Shown here: positions 1-64,000 of the stretch, in pieces | Position numbering within the stretch: the first letter of the stretch is position 1 | Layout of the letters: each line of letters opens with the position of its first letter | DNA from: Thermincola carboxydiphila | Lineage (GTDB): Bacteria > Bacillota > Thermincolia > Thermincolales > UBA2595 | DNA length: 64,000 nucleotides | Reading direction: 5' to 3' | Assembly: GCA_016841325.1 (NCBI GenBank) | Contig: JAENZJ010000006.1 | Span: 62,001 to 126,000, forward strand | Position numbers and translations under genes: made by a program | Notes under the pieces: model-generated | The model's input: only the letters and a program-made list of their open reading frames with translations | Told to the model about the DNA's origin: nothing | Database searches by the model: none

Positions 1-23
1 TTTTCCAAAGCTTCAAGATGCAT
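1..23 (-). CDS. 5' end of an unidentified minus-strand gene (partial)
   Basis: An ATG on the minus strand at 23-21 follows a good ribosome-binding site (AAAGGAG, seven bases upstream) and reads MHLEALE before leaving the window. A sigma-A type promoter lies just upstream at 47-76. Only seven codons are visible, so the product cannot be named. The promoter, ribosome-binding site and open frame together make a real gene start likely. Confidence 0.5.
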
Positions 24-46
24 ATAAATTCTCCTTTCACTACTGT

Positions 47-76
47 ACTATATTAAATTAACCCAAAACCCGTCAA
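47..76 (-). promoter_or_regulatory. Sigma-A promoter of the partial minus-strand gene
   Basis: On the minus strand, TTGACG (76-71) is followed after 18 bp by TATAGT (52-47). The start codon of the partial gene lies about 25 bp downstream. Spacing and hexamers fit a vegetative promoter. Confidence 0.6.
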
Positions 77-134
77 TTTACAATGCATTTTAGTGACCTC
101 ACCGGAAAATTATCCGATAGCCGGCCGCAAATAC

Positions 135-1058
135 CTATCCAGGGACTATTTTCCGGACCAGCATGGCAAAATACCTGGCAAAGGGGAGGACCAACAGTGA
201 ACTGAGTACATTAAAAATGGTGTGGGCATTGGCTATCTGCCGGGGCAGCGCCGCTGACGTGGTTTCAACCATTTCCGCAAATGGCAGGATGAACGGCATT
301 ACCGCCAGGACGCCGACCACGTTCAACAGGACGTGTGCTGCTGCAACCTGTTTTGCTGCCGGTGGAGTCCCGAGAGCAGCCAGGACACCGGTTATGCAGG
401 TCCCGATATTACTGCCCAGGATAATGGCAATTGATGTTGGCAGGTCAACCAGGCCCTGGCGGGAAAGTGTAATCACGATTCCGGTGGTTGTTGCGCTGCT
501 GTGGATCAGGGCTGTAAAGAGTGTTCCTGCAATTACACCAAAGAAGGCATTTGAACTTACCCGGGCGAGTAAATGCATAAAGAGCGGTGAATTTTTCAGA
601 GGTTCCAGGGATTCAGACATGGTACCGATTCCGAGAAAGATTATGCCGAATCCTGTAATTGACTGGCCCACGTAGTGCAGGGACTTTTTGCGGGGAATGA
701 TTATCAGCAGCGCTCCGAGGCCGATAGCCGGCAGGGCAATATCCTCAATCCTGAAGGATATAATCTGAGTGGTTATACATGTCCCCACATTTGTACCCAG
801 GACTATCCCCACAGCCTGGTAAAATGTCAGGATACCGGCATTAACAAATCCAATGGTTATAACCGTTACCGCTGTACTGCTCTGGACCAGAGCAGTGATA
901 ACAGTACCGGTGATAAAACCTACCAGGGGATTTTTGGTAAGTGTTTTCAGGGCTTCCTTCATTTTTTTGCGGGCCGCATTTTCCAGGCCGTCCCGCATAA
1001 AGCGCATTCCAAACAGAAGCAGGGCTATTCCGGCACAGAATTTCAGAAGTGACAGCAT
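135..1058 (-). CDS. Na/Pi cotransporter family membrane protein, without PhoU domain
   Basis: The 307-residue hydrophobic protein has the two inverted halves typical of the Na+/phosphate cotransporter (PF02690) family. Each half carries a glutamine/histidine-Ser-Ser motif (LVQSSTAVT in the first, LIHSSATTT in the second), the ion/phosphate-binding signature. It should import phosphate or a related anion with sodium across the cytoplasmic membrane. Many relatives carry a C-terminal PhoU domain; this one ends after the membrane part. The start is ATG 1058, six bases after GAGGAGG; a longer frame would begin inside that ribosome-binding site. It stands alone, divergent from the blaI-like gene. 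Substrate is inferred from family only. Confidence 0.82.
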   Translation of the reverse strand: MLSLLKFCAGIALLLFGMRFMRDGLENAARKKMKEALKTLTKNPLVGFITGTVITALVQSSTAVTVITIGFVNAGILTFYQAVGIVLGTNVGTCITTQIISFRIEDIALPAIGLGALLIIIPRKKSLHYVGQSITGFGIIFLGIGTMSESLEPLKNSPLFMHLLARVSSNAFFGVIAGTLFTALIHSSATTTGIVITLSRQGLVDLPTSIAIILGSNIGTCITGVLAALGTPPAAKQVAAAHVLLNVVGVLAVMPFILPFAEMVETTSAALPRQIANAHTIFNVLSSLLVLPFARYFAMLVRKIVPG

Positions 1059-1216
1059 TGGTTTCCTCCTCAATTTCAGTATTATTAGAGACTGAAAAAC
1101 TTTATGACTGATTTTGGCAGGGGTTACTGAGTGAGAGACAATAGATAAATTTCCTTAAAATTAATTGAAAATTTCCATAATTAACCCCCTGAAATTGGGG
1201 AAATACGTCGTATTAA

Positions 1217-1245
1217 TAGACAAAATACAAATACAGGTGTATGAT
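1217..1245 (+). promoter_or_regulatory. Promoter of the blaI-like operon with overlapping BlaI-type operator
   Basis: The -35 TAGACA (1217-1222) and -10 TATGAT (1240-1245) are 17 bp apart. The dyad ATACAGGTGTAT (1231-1242) overlaps the -10. It contains the TACA-N2-TGTA core known for BlaI/MecI operators, so autorepression by the downstream BlaI-like protein is likely. A second small dyad, ATACG-T-CGTAT, lies at 1203-1213. Confidence 0.6.
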
Positions 1246-1292
1246 TAAATTAAGTAGGACGCCAGGTAGTTAATTGTTAAGGAGGTAATCAA

Positions 1293-1724
1293 GTGTTTCT
1301 CAAAAGACTGATTTCTGATTTTAAACCCCACAAAATAGGATACAAAAAAGTATTGGGAGACCTCGAGGCAGAGATTATGAAAATCGTCTGGAAGACGAAT
1401 AGGGCTACGGTAAGGGATGTTTATGAACAACTGCGGCTGGAGCGTAGCCTGGCTTATACTACTGTAATGACTATTATGGGACGGCTGGCAGAGAAGGGAC
1501 TCCTTGACAAGGAACCTGTAGGCAATGCCTATGTCTATACCCCGACTATCAGTGAGCCCGATTTTATTAGACGGGTGGTTTCAGAGGTGCTTGACGGACT
1601 GATGGAAGAGTTCTCCGAGCCGGCTATTTCACATATGGTTGAGAGACTGGGTTCTGAGGATGAAACCAATATCAACAAGCTTGAAGAAATCATTCAGGAG
1701 CGGAGGGCAAAGGGGGCCAAGTAA
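1293..1724 (+). CDS. BlaI/MecI/CopY-family transcriptional repressor
   Basis: The 143-residue protein has the winged-helix fold of the penicillinase-repressor family. The core 'LGDLEAEIMKIVW' and 'TTVMTIMGRLAEKGLL' correspond to the first helix and the recognition helix; the C-terminal third would dimerise. An extra N-terminal stretch of about 18 residues precedes the usual family start. GTG 1293 follows AAGGAGG. It is co-transcribed with a membrane metalloprotease starting three bases after its stop, the usual repressor/BlaR-type pair. An operator with the BlaI core overlaps its promoter. No beta-lactamase is nearby, so the true target is unknown; it may be general envelope stress. Confidence 0.85.
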   Translation: MFLKRLISDFKPHKIGYKKVLGDLEAEIMKIVWKTNRATVRDVYEQLRLERSLAYTTVMTIMGRLAEKGLLDKEPVGNAYVYTPTISEPDFIRRVVSEVLDGLMEEFSEPAISHMVERLGSEDETNINKLEEIIQERRAKGAK

Positions 1725-1727
1725 CCC

Positions 1728-2717
1728 ATGACATATGATGTTTTAATTCATAAGTTTGTCCATCCCTTTATTGTTTACGTCCTGATCGGTTCTCTGGTGA
1801 GTTATTTGCTTGCCCTCCTCATGGTGCAGTTTGCAGTTATCAGAAATGCAAGGTCAAAGGCATTATTATACATACTTCCCTTTATAATTCCACTGGCTGC
1901 CTATATAGCGTACAGGCCTTTTATCATTGACAGGTGTACGGTATACGGACACCCGCTGGGTATGTTTAATGACTGGATTTGTTATTCTGCTGAGGTACTG
2001 GCTACGATTCTTACCCCACTGTTTATGGTAGTGGTGTTTTTGGCAGTTCTGAAAGCATTTGCCAGTATTGTTGCCGGTAAACGAATAGTCAGGAGATATG
2101 GCTTTGCCCAGGCTGCAGAATACCCGGAACTGTTCAGGATTATGGAAAAACTGTGCCTTAAGGGTGGTATCACAAAGCCTGCAATAATTGTTACCCCGGA
2201 TTCCTTTGCCCGGTCTTTTACCATGGGGCATAAGTTTCCGGTCATTGTAATTTCCAGGGGATTGTTGGACACCCTTGATGATGAGGAACTGGAAACAGTT
2301 GTGGCCCACGAATTAGGACATATCGCCCGGGCAGATTCAGTGACAACCTGGGCTATGGTGTTTTTAAGGGATCTCTTGTTTTTTACTCCGGTCATATTTT
2401 GGGTTTTCAAAGATTATATTACAGAAAAAGAGAAAGCTGCGGATGATATGGTGGTCAGGCTGACCGGCAGGCCGATGGCATTTGCCCAGGCCCTGATAAA
2501 GGTCTGGCGGCTGACACCCAGGAGATTTTTGGACAATGTGATTTTTGACAACTTCATGCCTCATCCTAACCTGCTGGGACAGACGGGGGTTGTCGAATTC
2601 CGGGTTAGGCGGATGCTTGATCAGGACCCCGGCAGCTTAAAGGATTACCTGCCGGGGTATATTGCCGCTATTCTTATTTTCATGTTGACTATGTTTGCCT
2701 TGTTTTATGTCTGCTGA
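1728..2717 (+). CDS. M56/M48-type membrane metalloprotease (BlaR1-like, no sensor domain)
   Basis: This 329-residue membrane protein has about three N-terminal transmembrane segments, then a cytoplasmic protease region with the zinc motif HELGH (in 'VVAHELGHIARAD', near residue 190) and a downstream 'EKEKAADD' supplying the third ligand. A further hydrophobic segment ends the protein. BlaR1 and MecR1 add a C-terminal penicillin-binding sensor; here the protein stops after the last membrane helix, so the signal sensed is not a bound beta-lactam. The presumed role is cleavage or inactivation of the neighbouring BlaI-type repressor. It starts three bases after that gene, with the ribosome-binding site inside it. 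Confidence 0.8.
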   Translation: MTYDVLIHKFVHPFIVYVLIGSLVSYLLALLMVQFAVIRNARSKALLYILPFIIPLAAYIAYRPFIIDRCTVYGHPLGMFNDWICYSAEVLATILTPLFMVVVFLAVLKAFASIVAGKRIVRRYGFAQAAEYPELFRIMEKLCLKGGITKPAIIVTPDSFARSFTMGHKFPVIVISRGLLDTLDDEELETVVAHELGHIARADSVTTWAMVFLRDLLFFTPVIFWVFKDYITEKEKAADDMVVRLTGRPMAFAQALIKVWRLTPRRFLDNVIFDNFMPHPNLLGQTGVVEFRVRRMLDQDPGSLKDYLPGYIAAILIFMLTMFALFYVC

Positions 2718-2763
2718 CAGGCAGCGGGTGTTTTAAGTATGCAGAGTATCAGTGAAATACCGG

Positions 2764-2791
2764 CAGAGGCTCCTTGGGGGTCTCTGTTTTT
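2764..2791 (+). terminator. Intrinsic terminator after the protease gene
   Basis: CAGAG...CTCTG arms with further G/C pairing inside are followed by five T. It separates the blaI operon from the carbonic anhydrase gene. Confidence 0.7.
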
Positions 2792-2833
2792 GTATTGCAG
2801 GTTGTATTGCTGGAAAATAGTTTTGTGTGGTTA

Positions 2834-2862
2834 TGTACGAACAAAAGTGTATGTAGTATAAT
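2834..2862 (+). promoter_or_regulatory. Promoter of the carbonic anhydrase operon
   Basis: A perfect -10 TATAAT (2857-2862) has a weak -35 (TGTACG, 2834-2839) 17 bp upstream. The start codon is 40 bp further on. Confidence 0.5.
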
Positions 2863-2901
2863 AAATAAAATGTGCCGATATTACTACGGGGAGGTGTCAT
2901 C

Positions 2902-3459
2902 ATGCTGCTGGAGGAGATTTTGCTGGCCAATAAATTCTTTGTAAATGAATACCGTGATCTGCTCAGGAAATTTAGTCACCGGCCCAGAAAGCAAGTGGCC
3001 ATATTTACCTGTATGGATACCAGACTTGTGGAATTTCTTGAGCCTGCCCTGGGTATCAAGAGGGGAGATGCCAAAATCATTAAAAATGCCGGAAACAGAA
3101 TCCGGGAAGACTGTGATGATGTCATCAGGAGCCTGGCAGCGGCGATTTATCTCTTAGGGGTCAGGGAAATACTTGTTATCGGACACCTGGACTGCGGTAT
3201 GTCAAAGCTGGATACAAAGGTATTGACAGAAAAGATGGCGGAATTCGGTATTCCGGAGGAAGAGATCGATAAGGATGACCTTGCCGCATGGTTGGGCGGG
3301 TTTTCGGATACCGAAGAAAACGTTGTTGATGCTGTTGCTAAGATAAAAGCTCATCACCTGATTCCACGGATAATCCCTGTCCATGGGCTGCTCTTCTGCC
3401 CTGATAACGGGGAGTTGCAGGTGGTGGTCAATGGTTATGGGCAGCCAGAGAAAGGGTAG
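2902..3459 (+). CDS. Beta-carbonic anhydrase family protein
   Basis: The 185-residue cytoplasmic protein interconverts CO2 and bicarbonate if active. It keeps the beta-class zinc ligands and dyad: Cys37, Asp39 and Arg41 in 'CMDTR', and His95 and Cys98 in 'GHLDCGM'. 'KNAGN' between them is also typical. The length suits the short prokaryotic clade. ATG 2902 is chosen because GGGGAGG lies eight bases upstream; an in-frame start ten codons earlier has no ribosome-binding site. It is followed 17 bp later by a LysE-type exporter, probably in the same transcript. No bicarbonate-using neighbour explains its placement. Confidence 0.85.
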   Translation: MLLEEILLANKFFVNEYRDLLRKFSHRPRKQVAIFTCMDTRLVEFLEPALGIKRGDAKIIKNAGNRIREDCDDVIRSLAAAIYLLGVREILVIGHLDCGMSKLDTKVLTEKMAEFGIPEEEIDKDDLAAWLGGFSDTEENVVDAVAKIKAHHLIPRIIPVHGLLFCPDNGELQVVVNGYGQPEKG

Positions 3460-3476
3460 AACGGAGGATACGGAAA

Positions 3477-4118
3477 ATGCTGCTGAAACTGTTTTTAACA
3501 TCCTGGATAGTTGGCTTTTCGGGAGCCATGATGCCGGGACCGTTGCTCACTGTAACGGTTACTGAAACAGCCAGGAGAGGAGCCAGGGCCGGCCCGCTCC
3601 TGATGGTTGGCCATGCACTCCTGGAACTGTTACTGATGGCAGCCCTGATTCTGGGGCTTAAGTCTTTCTTAAATAACCCGAATTTTATTATCACTGTAAG
3701 TATTGTCGGAGGCTTGTTCCTGATCTGGATGGGATACGGGATGCTCAGGGATGCCTGGAAGGGAAATATCTCACTGGAACTTAAAAGCAAAACGGAGAAG
3801 GCCCTGCTAGGCCCGGTATTAGCGGGAATTCTGGTTAGTATTTCCAACCCGTACTGGACTATATGGTGGGCAACTATAGGTCTCGGCTATATCACAAGTG
3901 CCTGGGAATATGGCATGGCGGGTCTTTTTTTCTTTTTTACGGGTCACATCCTGGCAGACTTCACCTGGTACGGGGCCGTTGCTATAGCTATTGCCAGGGG
4001 AAAAAGGATTATGAGTGACAGGCTGTATCGCGGTATTATTGTTGTATGCGGGGTGTTTCTTATCGGGCTGGCCCTGACATTTATCCGGGATGGTATCGGC
4101 AGGATGGGTGGTTTATAG
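3477..4118 (+). CDS. LysE/RhtB-family amino-acid exporter
   Basis: The 213-residue protein has about six hydrophobic segments. The N-terminal 'GFSGAMMPGPLLTVTVTETARRG' region (residues 13-35) is the LysE signature of helix 1 and the following loop; 'SNPYWTIWW' near residue 125 is also conserved. Members export amino acids or related small molecules driven by the membrane potential. The substrate cannot be inferred. ATG 3477 follows ACGGAGGATACGGAAA. It is likely co-transcribed with the upstream carbonic anhydrase and may continue into the DUF2953 gene 60 bp downstream. Confidence 0.82.
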   Translation: MLLKLFLTSWIVGFSGAMMPGPLLTVTVTETARRGARAGPLLMVGHALLELLLMAALILGLKSFLNNPNFIITVSIVGGLFLIWMGYGMLRDAWKGNISLELKSKTEKALLGPVLAGILVSISNPYWTIWWATIGLGYITSAWEYGMAGLFFFFTGHILADFTWYGAVAIAIARGKRIMSDRLYRGIIVVCGVFLIGLALTFIRDGIGRMGGL

Positions 4119-4177
4119 CCGCGGTGAAAAAAGGAAAAATAAGAAAAAGGTCGAAGTAATTCCATGGGGTGGTACTC

Positions 4178-4870
4178 ATGGAATGGTGGGCAGCCATAAT
4201 TATTTTGCCACTGGCAGTGGTTTTGACCGCATTATTTGCTGCGGTGCTGCCATGGAGCGCCCTGATTACGGTATCGTCATCAGGGGAAGCCGGACTCTGC
4301 CTGAAACTCCTAAAACGGGTCCCGGTCCTTTTTGTCCGGACAATTTTGGCCGGACATACAGAGGTATGTCTGGCGGGTCTCAGTTTCAGGATTGGGAACA
4401 AAAAGCCAACCAAAGGAGACGGCAAGAAACACGGCGATACACCTGAACAGAATACCGGTCCGGCATTGTCGCTGCCCCGAAGGCTGCGTGCTGCAGCTGT
4501 GGCCCTGACACCTGATACCATTATTGTATTGATGCAGTATTTTCGGGGTATGATAGGTGATACCGACTCACAGCTGGAAATATCAGGAGAGATTGGATTA
4601 GGTGATCCTGCGGCCACGGGCATTGTATGCGGTATGGCTTACGGCTTATGGGGCGCCCGGGGGGTGACCAGGGTCGATATCAGGCCAAATTTTTTTGAAC
4701 CTGTGTTGGCCGGTGAACTTAAGCTGGCTGTTACAGCAATTCCTATGATGATCCTGCTGCGCACAGTGAAGACCGCATTACATCCCGACATAAGGCGGGT
4801 ATGGATTGCTTTTGCTGCCCCGCAGAGAGGCATAAATGCCAGGGGCTTCAGTATCAAAGGAGGTGTTTGA
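4178..4870 (+). CDS. DUF2953 family protein
   Basis: The 230-residue protein has one N-terminal membrane segment (residues 3-25), a variable charged linker (about 70-100) and a C-terminal half with the DUF2953 core, including 'GLGDPAATG' and the following glycine-rich amphipathic stretch. In spore-forming Bacillota this family commonly sits directly upstream of the GerW/YtfJ gene, as here, where only one base separates the two genes. Its biochemical role is unknown; the pairing suggests a sporulation link. ATG 4178 is preceded by GGGGTGG at 4164-4170. Translation of gerW is probably coupled to it. Confidence 0.72.
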   Translation: MEWWAAIIILPLAVVLTALFAAVLPWSALITVSSSGEAGLCLKLLKRVPVLFVRTILAGHTEVCLAGLSFRIGNKKPTKGDGKKHGDTPEQNTGPALSLPRRLRAAAVALTPDTIIVLMQYFRGMIGDTDSQLEISGEIGLGDPAATGIVCGMAYGLWGARGVTRVDIRPNFFEPVLAGELKLAVTAIPMMILLRTVKTALHPDIRRVWIAFAAPQRGINARGFSIKGGV

Positions 4871-4871
4871 T

Positions 4872-5255
4872 TTGGACCTGAAACAGAACATGGACACTAT
4901 TTTTTCACATCTGGAGAACATGTTCAAGGCAAAAACCGTGATTGGTGACCCTATTGTAATCGGAGAAGTGACCCTGGTGCCGGTGGTTAATGTAACCTTT
5001 GGAATCGGGACCGGAGGGGGCGAAGGAAAAGACGCCAAAGATCAGGGGGGAGGGGGTGTCGGGGCCGGAACCGGAGCAAGGCTTACCCCTGCTGCAGTAA
5101 TAGTTATTAAAGGGGATTCCGTGAGCATGCTGCCTATTTCCGGAAGGGGCAGCCTGGAGAATGTGGTTGCTATGGTTCCCGAAGTGCTTGATAAGTTGAA
5201 AAAGACTGTGCAAAAGGAAGATAGTGAAAAGGAAGTAACCAAAAGGGTTGAGTAA
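4872..5255 (+). CDS. gerW: GerW/YtfJ family sporulation protein
   Basis: The 127-residue protein matches the YtfJ/GerW family: an N-terminal helix, the 'VIGDPIVIGEVTLVPV' strand region, a glycine-rich loop ('GIGTGGGEG' through 'GGGGVGAG') and 'GGR/ARLTPAAVIVI' leading to the C-terminal helix. In Bacillus subtilis the protein is made in the forespore and is needed for normal germination. TTG 4872 is chosen because AAAGGAGG lies eight to nine bases upstream; the longer frame would overlap the DUF2953 gene without a ribosome-binding site. It supports the view that this organism makes endospores. Confidence 0.85.
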   Translation: MDLKQNMDTIFSHLENMFKAKTVIGDPIVIGEVTLVPVVNVTFGIGTGGGEGKDAKDQGGGGVGAGTGARLTPAAVIVIKGDSVSMLPISGRGSLENVVAMVPEVLDKLKKTVQKEDSEKEVTKRVE

Positions 5256-5265
5256 TCTTAATTTT

Positions 5266-5272
5266 TGTCGAA
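5266..5272 (+). promoter_or_regulatory. Spo0A box (0A box) candidate upstream of the repeat-rich surface protein
   Basis: TTTTTGTCGAAAT contains the perfect 0A-box core TGTCGAA. It lies 235 bp upstream of the surface protein start and 10 bp after gerW. Binding is inferred. Confidence 0.5.
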
Positions 5273-5280
5273 ATTATTCT

Positions 5281-5360
5281 CATGCTTCATTGGAGCTGAT
5301 AAAGGGCTTAAAAGTAAAGTTGTAGTATTATCTAGTGACAGATTAATAAAATGAAGCATG
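5281..5360 (+). repeat. Inverted repeat with 11-bp perfect arms in the leader of the surface protein gene
   Basis: CATGCTTCATT (5281-5291) and its exact complement AATGAAGCATG (5350-5360) enclose 58 bp. In RNA this would close a structured loop upstream of the attenuator hairpin at 5408. No known aptamer was recognised in the loop. Confidence 0.6.
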
Positions 5361-5407
5361 CTGTAAAAATTATACATAATTAGTCGTTTGGAGGAGAAAA
5401 GTAATTA

Positions 5408-5445
5408 TTTCCCGCGATGTTTTTCGCGGGAAATTTTATTTTTTT
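5408..5445 (+). terminator. Strong hairpin terminator in the 5' leader (attenuator candidate)
   Basis: A 10-bp perfect stem (TTTCCCGCGA at 5408-5417 with TCGCGGGAAA at 5424-5433) is followed by TTTTATTTTTTT. It lies 62 bp upstream of the surface protein start, with no promoter seen after it. Expression of that gene probably requires read-through or antitermination. Confidence 0.75.
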
Positions 5446-5506
5446 CAAGTTAATATATAGGCAGCAACAGTATTGCTTTAACCTGTTTCGAAAGGAGGTG
5501 AAATGA

Positions 5507-8095
5507 TTGCTAAGAAAACTGAATAAACTGCGGCTTTTCAGTACGCTGCTGGTACTGATTTTTACTGTTTCCACCGGGCTTGTTACTGCGCCGGCTGCAT
5601 TTGCAATGCCGGATGAGGGAATACATAGTTTTGGTGAACAGCTAGCTCCGGAAGCGGACCTTATTCCTCAAGAGACAGTTAGCTCACAGGAAAACTCCAG
5701 CCCAACAGAAGTAGATGTTAATAATGAGACCACTATAGAGCCCTTCTGTGGAGATACCGCTGAGGGGGATGAAGCCGAACATTCCTGTGGTGGGGATGAG
5801 GGCACCGAAAATACCGGAGGTTGTGGTGGAAATTCAGGTGGCTGCGGAGGGGATGAAGGCACTGAACATGAAGGCGGCTGTGGCGGAGACGAAGGTACCG
5901 AGCATGAAGACGGCTGCGGAGGAGATGGAGGTACCGAGCATGAAGGCGGCTGCGGAGGGGATGAAGGTACCGAGCATGAAGACGGCTGCGGAGGAGATGG
6001 AGGTACCGAGCATGAAGGCGGCTGCGGAGGGGATGAAGGTACCGAGCATGAAGGTGGCTGTGGTGAAGATGACGGCACTGAACATGAAGGCGGCTGTGGT
6101 GGTTCAGGAGGTTCCGGAGGCCAGGGAGGGCCCGGGAATGAGGATGCTGTACCGCCTAACAAGGGCCCGTTAAAGCTCCGCAATTTTACCTTATCCGGTG
6201 AACGCATTGTGACATGGGGGCTGAGCCAGATGACAGACCCCGTAGAATCTACGGTCCTTAATATTGTCCAGGGAAGCGAGGGTACAGCAGTTTATAATGT
6301 TAAGGCCCAGAAGGAATGCCGGAAGGTATTCGCGGGTAACGTAACGGTTGAGGCCAAGCCTGGACCGGGCGTGACTGTGCAGCGTGTCCGGGTAAAACTG
6401 TTTAAAGGGGAAACGGTTATTGCCACAGTTTACCTGAGTGAATCCCCAATTCATTTTGAACAAGGGATCACCGATTACGAGATTAACTTTGAGCTTGGAC
6501 CCGAGGAGGCCAACCAGCTGCCCGAGAATATTAATGCATCAATCTTCTTTGATGGCTTGGACAAAGGGCCTCAGCCCAGGAAAAAGTATATCAGCACAAG
6601 TGTCGGTGTCCCGGCGAACAGAGGGGACACTACCCTGACCGGAGAACTACGTCTTCCCGGTGATGGTCTGGAATTGCTGTGGCTTAAGGTTGACGGGCAG
6701 AATATAAGTACAGATACCTCTGCAAATGTTGATGGGTATGTATATGCTGCCACAGTGCACAAAGAAATCTATAAGAGTTCTGTTTTCACGGTGGAAACAG
6801 GATTCAGGGGGGTGCTAACGGGAGATTATTCTCTTAGCCATATGGCCAGGCTCGGTGAAAACAACCCTGAGAGTGCAGTGATAAACGTACACGTCTGCGG
6901 ACCGGATCATATGCCTCCAAAAGCAGGGAATGATGCTTTTGCCATCCGCGGTCTTTCCACAAGGGTGTTAAATGTGCTGGCAAATGATACAGATTATTAC
7001 GGAGAAGGGCTTACTGTCATTCAGGCAGCTTATGAAGAGGATACCACCGGTATCGTAGAGATAAGTGAAGATGGCAGGTCACTCAAATATACTCCTGGAG
7101 GATATGGTACTGATACCTTTACCTACACGGTCAGTGATGAAAACGGAGGTAGCGATACTGCACTGGTTACTGTAAATGTACTGAGGCGGTCATCGGGTTC
7201 TTCGGGGGACAGCGGCAGCGGTAATCCGGGTGATAACTCTGTTGGAGACGGAAATGATATCAATAGTGAACAAGGCTCAAATGAAGATGTTACCGGAGGT
7301 CAGGGTGAGGAAAATGGCACCGGTGGCGTGATAGTAGTGCCTGATACTGCCGGACCGGCACCGGAATTGGATTCTTCCCAGGAAGATGCATTTGGAGCAG
7401 GCAATATGGGAGTGAACGTTTCCCCAAGGCGGGTACCGGCAGGTGACCCGACAGTCAGTGTCAGTGTGGCGGGTGCTGAGCAGGTATATGCATTACTTCC
7501 GGATGGCAGGAAACTGGTACTAAAAGAAGTAAAGCCGGGTTTCTGGAAGAACTCATTTATGGTACCTTTCGGTACACCTGACGGTCCTTATGATATCAGG
7601 GTTATTGCCGTAAACGCGGCCGGAGTGGAGAGTGAAGCCAATTACAGCATCACTGTAGATAACAGCCTCCCGCTGATGCAGGTTGATCAGGAGGCCCGGG
7701 ACAATGGGACCTACCTCCTGCAGGTCAGGCCGATGTTTAATGCCGGTAAAATCTACTTTGAATATGCCGGAGGTCAGCCTGTAGAGTTTATCAAAAAGGG
7801 AGGCCTCTGGGCTGCCGAAGTGCCTGATGTAAGCGGGCAGGTCGTCGGAGTAGATGAGTCAGGATATATTGTCAGATATGATGTGTCACTTGCTGAGCTT
7901 AAGGCGGATTTTGTTGAAACGGCACAGAGCGGTTCAGGCTGGACAGGGCCTGACCTGGTGTTCAGGATTGCTGCGGTGAATGGGGAGGTTGCTGCAGGCG
8001 GCAGCGGTACCAATAATACATTACCGGTCGCTGTACTGCTGGGTATGGTAGCTGCTGTACTTGGAGTGATATTCAGGAAATACAGATATAATTAA
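5507..8095 (+). CDS. Large exported surface protein with Cys/His/Glu tandem repeats and C-terminal anchor
   Basis: The 862-residue protein begins with a Sec signal peptide ending near 'APAAFA'. Residues about 110-195 are seven copies of a 12-residue unit (CGGDEGTEHEGG and variants) rich in Cys, His, Glu and Asp. A beta-rich region follows, then a cadherin-like/Ig (Big_9-type) domain around residues 470-560 with 'NVLANDTD' and 'YTVSDENGG'. A Ser/Gly/Asn linker, further beta domains and a final membrane helix followed by basic residues anchor it in the membrane. TTG 5507 is eight bases after AAAGGAGG; ATG 5503 opens a frame of only seven codons. The repeats suggest metal binding or disulfide cross-linking, which is inference. 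No exact family was recognised. Confidence 0.8.
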   Translation: MLRKLNKLRLFSTLLVLIFTVSTGLVTAPAAFAMPDEGIHSFGEQLAPEADLIPQETVSSQENSSPTEVDVNNETTIEPFCGDTAEGDEAEHSCGGDEGTENTGGCGGNSGGCGGDEGTEHEGGCGGDEGTEHEDGCGGDGGTEHEGGCGGDEGTEHEDGCGGDGGTEHEGGCGGDEGTEHEGGCGEDDGTEHEGGCGGSGGSGGQGGPGNEDAVPPNKGPLKLRNFTLSGERIVTWGLSQMTDPVESTVLNIVQGSEGTAVYNVKAQKECRKVFAGNVTVEAKPGPGVTVQRVRVKLFKGETVIATVYLSESPIHFEQGITDYEINFELGPEEANQLPENINASIFFDGLDKGPQPRKKYISTSVGVPANRGDTTLTGELRLPGDGLELLWLKVDGQNISTDTSANVDGYVYAATVHKEIYKSSVFTVETGFRGVLTGDYSLSHMARLGENNPESAVINVHVCGPDHMPPKAGNDAFAIRGLSTRVLNVLANDTDYYGEGLTVIQAAYEEDTTGIVEISEDGRSLKYTPGGYGTDTFTYTVSDENGGSDTALVTVNVLRRSSGSSGDSGSGNPGDNSVGDGNDINSEQGSNEDVTGGQGEENGTGGVIVVPDTAGPAPELDSSQEDAFGAGNMGVNVSPRRVPAGDPTVSVSVAGAEQVYALLPDGRKLVLKEVKPGFWKNSFMVPFGTPDGPYDIRVIAVNAAGVESEANYSITVDNSLPLMQVDQEARDNGTYLLQVRPMFNAGKIYFEYAGGQPVEFIKKGGLWAAEVPDVSGQVVGVDESGYIVRYDVSLAELKADFVETAQSGSGWTGPDLVFRIAAVNGEVAAGGSGTNNTLPVAVLLGMVAAVLGVIFRKYRYN
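5840..6091 (+). repeat. 36-bp tandem repeat, seven units, within the surface protein gene
   Basis: Seven consecutive 36-bp units each encode a version of CGGDEGTEHEGG. Some alternate between TEHEDG and TEHEGG, giving an apparent higher-order 72-bp repeat. Units in the middle are nearly identical in DNA, which points to recent slippage or unequal exchange. Confidence 0.9.
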
Positions 8096-8117
8096 GTTAA
8101 GACCTAAAATGGATAAA

Positions 8118-8139
8118 GGGCCGAAAGGCCCGTTTTTTT
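8118..8139 (+). terminator. Intrinsic terminator of the surface protein gene
   Basis: GGGCC-gaaa-GGCCC followed by a run of seven T, about 20 bp after the stop codon. Confidence 0.85.
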
Positions 8140-8168
8140 CCTGTAACAGGGGAAAAATTTATTATGAG

Positions 8169-8175
8169 TGTCGAA
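8169..8175 (+). promoter_or_regulatory. Spo0A box candidate
   Basis: A perfect TGTCGAA core lies in AT-rich intergenic DNA between the surface protein and the sensor kinase. No well-placed promoter was seen directly after it. Confidence 0.35.
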
Positions 8176-8372
8176 TATTTTTGCAAAAATGATGGAATAA
8201 ATTGCAATTTTGCCACTCCTCTGTGGTTTGGGGAAAGTCGATGAACGCGGAGTAATAGCACCCTTCTTGTTTTTATGCAAATTTATTGTGAACAGGGTAA
8301 CAAGTACAACATGAAATAATCCCTTTATCAAACATATAATGACATATATTAGCATGAATTAGCGTAGAATTA

Positions 8373-8416
8373 CTCGACACATTTTTGAGGACATAGCCGG
8401 CTCAAATAGGTAAAAT
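8373..8416 (+). promoter_or_regulatory. Promoter of the sensor kinase operon, with an inverted 0A-like box
   Basis: The -35 AGGACA (8388-8393) and -10 TAAAAT (8411-8416) are 17 bp apart. CTCGACA (8373-8379) is a one-mismatch reverse 0A box. Its CGACAC part lies 7 bp upstream of the -35, the same place as a CGACAC in the promoter at 19099-19153. Confidence 0.5.
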
Positions 8417-8474
8417 ATAAAAGGACTATTTTTATTATTATTTTGCATCGAAAAAATGTCAATTGGGAGGGATG

Positions 8475-8549
8475 GTGTCTGCCTGTACAATTCGTGCCGA
8501 CAAAGAATTACTAAATTGGCATGTACTTTGTATGAAGGAATGGAAGTGA
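8475..8549 (+). CDS. Possible 24-residue leader peptide upstream of the sensor kinase
   Basis: GTG 8475 is five bases after GGGAGGG and opens a 24-codon frame ending TGA at 8547-8549, nine bases before the preferred kinase start. The peptide has two Cys and two Trp and no clear signal sequence. It could couple ribosomes to the kinase gene, whose own ribosome-binding site is weak. It may equally be chance. Confidence 0.3.
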   Translation: MSACTIRADKELLNWHVLCMKEWK

Positions 8550-8557
8550 AATTTCCG

Positions 8558-10246
8558 ATGGTTCGAATTATTAGTGAATCTGTAATTTCCATCTGGACCA
8601 GGTTATTTAATCATTACCAACATTCTGATGCCATTAAACTCCTTTATTCCTACCGCTATGGTTCACTGCTGATTACTTCTGCATTTTATCTTATCCAAGG
8701 CCCGTTCTCTATTTTGCAGTATAAACTGGCTGCTGTTGTTTCCCTGTATGTTGCTGCAAGACTGATCACAGATATGTATGTCAGGTATCTCAGTTGTGCC
8801 GGTAAGCTCAGGATAATTATCCTGTTAGAGACTCTTGTCATTACTTTGCTGCTGGTTCCCACCGGAGGTCTGGACAGCCCGTTTATATGGTATGCATTAA
8901 ATCCTGTACTTGTTGCTGCAGGGTATCTCTCACCCTGGTTCTGCTGGTTTAATCTCTTTTTTTACATGTTAACCGCCGCATGGGTTTCTGCCGGTTTGTT
9001 TAACAGGGGGCAGGCTGTTGATTTATTCTTGGAATATTCTGATCTGATGTTAGTATTTATTTTAATCACATTACTGGTCAGGCTTCTGGTGGAATTTCTC
9101 CAGCGCCTTGGTGCAGCAAACAGTAAGCAGCGGGAATCCCTGGAACATATCATGTCCTTATATCAAATCACAGAGACCTTTACCAATGAAGACAATCTAG
9201 AAACTTTTTTCCAGACATTTACTGATTATGCGGCGAAATTGTCAAAAGCACCCTTGTCTTTTTTTTGGGAGAATACCGACAGGTCTAGGCATGGCCAAAT
9301 CTATGCGAACACCTGTGTTGATGAAGATGTAAGGAACTCTCTCAGCAGGGAATTAAGGGAAAGGGTTGAGGGAATTGGAGGCTGTGTCCCGGAATTAAAT
9401 CTAAAGATTGCTGACCGCACATTTCATGCAATACCGGTAAGGTCCTCCAGTAGATTATACGGTGTACTGGGTGTAGAATCAGGGGGTCAAAGGAAAACCT
9501 CTGAATTAATTTTCGAAAGGCAGCTGGTTTTTCTTTCTGAATTAAGTGCCATCATTCTGGACCGTTTTTCTATGGAAGAGGCTAATGATAAATTGATGAT
9601 TCTGGAGGAACGCAACCGGATTGCCAATGAGATTCACGACAGTGTATCCCAGCGCCTGTTCTCAATCAGCTATGCCCTGTACCAATTAAAAAACGGATGG
9701 GAGAACCTCGGTCAAAAAGAAATCCGCGAACAGCTCGACAGGTTGGGCGGGTCAGCAAATACTGCTATGCGTGAACTGCGTCAGTCAATCTATAGTATGA
9801 GTACCCAAAAAACCGGAGAGAGAATATTTTTCTCAGGCATAAAAACATATTTAAGTGACTTGGCTCACCTTAATGGTATCAGTATCAATGTGGATTTGGC
9901 AGGAGATGAAGAAATCCTGCCCGCCAGGCTAAAAAGGTGCCTATACAGAATCATCTGTGAAGCGACAGGGAATGCTGTAAAGCACGGAAAAAGCAGTAAT
10001 ATTGCGGTCTTACTCCAGGTTGATGCCAAAGTGACGGTCCTTTTGATAGAAGACGACGGGGCAGGTTTTGATCCGAAGCAGATACGTTCTGAGAATGCCG
10101 GACTGGGGCTGATTAATATGAAAAATACGGTCCAGTCCTTTGGCGGTAAGTTTATGGTTGACAGCAAAAGCGGCCGGGGGACCATGGTTAAGGTTGAAAT
10201 CCCCAATCTACAGTTTGTTTCACAAAATCAGGGAGGGATTGCATAA
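8558..10246 (+). CDS. Membrane sensor histidine kinase, NarL/DegS-type (HisKA_3)
   Basis: The 562-residue protein has about five or six transmembrane segments in the first 180 residues, a GAF-like region (about 200-340), a HisKA_3 dimerisation domain with phospho-acceptor His360 in 'NEIHDSVSQ', and a HATPase domain (N-box 'EATGNAVKHG' near 470, G-box 'DDGAGF' near 498). It should phosphorylate the overlapping response regulator. An in-frame ATG at 8456 has no ribosome-binding site; ATG 8558 (MVRIIS) gives a sensible membrane start but has only a weak site, so the start is uncertain. It sits at the head of the fibre locus, which is its likely target. The signal sensed is unknown. Confidence 0.88.
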   Translation: MVRIISESVISIWTRLFNHYQHSDAIKLLYSYRYGSLLITSAFYLIQGPFSILQYKLAAVVSLYVAARLITDMYVRYLSCAGKLRIIILLETLVITLLLVPTGGLDSPFIWYALNPVLVAAGYLSPWFCWFNLFFYMLTAAWVSAGLFNRGQAVDLFLEYSDLMLVFILITLLVRLLVEFLQRLGAANSKQRESLEHIMSLYQITETFTNEDNLETFFQTFTDYAAKLSKAPLSFFWENTDRSRHGQIYANTCVDEDVRNSLSRELRERVEGIGGCVPELNLKIADRTFHAIPVRSSSRLYGVLGVESGGQRKTSELIFERQLVFLSELSAIILDRFSMEEANDKLMILEERNRIANEIHDSVSQRLFSISYALYQLKNGWENLGQKEIREQLDRLGGSANTAMRELRQSIYSMSTQKTGERIFFSGIKTYLSDLAHLNGISINVDLAGDEEILPARLKRCLYRIICEATGNAVKHGKSSNIAVLLQVDAKVTVLLIEDDGAGFDPKQIRSENAGLGLINMKNTVQSFGGKFMVDSKSGRGTMVKVEIPNLQFVSQNQGGIA

Positions 10247-10878
10247 TGAAATTAAAAATTTTCGTTGTTGACGATCACCCTCTGGTGCGACGGGGACTCA
10301 TCTCAGCTTTGGGCTGTGAGCCTTCCTTTGAGGTTGTAGGGGAAGCTGAAACTGTGCGGCATTCTATTGAATCCCTGCAGCGGATCAGGCCGGATGTGGC
10401 GATCATTGACCTCAGGCTGGGTGACAGCTCAGGTTTGGAAGTAATCGAGGAAGCCAGGAAAAAACATATCAGCTGCAAATTCATCATTTTTACTTCTTCA
10501 GGCAGTGAAAGGGATTTTTTGTATGCCGAGCAACTGGGGGTGAGCGGATATATTCTCAAGGAAGCCTTGCCTGATGAAATAATTCATGCCGTCAGGATTA
10601 TCGCTCAGGGCAGAAAGTATTATGACCCCAGAATACTGGAGATGAAGATGAAGGGCGAAACCGTGCTGAATGAGGAACTGACTCCCCGGGAACGGGAAGT
10701 CCTGGCTGCTCTGGGAAGGGGCTTAAGTAACCGTGATATTGCATCCCGGATATATGTCTCAGAAAACACAGTCAAAAAGCACGTGAGCCAGATTCTGGCC
10801 AAACTTAACCTGGAAGACCGTACCCAGGCCGCTTTATATGCCTATTCCAGGGGGTTAGTGCGGGATATTATGCTTTAG
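10246..10878 (+). CDS. NarL/LuxR-family response regulator
   Basis: The 210-residue protein has a receiver domain (residues 3-118; acidic pocket Asp9-Asp10, phospho-acceptor Asp55 in 'AIIDLRLGD', Lys104 in 'LKEALP') and a C-terminal LuxR-type helix-turn-helix (about 145-205; 'LTPREREVLAALGRGLSNRDIA' region). Its start codon overlaps the kinase stop (TAATG), so the two are translationally coupled. Candidate binding sites are the paired direct repeats at 13102-13139, upstream of the major fibre subunit gene. That target assignment is inference from position. Confidence 0.92.
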   Translation: MKLKIFVVDDHPLVRRGLISALGCEPSFEVVGEAETVRHSIESLQRIRPDVAIIDLRLGDSSGLEVIEEARKKHISCKFIIFTSSGSERDFLYAEQLGVSGYILKEALPDEIIHAVRIIAQGRKYYDPRILEMKMKGETVLNEELTPREREVLAALGRGLSNRDIASRIYVSENTVKKHVSQILAKLNLEDRTQAALYAYSRGLVRDIML

Positions 10879-10919
10879 GCTGAATTATATAAAAACATTT
10901 GGTGGGGTGATGTATAACT

Positions 10920-11450
10920 GTGAGGAGGAGAAAAAGGAGAAGCACTGTACAGCCGTATATTATATTATTGGCCTTCATCATACCGTTGAATTTTATAGGA
11001 ATCAGCTATGCATACTGGAATAATGGTCTGGATATCAAAAACTCGGTTTCTACCGGTTCAATCGAGCCTTTATTTTGTGATGATTATACACTGGATGTAA
11101 TACGGGGTAACGGAGATTTAACTATAAGCATCGAAGATGAGACTACCATGATTGTCGAGGGAAGGGTTTACACTGATTATAAGGCATTTATAAACTACTG
11201 CCTCAAAAACGAGGGGAATGTTCCGGTGAAATTCTTCGGGCAGGAAAAGTCTTCCGATAGTACGGTAACTGATCTGACACTACCGTCCGGACTTATTGAA
11301 CCTGAGGAGTGCATTCCCAGTGGGAATGGTAATCCAAAACTCTCTATACAGGCAGATCAGGAGGGTATATATAATTTTGAGATAGAGCTGCCGTTTCAGC
11401 AGTGGAATGATAAAAAGGAATTCTTTTTAGACGATTCGGTTAGTGATTAA
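10920..11450 (+). CDS. Exported protein with SipW/TasA-type signal peptide
   Basis: The 176-residue protein has a basic N-terminus, one hydrophobic segment (about 12-32) and then 'YAYWNNG', the aromatic pattern found at the cleavage site of SipW substrates. The start of the mature protein, 'IKNSVSTGSIE', resembles the first strand of the other fibre proteins in this locus. The remainder is beta-rich and acidic with two Cys. GTG 10920 lies ten bases after GGTGGGG. It is 41 bp downstream of the response regulator. It lacks the C-terminal KQFN ending of the three larger paralogues, so it may be an adaptor, cap or anchor rather than a main subunit. Confidence 0.7.
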   Translation: MRRRKRRSTVQPYIILLAFIIPLNFIGISYAYWNNGLDIKNSVSTGSIEPLFCDDYTLDVIRGNGDLTISIEDETTMIVEGRVYTDYKAFINYCLKNEGNVPVKFFGQEKSSDSTVTDLTLPSGLIEPEECIPSGNGNPKLSIQADQEGIYNFEIELPFQQWNDKKEFFLDDSVSD

Positions 11451-11469
11451 AACAGGTCTGCTCGGGGGT

Positions 11470-11700
11470 ATGAAGGTGAAAAAAATATGGATTATTCTGG
11501 CAAGTTTTTCGGTGGCATTTGTTCTGATGTCTACGGGTTATGGTTTTTGGGAGAAGACCTTGATTATCAGGGGTAACATTGAAGTTGCACAGCCTGGTTC
11601 ATCTGATAGCTCTGTTCAAGGTGTTACAGGTTCAGAGTTGCAAGGTAACCCGCTAGTGGCTGAGCCGCAGGGAGCAACGGTGGTGGAAGAAGTATACTAA
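11470..11700 (+). CDS. Small exported protein with SipW-type signal peptide
   Basis: The 76-residue protein has a basic start (MKVKK), a hydrophobic helix (about 6-24) and 'GYGFWEKTLIIRGNIEVA', matching the SipW-type cleavage region and first strand seen in the neighbours. Only about 45 residues would remain after cleavage, rich in Ser, Gln, Val and Pro and probably unstructured. An in-frame GTG at 11443 overlaps the preceding stop, but the signal peptide is better formed from ATG 11470. The ribosome-binding site (CGGGGG) is very close to this ATG, so the start is not certain. No family is recognised beyond the signal type. Confidence 0.6.
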   Translation: MKVKKIWIILASFSVAFVLMSTGYGFWEKTLIIRGNIEVAQPGSSDSSVQGVTGSELQGNPLVAEPQGATVVEEVY

Positions 11701-11731
11701 AGTTAAAACAAATCGGAAGTCAGGATGTTAA

Positions 11732-12982
11732 ATGATTACAGTAATGACAAAATGGAGGCATGGTGAGCTAGATATGTTCGGGCACAAATATTTGCCGACA
11801 GGCAGGTCCCGTATAAGATGCGTCACATTGGCGGGAATGATTCTTGCCTGTTTTTTTCTGGACAATCCCTACGTGATGTCTCTTTTAGACAGTCCTTATT
11901 ATAGCCGGATTGTTAAATTTTCGATGTGGATGGCAGTTGCTGTGACAGTTTGGCTGTTTCCCCGTATTCGCCCCCATGGGAAACACAGGCTGAAAGGTTT
12001 TGTCTGTTGGTGGGCTTTTAACTTTGCCGTTATTTTTATGGCTGTTTCAGTACTTTCGGGCCTTGTAGAAGCCTTTGGCAGAAGTCCCTATGACCATTCA
12101 TTAAAAGGAATAGTCATTAATATGCTTGTTGTGGGTTCAGCATTAGCAGGCAGGGAACTGGTAAGAAGTTACCTGATAAACAGTTTATCAGATGGTGAGA
12201 ATTATCTGGTTTTTATTTCGGTAGCCTTTTTTATGACCCTGACTGCCTTCACAGTTAACCAGCTGACCGGGCTGAATGATTATGAGAGCTTAGTTAAGTT
12301 CATTGCCCAATACCTTGCCCCTGAATTTGCAAAAAATTTGCTGGCTGTGTACCTGGTGTACCTTGGCGGGCCCCTGCCGGCAATTATCTACATGGGAGTG
12401 ATCCAGGCTTTTCACTGGTTATCACCGTTACTCCCTGATCTAAAGTGGATTACATCAGCACTGGTTGGTATTCTGTGCCCGGTGTTTTCACTGATGGCTA
12501 TGCAGAGTATGTATTTTAAAGAAATAAAATTATTTCAGAGGCAGGACAAAGGGGAAGAGGGGCCGGTCGGATGGATGATTACATGTATAATTTCCATTGC
12601 AGTTATCTGGTTTTCAGTCGGTGTATTTCCAATATACCCGTCGGTTATTGCTACAGGCAGTATGAAACCAATGACCAAACCGGGTGACGTTATCCTGGCC
12701 AGGAAGGTAACGGACGTAAATGGTTTGCATACCGGGGATATAATCCAGTTTAAAAGAGATGGGGTATCTATCTCACATCGGATTATCGAGATTGTTGAAG
12801 ACCGGGAAAAAGGGGTTCCGGTCTTTAGGACTAAGGGTGATAATAATTCTGCTCCTGATGCGGACCTTGTTGAACCTGAACAGGTAAAAGGGAAAATAAT
12901 TAAAGTCATTCCCAATGTCGGTTGGCCCTCACTTCTGATAAGGAGCAATAGGGAAATACCTCTGGATGAGATTGAGTTTTAG
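11732..12982 (+). CDS. sipW: SipW-like (ER/archaeal-type) signal peptidase I with a large N-terminal membrane domain
   Basis: The last 120 residues are a signal peptidase I domain of the Ser-His type: nucleophile Ser310 in 'ATGSMKP', His349 in 'ISHRIIEI' replacing the lysine of the usual bacterial enzyme, and Asp370 in 'TKGDNNSAPD'. Bacillus SipW processes TasA and related fibre proteins. Here the peptidase is preceded by about 285 residues with around seven or eight transmembrane segments, whereas SipW is a protein of about 190 residues. The enzyme probably processes the five SipW-type substrates encoded around it. ATG 11732 follows CAGGATG; an in-frame ATG at 11774 is an alternative. It ends before a terminator. 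Confidence 0.88.
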   Translation: MITVMTKWRHGELDMFGHKYLPTGRSRIRCVTLAGMILACFFLDNPYVMSLLDSPYYSRIVKFSMWMAVAVTVWLFPRIRPHGKHRLKGFVCWWAFNFAVIFMAVSVLSGLVEAFGRSPYDHSLKGIVINMLVVGSALAGRELVRSYLINSLSDGENYLVFISVAFFMTLTAFTVNQLTGLNDYESLVKFIAQYLAPEFAKNLLAVYLVYLGGPLPAIIYMGVIQAFHWLSPLLPDLKWITSALVGILCPVFSLMAMQSMYFKEIKLFQRQDKGEEGPVGWMITCIISIAVIWFSVGVFPIYPSVIATGSMKPMTKPGDVILARKVTDVNGLHTGDIIQFKRDGVSISHRIIEIVEDREKGVPVFRTKGDNNSAPDADLVEPEQVKGKIIKVIPNVGWPSLLIRSNREIPLDEIEF

Positions 12983-13022
12983 AATACTTTTACAAGTCCC
13001 ACCCCTTGCGGGTGACATGTGT

Positions 13023-13056
13023 GCGCATCAGGCACTGAAAGATGCGCGTTTTTTTT
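13023..13056 (+). terminator. Intrinsic terminator after the signal peptidase gene
   Basis: GCGCATC (13023-13029) pairs with GATGCGC (13041-13047) and is followed by GTTTTTTTT. It closes the kinase-to-peptidase operon. Confidence 0.85.
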
Positions 13057-13101
13057 GGGGGCAAATATATGTGCACATGGTACCAAAGTAGCATTACATG
13101 A

Positions 13102-13139
13102 CCTTATAGTACCAATAGGAAATGGCCGTATAGTGCCAT
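13102..13139 (+). promoter_or_regulatory. Paired direct repeats, candidate activator sites
   Basis: CCTTATAGTACCAA (13102-13115) and CCGTATAGTGCCAT (13126-13139) share 10 of 14 bases and are spaced by 24 bp. They lie about 60 and 85 bp upstream of the expected start of transcription of the next gene. The locus response regulator is the obvious candidate ligand. Confidence 0.4.
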
Positions 13140-13161
13140 TTGAAATTACCCGGTCCGGTGC

Positions 13162-13189
13162 TTAAATCGGGGCAGAAAGCAAATATAAT
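13162..13189 (+). promoter_or_regulatory. Promoter of the major fibre subunit candidate
   Basis: A perfect -10 TATAAT (13184-13189) has only a poor -35 (TTAAAT, 13162-13167; 16 bp spacer). Poor -35 contacts fit a promoter that needs an activator. The leader to the start codon is about 80 nt. Confidence 0.5.
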
Positions 13190-13278
13190 AGAATACAGCA
13201 AGACAGATGAAGATTGAAGCCGGCTGAAGATTTTCATCTGAAGTACCTTGAAATTTAAAAATAAAAGGAGAGAAGATA

Positions 13279-13827
13279 ATGAAAAAATCCAGATTTTTGG
13301 TTCTGGCCCTGGTTGTGGCCGTAATGATGATGGGCGCGGGATATGCAGCGTGGACCGAGCAGGTTACTATTACCAACAATGTATGTACCGGTGAGTTGGA
13401 TGTTGACTTACAAGATGGTGGTTTCGTGAACACTTTTAGCGCTGCTGGAGTACCTGATGATACATATGCTACCGGGGACTACACTGTAGATGCAACTGAT
13501 GCCAATAAGGCTACAGTAAGTATTGAAGGTTTATATCCGGGAGCTATAGTAGAAGTTTCTATTCCGGTTAAGAATGTAGGTACTCTTAAAGCAATCGAGG
13601 ATAATGTAGTTGCCCCCGACCTTTCAGCTACACCTTGGTTGACCTGCACCAATGTAGAGGCTCCGGATGCATTGGACGTCAACGACGTTGGTAATATTAC
13701 TTATACCCTTACCTGTGATTCTGCTGCTGATGAAACTGTAATGGCAGAGCTTATTGGTGAGACCGGAGGATCTCTGCCTGCTGTTGAGTTTGACGTTGTA
13801 GCTAATTACAAGCAATTTAACCAGTAA
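13279..13827 (+). CDS. TasA/camelysin-like fibre protein (SipW substrate), paralogue 1
   Basis: The 182-residue protein has a SipW-type signal peptide ('GAGYAAWTEQ', cleavage expected near residue 24), then 'ITNNVCTGELDVDL', the short first strand shared with the paralogues. The mature part is acidic and beta-rich with three Cys, and contains 'YPGAIVEVSIPVKNVGT', a strand-loop pattern repeated in the other two large paralogues. It ends in YKQFNQ. ATG 13279 follows AAAGGAGAG. Being first after its own promoter and followed at once by a terminator, it is probably the most abundant subunit. TasA-like proteins polymerise into matrix fibres; polymerisation here is inferred from resemblance. Confidence 0.78.
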   Translation: MKKSRFLVLALVVAVMMMGAGYAAWTEQVTITNNVCTGELDVDLQDGGFVNTFSAAGVPDDTYATGDYTVDATDANKATVSIEGLYPGAIVEVSIPVKNVGTLKAIEDNVVAPDLSATPWLTCTNVEAPDALDVNDVGNITYTLTCDSAADETVMAELIGETGGSLPAVEFDVVANYKQFNQ

Positions 13828-13850
13828 TATCAAATAAGAACACATTAAAT

Positions 13851-13882
13851 TAATAAAGCAGGGCTGAAGCCCTGCTTTATTA
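13851..13882 (+). terminator. Terminator between fibre genes 1 and 2
   Basis: A 14-bp perfect stem (TAATAAAGCAGGGC with GCCCTGCTTTATTA). Only 27 bp separate it from the ribosome-binding site of the next gene, too short for a normal promoter. Confidence 0.85.
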
Positions 13883-13928
13883 AAAGGAAAAGGCAAGATT
13901 GGCACCAGAGAAAAAAGGAGGGACATTC

Positions 13929-14606
13929 TTGAACAAGACTAAAATAATTGCATTCACCCTGGTTCTTAGCCTGATGCTGTTGGGGGCAGGATATGCCGCA
14001 TGGAGTGAGACAGCAACAATTAACAACTCTGTGGGTACCGGTGATTTGAGGGTAGAGTTTGTGGATGACTGTGACCATCCCCGGGGAGGCGCAAGTCAGT
14101 ATGTGGATTTTGAGTTGACACACGGGAATAAAGTTACTACTGTTACCATGGGAAAAATGTATCCAGGCGCTTTATCGATGTATGAACTTCATATTGAGAA
14201 CCTGGGTTCGATACCGGCTCTGTTTAATAACGTTGATGTGGTTTTTGATGTCAGTTCAAGTGAATTGCTGAAGGACAACTTGAAGGTTTATGGCTGGGTA
14301 ATGCACAAAAGACCCGGCCAGCTATTGCCAGTGGCTTTTGTGCCAGTTTGGAATGTGCCGTTAAGGAATTTGGAAGGCGCATTAGAAACTGCAATGAGTG
14401 GTTTTAATTTATTACCCGGTGACTATATCTGTTTTGACGTGCCTGATGATGCTGCAAAACAACAACTTGCAGAAGAAATTCCAGCCTATGATCCTGATGC
14501 AGATAATTGTTTGTTCTTCTATCTTCCGGAATGTGTCAATGACGATTTAGAGCTTCAATGTGCCCAGTTTGACATTATCATTGATTTCAAACAGTTCAAC
14601 CAGTAA
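13929..14606 (+). CDS. TasA/camelysin-like fibre protein (SipW substrate), paralogue 2
   Basis: The 225-residue protein has the same plan as paralogue 1: a SipW-type signal ('GAGYAAWSET'), first strand 'INNSVGTGDLRVEFV', a conserved 'MYPGALSMYELHIENLGSIPALFNNV' region, an acidic beta-rich body and a C-terminus FKQFNQ. TTG 13929 is chosen because AAAGGAGGG lies seven bases upstream; the earlier in-frame ATG is inside that site. Four Cys cluster in the last third. It has no visible promoter of its own and probably depends on read-through of the terminator before it. A minor or modifying subunit is the simplest reading. Confidence 0.78.
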   Translation: MNKTKIIAFTLVLSLMLLGAGYAAWSETATINNSVGTGDLRVEFVDDCDHPRGGASQYVDFELTHGNKVTTVTMGKMYPGALSMYELHIENLGSIPALFNNVDVVFDVSSSELLKDNLKVYGWVMHKRPGQLLPVAFVPVWNVPLRNLEGALETAMSGFNLLPGDYICFDVPDDAAKQQLAEEIPAYDPDADNCLFFYLPECVNDDLELQCAQFDIIIDFKQFNQ

Positions 14607-14617
14607 TGATGTACTAA

Positions 14618-14650
14618 CTAAACAAAGCAGGGATTCCCTGCTTTGTTTAG
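14618..14650 (+). terminator. Terminator between fibre gene 2 and the Ig-like protein gene
   Basis: A perfect 15-bp stem (CTAAACAAAGCAGGG with CCCTGCTTTGTTTAG) and a three-base loop. The AAAGCAGGG core is the same as in the terminator at 13851. Confidence 0.85.
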
Positions 14651-14692
14651 ATTCCGGCTGGAAGTATCTGAAAAATGGAAGGAGAGGTAAAG

Positions 14693-15850
14693 GTGTCAAT
14701 CAAAAAAATAAGCCGTATTTTTGTTTTGACTGTAATTTGTCTCCTGTTATTTGCTTCAGCCAGCTTTGCATCAGTTTATAATTATAACATTAATTATGCA
14801 GTACAGTCAGGTGACAATGAGGTTACTGTCCAAATGCAGTGTGAATACTGCAGTGGATGTAACCCAAATTATGAGAATGATCCGGACGGCCGTTATGCCA
14901 CTGTGTGGATAAAAAATTCGGCCGGGGTGGAACTCGCTCGTGAGAAAAAGGTTCTAAATCCGTCTAACTGGCCTCTCAGTGTTGTTCATGCCGAAAACTG
15001 GGTGTTCTCCGGTGTTAATCTGACTGCCGGAGAGACCATTATAATTGAAGGAGACACCTATTGCAGTTGGTGTGGACATTGGTATCCGCCCTCGATTACC
15101 ATGACGGTACGCAGCTCCAATACAGAGACTGTTTACACCGGAGACCTGCAGGGTTCTGCCGGTGCAAGTGCAGCAGTCAGTGCAACTCTTAAAGATAATA
15201 GTGGCAACCCTTTGGCAGGCCGAACAGTCACTTTCACTCTTGAAGGCCTGCAGGCCCAGGGTGTGACTGATGCCAACGGAGTTGCTGCTGCTACTATTGC
15301 ACTTCCGGATACGATGGCACCCGGAACATATGAGCTGACCGCCCGCTTTTCCGGGGAGCAGTCTTATGAACCTTCTTCTGATACCGTTAATTTTCAGGTT
15401 ATAACACCACAGGATAATGCCTCAGCTTTTGGCGTCGGATTTATTGATTCCCCAACTGGGGCTTTTGCAGCTGATCCCGACCTGACAGGTACGGCCGGGT
15501 TCATGTTTGATATCAGTTACCAGTCGTGTGGGAGTACACCTGTGGGAACACTTAATTTCAACTTGGGCACAATAAACTTTCTTAGCACCGGTTATAATCA
15601 GTTGACAATTAACGGTGATATGGCCCAGTTCACTGGAACCGGATTATTGAATGGCAGCGGAAATTATGAGTTTCTGGTCACTGTCGTTGACGCCCAGTTC
15701 AATCATGGAGCTCCACCTGATTTATTCAGAATCAAAATATGGGATTCCGGTACCGGTGACGTTATCTATGACAGCCAGGCAGGAGATGCTGATACTGCAC
15801 TCCCGGTAAGCCCGGTAAATGGCGGGGATATAACTCTGTTAGCTATTTAG
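14693..15850 (+). CDS. Secreted protein with an invasin/Ig-like domain
   Basis: The 385-residue protein has an ordinary Sec signal peptide ending near 'ASASFAS', unlike its SipW-type neighbours. The next 110 residues are a beta domain with two Cys pairs, CEYCSGC and CSWCGHW, suggesting disulfides or a metal site. Residues about 155-240 form an Ig-like domain of the Big_1/invasin kind ('GNPLAGRTVTFTLEG', 'TDANGVAAATIALP'). The C-terminal 140 residues are an unrecognised beta-rich domain. GTG 14693 follows GGAGAGG; the earlier in-frame ATG would place the ribosome-binding site inside the gene. Its place among fibre genes suggests an adhesin or fibre-associated protein. Confidence 0.7.
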   Translation: MSIKKISRIFVLTVICLLLFASASFASVYNYNINYAVQSGDNEVTVQMQCEYCSGCNPNYENDPDGRYATVWIKNSAGVELAREKKVLNPSNWPLSVVHAENWVFSGVNLTAGETIIIEGDTYCSWCGHWYPPSITMTVRSSNTETVYTGDLQGSAGASAAVSATLKDNSGNPLAGRTVTFTLEGLQAQGVTDANGVAAATIALPDTMAPGTYELTARFSGEQSYEPSSDTVNFQVITPQDNASAFGVGFIDSPTGAFAADPDLTGTAGFMFDISYQSCGSTPVGTLNFNLGTINFLSTGYNQLTINGDMAQFTGTGLLNGSGNYEFLVTVVDAQFNHGAPPDLFRIKIWDSGTGDVIYDSQAGDADTALPVSPVNGGDITLLAI

Positions 15851-15877
15851 AGCAGCTCGGGGAAAGAGGTAGAATGG

Positions 15878-15910
15878 TCAAAAGCAGAGTTTGCCAAACT
15901 CTGCTTTTGA
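15878..15910 (+). terminator. Terminator after the Ig-like protein gene
   Basis: A 16-bp perfect inverted repeat (TCAAAAGCAGAGTTTG and its complement) with one base between the arms. It shares the AAAGCAG core with the other terminators of the locus. The T-run lies inside the 3' arm (CTTTTGA). Confidence 0.75.
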
Positions 15911-16001
15911 TTCGCTGTATTGTAGTGTCCCTAAAAATCCTAAAAAAGAAGTTTCACGAAAAGTGTTAACATTTAATTTATGTTAAGTCGGGAGGGCCGG
16001 T

Positions 16002-16847
16002 ATGAAAAGAGTTAAGTTGACCGCTGTTTCATTACTTATAGCACTCGCCTTAATGGGGACCGGCTATGCGGCATGGAGTGAAACTGCTATCATTACCAAT
16101 ACAGCTCAAACCGGGGAAATGCGGGTTGAGTTTGTTCAGGAACAGACTGTCGGGAACAATTACCAGTTGTATAACATATATCCTAATATTGACGGTAACG
16201 ATATGAATAATGATACATCAGATGATGCCTTTACAACAGCATTTAACCATGGCCCGACACTTACAACTTTTTACATGTGCAACATGTATCCCGGTACTAC
16301 GATCTGGTATGAGGCCAAAATCAAGAATCTTGGCACCATACCTGCGGTACTGGACAATATCAGTGTGGAATTTCAGGAAGGAGCAAGCGAGGTCCTTAAA
16401 GATGCAATTAAAGTTCGGGGACAGATGCAGCACTGGAGGAAAGACAGAAAGTTGGCCACCTATTCGTTACCCCTTTCCAATAATACCGTATATGGTGACA
16501 AATATGTAATTCTGGGAATTACAAATGATGATGGAACCGGGTCCAGGACAGGTAACGGCAATGCCAACGGGAATAGTCTGGTAACACTGCGCGAACTGGA
16601 GGATTACGTTAATGGGCTGATACACGACAACAAGCGGACCCTGGAGCCCGGTGATTATTTCACCTTTGACATTGATGAGGAGTATAAAGAGGCCCTATTG
16701 AGGGAGCCTGATCTTGAAGGGTTAACTTTTGATGCTGAGGCACCTAACTGTTTGTGGTTCACATTACCCAGGGATGCAGGTACTGATACCGAAAACCAGA
16801 GGGCGGTATTTAATATTCATTTCAACTTTAAACAGTTTAATGGGTAA
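16002..16847 (+). CDS. TasA/camelysin-like fibre protein (SipW substrate), paralogue 3
   Basis: The 281-residue protein is the largest paralogue: SipW-type signal ('GTGYAAWSET'), first strand 'ITNTAQTGEMRVEFV', 'MYPGTTIWYEAKIKNLGTIPAVLDNI' as in paralogue 2, an inserted Asn/Asp-rich stretch (about 45-75) and a basic insertion around 150-200, then the shared acidic C-terminal part ending FKQFNG. ATG 16002 follows GGGAGGG. About 90 bp separate it from the preceding terminator; no convincing promoter was seen there. It is followed by another AGCAGAG-type terminator. Function as a fibre subunit is inferred from the shared plan. Confidence 0.78.
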   Translation: MKRVKLTAVSLLIALALMGTGYAAWSETAIITNTAQTGEMRVEFVQEQTVGNNYQLYNIYPNIDGNDMNNDTSDDAFTTAFNHGPTLTTFYMCNMYPGTTIWYEAKIKNLGTIPAVLDNISVEFQEGASEVLKDAIKVRGQMQHWRKDRKLATYSLPLSNNTVYGDKYVILGITNDDGTGSRTGNGNANGNSLVTLRELEDYVNGLIHDNKRTLEPGDYFTFDIDEEYKEALLREPDLEGLTFDAEAPNCLWFTLPRDAGTDTENQRAVFNIHFNFKQFNG

Positions 16848-16866
16848 TGGCGAATTTATGGTTAGC

Positions 16867-16893
16867 AAGCAGAGTTTTCAGAGCTCTGCTTTT
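16867..16893 (+). terminator. Terminator after fibre gene 3
   Basis: AAGCAGAG (16867-16874) pairs with CTCTGCTT (16884-16891), followed by TTCC. It belongs to the same family as the terminators at 13851, 14618 and 15878. Confidence 0.7.
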
Positions 16894-16943
16894 CCTTCGT
16901 CATGTTCTATTATATAAACCTACAAATCGACAGAAGAAGTCCG

Positions 16944-16972
16944 TTAACAGGAAATGTATTAAATAGTATAAT
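16944..16972 (+). promoter_or_regulatory. Strong promoter of the DUF5305 gene
   Basis: TTAACA (16944-16949), a 17-bp spacer and a perfect TATAAT (16967-16972). The start codon is about 40 bp downstream. The two membrane accessory genes therefore have their own transcription start. Confidence 0.7.
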
Positions 16973-17010
16973 ATATTAAATTCTTAAATAATGGCGTAAG
17001 GAGTAGTGGG

Positions 17011-18159
17011 ATGAAACTAAAGCTTAACAAGTATTTGAAAACGGGCTTAATCTGTTTTATTGCCATTGCAGTTGTAACTACCGGTTTTTTTCTGTTTAGG
17101 GAAATAAGATATCCTCGTGTTGAGGAAAAAAAATCTGTTTTATACAGCTACAGCCAGAAAGCTGATGTTGACTACAAAGTTTTCTTCAGCCCTAATATTT
17201 TATACAACAGCGATAATCTTGATGAGGGCAATATCTACATATCGGAATTTGTAAACCTGGTTAGTACCCATTTCAATTACGAATTCACAGGTGATGCCGC
17301 GGCTGACATAAAGGGCAGCTATGAAGTTTTAGCTGTTATGGAGGGATATTTCAGTGATGAGGAAAAGAACATCACTGTGTGGAAAAAGCAATTCACCCTT
17401 TTACCGAGGAGCAGTTTTGCGGCTGTTGACAATAAGATATCCATAGTAAAAGATATCCCGGTAAATCTCAGGCACTATAACGATTTTGCCAACAATGTCA
17501 TCAAAGCTTCAAAGGTAAATTCCCAGGTGAGGCTATCGGTTTTAATGAATATAAATCTGGATGCAGCAACAGATAAAGGAACCATAAAGGAGACACTGTC
17601 TCCGGGAATTGTAATCCCGCTTAATACCAAGTATTTTGAAATACAGGAAAGCCAAACAGGGGAAAAGCCGGGAACAATTGAAGAAATCCGGGAAGTAAAA
17701 CTCCCTGTTGACCGTATGGCAGTGATTGTTTCCAGCGTATTTCTGGGCATTCTGCTGCTGGCCCTGATTTACCTGGCTTTTTTCACCATAACTGTGGAAA
17801 AATCACCACTGGTTAAGGCCCTTGACCGTATATTTAAAAAACACGGCAGTCGTCTGGTCGCTTTAAACAGCGAGATCACAACCGCAACCCAAAGCTTGTT
17901 CAGGGTGAAATCCATTGATGACCTGGTTCGGGTAGCTGATGAAATAGGAAAACCCATAATCTACAGGTTTAGTAATAATGTCAGGGATATTAACCGGTTT
18001 TGTGTTATTGATGATTCTGTGACTTTCATTTTTGATTTAAAAGACGCATTATATCAGCCGGCAGAAGTGAAATCTGACCGGTCTGTAAAGGTACCTGACA
18101 TATCATATTCAAATCCGGATCAGCAGTGGGGAACTGCGTCACCTGATAAAAAGGAATAG
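17011..18159 (+). CDS. DUF5305-family bitopic membrane protein
   Basis: The 382-residue protein has one N-terminal membrane helix (about 11-30), an extracellular domain of about 200 residues with the DUF5305 pattern ('YSYSQKADVDYKVFFSPN' and 'YFEIQES'), a second membrane helix (about 235-258) and a cytoplasmic C-terminal domain of about 120 residues. DUF5305 proteins occur in Bacillota and Archaea next to SipW-type peptidases and their substrates, which fits this place. A role in assembling or anchoring fibres is plausible but unproven. It starts at ATG 17011 after AAGGAG and is followed by a second membrane protein 40 bp later. Confidence 0.75.
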   Translation: MKLKLNKYLKTGLICFIAIAVVTTGFFLFREIRYPRVEEKKSVLYSYSQKADVDYKVFFSPNILYNSDNLDEGNIYISEFVNLVSTHFNYEFTGDAAADIKGSYEVLAVMEGYFSDEEKNITVWKKQFTLLPRSSFAAVDNKISIVKDIPVNLRHYNDFANNVIKASKVNSQVRLSVLMNINLDAATDKGTIKETLSPGIVIPLNTKYFEIQESQTGEKPGTIEEIREVKLPVDRMAVIVSSVFLGILLLALIYLAFFTITVEKSPLVKALDRIFKKHGSRLVALNSEITTATQSLFRVKSIDDLVRVADEIGKPIIYRFSNNVRDINRFCVIDDSVTFIFDLKDALYQPAEVKSDRSVKVPDISYSNPDQQWGTASPDKKE

Positions 18160-18198
18160 GAGAACCCAAAATCCGTGCTGATTTAAGAGGTGAGTAAC

Positions 18199-18810
18199 AT
18201 GGAAAAGATAGATGGAGCATTAGTCCGTAAAATAATACGGATTATCGTTTCTGTTATTGTATTAGGTTACATTTTTTACGGAGCGGAACAAATTACCTAT
18301 GCCTTTATGCAAAGTAACACTCCTAATGTTCAAATTACAATCAATAAAGATGGTGGAATTACATGTAATGGTAATCTGTTTGGAAAAGAACTGTGGTATC
18401 CTGGCCGGGAGGAGAGCGGTATAATCAGAATAAGAAATGAATTTAAGGAAGTGGACCTAAGCAGTTTTGGCCTTAGTGTTCATCTTAGCGACTTTAAGCA
18501 GGACTATGACAGGGATTCTGTTTACAAAGCTCTGCTGGAGAACATGAAATTGACTATAGTAAAGGGAAAATTGTTCGTATTTGATGAAAATCTGATTGAT
18601 AATAAAAGTTTTTCAGAGTTGCTTTGGGATCAGGAAGATGACGGCACCACCGGATTTTCACTGAATGAATCCAGTCACGTCATTCTTCTCCCAAATGATT
18701 CCCTGGACCTGAAATACACCTTGTATATGGATGAACAGTCCGGTGAGGAGCTTGAAAGTATAACTGCAGATGTGGATTTTTTGATAAATATAGGGGAACG
18801 GTTGGAGTAG
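18199..18810 (+). CDS. Membrane-anchored accessory protein of the fibre locus
   Basis: The 203-residue protein has one N-terminal membrane helix (about 10-32), then an extracellular beta-rich domain. 'TPNVQITINKDGGITCNG' opens the domain, and the end, 'LDLKYTLYMDEQSGEE' followed by 'ITADVDFLIN', resembles the terminal strands of TasA-type proteins. It has no SipW-type cleavage pattern, so it probably stays in the membrane and could nucleate or tether fibres. ATG 18199 is five bases after AGAGGTGAG; an in-frame GTG at 18190 lies inside that site. No named family is recognised. Confidence 0.62.
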   Translation: MEKIDGALVRKIIRIIVSVIVLGYIFYGAEQITYAFMQSNTPNVQITINKDGGITCNGNLFGKELWYPGREESGIIRIRNEFKEVDLSSFGLSVHLSDFKQDYDRDSVYKALLENMKLTIVKGKLFVFDENLIDNKSFSELLWDQEDDGTTGFSLNESSHVILLPNDSLDLKYTLYMDEQSGEELESITADVDFLINIGERLE

Positions 18811-18839
18811 ACTTTTTTGATTAAATGTCGGTGGCAACT

Positions 18840-18869
18840 ACACAGGGCGCTAAAAGCCCTGTGTTTTTT
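18840..18869 (+). terminator. Terminator closing the fibre locus
   Basis: ACACAGGGC (18840-18848) pairs with GCCCTGTGT (18856-18864), followed by TTTTTA. Confidence 0.85.
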
Positions 18870-18941
18870 ATTTACACCCGGTCAAATTTTTCTCTCATAA
18901 AAAACGCTAATAACTGAAATAAAAATCATTAATAAATATGG

Positions 18942-18970
18942 TTGTCGAATATTACTGATTTAAATTATAC
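18942..18970 (+). promoter_or_regulatory. Spo0A box overlapping a possible promoter -35
   Basis: TTGTCGAAT at 18942-18950 holds a perfect 0A core. Read as a -35 (TTGTCG), it has a 17-bp spacer to TTATAC (18965-18970). A 0A box over the -35 is the arrangement of known Spo0A-activated promoters. The nearest gene starts about 270 bp downstream and a better promoter lies between. Confidence 0.4.
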
Positions 18971-19098
18971 AAAAGGATTTCTAATAAGAAGCAGGGAGCA
19001 TAGTGTCTTTCTCTTTGCTCTTAATGACATGGAAATACAAAAGGCTGCATCATTCCGTAATGGAAATTAGTAGGTATATATGAAAATATATGTAAAAT

Positions 19099-19153
19099 TG
19101 TCGAAATAGTACGACACTTATTTATAGACATATTTATGCCTATTTAGTATGAT
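19099..19153 (+). promoter_or_regulatory. 0A box plus sigma-A promoter of the small SLH protein gene
   Basis: A perfect TGTCGAA (19099-19105) lies exactly 19 bp upstream of -35 TAGACA (19125-19130), which has a 17-bp spacer to TATGAT (19148-19153). A reverse CGACAC (19112-19117) lies 7 bp before the -35. The promoter of the 25312 gene has the same 0A-to-35 spacing. Confidence 0.6.
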
Positions 19154-19222
19154 TAGTAATTGAAGGGATAAAGTACAAGTAAATACAAAATTTATATTAA
19201 ATTACAGAATGAGGGGATGAAT

Positions 19223-19996
19223 ATGCGTGTTATCCAAAGGTTCACGGTAGTTATATTATTACTCATTTTTCTGACAGTCTCAGCAGTACCGGCTTTTGCC
19301 ATAACCCCGGATTATACTCCCGTTTCCAATGAGCTGACCGCTGATTTCCGGGTAATCCGAAATACCGGCGGAGGCGGCGGGGGAGGAGGTGGCTCAGTAA
19401 ATGTTCCGCCTGTGGCAGGTCCACCGGAATGTCCTTTTACCGACATAACCGGACATTGGGCTGAGAATGAGATTGCTGAAGCTTATATAGAGGGGTTTGC
19501 AAAGGGAATCAGCCCAACTGCTTTTGCTCCAGACAGGACCATAACCAGGGCTGAATTCACGGCTTTACTGGTTCGGGCCTTAGGCCTGGAAAATGGAAGT
19601 TATGATTCGGGATACCAAGACGTGGAGCCGGGTAAATGGTATTTCGAAGCAATAAGCAGTGCAGCTAACGCCGGAATAGTACAGGGTTATAATTCAAGCA
19701 GATTTGGCCCCGATGATTTTATAACCAGAGAGCAAATGGCAGTAATGGTGGTACGGGCCTTACACTACAAGGGCAAAGGTTCGCCCCCAACAGCGGAACA
19801 GGTAACAGAATTGTTGGCCGCCTTTAAAGACCGGGATGAGATTTCAATTTGGGCCGGAGCGTCTATTTCCGAAGCCTTAGAAACAGGTCTAATTAAAGGA
19901 CAGCCTGATGGTTTCTTTGCTCCGGGTGCTTTGGCTACCAGGGCAGAAGCTGCAGTGATCATCTGGCGGCTAAATAATCTTCTGCAACTCGGTTAA
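19223..19996 (+). CDS. Small S-layer-homology (SLH) domain surface protein
   Basis: The 257-residue protein has a Sec signal peptide (ending near 'AVPAFA'), a short strand motif 'PVSNELTADFRV', a run of ten glycines as a linker, and three SLH domains (about 70-125, 132-190, 197-255; each with the pattern 'TRAEF/TREQM/TRAEA' after a hydrophobic helix). SLH triplets bind pyruvylated secondary cell-wall polymer. With almost no other domain, it may serve as a cell-wall anchor for a partner bound through the N-terminal strand. ATG 19223 is six bases after GAGGGG; an ATG at 19217 abuts that site. Its promoter carries a 0A box. Confidence 0.88.
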   Translation: MRVIQRFTVVILLLIFLTVSAVPAFAITPDYTPVSNELTADFRVIRNTGGGGGGGGGSVNVPPVAGPPECPFTDITGHWAENEIAEAYIEGFAKGISPTAFAPDRTITRAEFTALLVRALGLENGSYDSGYQDVEPGKWYFEAISSAANAGIVQGYNSSRFGPDDFITREQMAVMVVRALHYKGKGSPPTAEQVTELLAAFKDRDEISIWAGASISEALETGLIKGQPDGFFAPGALATRAEAAVIIWRLNNLLQLG

Positions 19997-20111
19997 GGTA
20001 GGTTCTAATGATATTAATGCAATATAATTTTTCTAAACTGGGAGGTGATATCCAGATAAAAGTAGTTGAAGTTCAACAAACAGTTAATTAATTATGCTAA
20101 GGAGGTCTATT

Positions 20112-21053
20112 ATGAAGGGGAGAAAATTTTCGTTTGTAATTCTGTTGTCACTTTTAATGGTTATTGTTTTTGCAGGAACAGCGTCTGCGGTAACGGCGCC
20201 TATTTCCAACACACTGACCGGAACTTTTAATGTTGAAGAACCCAAAGTTGCGCCCACAATCAGTGTTAATGGGGATCTGGCTGACGGGTCTGCCACAGGA
20301 ATGTTTGATATTTTTACGGTTAGTACCACTGCAGGAAGTTATTCCGGAGAGCTTGTACGGGGAGAGGTAGAGTGTACTGCAGGGGAGCCTGACACTGACT
20401 TTACTGTCCAATATCAGGAGCAGGACCCTTCCAATGCTAATTTTGGACAATATCTCGACCTCAACTTTACGGAAAACACTGCAGTATTCGGTCCGGCATC
20501 AGGTTTCCCACTTACAAATATTACTGACAGCAGGTTTAAGGTAACTTGGTTAGAGCCGGGTGAATATACTTTTGTTTTAAAAATACTAAGTGTCGGGGAC
20601 GACACGGTCCTTGCAGAATACGAACAGACTGTAACAGTGGTTGAGGGACCTGCTCTGAATCTCACCTGGACGATAAATGATGCTGCAGTGCCTAATACCG
20701 CAATTCCGTTCGAGACCGGTGAAGAATTTAAAACAGAGGTTACCGCAGATTTGAACGAAGGTGTTGCTTCGGTTGACAATACTCTCTTTATTATTGAAGT
20801 CACCAAAGGTGAGGAAGCTGCAGCAGCAGATGATTTTGAAATTACCAAGGTAGGGAGTTCAGAAGATACGGAAGGCATTAATGATACATTCGAGGTCGTA
20901 GACGGTGTCCTTCGCGGCTACTGGGGCCCGGCTGCAGGGTTCGAGTTTAACGGAGAAACAACTACTGCTTTTACCGCCATGTTCAACACAACAGGCAACT
21001 ATACTGTAAATATCTATGCTGTACAGGTACCGCCTGTGGTTAACGCCCAATAA
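20112..21053 (+). CDS. Secreted beta-rich surface protein
   Basis: The 313-residue protein has a Sec signal peptide ending near 'GTASA', immediately followed by 'PISNTLTGTFNVEEPK', a strand motif very like that of the preceding SLH protein. The mature part is strongly acidic, has a single Cys and repeated beta segments with 'EPGEYTFVLKI' and 'TGNYTVNIYAV', typical of Ig-like folds. It has no SLH domain or membrane anchor. ATG 20112 is six bases after AAGGAGG. It follows the SLH gene by 115 bp and may share its transcript, although a leader with an unused GGGAGGTG site lies between. No family is recognised. Confidence 0.65.
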   Translation: MKGRKFSFVILLSLLMVIVFAGTASAVTAPISNTLTGTFNVEEPKVAPTISVNGDLADGSATGMFDIFTVSTTAGSYSGELVRGEVECTAGEPDTDFTVQYQEQDPSNANFGQYLDLNFTENTAVFGPASGFPLTNITDSRFKVTWLEPGEYTFVLKILSVGDDTVLAEYEQTVTVVEGPALNLTWTINDAAVPNTAIPFETGEEFKTEVTADLNEGVASVDNTLFIIEVTKGEEAAAADDFEITKVGSSEDTEGINDTFEVVDGVLRGYWGPAAGFEFNGETTTAFTAMFNTTGNYTVNIYAVQVPPVVNAQ

Positions 21054-21068
21054 CCGAAGGAAATACTT

Positions 21069-21107
21069 AGGGGAGTGTCTCAGATAAAGGCACTTCCCCT
21101 TTTTATT
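21069..21107 (+). terminator. Terminator after the beta-rich surface protein gene
   Basis: AGGGGAGTG (21069-21077) pairs with CACTTCCCCT (21091-21100, one bulged T), followed by TTTTTATTTT. Confidence 0.8.
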
Positions 21108-21256
21108 TTGAAATTGTTTTCCAAAAGAAAAAAAGCTTCCAAATATATTGCTTCAGAAACTTAACAGGAATTTTCTTTCCTCTTCTAGAAATATAAATTA
21201 GTCAAAATTAGACGAGTTTGCCTCATAATACAAAAATTTTTACATGGAGGACCAAA

Positions 21257-22639
21257 ATGAACATTAATCCTGCTATCTTCCGCGAATATGACATCCGGGG
21301 TATTGCTGAAACTGAACTGACCCCGCCGGTGGTACATAAAATAGGACAGGCCTATGGAGCCTTTGTCCTGGGCAAGGGAGTTAATAAGGTACTGATTGGC
21401 GGTGATGTCCGCCTCTCCACACCGGTCATCCGGGAAGGCCTTATCAGGGGCCTGACTTCGGCAGGCCTGGACATAGTTGATATCGGCACAGTGACCTCCC
21501 CGATGTTTTACTTTGGACTGCACCATCTGGACCTGGACGGGGGTATTATGATTACCGGAAGCCATAATCCCGGCGAGTATAATGGAATGAAAATGGCCTG
21601 TGGTAAGTCAACCATTTATGGTGCGGACATTCAGCAGATTAAGAAAATTATTCAAGAGGACAATATCCCTGAATCCCGGCGTGAAGGCACGGTTGGCAGG
21701 ACTGACATAGCTGAAGCTTATCTTGATATGCTCTCTTCCAAAATAAGGCTCGGACCCCGCAGGCTGAAGGTGGTAGCTGATGCGGGTAATGGTGCTGCCA
21801 GCCTGTACATCGAAAAATTTCTGAAATTCCTGGGCTGTGAAGTGATACCTCTCTTTTGTGAACCTGACGGGAAATTCCCCAACCACCACCCTGACCCGGT
21901 CAAAAGGGAAAACCTGACCTTCCTGGTGGAGGAAGTAAAAAAACAGCAGGCTGATGTAGGAGTGGCTTATGATGGTGATGCTGACAGGATTGGTGTGGTT
22001 GACGACACCGGGGAGGTTATTTGGGGTGATAAGCTGATGGTGCTTTATTGGAGGGAGATTCTTCAGAAAAACCCCGGGCAGCAGGCCATTATTGAGGTTA
22101 AATGTTCCCAGGCCCTGGTGGACGAAATAGAGCGGCTGGGTGGCACGCCGTATTTTTATAAAACAGGACATTCACTGATCAAGGCAAAAATGAAAGAGCT
22201 CAATGCCCTGTTTACAGGTGAGATGTCTGGACACATGTTTTTTGCAGATGAATATTACGGTTTTGATGACGCCTTTTATGCCACGGGGCGGCTTTTGCGA
22301 ATCCTGTCCCTTTCTGATGCAAAACTGTCCGGGCTGTTAAGTGATCTGCCGCAGTACCACAGCACCGCTGAGACCCGGATTGACTGCCCTGACGCGGTGA
22401 AGTTTGGCATTATAGATAAAATAAGGGAGCAGGCCCTTAAAGATTATGATGCTGTCACTATTGATGGAGTCAGGATAATTTACCCCGATGGCTGGGGCCT
22501 GGTGAGGGCATCAAATACACAGCCGGTCCTGGTGGCCAGGTGTGAGGCCAGGACACCGGAGGGCTTGTCCTTTATAACAGCTGACTTAAAGAAAAGGATT
22601 CTCCGGGTAGGGCTTCAGGACTTCAATTGGGAATATTAG
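21257..22639 (+). CDS. Phosphomannomutase/phosphoglucomutase
   Basis: The 460-residue protein has the four-domain alpha-D-phosphohexomutase plan: N-terminal 'FREYDIRGIA', the phosphoserine loop 'ITGSHNPGEYNG' near residue 103, the Mg2+ loop 'DGDADRIGVV' near 245, the sugar-binding 'GEMSGH' near 330 and the C-terminal phosphate loop 'RASNTQPVLVAR'. It interconverts hexose 1- and 6-phosphates. ATG 21257 is seven bases after TGGAGG. Together with the galU gene that follows it can supply UDP-glucose or mannose-1-phosphate for surface polysaccharides. Specificity between glucose and mannose cannot be settled from sequence. Confidence 0.92.
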   Translation: MNINPAIFREYDIRGIAETELTPPVVHKIGQAYGAFVLGKGVNKVLIGGDVRLSTPVIREGLIRGLTSAGLDIVDIGTVTSPMFYFGLHHLDLDGGIMITGSHNPGEYNGMKMACGKSTIYGADIQQIKKIIQEDNIPESRREGTVGRTDIAEAYLDMLSSKIRLGPRRLKVVADAGNGAASLYIEKFLKFLGCEVIPLFCEPDGKFPNHHPDPVKRENLTFLVEEVKKQQADVGVAYDGDADRIGVVDDTGEVIWGDKLMVLYWREILQKNPGQQAIIEVKCSQALVDEIERLGGTPYFYKTGHSLIKAKMKELNALFTGEMSGHMFFADEYYGFDDAFYATGRLLRILSLSDAKLSGLLSDLPQYHSTAETRIDCPDAVKFGIIDKIREQALKDYDAVTIDGVRIIYPDGWGLVRASNTQPVLVARCEARTPEGLSFITADLKKRILRVGLQDFNWEY

Positions 22640-22781
22640 GACAGGTAACTTACCGGTGGCTGACTGCGCTGAGACTTGGAACAAGGTTAAAGAGTGGTAA
22701 CCGGGAAAACTAATATAAAACGAGCAGGAAAACCAAAGTTATTATGGAATAATCAGGAAATTGGTATGTGCAACGGGGGAT

Positions 22782-22811
22782 TTGCATATAAATGAAAGGC
22801 TAAAATATAAT
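22782..22811 (+). promoter_or_regulatory. Promoter of galU
   Basis: TTGCAT (22782-22787), an 18-bp spacer and a perfect TATAAT (22806-22811), 23 bp before the start codon. Confidence 0.55.
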
Positions 22812-22834
22812 ATACGTTTTTGGGGGGATTTGTT

Positions 22835-23746
22835 TTGAAGAGGATTCGTAAGGCTATTATTCCGGCAGCCGGACTGGGGACCCGTTTTCTGCCGGCAACC
22901 AAAGCCCAGCCCAAGGAAATGCTGCCAATAGTTGATAAGCCCACAATTCAGTACATAGTGGAAGAAGCAGTGGACTCCGGAATTGAGGATATCCTGATCA
23001 TCACCGGACGCAGCAAGCGCGCCATAGAGGACCACTTTGACCACACCCTGGAGGTTGAGCTTCTGCTGGAACAGAAAGGAAATACCAGGCTGCTTAATCT
23101 GGTCCAGGATATTTCTGAGATGGTTGATATTCATTATGTCCGCCAGAAGACTCCGCGCGGTTTGGGGCATGCGGTGTATTGTGCCCGCAAGTTTATCGGA
23201 GACGAACCGTTTGCGGTCCTGCTGGGTGATGATGTAATTGTGAGTGAAAAGCCTTGTCTGAAACAGTTGATGGATGTTTATGAAGAAAAGGGTGGCAGTG
23301 TTCTCGGCGTACAAAGGGTAGCCCGAGAAGAAGTGAGCAAATACGGTATTGTCGACCCGGAAGGGGATGACACTTTACGGACAGTAAAGGTCCACAGCCT
23401 GGTAGAGAAACCTGCTGTAGAGACCTCTCCGTCTAATATTGCGGTCCTGGGCCGGTACATAATTGAGCCGGAGATATTTGACCTCCTGGAAAACACTGCT
23501 CCCGGAGCAGGTGGTGAGATTCAGCTTACAGATGCACTGAAGGTCATGGCAGGGCAAAAGCCGGTGTATGCCCATGTCTTTGCAGGCAGGCGTTACGATG
23601 TGGGTGATAAAATGGGTTTTCTGAAAGCGACTGTTGAATTTGCCCTGGCCCGGCCTGACCTGGGAGCGCCATTTGCGGCATACCTGAAAGAGCTTGTAGA
23701 GGGTAATGAATTTATGCAGGAGATTGCTGCCGGCAGTGGGAAGTAA
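22835..23746 (+). CDS. galU: UTP-glucose-1-phosphate uridylyltransferase
   Basis: The 303-residue protein matches GalU throughout: 'IIPAAGLGTRFLPATKAQPKEML' region at the N-terminus (nucleotide binding), 'PTIQYIVEEAVDSGI', 'LGHAVYCARKFIGDEPFAVLLGDD' and the 'VEKP' sugar-binding loop. It makes UDP-glucose from UTP and glucose-1-phosphate. TTG 22835 is chosen since GGGGGG lies eight bases upstream; an earlier in-frame TTG overlaps that run. Its length is normal. It has its own promoter and precedes the first c-di-GMP aptamer, so UDP-glucose supply and the c-di-GMP-controlled genes lie next to each other. Confidence 0.94.
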   Translation: MKRIRKAIIPAAGLGTRFLPATKAQPKEMLPIVDKPTIQYIVEEAVDSGIEDILIITGRSKRAIEDHFDHTLEVELLLEQKGNTRLLNLVQDISEMVDIHYVRQKTPRGLGHAVYCARKFIGDEPFAVLLGDDVIVSEKPCLKQLMDVYEEKGGSVLGVQRVAREEVSKYGIVDPEGDDTLRTVKVHSLVEKPAVETSPSNIAVLGRYIIEPEIFDLLENTAPGAGGEIQLTDALKVMAGQKPVYAHVFAGRRYDVGDKMGFLKATVEFALARPDLGAPFAAYLKELVEGNEFMQEIAAGSGK

Positions 23747-23799
23747 GCCGGGAGTTCTATAAAATTTGACAAAAACCTGACAAAATTAAACAAAAACCC

Positions 23800-23828
23800 T
23801 TGCATCATTTATGATACAGGTGTATAAT
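23800..23828 (+). promoter_or_regulatory. Promoter of the tandem riboswitch transcript
   Basis: TTGCAT (23800-23805), a 17-bp spacer and a perfect TATAAT (23823-23828). The aptamer begins about 20 nt downstream. Confidence 0.7.
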
Positions 23829-23845
23829 GAAAATGAAAAAATTTA

Positions 23846-23939
23846 ACAACTCATTCTGATAAAGGCAAACTCATCGAGAGGTGGGGACGCAAAGCCACGG
23901 GTCTGGATGTATTCCAGATAGCCGGGTTACCGGGGAGTT
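23846..23939 (+). promoter_or_regulatory. Cyclic di-GMP-I (GEMM-I) riboswitch aptamer 1
   Basis: The conserved core is present: AAGGCAAAC, then the first hairpin closed by TCGAGA, GGGACGCAAAGCCAC, a second hairpin (TCTGG...CCAGA) and GCCGGGTTACCG. The base equal to G20 of the Vibrio Vc2 aptamer is G, as in c-di-GMP-specific members. AACTC upstream and GAGTT after the core can form P1. A terminator hairpin follows at 23965. Confidence 0.95.
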
Positions 23940-23964
23940 TTATTAGGCAGTTATTTGATTTACG

Positions 23965-23998
23965 GCCTGTTTCCGGAACCCGGAAACAGGCTTTAATT
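23965..23998 (+). terminator. Terminator after aptamer 1 (expression platform)
   Basis: A perfect 12-bp stem (GCCTGTTTCCGG with CCGGAAACAGGC) and TTTAATTATT. It lies between the two aptamers, so transcripts must pass it to reach aptamer 2 and the gene. Confidence 0.8.
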
Positions 23999-24067
23999 AT
24001 TGGTCAAGTTAATATTAACCAAAACTATCATTGGGAAATGAAGAGTTTTTCCGTTTAAGGAAATGCC

Positions 24068-24158
24068 GTCACTCCCGATAAAGGCAAACCCATCGAGAGG
24101 TGGGGACGCAAAGCCACGGGTCTGGATCTATTCCAGACAGCCGGGTTACCGAAGGAGG
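24068..24158 (+). promoter_or_regulatory. Cyclic di-GMP-I riboswitch aptamer 2, abutting the ribosome-binding site
   Basis: The aptamer is nearly identical to aptamer 1 in the core (AAGGCAAACCC, GGGACGCAAAGCCAC, TCTGG/CCAGA hairpin, GCCGGGTTACCG). The gene's AAGGAGG follows two bases after the core. CTCC at the 5' edge can pair with GGAG of this site as P1, so ligand binding would be expected to hide it. The sense of control is inference. Confidence 0.93.
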
Positions 24159-24166
24159 TTTTGGCC

Positions 24167-25033
24167 GTGAAAGATTTCAGGCTGTTTAGAAGGATTCTGA
24201 TAATCTTAACTGCTATTTTTCTGATTACTGTGATTGCTCCGGCTGCATATGCCGGTCAGGCAGATATCAGGTGGTTTACCCCATACACTGAAGGGAATTC
24301 AGTAACATTGTCTGAAGGTAACAGCTTTGATACATGGTTCAGTTTTCAGGGAACCGTTACCGAGAAGTATACCGGAATAATAGTCAGGGCTGTTCTTGGA
24401 AATGACGAGGCATATTATTATTATCCTGCAGTAGGCAATACGGTGGCAGGAGCTGTGTATCTGAGGTTTGGTGAAGGCAGCTACAGGGTGGACTTCAATC
24501 TGGTGAAACCCAATAACGGAAATCCCGGTGTAATTGCTTATGACTCGCTGGCCAGAGTTCAGGTTGAAAATACCGATAATGCTGACATGAGATATTTGCT
24601 TCCCTCATGGGGGATAGAAAGCAACAACCGTACTATAACTCAAAAAGCACGGCAGATAGTAGGACAGGCCTCAGATGATTATAGCAAAGCCAAAGCTATC
24701 TTTGACTGGGTCAGCAAAAATTTGGTTTATGACATGGACAAGTTCCGCCGTGGTGAGTTTTATGATAATGACGGCGCAGTAACGGCCCTGCAGACTAAAA
24801 AGGGGCTGTGCCGGGACTATGCCAATCTGGTTACCGCAATGTGCCGGGCTGAAGGGATAGAGGCCCGGACCGTCCTCGGAGAGGCCGGGACCGGGGGAAC
24901 CTGGTACGGACATGCCTGGAACGAGGTCCGGATTGGTGACAGGTGGGTCAGCATGGATGCTGTCTGGAAGGTATTTGACCAGGATACAGGAATTTTTGAA
25001 ACTACCCATAAAAAAACCCAGGAAGTCTATTAA
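24167..25033 (+). CDS. Secreted transglutaminase-like (cysteine protease fold) protein
   Basis: The 288-residue protein has a Sec signal peptide (ending near 'APAAYA'), an N-terminal beta domain (about 30-150) and a transglutaminase-like domain with the triad Cys215 ('KGLCRDYANL'), His249 ('YGHAWNEV') and Asp264 ('SMDAVW'). Such proteins act as peptidases, amidases or cross-linkers at the cell surface. GTG 24167 is eight bases after GGAGG; TTG 24161 is too close. It is the only gene directly behind the two serial c-di-GMP aptamers and ends in a terminator. Substrate unknown; a surface-protein role near the fibre and SLH genes is likely. Confidence 0.87.
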   Translation: MKDFRLFRRILIILTAIFLITVIAPAAYAGQADIRWFTPYTEGNSVTLSEGNSFDTWFSFQGTVTEKYTGIIVRAVLGNDEAYYYYPAVGNTVAGAVYLRFGEGSYRVDFNLVKPNNGNPGVIAYDSLARVQVENTDNADMRYLLPSWGIESNNRTITQKARQIVGQASDDYSKAKAIFDWVSKNLVYDMDKFRRGEFYDNDGAVTALQTKKGLCRDYANLVTAMCRAEGIEARTVLGEAGTGGTWYGHAWNEVRIGDRWVSMDAVWKVFDQDTGIFETTHKKTQEVY

Positions 25034-25062
25034 ACATTCCTCAGACCTCCTTTTTTCTCAGG

Positions 25063-25091
25063 GACCGCACATGATGTGGTCTTTTTTTTTT
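25063..25091 (+). terminator. Terminator after the transglutaminase-like gene
   Basis: GACC-g-CAC pairs imperfectly with GTGGTC around ATGAT, followed by ten T. Confidence 0.75.
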
Positions 25092-25137
25092 GCAGGCATA
25101 GTGCTCATGATAAAAACCGACAGAATACCCTAAAAAT

Positions 25138-25192
25138 TGTCGAAAAATTTAGATAAATACTTATAGACATGTCCATATTTCTACAATAAAAT
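25138..25192 (+). promoter_or_regulatory. 0A box plus sigma-A promoter of the beta-helix SLH protein gene
   Basis: A perfect TGTCGAA (25138-25144) lies 19 bp upstream of -35 TAGACA (25164-25169), with a 17-bp spacer to TAAAAT (25187-25192). The arrangement copies that at 19099-19153, including the TTATAGACAT context. Confidence 0.6.
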
Positions 25193-25311
25193 AGTATTAA
25201 TAACAACTACCGGCATAAAGTGGCAGCTCATTTGGTAAGAAAAGTAACAGGGAGGTGTTTTAATTAATTTAGTGCAGGTAACTGTTAAATTTTTGCTGGG
25301 AGGAAGTAATA

Positions 25312-28300
25312 ATGAAGGTCAGGACTAAGAGGAGTCTGGCGGTTCTGGTGGGAATTGTGCTGCTGCTGACACAGATTGTTGGGATTATGCCTGCTCAGCC
25401 TGTCTATGCAGAGGAGACTGCAGGAAATATCCTCAACGTAGGCATCGAAGAGGACTATGGGACAATTCAGGATGCGGTCTACGCAGCACAGCCAGGTGAC
25501 ACAATTCTGGTTAGTGATGGTGATTATGAAGAGGCGGTTGATGTATACACCGAAGACCTCGTTATAAGGTCTGTAAACGGTGCTGTCTACACAGGTGTAT
25601 TTGGCGGTAGCGGCCACAGTTTTACTGTTTCCGCACCAGGGGTAGTTATCGAAGGCTTTACAATTACCTCAGACGGAGGAGCCGGGATATATGCAACTAC
25701 TGAAAGCGGTGGGCAGCTTGCGGTAGTCAATAATACAATCTGTGATAACTATGAAGAAGGTATTTATATTGAAGAGGCAAATGAAGCAGATATTGCGATA
25801 TATGGTAATAATATTTCTGGCAGTGACTCTGCAGCGATTAATATTGAAAGTGCCGGGAACAGTTCGATAGAAATCAGGGACAATATAGTTACCGGAAATT
25901 ACGGAGAAGCTGTGTATTTTGACTACTGTTATGACAGCACAGTTACAATAGCCAACAATAGTTTAAGTGAAAATGATTACTACGGTATTTATTTTTACGA
26001 TGTAAGCGCCACTGTACTGGACATAACAGACAATAATATTACTAACAACGATGATGATGGTATTTGTATCGAATATATCAATGATGACGATGATGAAACT
26101 CATTCCGGCGGAAGTACCGTGACAATCGAAGGCAACACTGTTGCATATAATGACTGTGAAGGCATATATATCGATGAGATGAATGATACCGGCCTAAGTA
26201 TAAATGATAACACCATTTATGGCAATTCCTGTGAAGGCATCTATCTGGATTACTTATATAATGGCAATATTGTGAACATCGAAGGTAATACCATTTATGG
26301 CCATGAGTGGGATGAAGGAATCTATGTTTATGAACTCGGATATGAGGCCGGGGACAGCAATGAACTAAATATATTAAACAACTATGTCGGAGTACCTCAG
26401 GGAGGCGATCCGGAGAGTGATGCCAACGAAGACGGGATATATGTATCTGATGTTGATTATGATGCAGAGGTTATTATTGAGGGCAATACCGTCACCGGAA
26501 ACACAGGGGATGGGATGATTTTGGAATACATGGGGACTGATGGTTATGAAATCTGGGATGATGCAACCAATACCATTGACCCTGAGTATGTGGCCCCAAG
26601 TGTTGTTGTCAGAAATAATATAATCACAGGTAACGATTCTGATGGTTTATACCAATATGATGACTGGATGTATGGAGCCAGTGTTGTTATTGAGGATAAT
26701 GTTATTTCGGATAATACAGAGTGTGGTATTTACCATGGTTATGATGACATCAGCCATGGTGCCGTGGTGATCGAGCGCAACAATGAAATAACCGGCAACG
26801 GATATGGCGGCATCTTCTGGGGTTCATGGAACTACATTTCTGATTATGCTGAATATACCATCACCGGGAACAACATTACCGGAAACAGTGATTACGGCAT
26901 ACTTATCAACGGGACTGATGAAGCATCTGTAGTTGAAATAGGACCAAACAATACGGTCTCAAATAATGAGGGCTTTGGAATTTGCCTTGAGGACGAGGTC
27001 ACCGGAGTCAGGGTCTGGGGCAATATCATTGAAGGGAATTACGAAGGCCTGGGTGTTGCCGGGTACAGCAATGAAATAACAGGCAACGAAATCCTGAGCA
27101 ACCTTTATGACGAATCCGGCATTCACCTGGATCCAGAAGCTGCCGGCAATACAATTAATCATAATGACATTGCAGGTAACGGTTCAGGGATTTCATCCGG
27201 CTCACTGGATGACATTATCGATGTCCCTGACCTTGAGGCGAGAAGTATTTTGCCCGAGGAAAAAGCAGAGACAACCTGTTCTCATAAGGAAGATACTGCC
27301 AAGAAAACTAAAGACACGGGTGACAGCCTGATTTCTATCAGGGATGTAAGCTCAAGGACTGATAGCGAGGAAGAACCCAATAACGCCACCCTTAACTGGT
27401 GGGGCAATTCGTCAGGCCCTACGGTAGAATCCAATGTTTATGGCAGTGGTGACAGTATTGTTGAAGGCATACCCTATAGCCCGTGGGCAGCGGCAGCATA
27501 CTTCCAGGAAGAGACAGTCGAGCTCAATCCTGGTGATTCTGTTGAACTGACATTATTTGCAAATACTATGGGAACTGCCGGTGAGACAGGGACGGTTGCT
27601 GTTCCTCCATATACAGTCCGCTACACCAGCAGTGATACCGGCGTTGCCACTGTTGCATCTGACGGAACCGTGAATGCAGTGGGGACAGGTTCGGCAGAGA
27701 TTACGGCCCATTTTGCAGGCGCTCCGACAATTGGCGTAATTGTTAATTCCCCTCCCGAAATAGTATCCACCACTCCTGAGGACGGTGCCTCCGGAGTAGC
27801 GGTAAATGGTCCTGTTGTATTTAACTTCAGTGAAAGTATTTTTGAGGGGCCCGGGATTGGGAGCATCTCAATCACCGCAGGTGAAACTGTTCTTAGCTAT
27901 ACCTATTTAATAGAAGACAATTCGCTTCAACTGATTCCGGAATCGAGACTGGCTTACAGGACACAGTACACTGTAGCCCTACCGGTTGACTCCATAACTG
28001 ACAGTAAGGGTCTTGGGCTGGATGAGGAATATTCCCTGACCTTTACCACCAGGTCAAGGCCTAGGAGCGGCAGCAGTTCCCGGGATACTGAAGACACTAT
28101 CGTGATTCCACCTATTGCCGGTCCGGTGAGCCCGTTTAGGGATGTCCCGGATGATCACTGGGCAGTTAATGAAGTGGTTTACCTCTATGAGAATCAAATC
28201 ATCAACGGTTTTAGTGGCAATATATTCATGCCTGACAGGTCAATAACCAGGGCCGAACTGGCTGCCATGCTGGCAAAAGCCCTCCGGTTAGACAGTGGTT

Positions 28301-28695
28301 CTGCATCTGCTGAGCAGCAGTTCTCAGATGTTTCCCGGGATCACTGGGCGTTCAGTGCAGTTGCTGCAGCTACCGAAGCCGGTTTAATGATTGGGTACAG
28401 CAGTGGAGAATTCCGCCCTGATGCCCCGATTGTCAGGGAAGAACTGGCACTTGTTATGATGAGGGCTTTATCCTATCCACAGGAAATTGCTGCCGGGACG
28501 ACAGAGAATCTTGATCGTTTCAATGATAAGTCACAGATCCCGGGGTGGTCCGCAGCAGCAATTTCGCAAGCCATTGAAACAGGACTGATCCAGGGCATTA
28601 GTGAAAACAGCTTCGGTGCCGGTATGTATGCAACAAGAGCCCAGGTAGCTGTAATGACCTACCGGATGCTCGGACAAAGGGCAGGAAACAGGTAA
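25312..28695 (+). CDS. Large SLH-anchored surface protein with a parallel beta-helix
   Basis: The 1127-residue protein has a Sec signal peptide (to about residue 33), then a long right-handed beta-helix region (about 40-650) built of NosD/pectate-lyase-type turns such as 'GIYIEEAN', 'NNTI', 'ITGNNITGN', rich in Asn, Asp and Glu and very acidic. A linker with 'ATLNWWGNSSGP' closes the helix. It is followed by a Big_2-like domain (about 725-815), a Big_5-type Ig domain (about 820-915; 'PEDGASGVAVNGPVVFNFSE') and three SLH domains at the C-terminus. Such proteins bind or cut polysaccharide at the S-layer; no catalytic residues could be assigned. ATG 25312 follows GGGAGG. Its promoter has a 0A box. 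Confidence 0.88.
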   Translation: MKVRTKRSLAVLVGIVLLLTQIVGIMPAQPVYAEETAGNILNVGIEEDYGTIQDAVYAAQPGDTILVSDGDYEEAVDVYTEDLVIRSVNGAVYTGVFGGSGHSFTVSAPGVVIEGFTITSDGGAGIYATTESGGQLAVVNNTICDNYEEGIYIEEANEADIAIYGNNISGSDSAAINIESAGNSSIEIRDNIVTGNYGEAVYFDYCYDSTVTIANNSLSENDYYGIYFYDVSATVLDITDNNITNNDDDGICIEYINDDDDETHSGGSTVTIEGNTVAYNDCEGIYIDEMNDTGLSINDNTIYGNSCEGIYLDYLYNGNIVNIEGNTIYGHEWDEGIYVYELGYEAGDSNELNILNNYVGVPQGGDPESDANEDGIYVSDVDYDAEVIIEGNTVTGNTGDGMILEYMGTDGYEIWDDATNTIDPEYVAPSVVVRNNIITGNDSDGLYQYDDWMYGASVVIEDNVISDNTECGIYHGYDDISHGAVVIERNNEITGNGYGGIFWGSWNYISDYAEYTITGNNITGNSDYGILINGTDEASVVEIGPNNTVSNNEGFGICLEDEVTGVRVWGNIIEGNYEGLGVAGYSNEITGNEILSNLYDESGIHLDPEAAGNTINHNDIAGNGSGISSGSLDDIIDVPDLEARSILPEEKAETTCSHKEDTAKKTKDTGDSLISIRDVSSRTDSEEEPNNATLNWWGNSSGPTVESNVYGSGDSIVEGIPYSPWAAAAYFQEETVELNPGDSVELTLFANTMGTAGETGTVAVPPYTVRYTSSDTGVATVASDGTVNAVGTGSAEITAHFAGAPTIGVIVNSPPEIVSTTPEDGASGVAVNGPVVFNFSESIFEGPGIGSISITAGETVLSYTYLIEDNSLQLIPESRLAYRTQYTVALPVDSITDSKGLGLDEEYSLTFTTRSRPRSGSSSRDTEDTIVIPPIAGPVSPFRDVPDDHWAVNEVVYLYENQIINGFSGNIFMPDRSITRAELAAMLAKALRLDSGSASAEQQFSDVSRDHWAFSAVAAATEAGLMIGYSSGEFRPDAPIVREELALVMMRALSYPQEIAAGTTENLDRFNDKSQIPGWSAAAISQAIETGLIQGISENSFGAGMYATRAQVAVMTYRMLGQRAGNR

Positions 28696-28727
28696 GCTGA
28701 ACCAAAACAAACCAAAATTTCTTTTAG

Positions 28728-28764
28728 ATTACGGCCTGTGATAGATTCACAGGCCGTAATTATT
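28728..28764 (+). terminator. Terminator after the beta-helix protein gene
   Basis: A perfect 13-bp stem (ATTACGGCCTGTG with CACAGGCCGTAAT) followed by TATTT. Confidence 0.85.
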
Positions 28765-28794
28765 TGCATACCTAGAAAAATAAAACAATTTAAC

Positions 28795-28823
28795 TTGAAA
28801 AATTTTCTAGGAAAGTATATAAT
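28795..28823 (+). promoter_or_regulatory. Promoter of the third riboswitch
   Basis: TTGAAA (28795-28800), a 17-bp spacer and a perfect TATAAT (28818-28823), about 35 bp before the aptamer. Confidence 0.7.
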
Positions 28824-28865
28824 TAATAAAAGAAACCGAACTACTTATTCAGACTAAGTAAATAG

Positions 28866-28958
28866 CATTATTCAGATAAGGGCAAACCCATCGAGAGGTG
28901 GGGGCGCAAAACCACGGGTCTGGGATAATACCCCTGACAGCCGGGTTACCGGAGAATA
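28866..28958 (+). promoter_or_regulatory. Cyclic di-GMP-I riboswitch aptamer 3 (variant core)
   Basis: The aptamer has AGGGCAAACCC, the TCGAGA hairpin, GGGGGCGCAAAACCAC and GCCGGGTTACCG. TATTC and GAATA form P1. Compared with aptamers 1 and 2, the conserved ACGCAAAG reads GCGCAAAA: two core changes (Vc2 positions 43 and 50). The ligand-contacting G20 and A47 equivalents are kept. Two hairpins follow before the glucan operon. Confidence 0.88.
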
Positions 28959-28989
28959 GCAGCGTGGTGGATTTTGGACGGCATTGTGA

Positions 28990-29024
28990 GCCTGTTCCCG
29001 TTAACCTGGGGACAGGCTTCTGTA
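28990..29024 (+). terminator. Hairpin terminator after aptamer 3
   Basis: GCCTGTTCCC pairs with GGGGACAGGC (one G-T pair), followed by TTCTGTAATTTT. It resembles the terminator after aptamer 1 and is the likely expression platform. Confidence 0.65.
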
Positions 29025-29061
29025 ATTTTGGTATTTTACAGGCATTTTTTTCGGGCATTTT

Positions 29062-29088
29062 CCCCGGGTTTTTTCCCCGGGTATTTTT
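29062..29088 (+). terminator. Second hairpin upstream of the glucan operon
   Basis: Two CCCGGG palindromes (29063-29068 and 29076-29081) can pair across a T-rich loop and are followed by TATTTTT. A -10-like TATAAT at 29203-29208 without a clear -35 lies beyond. Confidence 0.45.
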
Positions 29089-29243
29089 AGCGGAAGCCGC
29101 AAAATCAAGCCTGCCAAAGCGTACATAGCTGCCGTTTTCTTAGTCCTATTCTAAGTTTGTGAAATTTCTGACACGTGCAGTTCTTTTTAAAGAAGGGCCG
29201 CATATAATGACCGTGTATTTATTTTGGGGGAGGAGAGGCTGAA

Positions 29244-29771
29244 ATGAGTATTACCGTGCCCGAATACGGGTTCCCGGCCAGTTACAACGAAAATTCTATC
29301 ATGCTCCTGGTAAGAGACCCGCACTGTATTTTTGCCTACTGGGAAATCTGTAATGAACAGATGGACTTGGTAGCCGGGGAATTTGGACGACCCTGGGGGG
29401 AAATACCGCTTACGCTGAGGATTTACGACTTAACCGGACTTGGTCAGGACCGGGACAAAGCCCATGGCAGTTACGACCTTACCGTACATTCCCTGGCAAA
29501 CAACTACTACATCCCTGATGTTATGGCAAACCATTCCTATTGTGTTGACCTGGGTGTAATATCTCCTGAAGGCAGGTTTATCTGCCTGCTGAGGTCTGAT
29601 GTTATCCAGACACCGCGGGACAGCCTGGCCGATGGCTCGGGACTGGTTATGGCAGACCTGCTGGACCGGTTATCCGGAAACAAAGCCGCAGATATAGCGG
29701 CAGACCGGAAAACCTTCAGCAGTGACGGTGTTTATATTAACTCGGCCAATATTGAGGGGGAGGATGATTAA
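29244..29771 (+). CDS. DUF4912 domain protein
   Basis: The 175-residue soluble protein is built around a DUF4912 domain ('LLVRDPHCIFAYWEIC' at about 26-42, followed by an Ig-like beta domain to about residue 120 with 'NHSYCVDLGVISPEGRF'). In Bacillota this domain is found next to GH57-type branching enzymes and may be a carbohydrate-binding module for alpha-glucan. That role is inferred from context. The start has GGGGGAGGAGAGG upstream. The next gene begins two bases after its stop, with its ribosome-binding site inside this gene, so the two are coupled. Confidence 0.75.
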   Translation: MSITVPEYGFPASYNENSIMLLVRDPHCIFAYWEICNEQMDLVAGEFGRPWGEIPLTLRIYDLTGLGQDRDKAHGSYDLTVHSLANNYYIPDVMANHSYCVDLGVISPEGRFICLLRSDVIQTPRDSLADGSGLVMADLLDRLSGNKAADIAADRKTFSSDGVYINSANIEGEDD

Positions 29772-29772
29772 A

Positions 29773-32598
29773 TTGCTAAAAGGCTATCTTGCGCTTGTTT
29801 TGCATGCCCACCTGCCGTACATAAGGCATCCTGAAAAAGAGAATTACCTTGAAGAAAAATGGTTCTTTGAGGCCCTTACGGAGACCTATATACCGCTGAT
29901 CAGGGTTTTTGACAGTTTACTGGATGATGGCGTGGATTTCAGGGTTACAGTATCCTTATCCCCGCCATTAATTTCGATGATGGCAGATGATTTACTGCGG
30001 AAACGCTACCTTATGCATGTGGACCGCCTCATTGAGCTGGCCGGCAAAGAAACCCGGCGGACTGAAGGGACAGAATTTGCGCCTGCGGCTCACATGTATC
30101 TGAAGAGGTTCCAAGAAATCCGGGATATTTTCGTGAACAGGTACGGTACCAATCTGCTTCAGGCCTTCAAAAAATTCCGGGACAGGGGTTGTGTTGAACT
30201 TATCACAAGCTGTGCCACCCACGGCTTTCTCCCCCTGATGAAGCGCAAAGAGAGCATCAGGGCACAGGTTGCTGTGGCTGTGGACCTGTTTACCAGGCAC
30301 TTCGGCAGCCCGCCCCGGGGAATCTGGCTGCCCGAGTGCGGGTATACCCCCGGGATAGATGAAATCCTGAAGGCTTATGGATTGCAGTTCTTTTTCACCG
30401 ATACCCATGGTATTATGTTTGCCACTCCGTGCCCGGTACACGGTATATATGCACCACTGTATACCCCCGGGGGAGTGGCTGCCTTTGGGCGTGACCCGGA
30501 AACCTCCAGACAGGTCTGGGACATGAACCAGGGTTATCCCGGTGACTATTGGTACCGCGAGTTTTATCGGGATATTGGTTATGACCTGGACATAGACTAT
30601 ATCGGGCCATATGTGGGTGAAAATCACCTGCGTATAGATACCGGCATCAAGTACTACCGTATTACCGGGAAGACGGACCGTAAGGAGGTCTATGACCCTG
30701 CAGTGGCGGCAGAAAGGGCTGCAGAGCATGCCGGCAACTTTATGTTTAACAGGGAAAAACAGGTGGAAAACCTGGTATCCCGGATGGACCGGCTGCCGAT
30801 TATCGTTTCCACATATGATGCCGAGTTATTTGGCCACTGGTGGTATGAAGGGCCTGAGTGGATTAATTTCCTGCTGCGGAAGTTACATTATGACCAGGAT
30901 ACGGTAAAGACAATTACCCCGTGGGAATACCTCAACCTTTACCCCACAAACCAGGTGGCTTCACTGCCGATGGCAAGCTGGGGGCATAAAGGGTACAATG
31001 AGGTCTGGCTTTCCCCTCCCAATGACTGGATATACAGGCACCTGCACAAAGCAGAGACCCGCATGACTGAGATGGCCCAGGCTAACCCTGATGCAGAAGG
31101 ACTCAGAAAACGGGCCCTGAATCAGATGGCCAGGGAATTGCTCCTGGCCCAGAGTTCGGACTGGGCCTTTATAATGAAAATGAAAACAGCAGTGGGATAT
31201 GCCGAGAAGAGGACCAAGGACCACATAGCCAGGTTTAGTCGTCTCTACTGGGCTGTTACCAATAACGACCTCAATGAAGAAGAAATCTCTGTCCTGGAGT
31301 ATGTTGACAACATATTTCCCGATATCGATTACCGGATTTATCAGCCTGCTGTGCCTACAGTGGTCTCACTTAGCAGGCGCGGTCAGGGGACTCCGCGTAA
31401 GGGCAAAAAAGTCCTGATGCTCTCCTGGGAATTCCCGCCAAAAACAGTTGGCGGCCTGGCCAGACATGTTTACGACCTGTCCCGGGCGCTGGCAGCCCAG
31501 GGCGAAGAAATCCATGTGATTACCTGTTATGTTCCCGGCTCTCCGGATTATGAGAGGGTTGACGGAGTGCATGTCTACAGGGTGGAGCCGCGGCAGTGTG
31601 ACACCGGAAACTTCCTTAAGTGGGTTGAGTGCCTGAACACGGCTATGGTAGAACGGGCTCACGGGCTGGTCAGGGAACACGGCTTTGACCTCATTCATGC
31701 CCATGACTGGCTGGTAGCCCAGGCGGCAAAAGAACTGAAAGGCAGATACCGGATACCCCTTGTTTCCACAATTCATGCTACCGAATATGGACGGAACAGG
31801 GGTATCCATAATGACATCCAGAGGCATATAAATCAGGTGGAGTGGGAGCTTACCTATGAGTCATGGGAGGTCATTTGCTGCAGTAAATATATGGCCAGCG
31901 AACTGGCCCAGGTGTTCCAGCTTCCGGCTGAAAAAATCAGGATTATTGCCAATGGAGTTGAAATCAGGAATGTGCAGCCTAGGGCTGTTGACCCCGGATT
32001 CCGCAACAGATATGCAGCCCCTTATGAAAAAATGGTGTACTTTATCGGTCGGCTGGTTGCTGAAAAAGGGGTACAGGTATTAATTAAGGCAGTTCCCAAA
32101 ATACTACAGAATTTTCCCGATACCAAGTTTGTTATTTCAGGGAAGGGGCCCTATCAGGACCACCTTGAAAAACTGGCTGCAAGGCTGGGAGTTAGTGAAA
32201 AGGTTTATTTTACCGGTTTTGCCGATGATGAAACACGGAACCTGTTGTTCGCCGGGTCAGATATAGCTGTTTTTCCCAGTCTGTATGAACCATTTGGAAT
32301 AGTTGCCCTGGAGGCAATGGCTACAAGGGTGCCGGTAATTGTCAGCGAAACCGGCGGACTGGCAGAGGTCATTGAACACGGAGTTGACGGTCTGAAGGTA
32401 TTCCCGGGTGATACGGACGGCCTGGCCGGTGCGGTTATCAGTCTTCTGGAGGACCCCGCCCTGGCACACAGGATAAGCCAGGCGGCCTGGGATAAAGTTA
32501 ATGCCATTTACAACTGGGGTGTGATAGCTGCTGAAACTGTGAATGTATACAATGAGATTGTCTCTGAGGCAAAAAAAGTGGGTTATGCTGCCGGTTAA
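29773..32598 (+). CDS. Fusion of GH57 glucan branching enzyme-type domain and GT4 glycosyltransferase
   Basis: The 941-residue protein joins two enzymes. Residues about 1-520 are a GH57 domain of the DUF1957 branching-enzyme clade: 'HAHLPYIRHPE', nucleophile Glu188 in 'WLPECGYTPG', acid Asp349 in 'YDAELFGHWWYEG'. Residues about 535-935 are a GT4 (glycogen-synthase-like) transferase with 'PPKTVGGLARHVYDLS', an 'HAHDW' motif and the donor-site pair Glu839/Glu847 in 'EPFGIVALEAM'. One protein could thus both elongate and branch an alpha-1,4-glucan. TTG 29773 has GGGGAGG nine bases upstream; ATG 29764 abuts that site. It is cytoplasmic. The natural donor (ADP- or UDP-glucose) is not evident. Confidence 0.88.
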   Translation: MLKGYLALVLHAHLPYIRHPEKENYLEEKWFFEALTETYIPLIRVFDSLLDDGVDFRVTVSLSPPLISMMADDLLRKRYLMHVDRLIELAGKETRRTEGTEFAPAAHMYLKRFQEIRDIFVNRYGTNLLQAFKKFRDRGCVELITSCATHGFLPLMKRKESIRAQVAVAVDLFTRHFGSPPRGIWLPECGYTPGIDEILKAYGLQFFFTDTHGIMFATPCPVHGIYAPLYTPGGVAAFGRDPETSRQVWDMNQGYPGDYWYREFYRDIGYDLDIDYIGPYVGENHLRIDTGIKYYRITGKTDRKEVYDPAVAAERAAEHAGNFMFNREKQVENLVSRMDRLPIIVSTYDAELFGHWWYEGPEWINFLLRKLHYDQDTVKTITPWEYLNLYPTNQVASLPMASWGHKGYNEVWLSPPNDWIYRHLHKAETRMTEMAQANPDAEGLRKRALNQMARELLLAQSSDWAFIMKMKTAVGYAEKRTKDHIARFSRLYWAVTNNDLNEEEISVLEYVDNIFPDIDYRIYQPAVPTVVSLSRRGQGTPRKGKKVLMLSWEFPPKTVGGLARHVYDLSRALAAQGEEIHVITCYVPGSPDYERVDGVHVYRVEPRQCDTGNFLKWVECLNTAMVERAHGLVREHGFDLIHAHDWLVAQAAKELKGRYRIPLVSTIHATEYGRNRGIHNDIQRHINQVEWELTYESWEVICCSKYMASELAQVFQLPAEKIRIIANGVEIRNVQPRAVDPGFRNRYAAPYEKMVYFIGRLVAEKGVQVLIKAVPKILQNFPDTKFVISGKGPYQDHLEKLAARLGVSEKVYFTGFADDETRNLLFAGSDIAVFPSLYEPFGIVALEAMATRVPVIVSETGGLAEVIEHGVDGLKVFPGDTDGLAGAVISLLEDPALAHRISQAAWDKVNAIYNWGVIAAETVNVYNEIVSEAKKVGYAAG

Positions 32599-32633
32599 GC
32601 GGACTGAAAAATCTGTTAGGGGAGGTTTGCCGG

Positions 32634-35054
32634 ATGAAAGCTGTAATCATGGCCGGAGGTAAGGGGTCAAGGCTCAGGCCCTTAACATGTAATAAACCCA
32701 AGCCAATGGTACCGGTTTTAAACAAACCGGTCATGGAGTATGCTGTGGAACTTCTGCAAAAGCACCACATCACTGACATCGCTGTGACTTTACAGTACCT
32801 GCCCGGGGTAATCAAAGACTACTTTGGGGATGGGTCGGATTTTGGGGTTAACCTGAGGTATTTTGAGGAAACAATCCCCCTGGGGACAGCCGGAAGTGTA
32901 AAGAATGCCGAGGAATTTCTTGATGAGACCTTCCTTGTGATAAGTGGTGATGGGATTACTGATTATGACCTTACAGAAGCTGTTGAATTTCACCGGAAAC
33001 AGGGCGGTATGGTCACCCTGGTGATGGCCAGGGTCAGGAACCCTCTGGAATACGGGGTGGTTATGTGTGATGATACCGGGCGCATTACACGTTTCCTGGA
33101 AAAGCCAAGCTGGGGAGAGGTTTTCAGTGACACTGTAAATACAGGTATTTACGTCATTGAACCGGAGATATTTAAATTTTTTGGAAAGGACTTATTTTTC
33201 GATTTTAGCAAAGACCTCTTTCCGCTCCTGCTATCCCGGGGAATACCTATGTTTGGTTATGTGGCAAAGGGTTACTGGTCTGATATCGGAAGTTTGGAGC
33301 AGTACCGGCAGACCCAGTATGACCTTATGGATGGCCTGCTTTGCGCAGCGATTACCGGTAGACAGGTGGATGAAGGCATCTGGGCCGGACAGGGTACGGT
33401 CCTGGAACCAGGTGTGAAATTTAGCGGAAGGCCTGTTTATATAGGCAAAAACTGTAGGATTGAAAACGGTGCGGAAATAGGCAGTTATACGGTGCTGGGC
33501 AACAATAACATTATCAGGGCCGGAGTATCCCTGAAACATACCGTGGCCTGGGACGGGAGCTTTATAGATACCGGTGTGGAACTGCGGGGGGCGACAATAT
33601 GCAGTTGCAACAGGATAATGGCGGGGACAGCCATGTTTGAGGGGGTTGTCAGCGGGGATAACAACTATTACGGCAAAAGGGTAATGGTGAAACCCCGGGT
33701 TAAAATATGGCCTGATAAGGTAGTTGAGGATTATACGACCATGACCGACTCCCTTATCTGGGGGGAAGACCGCCGCAAGAGCTTTTTTTCAACCTATGGG
33801 GTGGCCGGACAGGTAAATGTCGAGGTATCCCCCGAAATGGCTGTCAGGCTGGCGGTTGCCCACGGTTCAACTATACTGCGGGGCAGTTATGTTGTCGTCA
33901 GCAGTGACTGCCACAGGCCTGCAGAAGTTATCAAGGAGGCGTTTACGCCAGGGCTTCAGGCAGCCGGTATAAATGTATATGATGTCGGTGTGGCCACGAC
34001 CCCGATTACCCGCTATGCAGTCAAGAGCCTGGGCGCTAAGGCCGGTATACATATCAGGATGCTGTCCCCCGATGAAAGCGGCAGGATTATCATCGAATTT
34101 CTTGATGAAAACGGTATCAACATCAGTAAGGACTCAGAACGGAAAATTGAGAATACATATATTCAGGAGGACTTCCGGAGAGCGGATGTCAGGAGCATGG
34201 GTGAAGTCAAATACATGCCGCAAATGGCTGAGGCTTACAGGGAAGGACTGCTGCGCAGTATTGACAGGGATATGGCCAAGAGATGCCGGGCCCGCCTGCT
34301 GGTGGCATATGACTACAAAAATCTCGGCTGGTTTCTTCCCCCGCTGTTTGACCAGATCGGATGCCAGGTGACCGGACTGAATGCTCCGGATTACACGCAG
34401 GAGGACATTGCGGCCCTGGTCCGGGAGGGACACCTGGACATGGGGGTACTGCTCAGCAGCAATGGTGATGATGTTATCCTCTTTTCACCTTCAGGGGACA
34501 TTATCAGTGATGACAGGCTGATGGTCCTTTGGGCATATGTCTCTATGGCCCGGTATGGAAATGAGCAAATCGGCGTTCCGGTTACAGCATCTTCGGCAAT
34601 AGAAACCCTGGCTTCGGCCATGGGAAGAACGGTTATCAGGACAAAAGCACATCCCCGGGCATTGATGGAAATATCCAGAGAAAGCCTGTTCCAGCCCTTT
34701 TATGATGGGATATTTATTTTCCTGAAGGTCCTGGAATACCTCTTGGAACAAGATATTGATCTGGAACGGCTGTTACAGCTCCTGCCCAGAACCTGTATTT
34801 ACAGGAAAGAGGTGGCTTGTCCCTGGTCAGAAAAAGGCATGGTTATGAGACGGCTGATCGAAGAAGCCGGAACCGGAAAGGTTGAATTGATTGACGGGAT
34901 AAAAATTTACGCCGACGAGGGCTGGACACTTGTCCTCCCTGACTGTGAGGAACCTGTTTTCCGGGTTGTCAGTGAGGCGGCCACAATGGAGGCTGCCCAG
35001 AGGCTTACCGATTATTACAGCGGCAGAATAGAAAAATACAGATCGGCAGTTTAA
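32634..35054 (+). CDS. Sugar nucleotidyltransferase fused to a degenerate phosphohexomutase domain
   Basis: The 806-residue protein starts with a nucleotidyltransferase domain (about 1-240; 'MAGGKGSRLRPLTCNKPKP', 'ISGDGITD', 'EKPSWGEVFSDTVNTGIYVI'), then a left-handed beta-helix (about 245-370), then a phosphohexomutase-like region (about 380-800). In the latter the catalytic serine loop (normally TASHNP) reads 'RMLSPDESGR' near 475-485, and the Mg2+ loop DGDADR reads 'SSNGDDVILF' near 607, so mutase activity is probably lost. Similar fusions are annotated as mannose-1-phosphate guanylyltransferases; here glucose-1-phosphate is equally possible given the glucan neighbours. ATG 32634 follows GGGGAGG. 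Confidence 0.85.
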   Translation: MKAVIMAGGKGSRLRPLTCNKPKPMVPVLNKPVMEYAVELLQKHHITDIAVTLQYLPGVIKDYFGDGSDFGVNLRYFEETIPLGTAGSVKNAEEFLDETFLVISGDGITDYDLTEAVEFHRKQGGMVTLVMARVRNPLEYGVVMCDDTGRITRFLEKPSWGEVFSDTVNTGIYVIEPEIFKFFGKDLFFDFSKDLFPLLLSRGIPMFGYVAKGYWSDIGSLEQYRQTQYDLMDGLLCAAITGRQVDEGIWAGQGTVLEPGVKFSGRPVYIGKNCRIENGAEIGSYTVLGNNNIIRAGVSLKHTVAWDGSFIDTGVELRGATICSCNRIMAGTAMFEGVVSGDNNYYGKRVMVKPRVKIWPDKVVEDYTTMTDSLIWGEDRRKSFFSTYGVAGQVNVEVSPEMAVRLAVAHGSTILRGSYVVVSSDCHRPAEVIKEAFTPGLQAAGINVYDVGVATTPITRYAVKSLGAKAGIHIRMLSPDESGRIIIEFLDENGINISKDSERKIENTYIQEDFRRADVRSMGEVKYMPQMAEAYREGLLRSIDRDMAKRCRARLLVAYDYKNLGWFLPPLFDQIGCQVTGLNAPDYTQEDIAALVREGHLDMGVLLSSNGDDVILFSPSGDIISDDRLMVLWAYVSMARYGNEQIGVPVTASSAIETLASAMGRTVIRTKAHPRALMEISRESLFQPFYDGIFIFLKVLEYLLEQDIDLERLLQLLPRTCIYRKEVACPWSEKGMVMRRLIEEAGTGKVELIDGIKIYADEGWTLVLPDCEEPVFRVVSEAATMEAAQRLTDYYSGRIEKYRSAV

Positions 35055-35066
35055 AGGGGGATTTGT

Positions 35067-37052
35067 GTGCCCAGACAGTTGGTAATTGGAAACGGTGGTA
35101 TGCTGGTTAATTTTGATTCCGGATACAACATGAGGGATTTATACTACCCGTATGTCGGACAGTGGAATCACATACAAGGAAATAAAAACAGTCTCGGGGT
35201 GTGGGTGGAAAACAGTTTTACCTGGTGTGACGAGACTTCATGGAAGAGACAGCTCAGGTACATTAAAGAAACCCTGGTGACCTGTATAAGGTTGATTAAT
35301 GAAAATCAGGGCATATCCCTGGATATTAATGACACTGTTCACTACAGTGATAACATTTACCTGAGGAAGATGGTTGTAAAAAACCTGACTGACCGCCAGA
35401 GGGAGGCCCGCATCTTCTGCACCCATGATTTTTCCATAGATGAAACCGAGGTGGGGGATACTGCGGTATATGAGCCGGAGATGGGAGTAGTCTATCACTA
35501 CAAAAAAGGGAAGTACTTCATGGCTAACGGCTTTTCCGGTTGTGGTGGAATATATCAGTATGCCACCGGGACCAAGAGGTTCAGGGGCGCTGAAGGGACA
35601 TGGCGGGATGCCGAGGACGGACATCTCCAGGGGAACCCCATTGCCCAGGGGTCGGTAGACAGTACCGTTAGTTTTCGTGTTGACCTGGCTCCCGGGGGCA
35701 GTGATACCGTCTATTACTGGATTGCAGCCGGAAGAAATTATCAGGAGGTCCGCAGGCTTAATGAATATATAAGGCAGAGGGTCCCGGACACTATTATGGA
35801 ATCGGTAGAGACTTACTGGAGACAGTGGGTTAACAAGGCAGACTATAGTGAAGTTTCACTCCCCGCAGACATAATGGGACTTTATAAAAGGAGCCTGCTG
35901 ATAATACGCACCCAGGTTGACAGGCATGGCGCCATTACAGCAGCAAATGATTCGGATATTATGCATTACAACAGGGACCATTACAGCTATTGCTGGCCCA
36001 GGGACGGAGCCCTGGTATCTTTTTCCCTCATCAGGGCCGGTTATCCGGAGATGACTGAGGCTTTTTTCCGGTTTTGTGAGAATGCATTAACATCCGGCGG
36101 GTTCCTGTTACACAAGTATAATCCTGACGGCTCGGTCGGGTCAAGCTGGCATCCGTGGATTCATAACGGTAAATCCCAGCTACCCATTCAGGAAGATGAG
36201 ACAGCCCTTGTCCTTTTTGCCCTTTGGGAATATTACAGACATACCAGGGATATCGAATTTGTCCAGCAGCTTTACAGGTCCCTGATCCGACCGGCAGGCA
36301 ATTTTATGGTGAAGTTTATGCGGGAGGAATATAACCTCCCTTATGAAAGCTATGACTTGTGGGAGGAAAGACGCGGTATTTTTACATTTACCGCATCAGC
36401 GGTACATGCCGGATTAAAGGCTGCAGCAAACTTTGCCAGGCTCTTTGCTGACCACCAGATGGCTGAACTGTTTGCCGAAAAGTCTGAAAAGGTAAAACAG
36501 GGGATAATGAAACACCTTTATGACCAATCCCTGAACAGGTTTATCCGCGGAGTATACGTCAGGGACGACGGGACCCTGGAGAAAGACCTTACCCTTGAAA
36601 GCAGTACATACGGAATTGCCAAGTTTGGGGTCCTTCCTCCTGATGATAAACGGGTTGTTGCTACTATGAAGGCAATAGAAACGGGCCTTTGGGTGAAAAC
36701 CGATATCGGGGGGATAGCGCGGTACACCAATGATTATTACTTTCAGAAGTCCAGTGATATTGCCAGAGTCCCGGGAAACCCCTGGTTTATCTGTACTCTC
36801 TGGCTGATTGAATGGTATGTTATGTGTGCCCGCTCAGTTGAGGAACTGAACAAACCATTAGAAATGCTGCAGTGGGTAATCCGGAATGCCATGCCCAGTG
36901 GAATTCTTTCGGAACAGATACATCCCTATACGGGAGAACCGCTGTCTGTGGCCCCCCTGACCTGGTCACATTCGGCATATGTGCTTACAGTAAGGAACCT
37001 AATGGAAAAGATGAAGGAACTTACCTGCCCGGCAGTCTGTCCGCTGCCGTAA
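35067..37052 (+). CDS. GH15-family glucoamylase-like hydrolase
   Basis: The 661-residue cytoplasmic protein (no signal peptide) has an N-terminal beta-sandwich (about 1-250) and a C-terminal (alpha/alpha)6 domain of family GH15: 'YSYCWPRDGALVSFSL' near 310, general acid in 'YDLWEERRGIFTFTA' (Glu433/434) and the base-region 'LSEQIHPYTGEP' near 615. Members release glucose from alpha-glucans or act on trehalose and isomaltose. GTG 35067 starts 12 bases after the preceding stop, following AAAGGGGG. It is the last gene of the glucan operon and would degrade the polymer that the upstream enzymes make. Confidence 0.88.
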   Translation: MPRQLVIGNGGMLVNFDSGYNMRDLYYPYVGQWNHIQGNKNSLGVWVENSFTWCDETSWKRQLRYIKETLVTCIRLINENQGISLDINDTVHYSDNIYLRKMVVKNLTDRQREARIFCTHDFSIDETEVGDTAVYEPEMGVVYHYKKGKYFMANGFSGCGGIYQYATGTKRFRGAEGTWRDAEDGHLQGNPIAQGSVDSTVSFRVDLAPGGSDTVYYWIAAGRNYQEVRRLNEYIRQRVPDTIMESVETYWRQWVNKADYSEVSLPADIMGLYKRSLLIIRTQVDRHGAITAANDSDIMHYNRDHYSYCWPRDGALVSFSLIRAGYPEMTEAFFRFCENALTSGGFLLHKYNPDGSVGSSWHPWIHNGKSQLPIQEDETALVLFALWEYYRHTRDIEFVQQLYRSLIRPAGNFMVKFMREEYNLPYESYDLWEERRGIFTFTASAVHAGLKAAANFARLFADHQMAELFAEKSEKVKQGIMKHLYDQSLNRFIRGVYVRDDGTLEKDLTLESSTYGIAKFGVLPPDDKRVVATMKAIETGLWVKTDIGGIARYTNDYYFQKSSDIARVPGNPWFICTLWLIEWYVMCARSVEELNKPLEMLQWVIRNAMPSGILSEQIHPYTGEPLSVAPLTWSHSAYVLTVRNLMEKMKELTCPAVCPLP

Positions 37053-37053
37053 C

Positions 37054-37094
37054 AAAAGGGGCGCGTATCACTTAAAAGATGCGCGCTCCTTTTA
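37054..37094. terminator. Bidirectional terminator between the glucan operon and ydcF-like gene
   Basis: AAAAGGGGCGCG...GCGCGCTCCTTTT forms a long stem with A-rich and T-rich flanks on both sides. It can serve the plus-strand operon and the convergent minus-strand gene. Confidence 0.8.
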
Positions 37095-37103
37095 ATTGAC
37101 AGC

Positions 37104-37721
37104 CTATCTGATAATATTCAACCGGTACAGCCCCAGCTTGACATATTCTGTGATTACCAGCCTGGCCATGCGCAGCTGATCGGTACCGGAGGCGTCGTAA
37201 AACTCACTGTCCGGTACAGGGGCAGAAATAACTGTGATTCCCTTGTCTGCAAACATGGTTCCGGCCCGCCTGGAATGGTAAGGAGAAGTGACTAGGACCA
37301 CTGACTGTAGCTTTTTATCCAGAAGAATTCTCTTCACAAACAGGGTATTCTCCCAGGTGGTTTCCGAACTGTCTTCGATGATAATTTCCTTGTCGGAAAA
37401 GCCGTCGCTCATCGCCATTTCAGCCATTTCTTCAGCTTCAGAGGGGTTACCCCATAGGTTTCCGCCGGAAAAGATGAGGTACTTGCCATAACCCTGCTGA
37501 AACAGGTGTATACCGTACCGGTAACGTTCCAGGGTACTTTTACCCAGCCTGCCCCTGGCTTCCCACCCCCCGCCCAAAACTACGACAGCATCAGCCTTTT
37601 GCAGGGGGTCATTTATTATCAGCGGGCTGCCCAGTAACTGTACAAGGGGAGTATAGAAAAATGCAAGGACCAGTATGATTACACCGATACCGATTATTTT
37701 AAGTCTTTTCAATTGATCCAC
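37104..37721 (-). CDS. YdcF/SanA-family (DUF218) membrane-anchored protein
   Basis: The 205-residue protein has one N-terminal membrane helix (about 8-28) and a DUF218 domain: 'ADAVVVLGGGWEARGR', 'RYRYGIHLFQQG', 'IIIEDSSETTWENTLF' and 'VLVTSPYHSRRAG' are the family hallmarks. Relatives are linked to envelope integrity and vancomycin sensitivity; the reaction is unknown. The GTG start at 37721 overlaps its ribosome-binding site (GGGGGTGG), so TTG at 37712 is an alternative. It is alone on the minus strand. Confidence 0.87.
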   Translation of the reverse strand: MDQLKRLKIIGIGVIILVLAFFYTPLVQLLGSPLIINDPLQKADAVVVLGGGWEARGRLGKSTLERYRYGIHLFQQGYGKYLIFSGGNLWGNPSEAEEMAEMAMSDGFSDKEIIIEDSSETTWENTLFVKRILLDKKLQSVVLVTSPYHSRRAGTMFADKGITVISAPVPDSEFYDASGTDQLRMARLVITEYVKLGLYRLNIIR

Positions 37722-37885
37722 CCCCGGGGCAAACTTGGAACTGCAGGATGTTTTCTACATTGTGTAAAGGAACTCCTGCTATATGTGTCAGGGGCGGCAA
37801 GGGTTTTGACTTTAACTAAAAAAATGCTGTCCCGGTTGTATTTTTTTTGGGATAACTCAAACACTAGTGCCGAGGTGAAGCAACT

Positions 37886-38137
37886 ATGGAATTTGGCTGC
37901 CCGCTCTGTAACGGATTAATAGACTTTTCCCAGCCATGTCCCTTTTGTGGCAATATTATGGAAGATTACGGCATGCTTGAGGATTATTACGGACCATACA
38001 GCCCTTACGGAAATATTGAGCTTTATGAGCCGGACCAGGACCTGGAACCGACCGGTGGGAATGCCTGTGTTCATCTGTTTGCCTGTCCGGCCTGTGGTTA
38101 TGATAAACGGGTAAGTTTTCCGGAAGTCCTGATGTAA
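37886..38137 (+). CDS. Small zinc-ribbon protein
   Basis: The 83-residue protein carries three Cys pairs: CPLC (5-8), CPFC (18-21) and CPACG near residue 68. An acidic, Tyr-rich middle lies between. The pattern fits one or two zinc ribbons. No family is recognised and the partner is unknown. ATG 37886 follows GAGGTGAAG with good spacing, and the frame is clean. It stands between two unrelated membrane protein genes. Confidence 0.65.
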   Translation: MEFGCPLCNGLIDFSQPCPFCGNIMEDYGMLEDYYGPYSPYGNIELYEPDQDLEPTGGNACVHLFACPACGYDKRVSFPEVLM

Positions 38138-38157
38138 CACAGTGTATTTCCACAGTA

Positions 38158-38186
38158 TTGTACTTTTACTGCTGCTGTTTTATAAT
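38158..38186 (+). promoter_or_regulatory. Promoter upstream of the 97-residue membrane protein gene
   Basis: TTGTAC (38158-38163), a 17-bp spacer and a perfect TATAAT (38181-38186), about 40 bp before the start codon. Confidence 0.65.
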
Positions 38187-38227
38187 GAGAAAAGGAGTTG
38201 CGAAATGTGGCGAAAAAGGTGAGGTAA

Positions 38228-38521
38228 ATGGGTTATCTGTTGGTTATTATCCCTGCAGTGGTTATATTGTTTGAATATATTGCGATAAATATGGCTCTGG
38301 CGTATGCGAGGTTTGCGGTGGAGCTGGACCGTCCTGTTGTGGAATTGTTAGGCGGGATTCTGAAAATCGGGGGGAACCTGGCGTATGATGCAGTACCCAA
38401 TGCCGTGGTTGTCCTTCATCTCCTTGCCCTGCTACTGAGTCTGATCTACCTGGTTTACTTTTTCCTTTTCTGCCTGCCGCGAAAAGAACGTGAGATTAAT
38501 ACCTTCCCCCAGGAGGAATAG
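38228..38521 (+). CDS. Small membrane protein, unknown function
   Basis: The 97-residue protein has two hydrophobic segments (about 3-28 and 57-82) separated by an amphipathic loop with Gly-rich 'LLGGILKIGGNLAYD', and a charged C-terminus. No family is recognised. ATG 38228 follows AAAGGTGAGG. A promoter precedes it and a terminator overlaps its stop codon, so it is a single-gene unit. Confidence 0.6.
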   Translation: MGYLLVIIPAVVILFEYIAINMALAYARFAVELDRPVVELLGGILKIGGNLAYDAVPNAVVVLHLLALLLSLIYLVYFFLFCLPRKEREINTFPQEE

Positions 38522-38541
38522 CCTCTCTGGGGGAGTTTTTT
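38503..38541 (+). terminator. Terminator overlapping the end of the small membrane protein gene
   Basis: CCCCCAGGAGG pairs with CCTCTCTGGGGG, followed by AGTTTTTT. The stop codon lies in the loop. Confidence 0.8.
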
Positions 38542-38623
38542 AGCAGACAGGAAACAATTAAATTTCACCTGTCTGGCTGTGACACCTTTGTTTGTTATAA
38601 AGTGCAGGTTTGGAGGGCAAGCA

Positions 38624-39316
38624 ATGCTTAAAGGCCGATTTTTGGAGAGGGAAAACAGGTTTACCGCCCTGGTAGAGCTTGAAGGCACACAGGTCAAAGC
38701 CCATATCGCCAATTCGGGAAGACTCAGGGAACTTCTCAGACCGGGTCATGAGGTCTACCTGATAAAAAGGGGTGGGCCCCACAGGGTCACCAAATATGAC
38801 CTGGCCCTGGTGCGGTATGGGGGACAGCTGGTATCAGTAGATGCCCGGATTCCCAATAAGGTAGTGGCTGAAGCCATTGCTGCCGGTCAATTGACTGATT
38901 TCAGGAACTATGCCGTTACTCGCAGGGAGGTCAGGTATGGGAACAGCAGGCTTGACCTGCTTCTGGAAGATACGGGAAATAACAGGTGTTTTGTTGAGGT
39001 CAAATCTGTAACCCTGGTTGAAAACGGTATGGCCATGTTCCCTGATGCACCCACACAGCGGGGGGCACGGCATCTGGAGGAGCTGGCTGCTGCGGTCCGG
39101 GAAGGCCATCATGCCGCTGTGATCTTTCTTATTCAGAGAGATGATGCTATGGTGTTTACTCCCAATGACCGGACTGACCCTGATTTTGGGCAGAAACTGA
39201 GGGCAGCCGCAGGGAGGGGTGTTGGAGTTTACGCTTACAGGTGCAGGATCACCCCTGAGCAGATAAGGATTACAGAAAAAGTACCGGTTCACCTAATTAA
39301 CCCGCTTGGTGATTGA
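38624..39316 (+). CDS. sfsA: SfsA family protein
   Basis: The 230-residue protein matches SfsA along its length: 'GRFLERENRFTALVEL' at the N-terminus (OB-like domain), 'AHIANSGRLRELL', then a nuclease-like fold with 'VEVKSVTLV' and 'FPDAPTQRGARHLEEL'. SfsA was described in Escherichia coli as a DNA-binding stimulator of sugar fermentation; its real function is unclear. ATG 38624 is six bases after GGAGGG; the longer frame has no such site. It slightly precedes nagA and may share its transcript. Confidence 0.9.
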   Translation: MLKGRFLERENRFTALVELEGTQVKAHIANSGRLRELLRPGHEVYLIKRGGPHRVTKYDLALVRYGGQLVSVDARIPNKVVAEAIAAGQLTDFRNYAVTRREVRYGNSRLDLLLEDTGNNRCFVEVKSVTLVENGMAMFPDAPTQRGARHLEELAAAVREGHHAAVIFLIQRDDAMVFTPNDRTDPDFGQKLRAAAGRGVGVYAYRCRITPEQIRITEKVPVHLINPLGD

Positions 39317-39341
39317 GTTTGGAAGGATTGGGGGGGATGGG

Positions 39342-40508
39342 ATGGAGAGGAAAAAACTGCTGCTTAAGGGGCGGGTGGTTACACCCGGAGGAATTTCGCC
39401 GGGGAATTGCCTGCTGGAGACAGATGGAAGTATTATCAGCCATATTGGGGAGACGGGGACCGTTTTTCCGGGCAATGACCATGTTTTGTTTAATTTTGGG
39501 CCAGGGTACATCTGTCCGGGTTTTATTGATATTCATGTACATGGTTCCGGTGGAGCTGACGTTATGGATGGTTCCCCGGAATCAATGGAAACAATGGCCG
39601 AATGGTTAGCCCGGGGTGGAACAACCGGGTTTCTGGCGACCACCTTATCGGCGCCCAGGGAGAGGCTGGCCGGGGCCGTCAGAAATGCAGCCTCCTTAAG
39701 GATGAAGAGGATCAGGGGAGCAAAAGTCCTGGGAGTACACCTGGAGGGACCGTTTCTGAATCCGGAGAGGAAAGGGGCACAAAAGGGAGAATACTTACGG
39801 CTGCCCTCTGTTGGTGAACTGAAGGAATACATTGATGCCGGCAGCGGGGCCGTCAGGATGATAACCCTGGCTCCGGAACTTCCGGGGGCTGCAGAGGTTA
39901 TCAGATATGCCCGGGCCCATGGGCTGGTGGTATCTCTGGGCCATTCCGGTGCATCTATTACACAGGTTGAGGAGGCCTGTGATGCGGGATTGAACCATGT
40001 TTCTCATGCATTTAATGCGATGACGGGGTTTCACCACCGGGAACCCGGGACAACAGGGGCCATTATGAGCATGAAACGGCTAACAGTTGACGTGATTGCA
40101 GACGGATACCATGTCCACCCCAGTATCATCAAGATACTGATCAAGGCTAAGGGAATCAAAAACACCATTGCCATAACCGATTGCATCAGCGCAGGGGGAA
40201 TGGGTGACGGGATATACACATTGGGTGGACAAAGGGTGACTGTCAGGAATGGGAGGACACTTTTGGAAGACGGTACAATAGCGGGAAGTACCGTAACTAT
40301 GGCAAATGCCGTAAAGGTGCTCGTTGAGCAGGTTGGGTTAGATATCGGGGAAGCGGTGCAGATGGTCTCTGCCAATGCGGCGCGTCTCCTGGGGCTTGAC
40401 TCAAAAGGGGCGCTGGTAACCGGGAATGATGCTGATATTGTGGTGCTGGACCACGAGTTCCGGGTACTGATGACTGTGGTGGACGGAGAAGTCATTTACC
40501 GGCGTTAG
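39342..40508 (+). CDS. nagA: N-acetylglucosamine-6-phosphate deacetylase
   Basis: The 388-residue cytoplasmic amidohydrolase converts GlcNAc-6-phosphate to glucosamine-6-phosphate and acetate. Motifs: 'DIHVHGSGGADVMDG' (metal-site region), catalytic metal ligand Glu in 'VHLEGPFLNPERKGA', 'SLGHSGAS', 'HAFNAMTGFHHREPG' and 'ITDCISAGG' with the catalytic Asp. ATG 39342 is chosen, just after GGGGGGATGGG; a longer frame would overlap sfsA by a few codons. No nagB or transporter is next to it, so it probably serves cell-wall amino-sugar recycling. Confidence 0.93.
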   Translation: MERKKLLLKGRVVTPGGISPGNCLLETDGSIISHIGETGTVFPGNDHVLFNFGPGYICPGFIDIHVHGSGGADVMDGSPESMETMAEWLARGGTTGFLATTLSAPRERLAGAVRNAASLRMKRIRGAKVLGVHLEGPFLNPERKGAQKGEYLRLPSVGELKEYIDAGSGAVRMITLAPELPGAAEVIRYARAHGLVVSLGHSGASITQVEEACDAGLNHVSHAFNAMTGFHHREPGTTGAIMSMKRLTVDVIADGYHVHPSIIKILIKAKGIKNTIAITDCISAGGMGDGIYTLGGQRVTVRNGRTLLEDGTIAGSTVTMANAVKVLVEQVGLDIGEAVQMVSANAARLLGLDSKGALVTGNDADIVVLDHEFRVLMTVVDGEVIYRR

Positions 40509-40593
40509 TTCGGGCCTGTATGCTGCGGCTCTGTGTACCGGGCCCGCCTGCCAGACGTATATGCCGGTGCCTCCATGCTGCGGGCCCCTGTTA

Positions 40594-40965
40594 TTAAGGA
40601 TGACGGGTGAGCAGGTTGCTGAAAAGGATTACCAGGAAGGCAGTTACCGAGGTAATAACACAAAAGAAGACGGCACAGGCTGCCACATCTTTGGCGATTT
40701 TCACCTTGGGGTGATACTTTCCCTGGACCTGCAGGTCCAGGGCTACCTCGATGGCAGTATTGAGGACTTCGGCCACCAGGGTCACCATTACAGTGAAAAA
40801 TACAAATACGGTTTGTAAGCTGCTGAAACCTATCAGGGGACAGATTATCAGGGCAAGTACTGCAATAATCAGCAGGAAGCGGGTATTCTTTTCTTCCCTG
40901 ACAAGGTAAACCAGGCCGTCAAAGGCATAACTTCCGGCACGCAGCAGCCGCTTGATTTCATTCAT
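40594..40965 (-). CDS. dgkA: Diacylglycerol/undecaprenol kinase (DgkA family)
   Basis: The 123-residue membrane protein has three transmembrane helices and the DgkA core 'AEVLNTAIEVALDL' with the catalytic Glu, plus 'AFDGLVYLVREEKNTR' at the N-terminus. Gram-positive members phosphorylate undecaprenol for cell-wall lipid carrier recycling rather than diacylglycerol. ATG 40965 follows GGAGGG by seven bases. It runs opposite to its neighbours and no terminator was noticed. Confidence 0.9.
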   Translation of the reverse strand: MNEIKRLLRAGSYAFDGLVYLVREEKNTRFLLIIAVLALIICPLIGFSSLQTVFVFFTVMVTLVAEVLNTAIEVALDLQVQGKYHPKVKIAKDVAACAVFFCVITSVTAFLVILFSNLLTRHP

Positions 40966-41146
40966 TGCATTTCCCTCCAGACACAGGCTGCAATACCTGT
41001 TACCAGAATATGCGGTATAGTTCTGTGACCGCGATACTCTGATTAGATTACCCTGATAATAATTCTAATATTGCTTAATAAATTCCTTCATTTACAGGTT
41101 ATTGATTTTTTTTCTTTTCAAGTATAACATAAGAATAACTCACTTC

Positions 41147-41180
41147 TGTCCGGACCGCTGCTGCTGTTGTCCGGACCGCT
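41147..41180 (+). repeat. Direct repeat TGTCCGGACCGCT upstream of the MetE/UroD-like gene
   Basis: Two identical 13-bp copies (41147-41159 and 41168-41180) are spaced 21 bp apart, two helical turns. Each contains the palindrome TCCGGA. They end 20 bp before the start codon, within the expected transcribed leader. Confidence 0.7.
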
Positions 41181-41200
41181 AAAGACGAGGAGGATTTAAG

Positions 41201-42268
41201 ATGGACTTTAAACCGCAATGTATGGCCACAGGTATAGGGAGTGTCCCTCATACCGACCCTGACGAAGCCGTAAGATTCATTTTATCCTATTTTCCGGAAG
41301 CTCCCAACTGGCCCCAGGTCCCTTCAAGGGGGACACAGGAGGGTTTTATTAACCAGTTTACGGCGCCGTTGATCGAACTGGGAATTGTCCTTGAAAATAA
41401 CGGTAAGCAGTATTTTGATACCCAGCAGGCACAGTGGGGTGAAAGGCTGGCCAGGTTTTACGAATTGTACATGGCTGCAATGGAAGGGGATACCGAAGCC
41501 CTGGAATTCTTTAAATTTCCTGAGGTATCGGCTTCGGGGTATTACGCCTTTATCAGGTACCTTGAAAAAAACGGGACCGGAAGTGCCAGGTATCTCAAGG
41601 GACAGATCAGCGGCCCGCTTACCCTGGGACTGGCTATGACTGACCAGGACAGGCGGGCAATTTACTATAACTCACAGGCCAGGGATGTCCTCATCAAGAC
41701 CCTGGAACTGCAGGGACTGAACCAGGCAAAAACCCTGGGACAGTATGGGCTGCCGGTAATGCTCTTTGTGGATGACCCCGGGTTATACGCGTCAGGTCAG
41801 TCCACATTTATAACCCTGAAGAGAGAAGAGATTATTACTGAACTGGATAGTATTTATGAAACTATCAGGGGAACCGGCGCGCTGGCAGGCACTCATTCCT
41901 GCTCCGGAATGGACTGGTCCATACTGTTTGAATCAAATGTAGACATAGTCAGCTTTGATGCCTTTGAATACTTTTCCACTGTAGTCAGCTACATGGATGA
42001 AATGAAGGGATTCCTGAACAGGGGAGGGGTCCTGGCCTGGGGACTTGTGCCGACTTCTGCCGAGACCGTTTCGGCACAGACGGTGGATTCTCTGGAAAAA
42101 CTTTGGGAGGAACGTATCCACTATCTAGTGGATAAAGGCATTGACAGGCAGAGTCTTTATGACCAGGCCCTAATTACCCCAACCTGTGGAACAGGTACGG
42201 TGGATATGGATACGGCAGTACGTGTACATAATCTTACCCGGGAACTGGCCGCAAGAATCAGTCTGTGA
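41201..42268 (+). CDS. MetE C-terminal / UroD-like methyltransferase-fold protein
   Basis: The 355-residue protein matches the group annotated as uroporphyrinogen decarboxylase/cobalamin-independent methionine synthase family (COG0620-like). It has 'ATGIGSVPHTDP' at the N-terminus, 'KGQISGPLTLGLAM' near 145, and 'GTHSCSGMDW' and 'ALITPTCGTG', whose His and Cys residues are in the places of the MetE zinc site. It lacks the N-terminal half of true MetE. Recent work describes short core-MetE enzymes that use methylcobalamin proteins, so a methyl-transfer role is possible. ATG 41201 follows GAGGAGG. Alone, with a paired repeat in its leader. Confidence 0.75.
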   Translation: MDFKPQCMATGIGSVPHTDPDEAVRFILSYFPEAPNWPQVPSRGTQEGFINQFTAPLIELGIVLENNGKQYFDTQQAQWGERLARFYELYMAAMEGDTEALEFFKFPEVSASGYYAFIRYLEKNGTGSARYLKGQISGPLTLGLAMTDQDRRAIYYNSQARDVLIKTLELQGLNQAKTLGQYGLPVMLFVDDPGLYASGQSTFITLKREEIITELDSIYETIRGTGALAGTHSCSGMDWSILFESNVDIVSFDAFEYFSTVVSYMDEMKGFLNRGGVLAWGLVPTSAETVSAQTVDSLEKLWEERIHYLVDKGIDRQSLYDQALITPTCGTGTVDMDTAVRVHNLTRELAARISL

Positions 42269-42361
42269 AAGTATGCACTTTTTTAGCAGACAAGAGAGGA
42301 AATTTACTTTTCTCTGCGAATAGGAATATTAAACGGTTTTATCTAATCTACACAAAGTCAA

Positions 42362-42431
42362 GGGTCAAAGCAGAACCCACGACAGATGTAATTGGTCCCA
42401 AGCCTGTGCTTTGACCCGCACAGGTTTTTTT
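42362..42431 (+). terminator. Terminator with a competing upstream stem
   Basis: CCTGTGC (42403-42409) pairs with GCACAGG (42418-42424), followed by seven T. Alternatively GGGTCAAAGCA (42362-42372) pairs perfectly over 11 bp with TGCTTTGACCC (42407-42417), which destroys the terminator. The two structures exclude each other. It may end the methyltransferase transcript or attenuate the next one. Confidence 0.6.
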
Positions 42432-42443
42432 GTTTTACACAAC

Positions 42444-42523
42444 TGAAAATGAGCTTGGAATGCCGTGCGAAAGCAGTGTTCGTGGGCAGCCAACTCTAGT
42501 GACGAATAGCGGCAAACTTTTCA
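42444..42523 (+). ncRNA. Structured leader RNA candidate upstream of the mpsC-like gene
   Basis: Nested helices can be drawn: TGAAAA (42444-42449) with TTTTCA (42518-42523); GAG-c-TTGG (42451-42458) with CCAACTC (42490-42496); TGCC (42461-42464) with GGCA (42485-42488); and TGC-GAAA-GCA, a GNRA-capped hairpin (42466-42475). The remaining TAGTGACGAATAGCGG is unpaired. It looks like a compact riboswitch but I cannot assign it to a known class. Confidence 0.4.
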
Positions 42524-42584
42524 CGAGGGGAGAGGTTTTCACAGGTCGTCATCAGGGTTGGTTTTTTTCTTCAGAAGAAAGGGT

Positions 42585-43013
42585 ATGATTTCAGTGGAAA
42601 AAACTTCTTTTGATAAGTTAAGGCGAACTGATGTCAGGGAGTTTATCGGAGCTAGTTTTGGCAGATATATTAAGACACATTTTGGTAAAGGGCCTGATAA
42701 AGTCAAGGTAATCATCGATGACAGCAGAATCAAGGTTGAACTCCACGGGCTGTTGAACCGCGCCGAACGGGAGGTAGTCAGCCTGAATGAAATGGAGACA
42801 ACCATAAAGAAACACCACAGTCTCATACTGGAAGCCCTGTGCCGAAAAATCGACCCTATCGGTGAATGGCTGGGAATCCCTGTGGAAGAGATCTTTTTTA
42901 ATTTTGTACCTTGTGAAGATAAGTGCTACCTGGTCATGAAGGTCAAAATGAAGGCTGAACATAACGGTACAGCAGTCATCTGTAAAAGTGAAGGGAGTGA
43001 TAAGTATGTCTGA
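42585..43013 (+). CDS. DUF2294 / MpsC-like protein
   Basis: The 142-residue soluble protein matches the DUF2294 family (now MpsC): 'DVREFIGASFGRYIKTHFGKGPDKVKV' region, a central 'GLLNRAERE' and a C-terminal 'VPCEDKCYLVMKVKM'. In staphylococci MpsABC is a membrane-potential-generating, sodium-linked system, but many clostridial members stand alone and their role is unknown. The start is uncertain: ATG 42585, TTG 42558 and GTG 42594 are all in frame and none has an ideal ribosome-binding site. It follows a structured leader and overlaps a 40-residue membrane protein gene by eight bases. Confidence 0.72.
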   Translation: MISVEKTSFDKLRRTDVREFIGASFGRYIKTHFGKGPDKVKVIIDDSRIKVELHGLLNRAEREVVSLNEMETTIKKHHSLILEALCRKIDPIGEWLGIPVEEIFFNFVPCEDKCYLVMKVKMKAEHNGTAVICKSEGSDKYV

Positions 43014-43128
43014 AATGATGTCATTTGGAATTGTGATGGGGATCGGAGGAGCATTTTTGTTTACTGCGGCTGTAATATTTGCATTTGTCCTGATATTGAA
43101 CTCAAAGCTGGGTAAAGGGTTGTTTTAG
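43006..43128 (+). CDS. 40-residue single-pass membrane protein
   Basis: ATG 43006 follows AAGGGAGTG with good spacing and overlaps the end of the mpsC-like gene by eight bases. The product (MSEMMSFGI...) has one membrane helix from about residue 7 to 31, Gly-rich at first (GIVMGIGGAF), then a basic tail. The overlap and ribosome-binding site make it likely to be real and co-expressed. It could be the membrane partner of the mpsC-like protein; that is a guess. Confidence 0.6.
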   Translation: MSEMMSFGIVMGIGGAFLFTAAVIFAFVLILNSKLGKGLF

Positions 43129-43175
43129 GTATAAGTCTTGCAGGTTTTGGAAACAGATGGTAAAATATACTGGTA

Positions 43176-43213
43176 GAGCTCAGGTCCTATTAACTGGGGA
43201 TGAGCTTTTTTTT
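43176..43213 (+). terminator. Terminator after the 40-residue membrane protein gene
   Basis: AGCTCA pairs with TGAGCT around a loop with further G/C pairing (GTCC with GGGG region), followed by nine T. Confidence 0.7.
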
Positions 43214-43330
43214 TACCTTCAGGGTATGTTTTTAGACTCAAAAAAAGGGTCTGGAGGAATAATAAGTCCTGAGCAATAATAAGAGGAATAATAAGGTGCA
43301 GGGCTGCAAGAGAGGTCCCGCAAAGGAGGG

Positions 43331-44656
43331 ATGGTTCTGAAAAACCGCTGTCTGCGCATTATTTGCTGGTTGATAATGATTATTTTTGGTTTTTTGCTGC
43401 AGGCCGGGCTGGGTATGGCCGGCACAGCGGAGAGTGAACTTGTCTTTATTCCCGTTAAAGGACAGATAGAACCCGGACTGGCCGGTTTTATCGAACGCAG
43501 CATCACCAGGGCCGAAAACTCGGGTGCCGGAAAGATAGTCTTTGAAATCGACACACCCGGTGGAGTGATCGCATCAGCTCAGTCTATCAAGAATGCAGTA
43601 TTTTCTGCCAAGGTACCCACTACAGTATTTATCAGCGGTCAGGCCAAGTCGGCAGGGGTATTGATATCCCTGGCCGGGGAAAAGATATACATGATGCCGG
43701 GGTCCAGTATCGGGGCAGCTGAACCGATACCCAACACACCCAAAATCCTGGGGTCATGGATTTCTGATCTGGAATCATCTGCCTCCGCGCGCGGACGTGA
43801 TACCGTGATTGTGCGCGGTATGGCTGACCGTGAATTAGTAATCAAAGACCTGAAGCAGGCAGGTGAGATCCTGTCCCTATCAGCCGATAAAGCAGTTGAA
43901 CTGGGGATTGCCGACAAGATAGTCAGGAACCGCAATGCTCTGGTGGCGGAACTGGAAGTAGAGGACGGGGTTAGTTACAGGCCTGTGGAATATGAACCGG
44001 GGTTTGGGGAAACCCTGGCGTGGTGGACGATAAATCCCTTCATAAGTCCTATTTTGCTGTTAATTGGTTTTGCCGGTTTGATCACTGAAGCCTTTGCACC
44101 CGGATTCGGGGTTCCCGGTGTGGTTGGCCTGGTGTCCCTGGGAATTTATTTTGCAGGACATATGATGGCAGGGGTGGCCGGGTGGCTTGCTGTTTTTGTG
44201 TTTGCTGTCGGGGTAACTGCCATTTTGCTGGAGATTTTCGTCATTCCGGGGTTTGGGGCAGCCGGTCTGCTGGGACTGGGAATGGTTGTCTGGAGCATCT
44301 TCCTGGCGGCAACAAGTCCGTTGCAGGCGGTGATCTCTCTCAGTGTGGCCCTGACCGGAAGCATAGTGATGCTGTATATTTTTATCAGAGTCCTGGGCCG
44401 CCGCGGGATGTGGGACCGGCTGGTCCTGGGGATGAAGCTGGAAACCTCCACAGGTTATGTCACCCCCAAAAAGGGAATGGAAAAATATCAGGATATGGAG
44501 GGGACTGCTGTTACTCCCCTGAGGCCGGCGGGGACCGCTGAGTTTGCCGGTGACAGGGTGGATGTTGTCAGTGAGGGTGGCTTTATCCCGGCAGGGACCC
44601 ATGTCAGGGTAGTCCTGGTGGAGGGTGGCCGGGTAGTAGTAAGAGCTATAGAATAA
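43331..44656 (+). CDS. nfeD: NfeD family membrane serine protease (long form)
   Basis: The 441-residue protein has a signal/membrane segment (about 10-32), a ClpP-like protease domain (about 35-230; '[19 protein letters not shown]', Ser in '[15 protein letters not shown]' with the following Lys/Asp region), about five transmembrane helices (235-370) and a C-terminal OB-fold (about 375-441) typical of NfeD. NfeD proteins pair with flotillin-like SPFH proteins, here encoded 17 bp downstream, and help organise membrane microdomains. AAAGGAGGG directly abuts ATG 43331, so true initiation might be a CTG six bases downstream. Confidence 0.9.
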
Positions 44657-44673
44657 CACAGGGAGGTAAGAAA

Positions 44674-45687
44674 ATGGATGTTGCTGCTTTGATACCATTG
44701 TTTCTCTTTGCTGTAGGCCTTATTGCCGCAGCTATCATTTTGAGTTTTATACCGGTAGGATTATGGATTTCAGCGCTGGCGGCCGGGGTCAAAATCGGCA
44801 TAATCACACTTATAGGGATGCGCCTGAGGAGGGTCCCGCCGGCCCGCATTGTGAATCCCCTGATAAAGGCCGATAAAGCAGGTCTGGCAGTTTCGGTCAA
44901 CCAGCTGGAGGCTCATTACCTTGCCGGTGGAAATGTTGACAGGGTAGTTGATGCCCTGATTGCGGCTGAAAGGGCCAATATTCCCCTTGCCTTTGAAAGG
45001 GCTGCAGCTATAGACCTTGCCGGGCGGAATGTCCTGGAAGCGGTCCAGATGAGTGTTAACCCCAAGGTGATTGAAACACCGCTGATATCGGCGGTAGCCA
45101 AGGACGGTATTGAAGTCAAGGCCATCGCCAGGGTTACTGTCAGGGCAAATATTGACCGCCTGGTGGGCGGCGCCGGGGAGGAAACCATTATTGCCCGTGT
45201 CGGTGAGGGGGTTGTCACCACGGTTGGTTCGGCTGACAACCATAAGGCAGTACTGGAGAACCCGGACATGATTTCACAGACTGTCCTTGGCAAAGGTCTT
45301 GATGCCGGGACTGCCTTTGAGATACTGTCTATCGATATTGCCGATGTTGATGTAGGCAGAAACATAGGGGCACAGCTCCAGACCGATCAGGCTGAAGCCG
45401 ACAAACAGATTGCTCAGGCCAAAGCTGAAGAACGCAGGGCAATGGCAGTGGCCAAGGAACAGGAAATGAAGGCTGCTGTTCAGGAAATGAGGGCCAAGGT
45501 TGTGGAAGCTGAAGCCCAGGTACCTGAAGCCATGGCCGAGGCATTAAAAAGCGGCAGGATGGGGGTTATGGATTACTATAACATGCAAAACATTCTGGCA
45601 GATACCCAGATGAGAGATGCCATAAGCAAAACCGGTCCTAAGGCGGACGACCCCGATGGCGGACGTGGCAAACGCAGGGATAAATAA
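44674..45687 (+). CDS. floA: Flotillin-like protein FloA
   Basis: The 337-residue protein has an N-terminal hairpin of membrane segments (about 4-50), an SPFH domain (about 60-230) and a C-terminal coiled coil rich in Glu and Ala ('[20 protein letters not shown]' region, about 240-300). FloA scaffolds functional membrane microdomains in Bacillus and affects signalling, secretion and sporulation. Sequence and length match the family closely. ATG 44674 follows GGGAGG. It forms an operon with nfeD and probably the following small gene. Confidence 0.94.
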
Positions 45688-45788
45688 ATGCCTGCTTTTG
45701 AAGAGGCTGCTTTTGGAGAGGCTGCTTTTGGTGATGTGGCACTACCGGCCGGAGAGGCCGTGTTACAGCGGAATCGGGAGGGGTTGTC

Positions 45789-46217
45789 TTGGATTTATTC
45801 TGGATTATCATATTTATCGGATATTTCCTGTTCAGGGCCCTGGGAAAAAAGCTGCCTGAGATGATGGAAGAATTCCCCGGTGAATGGAAGCTGCCGGGAA
45901 ACCAACAGGAGACTGACGGGCAGGACATCGGACGGACCGGTACTGCCGGGACGGGGGTGCCGGGGGAAGCTCGGGAAACCAAGCGTCTCCGGCAGCCCCA
46001 TAGACCTGCAGGCGCCGGTGAAAAGGAGGGGGGAGCCGATTCCCGGCGAAAGCAAAGGGAAGATGTGCCCCGGAGAACAGGAGAGCACATGGAAGTTTTG
46101 CCCCCGCTTACTGAGCCGGAAGACGGCCCGGCCGCCATTGATTACCGGGATGTGGTTAATGGGATTATTATGAGTGAGGTCCTGCAGCCCCCTCTGGCCA
46201 GGAGAAAAAAGAGATAG
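45789..46217 (+). CDS. Small membrane-anchored protein downstream of floA
   Basis: The 142-residue protein has one N-terminal membrane helix (about 3-18) and a long, low-complexity cytoplasmic tail rich in Gly, Glu, Arg and Pro (about 35-110), then a more ordered end ('IDYRDVVNGIIMSEVLQPP'). The conserved-looking ends and the variable middle recall small proteins found behind floA in other clostridia. TTG 45789 is chosen after GGGAGGGG. Its function is unknown; co-expression with floA suggests a microdomain partner. Confidence 0.6.
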   Translation: MDLFWIIIFIGYFLFRALGKKLPEMMEEFPGEWKLPGNQQETDGQDIGRTGTAGTGVPGEARETKRLRQPHRPAGAGEKEGGADSRRKQREDVPRRTGEHMEVLPPLTEPEDGPAAIDYRDVVNGIIMSEVLQPPLARRKKR

Positions 46218-46230
46218 AATAAACTGTCCA

Positions 46231-46265
46231 CCACCTCATATATATTACCGGAGGTGGTTTTTGTG
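46231..46265 (+). promoter_or_regulatory. Hairpin that buries the ribosome-binding site of the next gene
   Basis: CCACCTC (46231-46237) pairs perfectly with GAGGTGG (46251-46257), which is the ribosome-binding site of GTG 46263. TTTTT follows at once. It could act as a terminator or as a translational switch. Confidence 0.55.
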
Positions 46266-46886
46266 AAGAAGGCACTGTTTATCCTGGGAAAAAGAAAACT
46301 TATCTGGACGGTGGTTATGGTTGTGGGGGTCATGTTTCCACTCCTGGCAGCCAGTTACTACATCCCGGCGGCTGGCGTTGCGGGGGATGCGGCCAAAATG
46401 CTGACTTACACTTCGGAGGGTGAAGGGTTTGCATTCAGTTATCCCCAGAACTGGACCCTCAGGACCGAAAAGGATTATTCGGGTGGGGAGGTACTTGAAA
46501 ACGTAACCTTTGTGAGCCCGGACAAGAAAGCCCATGGCTCTGTACAGGTAATCAAGATTTCGGGCTCTGTCCCGGAGTATGTCCTGGAATTCCAGAAGAG
46601 CATGGCTCAGGGATATGATTCCCTGCATTTCCGGCAGGAAAAGACAGGGAGCAAACAGGGCTATGTCCTTACTTACAGCAGGGGCAGGGGAGAAGCACGG
46701 CAGAAAGCCATAGAATACTTCTTCCAAAACGGGGAAAAGGTATACCGGTTCAGTTTTGTTTATCCGGAAACCCGGCAGGAGCAGTATAGCAGGCTTGTTG
46801 GTGAAATGGCAGAAAGCCTGGCTTTTGAGGAGATGGGAGACAGGAGTCAGGAGACAGGAGACAGTAGTAGTGGTATAGACAACTAA
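46263..46886 (+). CDS. Exported PsbP-like domain protein
   Basis: The 207-residue protein has an N-terminal membrane/signal segment (about 13-33) and a PsbP-like domain starting 'YTSEGEGFAFSYPQNWTL'. The rest alternates strands and ends in a short Gln/Ser/Gly-rich tail encoded by a repeated GACAGGAG stretch. PsbP-like proteins of non-photosynthetic bacteria are extracytoplasmic and of unknown function. GTG 46263 lies five bases after GGAGGTGG; that site is inside a hairpin. Confidence 0.65.
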   Translation: MKKALFILGKRKLIWTVVMVVGVMFPLLAASYYIPAAGVAGDAAKMLTYTSEGEGFAFSYPQNWTLRTEKDYSGGEVLENVTFVSPDKKAHGSVQVIKISGSVPEYVLEFQKSMAQGYDSLHFRQEKTGSKQGYVLTYSRGRGEARQKAIEYFFQNGEKVYRFSFVYPETRQEQYSRLVGEMAESLAFEEMGDRSQETGDSSSGIDN

Positions 46887-46901
46887 AATATGGTTTTGGT
46901 G

Positions 46902-46930
46902 TTGAATTAAAGGGTTATATGATATAATAT
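46902..46930 (+). promoter_or_regulatory. Promoter of the MoxR-VWA operon
   Basis: TTGAAT (46902-46907), a 17-bp spacer and TAATAT (46925-46930) in a run of overlapping TATAAT-like sequences. Confidence 0.45.
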
Positions 46931-47023
46931 AATATATCCCGGTTTTAAAGGTCGGCCGTGGCGTCGGGTATTTCAAATGCCTGCCCCCGGCCTGTACTAT
47001 ACTTGAAAAGGAGCGGGCATGTT

Positions 47024-48151
47024 TTGCACAAGATTGCACAGATAAGGGACGAGCTGTCACAGACTATACTTGAAAGGACCTCGCTGGTTGACGGGCTGTT
47101 CATGGGTATGCTGACAGGTCAGCATGTATTGTTTATCGGACCTCCGGGGACTGCCAAGAGCATGCTGGTCAATGAATTTGGCAGGCGGCTTGATGGGGGA
47201 AGACAATTTTCCTACCTGATGACCAAATTCACCAAACCTGATGAAATTATCGGGTCCGTTTCCCTCAGAGGTCTGGAAAACGATGAGTACAAACGGGTAC
47301 TCACCGGAAAAATAGCTGACTCCCATTTCGTTTTTCTCGATGAAATTTTTAATTCTAACAGCAGTTGTGCAAATACAATTCTTACCATCCTTAATGAAAG
47401 GCGGTACCATAACGGGACCGATATAGTTGAAGTGCCCCTGATAATGATGGTAGGGGCTACCAACCACCTTCCCTCTGAAACCGGTGACGAACTACAGGCT
47501 TTTTATGACAGGTTCCTGTTCCGGTATGAGCTTGAATATATCAGGGATATTGAGAACCTGCGCCGGCTTTTTGCCCTGACCGACACCGGCCGGTTTACGC
47601 GGTATACACTGGAGGAATTAAGGCAATGGCAGTCAGAGGTCAGGGATGTTGAGGTTCCTGATGATATTGTGAATAAGGTTATCAGCCTGGTGATTAAACT
47701 CAGGGAAGCCGGTGTGGTTATCTCAGACCGGCGGTTTCGCGAGAGCCGCAGGGTCCTGCAGGCCCATGCATGGTTGTACGGGCGCAGCAGAGTTGGTTTG
47801 GAGGACCTCGATGTCCTTGGCGATATATTCTGGCTTCAGCCTGAGGACAAAAGGGTGTTCCGGGAGGTCCTGTTTACGGTGAAAATGGCTGTTGAGTCCC
47901 AGGCTGCCGAACTGCTGAAAGAGGCCCGGCAGATCAGGGACAGGTTCAGGTCTCTGGATGACAGGGCCAGAAAGCAGGTCCTGGGCGGAGAGATGAATAC
48001 CCGCCTGGCTGAAATTGCTGACCGTCTGCGGGAACTTAGGGAGCTGGCGGGTGTGCCCGGGTCAGTCCTGACCGATGCTGCTGCCGGAGTTGAGGAGGTA
48101 CATGCAGAGATTATCAGGGAATGTCTGGACCTGGATACCGGGACGGTATAA
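47024..48151 (+). CDS. MoxR/RavA-family AAA+ ATPase
   Basis: The 375-residue cytoplasmic ATPase has Walker A 'GPPGTAKSML' (about 39-48), Walker B 'FVFLDEIFNSNS' (about 102-113), sensor-1 'GATNHLP' and an Arg-finger region 'FYDRFLFRYEL'. The C-terminal part (about 215-375) holds the helical domain with a coiled-coil end. MoxR ATPases act with a VWA protein, encoded next, as chaperone-like remodelling pairs (RavA-ViaA). TTG 47024 is ten bases after AAAGGAG; an earlier ATG in the same frame has no such site. Target proteins are unknown. Confidence 0.88.
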   Translation: MHKIAQIRDELSQTILERTSLVDGLFMGMLTGQHVLFIGPPGTAKSMLVNEFGRRLDGGRQFSYLMTKFTKPDEIIGSVSLRGLENDEYKRVLTGKIADSHFVFLDEIFNSNSSCANTILTILNERRYHNGTDIVEVPLIMMVGATNHLPSETGDELQAFYDRFLFRYELEYIRDIENLRRLFALTDTGRFTRYTLEELRQWQSEVRDVEVPDDIVNKVISLVIKLREAGVVISDRRFRESRRVLQAHAWLYGRSRVGLEDLDVLGDIFWLQPEDKRVFREVLFTVKMAVESQAAELLKEARQIRDRFRSLDDRARKQVLGGEMNTRLAEIADRLRELRELAGVPGSVLTDAAAGVEEVHAEIIRECLDLDTGTV

Positions 48152-48156
48152 ATGAT

Positions 48157-49668
48157 ATGAAAAGAAATGCTGTTATTATAAATACATCTGTAAAAGAGGT
48201 TTATCAATGGCTGGGACGGCACTCCCGGGAAGTGGGAAGACTGCTGGCCCGCGGGGAACAGTCTGTCAGCCTGTTTCCTTTTGTTCTTGAGGATATCTTT
48301 TTTGCCCTTTATATGGATTTCCCAAAGCTGCATTCGATTAATGAAATTTCCACCGGAGCGAGGCTGAACCGCCTGGTATTGGAACAGCTTATGAAAAGCC
48401 GGGAGTTTAAGAATGCCAGGTCATATACCCGGGGAAACCTGCAGGGCTCAGGAATGGCTGCCATGTATTTTGCGGAACTGGTCCTTGCCGGCCTGCCCAG
48501 TGAGATTGCGGACACAGCCAACGAGATTTATCTAAACGAAGCGGATCTTAAAGAAGCTCTTTTAAACCGGGAGGTATCGTATAAAATAGCCCGGATTGCC
48601 AGGGGATTTTCCAGGGAAGAGGTTGGGCTGGCATATGAGAATACCGCGCGGAAGTGGCAGGCCAGGCTGGAAGAAAACCAAAAAAACCTCAGGAGTCTCG
48701 CGGCAAGGCTCAGTATGCTCTGGAACACTTCAGGCAGCAGGCGTACCGCCTTTTCCGGGGACAGTGACACCAAAGGTGAAAAGAGAGGGCGGTTTGAGAC
48801 AGGAAATGAAGGGCTCGGAGATAATAAAGGGGTTTGGACCAGGGGGGACCTGGGTAATCACCTGAAACTGGTAGAGACCTATTATAATTCCCCCAAGCTC
48901 AAGAGGCTGGCCCAAAGGGTGGGCCGCCTCAGGGAAGTTAGGGAGCAGCGGCTGGGACGCTCAGGGTTGGAAGACGTGTCTGAGGTGAGGGGGATTGATT
49001 ACGGCAATGACCTTTCCATGGTGGTCCCGGAGGAGTGGCTGGACTATTTTAACCCCCATAAAAAAGCCCTCTTCAGGAAAAAGTATGCCGATGAAACCCT
49101 CTGCCTTTATGACCTGAAGGCCAAAAATCCACGGGGGAGGGGCAGTATGATTATCTGCCTGGATAATTCGGGTTCCATGCAGGGGCCCAAGGAGGAAGCC
49201 AGTAAGGCTATTGCCATTGCCCTCATGGAAATTGCGGTTTCTCAGAAGAGGGATTTTGTTGTTATTATGTTTGGTGGGTCTGATGATGACCTCAGGGTTT
49301 TTGAAGTACCGGGGGGGCGCTGTACCCCGGAACAGCTTGTGGAAATAGGGGAACATTTCCTTTGTTCTGCAGGAACCGATTTTGAAAAACCACTGACCGA
49401 GGCACTCCGTTACCTGGAAAAGGACAAATATCCGGGAGCGGATATAGTGTTTATTACTGACGGGGTATGTAATGTCAGCCGGGAGTTCCTGACAGGGTTT
49501 ACAGCTGCCAAAAGGGCCCGGCGGTTCAGGACGATTGTGGTTATGGTAAACTATGGGAATGTCTCCAGGGCGCCTGTGGAGACATTTTGTGATGAGCTGT
49601 TAGTCAGCAAAGACCTGAAGGGTATTGATATTGCCGGCGAGCTGTTTGGCCGGATGCAGGGAGGGTGA
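48157..49668 (+). CDS. VWA-domain protein, ViaA-like partner of the MoxR ATPase
   Basis: The 503-residue protein has a helical N-terminal two-thirds and a C-terminal von Willebrand A domain with the metal-ion site Asp336-x-Ser-x-Ser ('CLDNSGSMQGP') and later 'SAGTDFEKPL' and 'IVFITDGVCNVS'. The plan equals that of ViaA, the partner of RavA. ATG 48157 begins five bases after the ATPase stop codon; its ribosome-binding site is weak, so it is probably coupled to the upstream gene. Acts in the cytoplasm. Confidence 0.87.
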   Translation: MKRNAVIINTSVKEVYQWLGRHSREVGRLLARGEQSVSLFPFVLEDIFFALYMDFPKLHSINEISTGARLNRLVLEQLMKSREFKNARSYTRGNLQGSGMAAMYFAELVLAGLPSEIADTANEIYLNEADLKEALLNREVSYKIARIARGFSREEVGLAYENTARKWQARLEENQKNLRSLAARLSMLWNTSGSRRTAFSGDSDTKGEKRGRFETGNEGLGDNKGVWTRGDLGNHLKLVETYYNSPKLKRLAQRVGRLREVREQRLGRSGLEDVSEVRGIDYGNDLSMVVPEEWLDYFNPHKKALFRKKYADETLCLYDLKAKNPRGRGSMIICLDNSGSMQGPKEEASKAIAIALMEIAVSQKRDFVVIMFGGSDDDLRVFEVPGGRCTPEQLVEIGEHFLCSAGTDFEKPLTEALRYLEKDKYPGADIVFITDGVCNVSREFLTGFTAAKRARRFRTIVVMVNYGNVSRAPVETFCDELLVSKDLKGIDIAGELFGRMQGG

Positions 49669-49672
49669 ACTA

Positions 49673-50476
49673 ATGCCAGTTGATTATCACATCCATACCA
49701 AAATGTGCGGCCATGCTTCCGGAGAAATGGAGGAGTATGTTGCGTCTGCCAGGCAAAAAGGGCTCAGGGAAATAGGTTTTGCCGACCATATCCCCATGTA
49801 TTTTCTGCCTCCCGCAAAGAGGGATGATTCCATTGCCATGAAAGAAGAGGAACTGGATACCTATGTGGGACGGGTCCGGGAAATTCAGGAAAAGTATTAT
49901 CCTTTCCCCATTAAGCTTGGTATGGAAGCTGATTTCGTGCCCGGTATGGAAAATGAGCTGAAGGCAGTCTTAAAAAGGCACGATCTTGATTATATATTGG
50001 GCTCGGTTCACTATCTTGATGGCTGGGGTTTCGACAATCCTGCGCAAAGGGATGGCTATGACAGGTGGGATCTGTATGAATTGTACCGGCGCTATTTTTC
50101 TACTGTACAGAAAGCAGCGGCCAGTGGTATTTTCGACAGTCTGGCCCATCCTGACCTGATAAAGAAATTTGGTATCCGGCCAGAAGGGGATATTACAGAA
50201 ATCTATGAGGATACCGTACGGGAAATAGCTGCTGCCGGGGTTTGTATCGAAGTTAATACCTCCGGATTGCGAGTGCCTGCCGGCGAAATTTATCCCAATA
50301 CCGGTTTTTTGCAGCTTTGCCATAAATACAGGGTACCCGTTACCCTTGGTTCTGATGCTCATCTGCCGCAGCAAGTGGGTGCCGGCTTTAAAGAGGCTGT
50401 TGATATTTTAAAAAGTGTCGGGTATACTAAAGTGGTTACTTTTACGGGGAAAAACAAAAATTACTATCAGATATGA
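49673..50476 (+). CDS. PHP-domain histidinol-phosphatase family protein
   Basis: The 267-residue metal-dependent phosphoesterase has the PHP motifs: 'DYHIHTKMCGHASG' (residues 4-17), 'FADHIPMY' near 39, 'SVHYLDG' near 118, 'SLAHPDLIKKFG' near 157 and 'LGSDAHLPQQVG' near 228. HisK-type members hydrolyse histidinol phosphate in histidine synthesis. No his genes are nearby, so the actual substrate could be another phosphate ester. ATG 49673 follows GCAGGGAGGGTG and starts four bases after the VWA stop codon. Confidence 0.88.
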   Translation: MPVDYHIHTKMCGHASGEMEEYVASARQKGLREIGFADHIPMYFLPPAKRDDSIAMKEEELDTYVGRVREIQEKYYPFPIKLGMEADFVPGMENELKAVLKRHDLDYILGSVHYLDGWGFDNPAQRDGYDRWDLYELYRRYFSTVQKAAASGIFDSLAHPDLIKKFGIRPEGDITEIYEDTVREIAAAGVCIEVNTSGLRVPAGEIYPNTGFLQLCHKYRVPVTLGSDAHLPQQVGAGFKEAVDILKSVGYTKVVTFTGKNKNYYQI

Positions 50477-50524
50477 TTAGGTTTCATGATGCTAAAACTG
50501 CTTTAATATGATATACTATTAATT

Positions 50525-50562
50525 GGGTTTTCCGGTTATACTAATGCCGGCAGACCAAACCC
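50525..50562 (+). other. Inverted repeat in the leader of the YdjM-like gene
   Basis: GGGTTT (50525-50530) pairs with AAACCC (50557-50562), with CCGG and CCGG pairing inside. It lies within the 111-bp gap before the next start codon. No T-run follows; a small leader structure is possible. Confidence 0.35.
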
Positions 50563-50587
50563 GAGGGTTACGAAAGGGTGATAGTTT

Positions 50588-51571
50588 GTGGATTTGATTT
50601 CTCACGGATTAATGGGGACAGTAATGGCCGGGCTCGGGCTTAACAAGAAATTCGGCCTTGCCGGTACGGTGACAATGATTATCGCCAATATTGCCCCAGA
50701 CCTTGATATTGTAGCAGGTCTCAAGGGACCTAAGGCATTTTATAAATATCACCGTGAAATAACGCATTCACTGCTTGGGGCGGCTGTACTGTGGGCCCTG
50801 ATTTCAGGAGGGATTTACCTCTTTACCCCGCTGGACAGTTTTGCTGCCATTTTTATAATGGTTGGCGCGGGACTGGCGGGTCACCTGGTGATGGACTCGT
50901 TTACACCCTGGGGGCTGCCGCTTTTTTACCCGTTTTCGTCTAAAAAGTATGGTTTTGACCTGATTTGGTTTTTTGACCCGGTGATGATAACTTCCATGGT
51001 GGGCAGTGTTTACCTGGCATACCACTTCCCGGGGCACGAGATAATGTTTTATATTTTGGGTATTGGAATGATTGCATCTTACCTCCTGCTGCGGGTTTTC
51101 CAGAAACGTAAGGCCCGCCGGATGGCTGCAGGTGAAGTGGGCCCCAGGTTCAGGGATGCAGAGGTGTATGTACTGCCTTCAGCTATCAGCCCCTTTATGT
51201 GGGATGTTATTTATAAGGCCAGAAGCCAGTACCTTTATGTAAGTGTTGATACCAGGAAAAAAGAGATCCTGGCTGCCAGGGAGTTTGTTTCTGCCTCATA
51301 TCACAGGTGTATTAAGCAGTCCTGTGATGCGGAACTGGTGGATATCTTTCTGAAAAGGGCACGTTTTCCCTTTTACAGTTTTGACAGAATTGACGGCGGG
51401 TACAGAGTGGAATGGTGTGATGCCCAGCTGCTTAACCTGGGCGGGGTGCACGGTGTTACTGTTTACCTAAGTGATTGTGGCGCCGTTACCGGTGAAAAAC
51501 TGCAAGTGAAAAAGCCGGTGCGCCGCCGTAGGAGAAAAATTGAAGACTACCTTCAGGAGGAAGCGTCATAA
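50588..51571 (+). CDS. YdjM-like membrane-bound metal-dependent hydrolase (DUF457)
   Basis: The 327-residue protein opens with the family signature 'SHGLMGTVMAG', then 'PDLDIVAG', 'YHREITHSLLGA' and 'GHLVMDSFTPWG', whose His and Asp residues would bind a metal. About four transmembrane helices fill the first 180 residues; the last 150 are soluble, beta-rich and end in a basic tail ('RRRRRK'). GTG 50588 follows AAAGGGTGATA. The precise reaction is unknown for the whole family, which has a tie to phospholipid or LexA-regulated functions in other bacteria. Confidence 0.8.
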   Translation: MDLISHGLMGTVMAGLGLNKKFGLAGTVTMIIANIAPDLDIVAGLKGPKAFYKYHREITHSLLGAAVLWALISGGIYLFTPLDSFAAIFIMVGAGLAGHLVMDSFTPWGLPLFYPFSSKKYGFDLIWFFDPVMITSMVGSVYLAYHFPGHEIMFYILGIGMIASYLLLRVFQKRKARRMAAGEVGPRFRDAEVYVLPSAISPFMWDVIYKARSQYLYVSVDTRKKEILAAREFVSASYHRCIKQSCDAELVDIFLKRARFPFYSFDRIDGGYRVEWCDAQLLNLGGVHGVTVYLSDCGAVTGEKLQVKKPVRRRRRKIEDYLQEEAS

Positions 51572-51607
51572 CTTTATTAGACAGCCTTAAAATTTAATAT
51601 CAACACC

Positions 51608-51730
51608 AAGGAGTGGCAGATATGTTCCTGCACGACGGCAACAATTCAGCTTGTTACCGGCTCCCGCATTCGCGGCTCGCCGATAAGCTGACATCAGACT
51701 CGTCGTTCCGGAAAATATCTGCCACTTCTT
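51608..51730. repeat. Large imperfect hairpin element of 123 bp
   Basis: The outer arms (51608-51623 and 51715-51730) pair over 16 bp with one G-T. Inner helices continue the same axis: TTCC/GGAA, ACGAC/GTCGT, CAGCTT/AAGCTG, CGGC/GCCG and CCGC/GCGG with a four-base tip. It is far larger than a terminator. It could be a MITE-like insertion or a structured RNA. It holds no ORF. Confidence 0.75.
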
Positions 51731-51807
51731 TTATTTATGCCCAAATTATAGTGGCTGCCCCATTAGGTTATTGTACCACCGGGCAAGAATGAATCCGGAT
51801 CAGGGCG

Positions 51808-51918
51808 TTAATCATCAACAAAAGTAAACAATTCATCGATGGTTGTATGTAACGTCCTGGCTATATCATGGGCCAGCTTTAATGAAGGATTGTACTTTCC
51901 CTTTTCCAGGTGAAGAAA
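51808..51918 (-). pseudogene. C-terminal fragment of an XRE-family (HTH_3) regulator
   Basis: The minus strand reads '[19 protein letters not shown]' and then '[14 protein letters not shown]' before TAA. This is the last third of a Cro/C1-type helix-turn-helix protein of the short YgzD-like class (EKGKYNPSL is its usual recognition-helix end). Upstream of about 51913 the homology stops and a stop codon (TGA) follows in frame, so the N-terminal half is missing. It marks a deletion or insertion point between the YdjM-like gene and mraZ. Confidence 0.7.
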
Positions 51919-52086
51919 AAAATACAAAAAAAGTATTCACACCTTCCTGAAGACAAAACACTACCAATAGAGGTTACTGTAAGCAAGGAATACAACATGT
52001 TGTGTATTAGTGAGCTTTTGTCAATAAAACCAAGAAAACCGGGGATAATCGGCGAAAATAATTTTACAAAAAACTCTAAAGTTTAG
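51910..52086 (+). CDS. Possible 58-residue ORF at the scar junction
   Basis: GTG 51910 opens an AT- and Lys-rich frame ([14 protein letters not shown]...) ending at 52086. The codon use is more AT-rich than that of the neighbours and the ribosome-binding site is poor (CCAGG, almost abutting). The segment with '[12 protein letters not shown]' does not match a family I know. It may be the tail of a lost gene joined to the regulator fragment. Confidence 0.25.
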
Positions 52087-52098
52087 GAGGAGTTTTTT
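52069..52098 (+). terminator. Terminator upstream of mraZ
   Basis: AAAAAACTC...GAGTTTTTT forms a hairpin with a terminal T-run, isolating the division cluster from the scar region. Confidence 0.65.
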
Positions 52099-52117
52099 CG
52101 ATTATGGAGAATAACAG

Positions 52118-52152
52118 TGGTATAAAGTGGGGATAAGTGGGGGAAAGTGTTC
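52118..52152 (+). promoter_or_regulatory. MraZ operator: four TGGGG-type boxes at 10-bp intervals
   Basis: TGGTA (52118), TGGGG (52128), TGGGG (52138) and TGTTC (52148) are each separated by five bases, the spacing known for MraZ boxes (TGGGN-N5 repeats). A -10-like TATAAA lies at 52121-52126. MraZ should bind here and control its own operon. Confidence 0.8.
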
Positions 52153-52188
52153 CGAAACCCCGCTTTGGTGGGGGCAGGTGAACAGGCC

Positions 52189-52626
52189 ATGTTTGTGGGG
52201 GAGTATCAACATACTATAGATACAAAAGGAAGGCTGATTATTCCCCAGAAATTCAGGGATGGCCTGGGAGAAAAGTTTATTGCCACCAAAGGCCTGGATA
52301 ACTGTCTGTTTGTTTACCCCATGGATGCCTGGCAGCAGATTGAACAGAAGTTTAAAACGATCCCATCAACCAGCAAGGATGCCAGGGCTTTTGCCAGACT
52401 GTTTTTTTCAGGTGCCACTGAATGTGAACTGGACAAACAGGGCAGGATATTACTCCCGGCAAACCTCAGGGAACACGCAGGCCTGGAAAAAGAAGTGGTG
52501 GTACTTGGAGTATCCACTAAGGTAGAGATTTGGAGCAGGGAAAATTGGGAAAAATACAGCAGTGAAGCTGAACCGACTTATGAGGAAATTGCCGAAAAAA
52601 TTGTTGAGTTTGACCTCGGTATTTAA
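52189..52626 (+). CDS. mraZ: Transcriptional regulator MraZ
   Basis: The 145-residue protein has two SpoVT/AbrB-like repeats, each with the DxxGR core: '[14 protein letters not shown]' (residues 11-24) and '[14 protein letters not shown]' (near 83-96). MraZ forms rings that bind the TGGGN repeats before its own gene. ATG 52189 is chosen from '[11 protein letters not shown]', which fits family lengths (about 143); the longer frame from 52147 would begin inside the operator. First gene of the division cluster. Confidence 0.96.
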
Positions 52627-52666
52627 TTCAGACAAAAAGAAAGATATTTAGAAAGGTGAAGGCGGG

Positions 52667-53632
52667 ATGAAAAATTTCCACCATGTTCCTGTAATGTTGC
52701 ACGAAGTTATGACGCACCTGAATCTGAAGCAGGGTGGAACATATGTAGACTGTACACTGGGTGGAGGCGGGCATACATTAGAGATAATAAAAAAAATCCA
52801 ACCCGGTGGCCGGGTCATAGGCATTGACCAGGACCCTAATGCATTGGCAGCCGCACGGCAGAGGCTTGAAAGTTATGGCCAGAGCATTGTTTTTGTTCAC
52901 AGCAACTATTACAGGCTAAAAGAGATTTCTGCAGAACTGGACCTGGATGGAGCAGACGGGGTCCTTTTTGACCTCGGGGTGTCCTCACACCAGCTTGACG
53001 AAGGAGAACGGGGTTTTAGCTATATGCAGGATGCATCCCTGGACATGCGGATGAATCCGGGAGACAGGGTAACAGCAGAACAAATTGTCAATGAAAAGAC
53101 AGAGGATGAGCTGGCTGCGATAATCAGGGACTTTGGTGAAGAAAGATGGGCCAGAAGAATTGCCCGGTTTATAGTTGAGTACCGGGAGAAAAGTCCCATA
53201 CATACAACGGGAGAGCTTGTGGAAATTATTAAAAAGGCTGTCCCGGCAGGTGCCAGAAGGGAAGGGCCGCATCCGGCAAAACGTACGTTCCAGGCCCTGA
53301 GGATTGCTGTTAATGACGAATTGAACAGGTTCAGGAATGCGCTGCATGATGCTGTGGATATCACCAGGCCCGGAGGGCGGATTTGTGTGATATCATTTCA
53401 TTCCCTGGAGGACAGAATCGCTAAAGAGGTGTTCCGCGACCTGGCAAAATCCTGTATATGTCCCCCGGGGCTGCCTGTCTGTATGTGCAATAAAAAACAG
53501 CAGGTCCGGGTCCTTACCGGTAAGCCTGTACTGCCGACTCCGGAAGAGCTTCAAGTCAACCCGCGCGCCCGAAGCGCCAAACTCAGAGCAGCGGAAAAGT
53601 GCCGAGTTCTAAACAACGGGGAGGATGAATAA
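52667..53632 (+). CDS. rsmH: 16S rRNA (cytosine1402-N4)-methyltransferase RsmH
   Basis: The 321-residue protein methylates N4 of C1402 in 16S rRNA. The SAM site 'DCTLGGGGHTLEI' (residues 24-36), 'FDLGVSSHQLDEGERGFSY' near 102-120 and 'TFQALRIAVNDELN' near 206 are the family hallmarks, and the C-terminal 'NPRARSAKLRAAEK' is complete. Formerly mraW. ATG 52667 follows GAAAGGTGAAGGCGGG. It sits in its usual place behind mraZ. Confidence 0.96.
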   Translation: MKNFHHVPVMLHEVMTHLNLKQGGTYVDCTLGGGGHTLEIIKKIQPGGRVIGIDQDPNALAAARQRLESYGQSIVFVHSNYYRLKEISAELDLDGADGVLFDLGVSSHQLDEGERGFSYMQDASLDMRMNPGDRVTAEQIVNEKTEDELAAIIRDFGEERWARRIARFIVEYREKSPIHTTGELVEIIKKAVPAGARREGPHPAKRTFQALRIAVNDELNRFRNALHDAVDITRPGGRICVISFHSLEDRIAKEVFRDLAKSCICPPGLPVCMCNKKQQVRVLTGKPVLPTPEELQVNPRARSAKLRAAEKCRVLNNGEDE

Positions 53633-53634
53633 GT

Positions 53635-54126
53635 TTGTTAGTAGCTAAAGAAAGCTTTGACTACCGGAACCTTCCGCAGGAACAGCAGCATAACCGGACC
53701 GTGGTCAGGAAGGTCCGTAGAGTAAGGGCAAAAACAAAGTTTGTGTACTGTACTATTGCAGTGGTCACTCTTTGCCTTGCATTTTTGCTCGTTTCCCGGA
53801 ACGCGGAGATTGCCTCGGCAGGCTACGATATCTTAGCTCTGAGAAAAGAGCTCCAGGAACTGGATACTCAAAACCAGATTCTGCAGCGAAAAATTGATGA
53901 AATGAAATCCCTTGAGAACATAGAGTATATGGCAACTGTCAGGCTTGGCATGGAAAAACCTGAGCTGGCAGAAGGAGTTGAATTTGTTCCTGTCGAATAC
54001 TCTAAAGCCGGCTCAAAGGGTGCGATAGGGATAGCTTCTGCTGCAGAGGTTCCGGAGGAACCGGTCCGGGAGCAGCAGAAAAGAAATTCCCTGGTTCAGG
54101 CCCTCGCTAGTCTGATCAACGGATAA
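53635..54126 (+). CDS. ftsL: Cell division protein FtsL
   Basis: The 163-residue bitopic protein has a basic cytoplasmic N-terminus (about 1-35), one membrane helix (about 36-54) and an extracellular leucine-zipper coiled coil (about 64-95; 'LRKELQELDTQNQILQRKI'). A loose C-terminal tail follows. FtsL links the division proteins DivIC/FtsB and FtsW-PBP. Identified by form and gene order, since the family is poorly conserved. TTG 53635 begins two bases after rsmH, whose end carries its ribosome-binding site (GGGGAGG). Confidence 0.87.
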   Translation: MLVAKESFDYRNLPQEQQHNRTVVRKVRRVRAKTKFVYCTIAVVTLCLAFLLVSRNAEIASAGYDILALRKELQELDTQNQILQRKIDEMKSLENIEYMATVRLGMEKPELAEGVEFVPVEYSKAGSKGAIGIASAAEVPEEPVREQQKRNSLVQALASLING

Positions 54127-54184
54127 CCGGGGTTAACCGGACGGAGTTGAAGCAACCAATAGAAAACAGAGGGGTTGACTTCAG

Positions 54185-56314
54185 GTGCAGGCCACAAGTA
54201 TAGTAATTAGGAAACGGGTCACCAGACTTTTCATAATTGTTGGTGTTGTTCTTTGTCTATTAATCGGAAGACTGGCATGGATACAGTTCGTCCGTGGTGA
54301 GGAACTCAAGGAAAAAGCCAAGCTGAACCGGATGGACGACATACCGATACCGGCTGAGCGGGGCGCTATATATGACAGAAACGGTGAAGAGCTGGTGGTT
54401 AGCATCAGCTCCGATTCTGTTTGTGCCTTCCCGCCATTGGTAAAGGACGGTGATCCTGAGGAAACGGCCAGGGAAGTTGCCCGTATTCTGGGGATGGAAT
54501 ATGACGATGTCTATAAAAGGATTACCAAAAACACTAATTTTGAATATATTAAGAGAAGAGTTGACCCGGAAATAACTCAGGAACTTAAAAAACTGGACCT
54601 GCCCGGGATAGATATCGTTGAGGAAAGCAAACGGTCCTACAGCAAAGGAAAACTTGCTTCCCATATCCTGGGTTTTGTGGGTTATGACAACAAGGGACTT
54701 GATGGACTGGAAGTCAAGATGGATGAGTACCTGTCAGGTACTCCCGGGCGTATTGTCATAGAGAAAGATGCCAGAGGCAGGCAGATTCCGCAGGCCCTGC
54801 ATGAACGGATTCCTCCCGTACCCGGCAATAATGTCTGGCTCACACTGGATGAAACCATACAGTATTTTGTGGAACGGGAACTGGATAATATAATAGCCCA
54901 GTATGAACCTAAAAGTGCGGTTATAATTGTGATGGATCCCGAAACCGGCGCTGTCCTTGGTATGGGTTCGAGACCTGATTATGACCCGGCAGATTACGGC
55001 AGTTACCCTCCTGAAAACCGGCGCAATATGGCTGTTCAGCTCAATTATGAACCCGGTTCCACCTTTAAAATTATTACTTCTGCAGCTGCCCTTGAAGAGG
55101 GGACGGTAAAGCCTGATGACAGGTTTTATGACCCCGGGTATGCGACAGTGGGTGACCGCAGGATAAAGTGCTGGAAATATCCCCAGGCACATGGGGCGCA
55201 GTCTTTTGAAGAAGTGGTTATGAATTCCTGTAACCCCGGGTTCGTAGAAGTGGGGTTGGAAATGGGCAGGGAAAAGTTTTACCGGTACATTAATGCCTTT
55301 GGTTTCGGCCAGAAGACAGGTATTAACCTTAGCGGTGAAGGTAAAGGCATAGTCATTCCGGAAAAAGATGTTAAGCCCATCAATATTGCAACAATTGCAA
55401 TCGGCCAGTCCATATCTGTAACTCCGCTTCAACTGATTACAGCAATGTCAGCTGTGGCTAATGACGGCATCCTGATGAAACCCAGAATAATAGAGAAAAT
55501 TACTGACAGTGAGGGAAGGCTGGTTAAGGAGTTCAAACCTGAGCCTGTCAGGCAGGTGGTATCCCGGGAAACAGCCAGCCAGCTGTCACTGATTCTTGAG
55601 AAAGTAGTAAATTCAGGTACTGGTAAAAATGCTTATCTTGAAGGCTACCGTGTGGCCGGGAAGACCGGGACGGCGCAGAAGGCAGGCCCCGGAGGCTATG
55701 TCCAGGGCAAGTATGTGGCTTCTTTTGCCGGATTTGCTCCGGCCAATGATCCTAAAATAGCGCTCCTGGTAGTTATTGATGAACCAAAGCCCGGCCAGCA
55801 TTATGGCGGGCAGTTGGCAGCTCCGGTATTCAAAAACATTGCCAAAGACACCCTGCGCTATCTCAATGTAACTCCTGAACTAAGTGAGGAAGAGATAGAA
55901 AACAGGGAAGAACAGGCTCAGGTACTTGTCCCTGATGTAGTTAACACAGCCCTGGAAGATGCCAGGGGTATCCTGCGGGAAGCAGGACTTCAGGCCAGGG
56001 TTGAGGGTGAGGGGTCCTGGGTCATTAATCAGCAGCCCAAAGCCGGTGCCAAGATCCCGGCAGGTTCTGAAGTAATCGTTTACCTTGGGCAGCGGGGAGG
56101 AAACATCCCGGAAGGGCAGGAGCGCACCGTGCCGGACCTGACCGGCATGACCATGAGGGAAGCCGGACAGCTGCTGGGAAGTCTGGGCCTAAAGTTAAAC
56201 CCTGAGGGAACAGGGATTGCAGTGGAACAGAAACCTCCCCCGGGAACCAAGCTAAAATCAGGTGAAATGGTTAGTGTCGTGTTCTCTCCTCCTGTGTGGG
56301 AACCGTCTCCATAA
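54185..56314 (+). CDS. Class B penicillin-binding protein (PBP2B/SpoVD type) with two PASTA domains
   Basis: The 709-residue protein has a membrane anchor (about 10-30), a dimerisation domain (about 45-220) and a transpeptidase domain (about 250-570): Ser292 in 'GSTFKI', 'SCN' near 345 and 'KTGTAQ' at 493. Two PASTA domains close it (about 580-635 and 645-705). It cross-links septal peptidoglycan. Bacillus SpoVD has one PASTA domain and PBP2B two, so one protein here may serve both vegetative and sporulation division; only one such gene is present. GTG 54185 is nominal, with a weak ribosome-binding site. Confidence 0.9.
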   Translation: MQATSIVIRKRVTRLFIIVGVVLCLLIGRLAWIQFVRGEELKEKAKLNRMDDIPIPAERGAIYDRNGEELVVSISSDSVCAFPPLVKDGDPEETAREVARILGMEYDDVYKRITKNTNFEYIKRRVDPEITQELKKLDLPGIDIVEESKRSYSKGKLASHILGFVGYDNKGLDGLEVKMDEYLSGTPGRIVIEKDARGRQIPQALHERIPPVPGNNVWLTLDETIQYFVERELDNIIAQYEPKSAVIIVMDPETGAVLGMGSRPDYDPADYGSYPPENRRNMAVQLNYEPGSTFKIITSAAALEEGTVKPDDRFYDPGYATVGDRRIKCWKYPQAHGAQSFEEVVMNSCNPGFVEVGLEMGREKFYRYINAFGFGQKTGINLSGEGKGIVIPEKDVKPINIATIAIGQSISVTPLQLITAMSAVANDGILMKPRIIEKITDSEGRLVKEFKPEPVRQVVSRETASQLSLILEKVVNSGTGKNAYLEGYRVAGKTGTAQKAGPGGYVQGKYVASFAGFAPANDPKIALLVVIDEPKPGQHYGGQLAAPVFKNIAKDTLRYLNVTPELSEEEIENREEQAQVLVPDVVNTALEDARGILREAGLQARVEGEGSWVINQQPKAGAKIPAGSEVIVYLGQRGGNIPEGQERTVPDLTGMTMREAGQLLGSLGLKLNPEGTGIAVEQKPPPGTKLKSGEMVSVVFSPPVWEPSP

Positions 56315-56363
56315 GAGGTCGTTTCCCGCAAACTGCTGCACTTGGGAAAGGTCTGATTTTTCA

Positions 56364-56396
56364 CGGGATTAGATGTTTTGGAAACATCCAATCCCG
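56364..56396 (+). other. Stable hairpin between the PBP gene and murE
   Basis: CGGGATT-a-GATGTTT pairs with AAACATC-c-AATCCCG (14 pairs, one mismatch, three-base loop). No T-run follows, so it is not a standard terminator. It may limit read-through, or mark an RNA processing or stability site. Confidence 0.6.
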
Positions 56397-56468
56397 CTGC
56401 ATATTTATGGATAAATTGGTGTTTTACTGCCAATAATAAGTATACATGATATTTGGTCGGAGGTTATC

Positions 56469-57953
56469 ATGATAAATCTGCGTGAATTGATACGTGACCT
56501 GGATATTGTTGAAACCAGGGGAACCCTTGATACAGTCCTGGCCGGTCTGAGTTATGATTCCAGGAAGGTGGCCCCGGGCTATGGGTTCGTGTGTGTGGAA
56601 GGCTTTAAAACCGACGGGCACAGGTATGTACAGTCTGCCCTGGAGCAGGGTGCGGCAGCAGTTGTTGCACAGAGGCCGGTAGAGGTTCCGGAGGGGGTAC
56701 CCCTTGTCATAGTGCGGGATACGCGAAAGGGCCTGGCATTAATGAGTGCCGCCATGACCGGTTACCCTTCCCGGAAACTTACTATGGTAGGGGTAACGGG
56801 AACAAACGGGAAGACTACGACGACATATCTTATTGAACGGATATTTGGCGAAGAAGGCTATAAGGTTGGCCTTATCGGGACAATTATGAACAAGATAGGT
56901 GAAAAGGCACTTCCTGTCACCAACACCACTCCCGAATCCCTGGACCTTCAGGTTCTGTTAAAAGAGATGGTGGACAGCGGGGTTACCCATGCCGTGATGG
57001 AGGTCTCCTCCCATGCGTTGGACCTCAACCGTACAGAGGCTGTTGAGTTTGATAATGCCGTTTTTACTAATATCACTCAGGATCACCTGGATTTCCACGG
57101 GAACATGGAGAACTATCTGGAGGCCAAGAAAAAACTGTTTGCAGGACTCGACAGGTATGTAGGAAAATCACTGCCCAAATATGGTATTATAAATAGTGAT
57201 GACCCCAGCGCCCGGAGTATCATAGAAGCTACCAAAGGAAGAGTGCTGACCTATGGGGTGAAAAATGACTGTGATGTAAAGGCATATAATATCAGTTTAA
57301 GGTCAGACCGGGCAGCATTTGATGTCATAACCCCAAAGGGTGACCTGTACCTGGAAATTCATCTGCCCGGGATGTTCAATGTATATAACTCTCTGGCCGC
57401 CGTGGCGGTGGGGATTTCGCGGGATATCGGGCTTGATTCCGTCAAAAAAGCCCTGGAATCTGTAAAGGGTGTCCCGGGGCGTATGGAAAAGGTCTCTGAG
57501 GGTCAGGACTTTACCGTATTGGTTGATTATGCCCACACTCCTGACGGACTGGAAAACATTATCAGGGCAGCCCGTGAGTTTGCCAGGGGACGGGTGATCA
57601 CGGTGTTCGGCTGCGGAGGTGACCGGGACCGGAGTAAACGCCCGATTATGGGAGAAATATCGGCCCGGCTCAGTGATTATTCTGTCCTGACTTCAGATAA
57701 CCCCAGGACAGAAGACCCGCTTTTCATTATCTCCCAGATAGAAGAGGGAGTCAGGAAAGTGGTTGACAGGTCCGGATACTCTGTCATCCCTGACCGCAGG
57801 GAGGCCATTGCCACTGCGGTCCAAATGGCCGAAGCCGGTGATGTCATCCTTATCGCCGGAAAAGGTCATGAAACATACCAGATAATTAATGACAGGGTGA
57901 ACCATTTTGATGACCGCGAAGTTGCCAGGGAGATGCTGCAAAAGTACCGTTAA
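56469..57953 (+). CDS. murE: UDP-MurNAc-tripeptide synthetase MurE (diaminopimelate-adding)
   Basis: The 494-residue ligase adds the third residue to the peptidoglycan stem peptide. ATP site 'GTNGKTTTTYL' near 116, 'TTPESLDLQ', 'FTNITQDHLDFHG' and the specificity motif Asp410-Asn-Pro-Arg413 ('SDNPRTEDP') are present; DNPR selects meso-diaminopimelate over lysine. ATG 56469 follows GGTCGGAGG. The length is normal. It predicts a meso-DAP cell wall for this organism. Confidence 0.97.
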   Translation: MINLRELIRDLDIVETRGTLDTVLAGLSYDSRKVAPGYGFVCVEGFKTDGHRYVQSALEQGAAAVVAQRPVEVPEGVPLVIVRDTRKGLALMSAAMTGYPSRKLTMVGVTGTNGKTTTTYLIERIFGEEGYKVGLIGTIMNKIGEKALPVTNTTPESLDLQVLLKEMVDSGVTHAVMEVSSHALDLNRTEAVEFDNAVFTNITQDHLDFHGNMENYLEAKKKLFAGLDRYVGKSLPKYGIINSDDPSARSIIEATKGRVLTYGVKNDCDVKAYNISLRSDRAAFDVITPKGDLYLEIHLPGMFNVYNSLAAVAVGISRDIGLDSVKKALESVKGVPGRMEKVSEGQDFTVLVDYAHTPDGLENIIRAAREFARGRVITVFGCGGDRDRSKRPIMGEISARLSDYSVLTSDNPRTEDPLFIISQIEEGVRKVVDRSGYSVIPDRREAIATAVQMAEAGDVILIAGKGHETYQIINDRVNHFDDREVAREMLQKYR

Positions 57954-57984
57954 GATACAACTGAAAATAGGGGTGTAATATGTT

Positions 57985-59367
57985 ATGTATGAATTCACTG
58001 CGGGAGAAATTGCCGGGGCAGTAATGGGGGAAATAGTCCAGGGGGACCCGGGTACTGTTTTTAAGAATGTATCCACTGATACCAGGCAGATTGACGAGGG
58101 AGACCTGTTTATTGCTTTAATAGGCGAACGTTTTGATGCCCATGATTTTATTGACAGGGCTGCTGCTAAGAAAGCCGGGGGAGCCATAGTCAGCCGGAAG
58201 GTTGTTACCGGATCATGGCCGGGACCGGTTATCCTCGTCGGGGATACCCTTAAGGCACTGCAGGACCTGGCAGCATATAACAGGAATAAATTTGGCGGCC
58301 TGGTGGTTGGGGTAACCGGAAGTAACGGAAAAACCACCACAAAGGACCTGATAGCCGCTGTTCTGGAACAGAAGTATACTGTCCTGAAGACAGAGGGAAA
58401 CCTGAATAACCATATTGGGCTCCCGCTGACGCTCCTTAAACTGGATGATGGTTTTGGTGCTGCTGTGTTAGAAATGGGCATGAGAGGACTCCGGGAAATT
58501 GACCTCCTGGCGGGAATTGCCAAACCTGATGGTGCTGTAATCACCAATATCGGTGAAACACACTTGGAAAGGCTGGGTACTGTTGCCAACATAGCCAGGG
58601 CCAAGGGTGAAATCCTTGACCATATTGAACCTGGAGGTTTCGCCATACTCAACGGGGATGACCGCATGGTACGCGGCCAGGCCGGAAGATGCCGGGGCCG
58701 CGTGGTGTTTTACGGCACAGGCGGAGAGATGCCGCTAAGAGCACGGAATATCAGGAGCCTGGGTGGCAGAAAGATAAGCTTTACCGCACTGACCCCTGGA
58801 GGTGAAATTGACCTTGACCTACCTATACCCGGCAGGCACAATGTCCTTAATGCCCTGGCTGCGGTTGGAGTGGGGCTGGAGGCAGGAGTTGCTCCCGGAG
58901 ACATAAAGAAGGGGCTTCGGGATGCCAGGCTCACCTCAATGAGACTTTCTGTTATCGAGGGCAGCAGGGCTACTGTTATTGATGATACCTATAATGCCAA
59001 TCCCGCCTCTGTTAAGGCTGCTCTGGAGATTCTTGCCGATGTGGGTAAGGAGAAAAGAAAAATAGCCATACTTGGGGACATGTATGAACTGGGGACAAGG
59101 GCCTTTGACGGGCACCGGGAAGTTGGTGAGGCGGCTGCGGACAGGCAGGTGGATGTCCTGGTCACGGTCGGCGGCCTGGCCAGGGAAATAGCGCTGGGGG
59201 CGACCCTGAGCGAAACTCCCCCTGCTGAGATTATAAGTTTTAATACCACCGGGGAAGCCATAGAAATTCTCGGAAAGGTGGTCCGCACCGGTGATGTGGT
59301 TCTTGTTAAAGGTTCGCGTGGAGTTAAGCTGGAGGGTATTGTGGAGTACCTCCTGCAGTTGACGTAA
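57985..59367 (+). CDS. murF: UDP-MurNAc-tripeptide:D-Ala-D-Ala ligase MurF
   Basis: The 460-residue ligase adds D-Ala-D-Ala to UDP-MurNAc-tripeptide. It has the N-terminal MurF domain ('VSTDTRQIDEGDLFIAL'), ATP site 'GSNGKTTTKDLIA' near 113, 'EGNLNNHIGLPLTLL' and 'DDTYNANPASVKAAL' near 334, all hallmarks of MurF. The ATG at 57985 follows a GGGGTG site 31 bp after murE. Complete and of normal length. Confidence 0.96.
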   Translation: MYEFTAGEIAGAVMGEIVQGDPGTVFKNVSTDTRQIDEGDLFIALIGERFDAHDFIDRAAAKKAGGAIVSRKVVTGSWPGPVILVGDTLKALQDLAAYNRNKFGGLVVGVTGSNGKTTTKDLIAAVLEQKYTVLKTEGNLNNHIGLPLTLLKLDDGFGAAVLEMGMRGLREIDLLAGIAKPDGAVITNIGETHLERLGTVANIARAKGEILDHIEPGGFAILNGDDRMVRGQAGRCRGRVVFYGTGGEMPLRARNIRSLGGRKISFTALTPGGEIDLDLPIPGRHNVLNALAAVGVGLEAGVAPGDIKKGLRDARLTSMRLSVIEGSRATVIDDTYNANPASVKAALEILADVGKEKRKIAILGDMYELGTRAFDGHREVGEAAADRQVDVLVTVGGLAREIALGATLSETPPAEIISFNTTGEAIEILGKVVRTGDVVLVKGSRGVKLEGIVEYLLQLT

Positions 59368-59386
59368 GCATCGGGGGGAGAATCTG

Positions 59387-60355
59387 TTGGAAGAGATAAT
59401 TTACGGTTTTGGTTTGGCTTTGATAATCAGTCTTTTAACCGGGCCCCTGCTGATTCCTGTACTGTATCGGATGAAGTTTGGGCAGTATATAAGGGATGAC
59501 GGCCCCAAAAGGCATCTGCAGAAGGCGGGTACCCCCACCATGGGTGGTGTGCTGTTTCTAACCGGCACTGTAGCGGGAACTTTGGTATTTGCCCCCAAAA
59601 CAGGACCTGTGTTTCTGGTCCTGGGGACTACCCTGGCCTATGGAATAATTGGATTCATTGATGATTATATAAAGGTAGTCCTAAGGAGGTCACTGGGGCT
59701 GAGGGCCCGTGAAAAGCTGGCCGGTCAGCTGGGAGTGGCCTTAACGGTATCGGTGGCGGCCGTGTTTCTCCTTGGCAGGGGAACTGAGCTGGTTGTCCCC
59801 TTTTCGGGGTACCGGTTTGATATCGGCCCGGTCTTATACATACTGTTTACGTCACTGGTGGTGATTCCGGGTACAGTAAATGCCGTCAATATTACCGACG
59901 GCCTTGACGGCCTGGCCGCCGGTTCAGTGCTCATATCAACCCTGGCATTCGGCCTGGCTGCGATTATGGTGGACCTTCAGGGTATGGCTGTATTTGGGGC
60001 GGCACTGGTCGGCGGATGCCTGGGGTTTTTAAGATACAACATTCATCCGGCCCGTGTTTTCATGGGCGATACCGGGTCCCTGGCACTGGGAGGGGCCCTG
60101 GCCTCAATGGCTGTGGTAACCGGGACAGAGTTGTTTATTCCCCTTATCGGATTCCTGTACTTTGCTGAAATATTATCAGTGATCATACAGGTGATATCCT
60201 TTAAAATGACCGGTAAAAGGGTTTTCCTGATGAGTCCCCTGCACCATCATTTTGAACTGAAGGGATGGCCGGAGCAGAAGGTTGTCAGGGTGTTCTGGCT
60301 GGCGGCCCTTGCGGGGGCTGCCCTGGGGCTGCTGGGAATGCATAATATCGGGTAA
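59387..60355 (+). CDS. mraY: Phospho-MurNAc-pentapeptide transferase MraY
   Basis: The 322-residue membrane enzyme transfers phospho-MurNAc-pentapeptide to undecaprenyl phosphate (lipid I). About ten membrane helices; catalytic motifs 'GFIDDYIKV' near 88, 'NAVNITDGLDGLAAG' near 166, 'FMGDTGSLALGG' near 226 and 'PLHHHFELKGW' near 285. TTG 59387 follows GGGGGGAG. It sits in the canonical place between murF and murD. Confidence 0.96.
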   Translation: MEEIIYGFGLALIISLLTGPLLIPVLYRMKFGQYIRDDGPKRHLQKAGTPTMGGVLFLTGTVAGTLVFAPKTGPVFLVLGTTLAYGIIGFIDDYIKVVLRRSLGLRAREKLAGQLGVALTVSVAAVFLLGRGTELVVPFSGYRFDIGPVLYILFTSLVVIPGTVNAVNITDGLDGLAAGSVLISTLAFGLAAIMVDLQGMAVFGAALVGGCLGFLRYNIHPARVFMGDTGSLALGGALASMAVVTGTELFIPLIGFLYFAEILSVIIQVISFKMTGKRVFLMSPLHHHFELKGWPEQKVVRVFWLAALAGAALGLLGMHNIG

Positions 60356-60408
60356 TAAAAAAACCGTCAGTGTTAAGAGTATGACATGAAATGAGAGTAG
60401 GGAGCATA

Positions 60409-61806
60409 ATGGAGAATTCCAGGGAGACACAGATTGTGGGCAAGGGAATTCCTGATCTGGAGGATAAAAAGGTATTAATAGTGGGGATAGCCAGGAGCGG
60501 CGTGGCTGCTGCTGGCTTCCTGGCCGCAAAAGGTGCTCATGTGGTGCTGACCGATAAGAAGTCCAGGGAGGAATTGGGCAGTGTGTCTGATCAGGTACCG
60601 GAAACCGTGAGCATTGTTGCCGGCGCCTATCCTGAATTCAGTTCCGGTGATTATGACTTTCTGGTGGTCAGCCCGGGCGTGCCCCTGAACATACCTCCGA
60701 TTGAACGTGCATTTCACCTGGGGATTCCGGTATACAGTGAACTGGAACTGGCTTACAGGTTTGCCGTCTCTCCCATTATTGCCATTACCGGGACTAATGG
60801 GAAGACAACCACTACATCACTTGCCGGTGAGATTTTCCGAAATGCCGGCAGGCGTGTCTGTGTGGGAGGCAATATCGGTCTGCCCCTGGTTTTGGAAGTG
60901 GGAAAATACGGTCCTGAAGATATTATTGTCGCTGAGGTATCCAGTTTTCAGCTGGAGTGTATTGATGAGTTCCGGCCCAGGGTGGCTGTTATCCTTAATT
61001 TCACTCCTGACCACCTGGACAGGCATGGGACAATGGAAAACTATATTGCTGCCAAGGCCAGGATATATGAGAACCAGGACAAAACTGATTTTACCGTACT
61101 CAATTATGATGACCCCGGAGTTGCCGCTTTAAGCGCCCTGACCCCGGGAAAAGTAATATTTTTCAGCCGGAAGCATAAGCTAGAAGAAGGAATATTTGTT
61201 GAGGACGGGCAAATAATGGCAGGGTTCGGCGAAAAAACAGAACCGGTCTGCTCCGTTGCGGAAGTTTTTATCAGGGGAGCCCATAACCTGGAAAATGCCC
61301 TGGCTGCAGCCGCAGCCGCATATGTGATGGGTATTCCGGCAGAGGTTATCGGCATGACCCTAAAAAGCTTCCGGGGAGTGGCACACCGGCTTGAGCCCAT
61401 TGCCGAGTTTGCCGGAATCAGGTTTATCAATGATTCCAAGGGAACCAACCCGGATGCCTCAATAAAGGCCCTCGAAGCTTATGATGAACCTATTGTACTC
61501 CTGGCCGGCGGGAGGAATAAGGGCAGTGATTTTACCGAGTTTGCCCGGAAAGTGAAGGAAAAGGTGCGCAGCCTGATAATCCTTGGGGAGTGCAGGGATG
61601 AACTCCGTAAAGCCGTTTTGGAGACCGGTTTTACCCGGATCCTGGAGGCCGGGAGTTTTGATGAAGCTGTCAGGATGGCTGCCGCAGAGGCCAGACCCGG
61701 GGAAATAGTGCTTTTATCACCGGCCTGTGCCAGTTGGGATATGTTCAGGAACTTCGAGGAGCGGGGGGAACGGTTTAAGGAGATTGTACTCAGCCTAAGG
61801 AGGTAA
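60409..61806 (+). CDS. murD: UDP-MurNAc-L-Ala:D-Glu ligase MurD
   Basis: The 465-residue ligase adds D-Glu. 'VLIVGIARSGVAAAGFLAAKGA' forms the N-terminal Rossmann domain, 'ITGTNGKTTTTSLAGEIF' the ATP site near 127, 'NFTPDHLDRHGTMENY' and 'FINDSKGTNPDASIKAL' the substrate region, and 'LSPACASWDMFRNFEERG' the end. ATG 60409 is five bases after AGGGAG; the ATG at 60391 has no ribosome-binding site. It follows mraY by about 50 bp. Confidence 0.95.
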   Translation: MENSRETQIVGKGIPDLEDKKVLIVGIARSGVAAAGFLAAKGAHVVLTDKKSREELGSVSDQVPETVSIVAGAYPEFSSGDYDFLVVSPGVPLNIPPIERAFHLGIPVYSELELAYRFAVSPIIAITGTNGKTTTTSLAGEIFRNAGRRVCVGGNIGLPLVLEVGKYGPEDIIVAEVSSFQLECIDEFRPRVAVILNFTPDHLDRHGTMENYIAAKARIYENQDKTDFTVLNYDDPGVAALSALTPGKVIFFSRKHKLEEGIFVEDGQIMAGFGEKTEPVCSVAEVFIRGAHNLENALAAAAAAYVMGIPAEVIGMTLKSFRGVAHRLEPIAEFAGIRFINDSKGTNPDASIKALEAYDEPIVLLAGGRNKGSDFTEFARKVKEKVRSLIILGECRDELRKAVLETGFTRILEAGSFDEAVRMAAAEARPGEIVLLSPACASWDMFRNFEERGERFKEIVLSLRR

Positions 61807-61812
61807 TTCTCT

Positions 61813-62916
61813 TTGTATCCTCGGAAAAAGTCGCCTGATATACTGCTGTTTGCGGCTGTTGTGCTGCTGCTGGGTATCGGTGTGGTTATGGTATACAGCG
61901 CCAGCCAGGTTACCGCTTATGAAAGACTTGATGATACCTTTTACTACCTGAAAAGACAGGTACTATGGGCTTTGATTGGGATTACCGCAATGATTTCGGT
62001 GATGAAAATAGATTACTGGAAGTATAAGAAATGGGCGGTCCCGCTTTTAATACTGGCCTTTGTCCTTCTTATTGCAGTAGTGCTTCCCGGGGTCGGGAAG
62101 AGTGTCAAGGGCGCACAACGCTGGCTGGGCGTCGGGTCTTTGAGAATTCAGCCTTCAGAGGTGATCAAGCTCTCACTGGTCATTTTTATGGCATACGGCC
62201 TGGCCAAAAATCGCAGCCGGCTTAAAGAGTTCACCACAGGAATGCTGCCATACCTGGCAATCCTGGCCCTGGCCTGCCTGTTGATACTGCTTCAGCCTGA
62301 CCTGGGAACAGCAGTATCCCTTGCAGGCACTGTATATGTAATGCTGTTTGCTGCGGGTGCCAGGGGTAAACACTTGGTTTACCTGGCCATGGCAGGACTG
62401 GCGGCGGTAGGGATGGCCATTGTCCTCGAGCCATACCGGATGAGCCGTTTTCTGGCCTTTCTGGACCCCTGGGCAGACCCGCAGGGGACCGGGTTTCATA
62501 TTATCCAGTCTCTGTATGCCCTTGGTTCGGGCGGATTGTTCGGCCTGGGCCTGGGACAGAGCCACCAGAAGTTTTTTTACCTTCCGGAACAGCATACAGA
62601 TTTTATATTTGCGGTTCTGGGTGAAGAATTGGGGTTTTTTGGAGGGGCTTTTGTAATCTTATTATTCCTGGTTTTTGTCTGGCGGGGTTTCAAGGTGGCC
62701 CTGAGTACTCCTGATCCTTTTGCCAGTTTGCTGGCAGTAGGGATTACCTCAATGATTGCCCTTCAGGCCATAATAAATATAGGTGTAGTCACAGGGTCCC
62801 TGCCGATTACCGGGATACCGCTGCCATTGATCAGTTTCGGCGGGTCTTCCCTTGTTTTTACATTGACAGGTGTGGGAATTCTGCTGAATATTTCCCGTTA
62901 TATTTCATCACGTTAG
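61813..62916 (+). CDS. ftsW: SEDS peptidoglycan polymerase FtsW/SpoVE
   Basis: The 367-residue protein has about ten membrane helices and the SEDS motifs 'QRWLGVGSLRIQPSEVIKLSLV' near 100, 'LQPDLGTAVSL' near 160, the catalytic extracellular loop ('FLDPWADPQGTGFHIIQSLYALGSGGLFG' region near 215-245) and 'PEQHTDFIFAVLGEELGF' near 260-275. It polymerises lipid II with the class B PBP encoded upstream. In spore formers the copy between murD and murG is often called spoVE. TTG 61813 is nine bases after AAGGAGG. Confidence 0.93.
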   Translation: MYPRKKSPDILLFAAVVLLLGIGVVMVYSASQVTAYERLDDTFYYLKRQVLWALIGITAMISVMKIDYWKYKKWAVPLLILAFVLLIAVVLPGVGKSVKGAQRWLGVGSLRIQPSEVIKLSLVIFMAYGLAKNRSRLKEFTTGMLPYLAILALACLLILLQPDLGTAVSLAGTVYVMLFAAGARGKHLVYLAMAGLAAVGMAIVLEPYRMSRFLAFLDPWADPQGTGFHIIQSLYALGSGGLFGLGLGQSHQKFFYLPEQHTDFIFAVLGEELGFFGGAFVILLFLVFVWRGFKVALSTPDPFASLLAVGITSMIALQAIINIGVVTGSLPITGIPLPLISFGGSSLVFTLTGVGILLNISRYISSR

Positions 62917-62985
62917 GTTTTACAGCCTGGCTTAAATTTTTGACAGAGATATTTTACGATTTCCGTAAAATGGGGAGGAGAGGCT

Positions 62986-64000
62986 GTGCGGATTATACTT
63001 ACCGGCGGCGGTACAGGGGGGCATATATATCCCGCCCTGGCCATTGCCAGGGGTTTAAAAGAAAACAGACCGGACGCAGAAGTGTTATTTGTGGGGACTG
63101 CCAAAGGGTTGGAAGCAGATATTGTGCCGCGTGAGGGGTACCGTTTTGAAGTCATTACAGCCGAAGCTCTCAGACGGAAACTGTCATTACGGGTGTTTAA
63201 GACTTTCATTAGCGCTGTTAAGGGCTTTTTTGACGCTTACCGGATTTTGAAAAGATTTCGCCCAACCGTTGTAGTAGGGACCGGAGGGTATGTATGTGCT
63301 CCTGTTATTTCTGCCGCCGTACTGCTTAAAATACCGACCCTTATCCATGAACAGAATGCATATCCGGGGATAACCAATAAGTTTTTATCAGGAATGGTGA
63401 CAAAAGTTGCGGCCACATTTCCCGAGTCAAGGAAGTATTTCAGTTCCAAGGCTGATATCACAGTTACCGGACTCCCCGTAAGGCCGGAGATCATTACCGC
63501 CCAAAGGGAGACCGGGATCAGGGCCCTGGGCCTTGAAAAGGACCGGTTTACTATCCTTGTCCTGGGAGGCAGCCGTGGGGCCCGCAGCATAAACAAAGCG
63601 GCCCCGGACGTGGCTTCCCGGATATGTGGTCAGCCAGACATTCAACTGGTTCTGGTAACCGGACAAACCGGATATGATGAGACTGTCAGTGAATTTAGGG
63701 ACAGGGGAATAGACCCGGCCGCATGCGGGAATGTTACTGTCACCCCTTACCTATATAATATTGATGAAGCTCTTGCTGCCGCAGATCTGGTGGTGTGCCG
63801 GGCGGGGGCCACCTCAATAGCTGAAATTACGGTGAGGGGACTGCCTGCGGTCCTGATACCTTATCCCTATGCCTCAGGCAACCATCAGGAACATAATGCG
63901 GAGGCACTGGTCAGAAACGGGGCAGCAGTAATGATTCCCGACCGTAACCTTACCGGGAAACTTTTATGGGATACCATAAATAATTTGATTTCAGACAGGC
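62986..64000 (+). CDS. murG: UDP-GlcNAc:lipid I GlcNAc transferase MurG (3' end beyond window)
   Basis: The frame opens at GTG 62986 after GGGGAGGAGAGG and runs to the window end (about 338 codons of an expected 365). Residues 1-16 read 'MRIILTGGGTGGHIYP', the lipid-binding G-loop 1 of MurG; 'VVVGTGGYVCAPVI' near 90, 'IHEQNAYPG' near 118, 'VLGGSRGARSIN' near 186 and 'CRAGATSIAEI' near 268 follow. It makes lipid II from lipid I at the inner face of the membrane. Last visible gene of the cluster. Confidence 0.96.
   Translation, partial: MRIILTGGGTGGHIYPALAIARGLKENRPDAEVLFVGTAKGLEADIVPREGYRFEVITAEALRRKLSLRVFKTFISAVKGFFDAYRILKRFRPTVVVGTGGYVCAPVISAAVLLKIPTLIHEQNAYPGITNKFLSGMVTKVAATFPESRKYFSSKADITVTGLPVRPEIITAQRETGIRALGLEKDRFTILVLGGSRGARSINKAAPDVASRICGQPDIQLVLVTGQTGYDETVSEFRDRGIDPAACGNVTVTPYLYNIDEALAAADLVVCRAGATSIAEITVRGLPAVLIPYPYASGNHQEHNAEALVRNGAAVMIPDRNLTGKLLWDTINNLISDR

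Follow-up and report, generated by a model that had tools for sequence, protein, structure and literature searches.

A predicted bi-mechanism tandem c-di-GMP-I riboswitch upstream of a secreted transglutaminase-like enzyme gene in Thermincola

The window analysed here is a stretch of 64,000 nucleotides from the heat-loving bacterium Thermincola carboxydiphila (assembly GCA_016841325.1, contig JAENZJ010000006.1, positions 62,001 to 126,000); all coordinates below are window positions, and all features lie on the + strand. A 420-bp gap separates the end of a nucleotidyltransferase gene at 23746 from a gene that starts with GTG at 24167 and runs to 25033, and this gap holds two c-di-GMP class I (c-di-GMP-I) aptamers. 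The gene encodes an enzyme with a transglutaminase-like core (Transglut_core, COG1305 type; Pfam E value 7.2e-29) and a signal peptide, and the enzyme is thus predicted to be secreted. Its nearest solved structure is 3isr, comparison by eye showed that the Cys (GLC), His (GHAW), and Asp (MD or LD) are kept in the orthologs, and the GTG start is aligned with ATG in two relatives. The leader begins with a promoter at 23800-23828, made up of a -35 box TTGCAT (23800-23805), a 17-bp spacer, and a -10 box TATAAT (23823-23828), which places the RNA start at about 23835. The -35 box scores below the cut-off of a consensus scan; TTGC and a -10-like box are found at the same place and distance in all six orthologous leaders. 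Aptamer 1 (A1) occupies 23855-23935 and is followed by an intrinsic terminator stem-loop (23964-23992; -22.5 kcal/mol) with the loop AAC and a weak U-tract, UUAAUUAUUG (23993-24001), which is weak in all three Thermincola genomes. Between the terminator and the next aptamer lies a perfect 12-bp palindrome, GTTAATATTAAC (24008-24019), possibly an operator or a small hairpin. Aptamer 2 (A2) spans 24074-24154. The last base of its core P1 is 24151, directly before the Shine-Dalgarno sequence (SD) AAGGAGG (24152-24158), and the end of the Rfam model falls inside the SD, which is 8 nt from the GTG. An earlier note on this DNA had listed promoter, A1, terminator, A2, ribosome-binding site (RBS), and transglutaminase-like gene in this order, and Rfam, a terminator scan, and the sequence bear out every element. 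Its 12-bp terminator at 23965-23998 is present with 12 Watson-Crick pairs, and is amended by one additional G-U pair, the position, and the weakness of the U-tract; A2, described as ending two bases before AAGGAGG, in fact adjoins it.

The earlier note did not include a third c-di-GMP-I aptamer (A3), which Rfam places at 28872-28954, with a terminator next to it (28988-29020) and a DUF4912 gene downstream. A promoter-like -10 box belongs to A3 as well, and A3 shows an OFF-type complementarity to its terminator (p=0.024), and although it belongs to the same locus it is probably on a separate transcript from the enzyme gene. A gene for a large beta-helix/SLH surface protein (25312-28695) sits between the enzyme gene and A3, and SLH-domain proteins are encoded near the enzyme gene. 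In two other Thermincola genomes, G004 and G005, the counterpart of A3 follows about 200-250 bp past the enzyme gene, and the beta-helix/SLH gene is absent there.

The Rfam search of the window returned these three aptamers with E values of 2.7e-14 (A1), 5.9e-17 (A2), and 2.2e-14 (A3). A1 and A2, which are 91% identical and whose cores the earlier note had called almost identical, both pass the gathering scores of two models of clan CL00126, c-di-GMP-I (RF01051; 74.1 and 79.3 bits, threshold 35) and c-di-GMP-I-GGC (RF03167; 69.2 and 78.5 bits, threshold 59). RF03167 gave the best E values and RF01051 the higher bit scores. A3 likewise exceeds the RF03167 threshold. We rejected filing the aptamers under RF03167, because all three carry A at the position of the G in the GGC consensus and the RF01051 bit scores are higher; the G after GACGC (A47 equivalent) was taken as the GGC-defining residue from the consensus of the model. 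The 3',3'-cGAMP (c-AMP-GMP) class does not fit the window aptamers either, all three having G, not A, at position 20. Read from the cmscan alignment, the equivalents of G20, A47, and C92 (Vc2 aptamer numbering) are canonical in both leader aptamers, and c-di-GMP is therefore the expected ligand of A1 and A2. It is also a plausible one because the genome of the window (G000) encodes 16 GGDEF domains; the same genome has 16 c-di-GMP-I aptamers.

We compared six orthologous leaders, that of the window (G000) and those of G003, G004, G005, G006, and G008. The layout of a terminator followed by an RBS is present in the three Thermincola genomes (the window's, G004, and G005) and in G003, which belongs to another genus, and the SD is retained in G003, G004, and G005. 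The leader of G008 combines two aptamers with two terminators, and that of G006 has A1 and its terminator, a remnant of a second aptamer with a second terminator, and then an assembly gap. Across the Thermincola species A1 matches A1 and A2 matches A2 (93-99%), and the doublet therefore predates these species. The two aptamers of one leader are identical in G008 and 93% identical in G003, which suggests that a duplication or conversion took place later in those lineages. In T. ferriacetica BL5_bin.1 (G005) a structured, dispersed repeat of 133 bp lies between the terminator and A2 (L018, C25:548249-548381), suggesting that the spacing of the gates is not critical. This repeat has nine near full-length copies with 88-94% identity in the genome of the window and matched no Rfam family at the gathering threshold.

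The terminator starts 28 nt past A1, and according to folding calculations the two can coexist. The 3' strand of P3/P1 of A1 (CCGGGUUACCGG, 23922-23933), which includes the C92 position, can form 11 pairs with the terminator core (CCGGAACCCGG, 23973-23983), and the two would form the 5' and 3' strands of an antiterminator. For RNA extending to nt 23983 the antiterminator state is favored over the aptamer state by 5.3 kcal/mol at 37°C (-47.9 versus -42.6 kcal/mol) and by 4.3 kcal/mol at 55°C (-30.4 versus -26.1 kcal/mol). At full length and 37°C the terminator is about 8 kcal/mol better than the antiterminator, and read-through must therefore be kinetic. Compared with stem-shuffled hairpins, the complementarity between the aptamer 3' strand and the terminator core had p=0.006 in the window, 0.005-0.007 in Thermincola and for A1 of G008, and 0.02-0.11 in the other seven tested. 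It is kept despite sequence change, with UUAC facing CCGGAACCC in Thermincola, UUGC facing CGCAACCC in G008, and UUGC facing GUAGCCC, with wobbles, in G006. The Cd1 OFF switch of Clostridioides difficile works by the coexistence of aptamer and terminator, which compete with an antiterminator that uses an aptamer strand (PMC9262584), and the computed structures have this anatomy, with the 3' strand of A1 used by the antiterminator. Because aptamer and terminator can coexist, we read gate 1 as a Cd1-type OFF switch rather than an ON switch, its direction and switching step being predicted from folding. In the absence of ligand, synthesis of the apical half of the terminator would allow 23922-23933 to leave P3/P1 and pair with 23973-23983, resulting in read-through; with c-di-GMP, it would stay in A1 and the terminator would form.

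In the free ensemble the strand AUUGGGA (24030-24036), which is invariant in the three Thermincola genomes, holds UCCCGAU (24073-24079), the 5' strand of A2 P1; this anti-P1 helix appears in the minimum-free-energy structure and in the partition function. When the aptamer is imposed, CUCC (24072-24075) pairs instead with GGAG (24154-24157) with a computed probability of 0.91-0.99, in agreement with the earlier suggestion that A2 may pair with the SD. The GGA of the SD is paired with a probability of 0.01-0.57 in free ensembles, depending on the stretch folded and the temperature and mostly below 0.3, versus 0.93-1.0 in the aptamer state. The last two G of the SD usually take part in a weak hairpin in the free ensemble, and the GTG start lies inside a small hairpin. 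The whole SD is rarely open: the probability of an open GGAGG is 0.004-0.04 at 37°C and 0.07-0.16 at 55°C in the free ensemble, versus 0.002-0.011 at 55°C with the aptamer imposed. The anti-P1 complementarity is modestly better than that of shuffled sequences (p=0.025). The P1-SD extension alone did not exceed shuffled flanks (p=0.12), and we dropped it as a stand-alone statistical argument. Formation of P1 costs 3-10 kcal/mol relative to the free ensemble, and the ligand would have to pay this cost. The nearest-neighbor energies used throughout leave out the tertiary contacts of the aptamer, and when the leader is folded whole, mispairing between its two halves is possible as well. P1-SD extension and anti-P1 strand occur together only in the RBS-type aptamers, those of the window, G004, G005, and G003, and in G003 a different anti-P1 strand comes from an arm of the terminator. 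No hairpin with a U-tract was found between A2 and the start codon. The folding model predicts that gate 2 is an OFF switch as well, again in direction and switching step. In read-through mRNA without ligand, AUUGGGA would hold the 5' strand of A2 P1 and leave the SD core largely open; with c-di-GMP, P1 of A2 would form and its CUCC-GGAG extension would cover the SD.

Coupling of a c-di-GMP-I aptamer to an RBS is rare in the genomes searched. A2 is the only one of the 16 aptamers of the genome that directly precedes an SD and start codon belonging to a credible gene. A strict pattern (an aptamer 3' half followed by GGAGG within 12 nt) searched in 398 Bacillota genomes gave 17 matches, and only for A2 did a credible gene start at SD spacing; a different pattern yielded one candidate, with a single aptamer (L078). 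Most pattern matches are followed by terminators. The GGAGG pattern misses G003-G005, and its result is a lower bound that speaks for rarity, not absence.

The orthologous leaders also differ at position 20 of their aptamers. Both leader aptamers in G003 and in G008 and the one intact aptamer in G006 have A at this position (GAUAAUAGCAAACC), making leaders of the A20 type in three sister genera (L020, 1161-1394; L022, 1208-1455; L021, 882-961) compared with G20 in Thermincola. A20 is the residue associated with the recognition of c-AMP-GMP (PMC9481103), and the crystallization of a G20A class-I aptamer with 3',3'-cGAMP is cited in PMC6274999. Elsewhere in a scan of ten genomes of the bacterial class, the A20 pattern was confined to one aptamer per Thermincola, a single site in G002, and, in G005, three short copies. 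The sole A20-type aptamer found in the genome of the window (L010, 1501-1586; G000:C36:145238-145323) is conserved in G004 and G005; about 0.8 kb downstream of it lies a further aptamer, which precedes a small Flp-pilin-like gene. All five intact doublets have two aptamers alike at position 20. Such a match would be expected if both gates have to read one ligand; it could also stem from recent duplication. Our tentative suggestion, which we hold with rather less than even confidence, is that the two-gate leader of these orthologous genes was retuned as a whole, with G20 in both aptamers in Thermincola and A20 in both in two sister genera (and in the only intact aptamer of the third), both gates changing together and the second expression platform being an RBS or a terminator. 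If true, these leaders would form a natural series in which a serial riboswitch has changed its ligand and swapped its platform.

With two complete units in one leader and a terminator after the first, the locus has the anatomy of a tandem riboswitch, and the overlap of the A2 model with the SD together with the lack of a second terminator gives it the anatomy, as distinct from the activity, of a bi-mechanism system. We think that the leader is probably a bi-mechanism tandem riboswitch that senses c-di-GMP twice and is OFF at both gates. The analysis is computational throughout; it establishes the aptamers, the terminator, their order, conservation, and complementarity, and for the responses of the gates to ligand the folding calculations agree with two gates. 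The proposal of the earlier note that one ligand class is read at a transcriptional and then at a translational gate is thus supported by the aptamer matches, the anatomy, the folding, and the conserved layout, to which we add the predicted OFF/OFF direction and the strands that would switch. The note also expected sharper or two-threshold control. By calculation, two independent gates of equal affinity reduce the 90-10% range to 40-fold, versus 81-fold for one gate, and a tenfold difference in affinity gives 55-fold. Control would be sharper, but the gain is modest and the argument weak for independent gates; because of this modest narrowing, a lower leak and the silencing of messages already made are the more plausible benefit. 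We dropped the two-threshold reading because A1 and A2 do not differ in any pocket residue.

An alternative is that ligand switches gate 1 alone, and that A2 is a duplicate which is near the SD by accident or lowers translation constitutively. The P1-SD extension that is no better than shuffles, the strong anti-P1 helix that may keep P1 of A2 unformed at its cost of 3-10 kcal/mol, and the decay of the second aptamer of G006 to a remnant are all consistent with this. Yet A2 outscores A1 in Rfam, its orthologs are 95-99% identical in three genomes, and the exact junction of A2 and SD is kept in four genomes, including one of another genus, and we consider an idle second aptamer unlikely. The switches could also be ON, with c-di-GMP disrupting the terminator, exposing the RBS, or both. 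The triple-tandem Bc3-5 of Bacillus thuringiensis is such an ON switch, and so is the pilM switch of Geobacter (PMC4759541; PMC9262584). The terminators of those ON designs use aptamer strands, however, whereas the terminator here is made without them, lies 28 nt past A1, and coexists with it, and P1 of A2 covers the SD instead of freeing it. We rejected the ON model on the grounds that concern the terminator and regard it as improbable. Finally, A1 and the terminator could form a short stand-alone RNA while a second promoter feeds A2 and the gene. The 133-bp dispersed repeat that separates the units in G005, a -10-like TATATT before A2 in relatives, and the perfect palindrome GTTAATATTAAC could be taken in favor of two RNAs. 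The earlier note had named a strong promoter between 23998 and 24068 as the finding that would speak against a single RNA; a scan of this region for a + strand promoter-like hexamer pair found none, nor was one seen by eye in G004 or G005, and all six leaders keep the upstream promoter. A separate promoter for A2 was therefore rejected, and we consider the two-RNA arrangement very improbable.

In a leader that is OFF at both gates, the enzyme would be made at low c-di-GMP and repressed at high c-di-GMP. The same logic is known for C. difficile PPEP-1, a secreted protease acting at the surface that c-di-GMP represses through a class-I OFF switch (PMC11477304); PPEP-1 differs in being a metalloprotease, not transglutaminase-like, and in having a single aptamer. 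LapG belongs to a transglutaminase-like cysteine protease family and cleaves a surface adhesin (PMC3032545), and is described as active at low c-di-GMP, which resembles the logic proposed here. Surface-protein release as the function of the enzyme is a guess. Through the leader, a secreted transglutaminase-like enzyme of Thermincola would be tied to c-di-GMP, with a low-c-di-GMP-on logic similar to that of PPEP-1 and LapG; we found no paper centered on c-di-GMP signaling in Thermincola in the literature searched.

Doublets of this class before COG1305 genes are already known. A 2025 survey reported tandem c-di-GMP-I riboswitches before COG1305 (yebA) genes in Bacillota, 94% of them doublets and 6% triplets, and discusses in general tandems that act at different levels (PMC12452182). 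The leader described here shares with them riboswitch class, doublet, gene family, phylum, and the terminator after the first aptamer; the main text of the survey gives no second platform for the COG1305 group (PMC12452182), which is an RBS here and a second terminator in G008. A 2022 catalogue files 347 c-di-GMP-I doublets as pseudo-cooperative and lists bi-mechanism systems for SAM classes only (PMC9481103), and an RBS as second gate for c-di-GMP-I, absent from that catalogue, would be new. Other leaders resemble it in part. Bc3-5 of B. thuringiensis likewise has serial, near-identical c-di-GMP-I units in one leader of surface-protein genes (PMC4759541) but has three terminators and is transcriptional throughout and ON. 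C. difficile Cd1 is likewise a transcriptional OFF switch with an antiterminator from the 3' strand of the aptamer, and differs by its single aptamer (PMC9262584). B. thuringiensis Bc1, another c-di-GMP-I leader, likewise affects both transcription and translation, with the difference that it has one aptamer and two terminators and is incoherent and hardly ligand-responsive (PMC11218506). The nearby genomes offer a ready comparison of an RBS second gate, a terminator second gate, and a decayed second aptamer, making the contribution of a translational second gate testable. There is also a parallel with the SAM-II/SAM-V and SAM-II/SAM-II bi-mechanism tandems, in which a terminator unit also comes first and an RBS unit second for one ligand (PMC9481103), and which differ in aptamer class and ligand. 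If both gates respond, the leader would extend to c-di-GMP-I, the class with the most tandem doublets, an order of terminator and then RBS that has until now been catalogued for SAM only.
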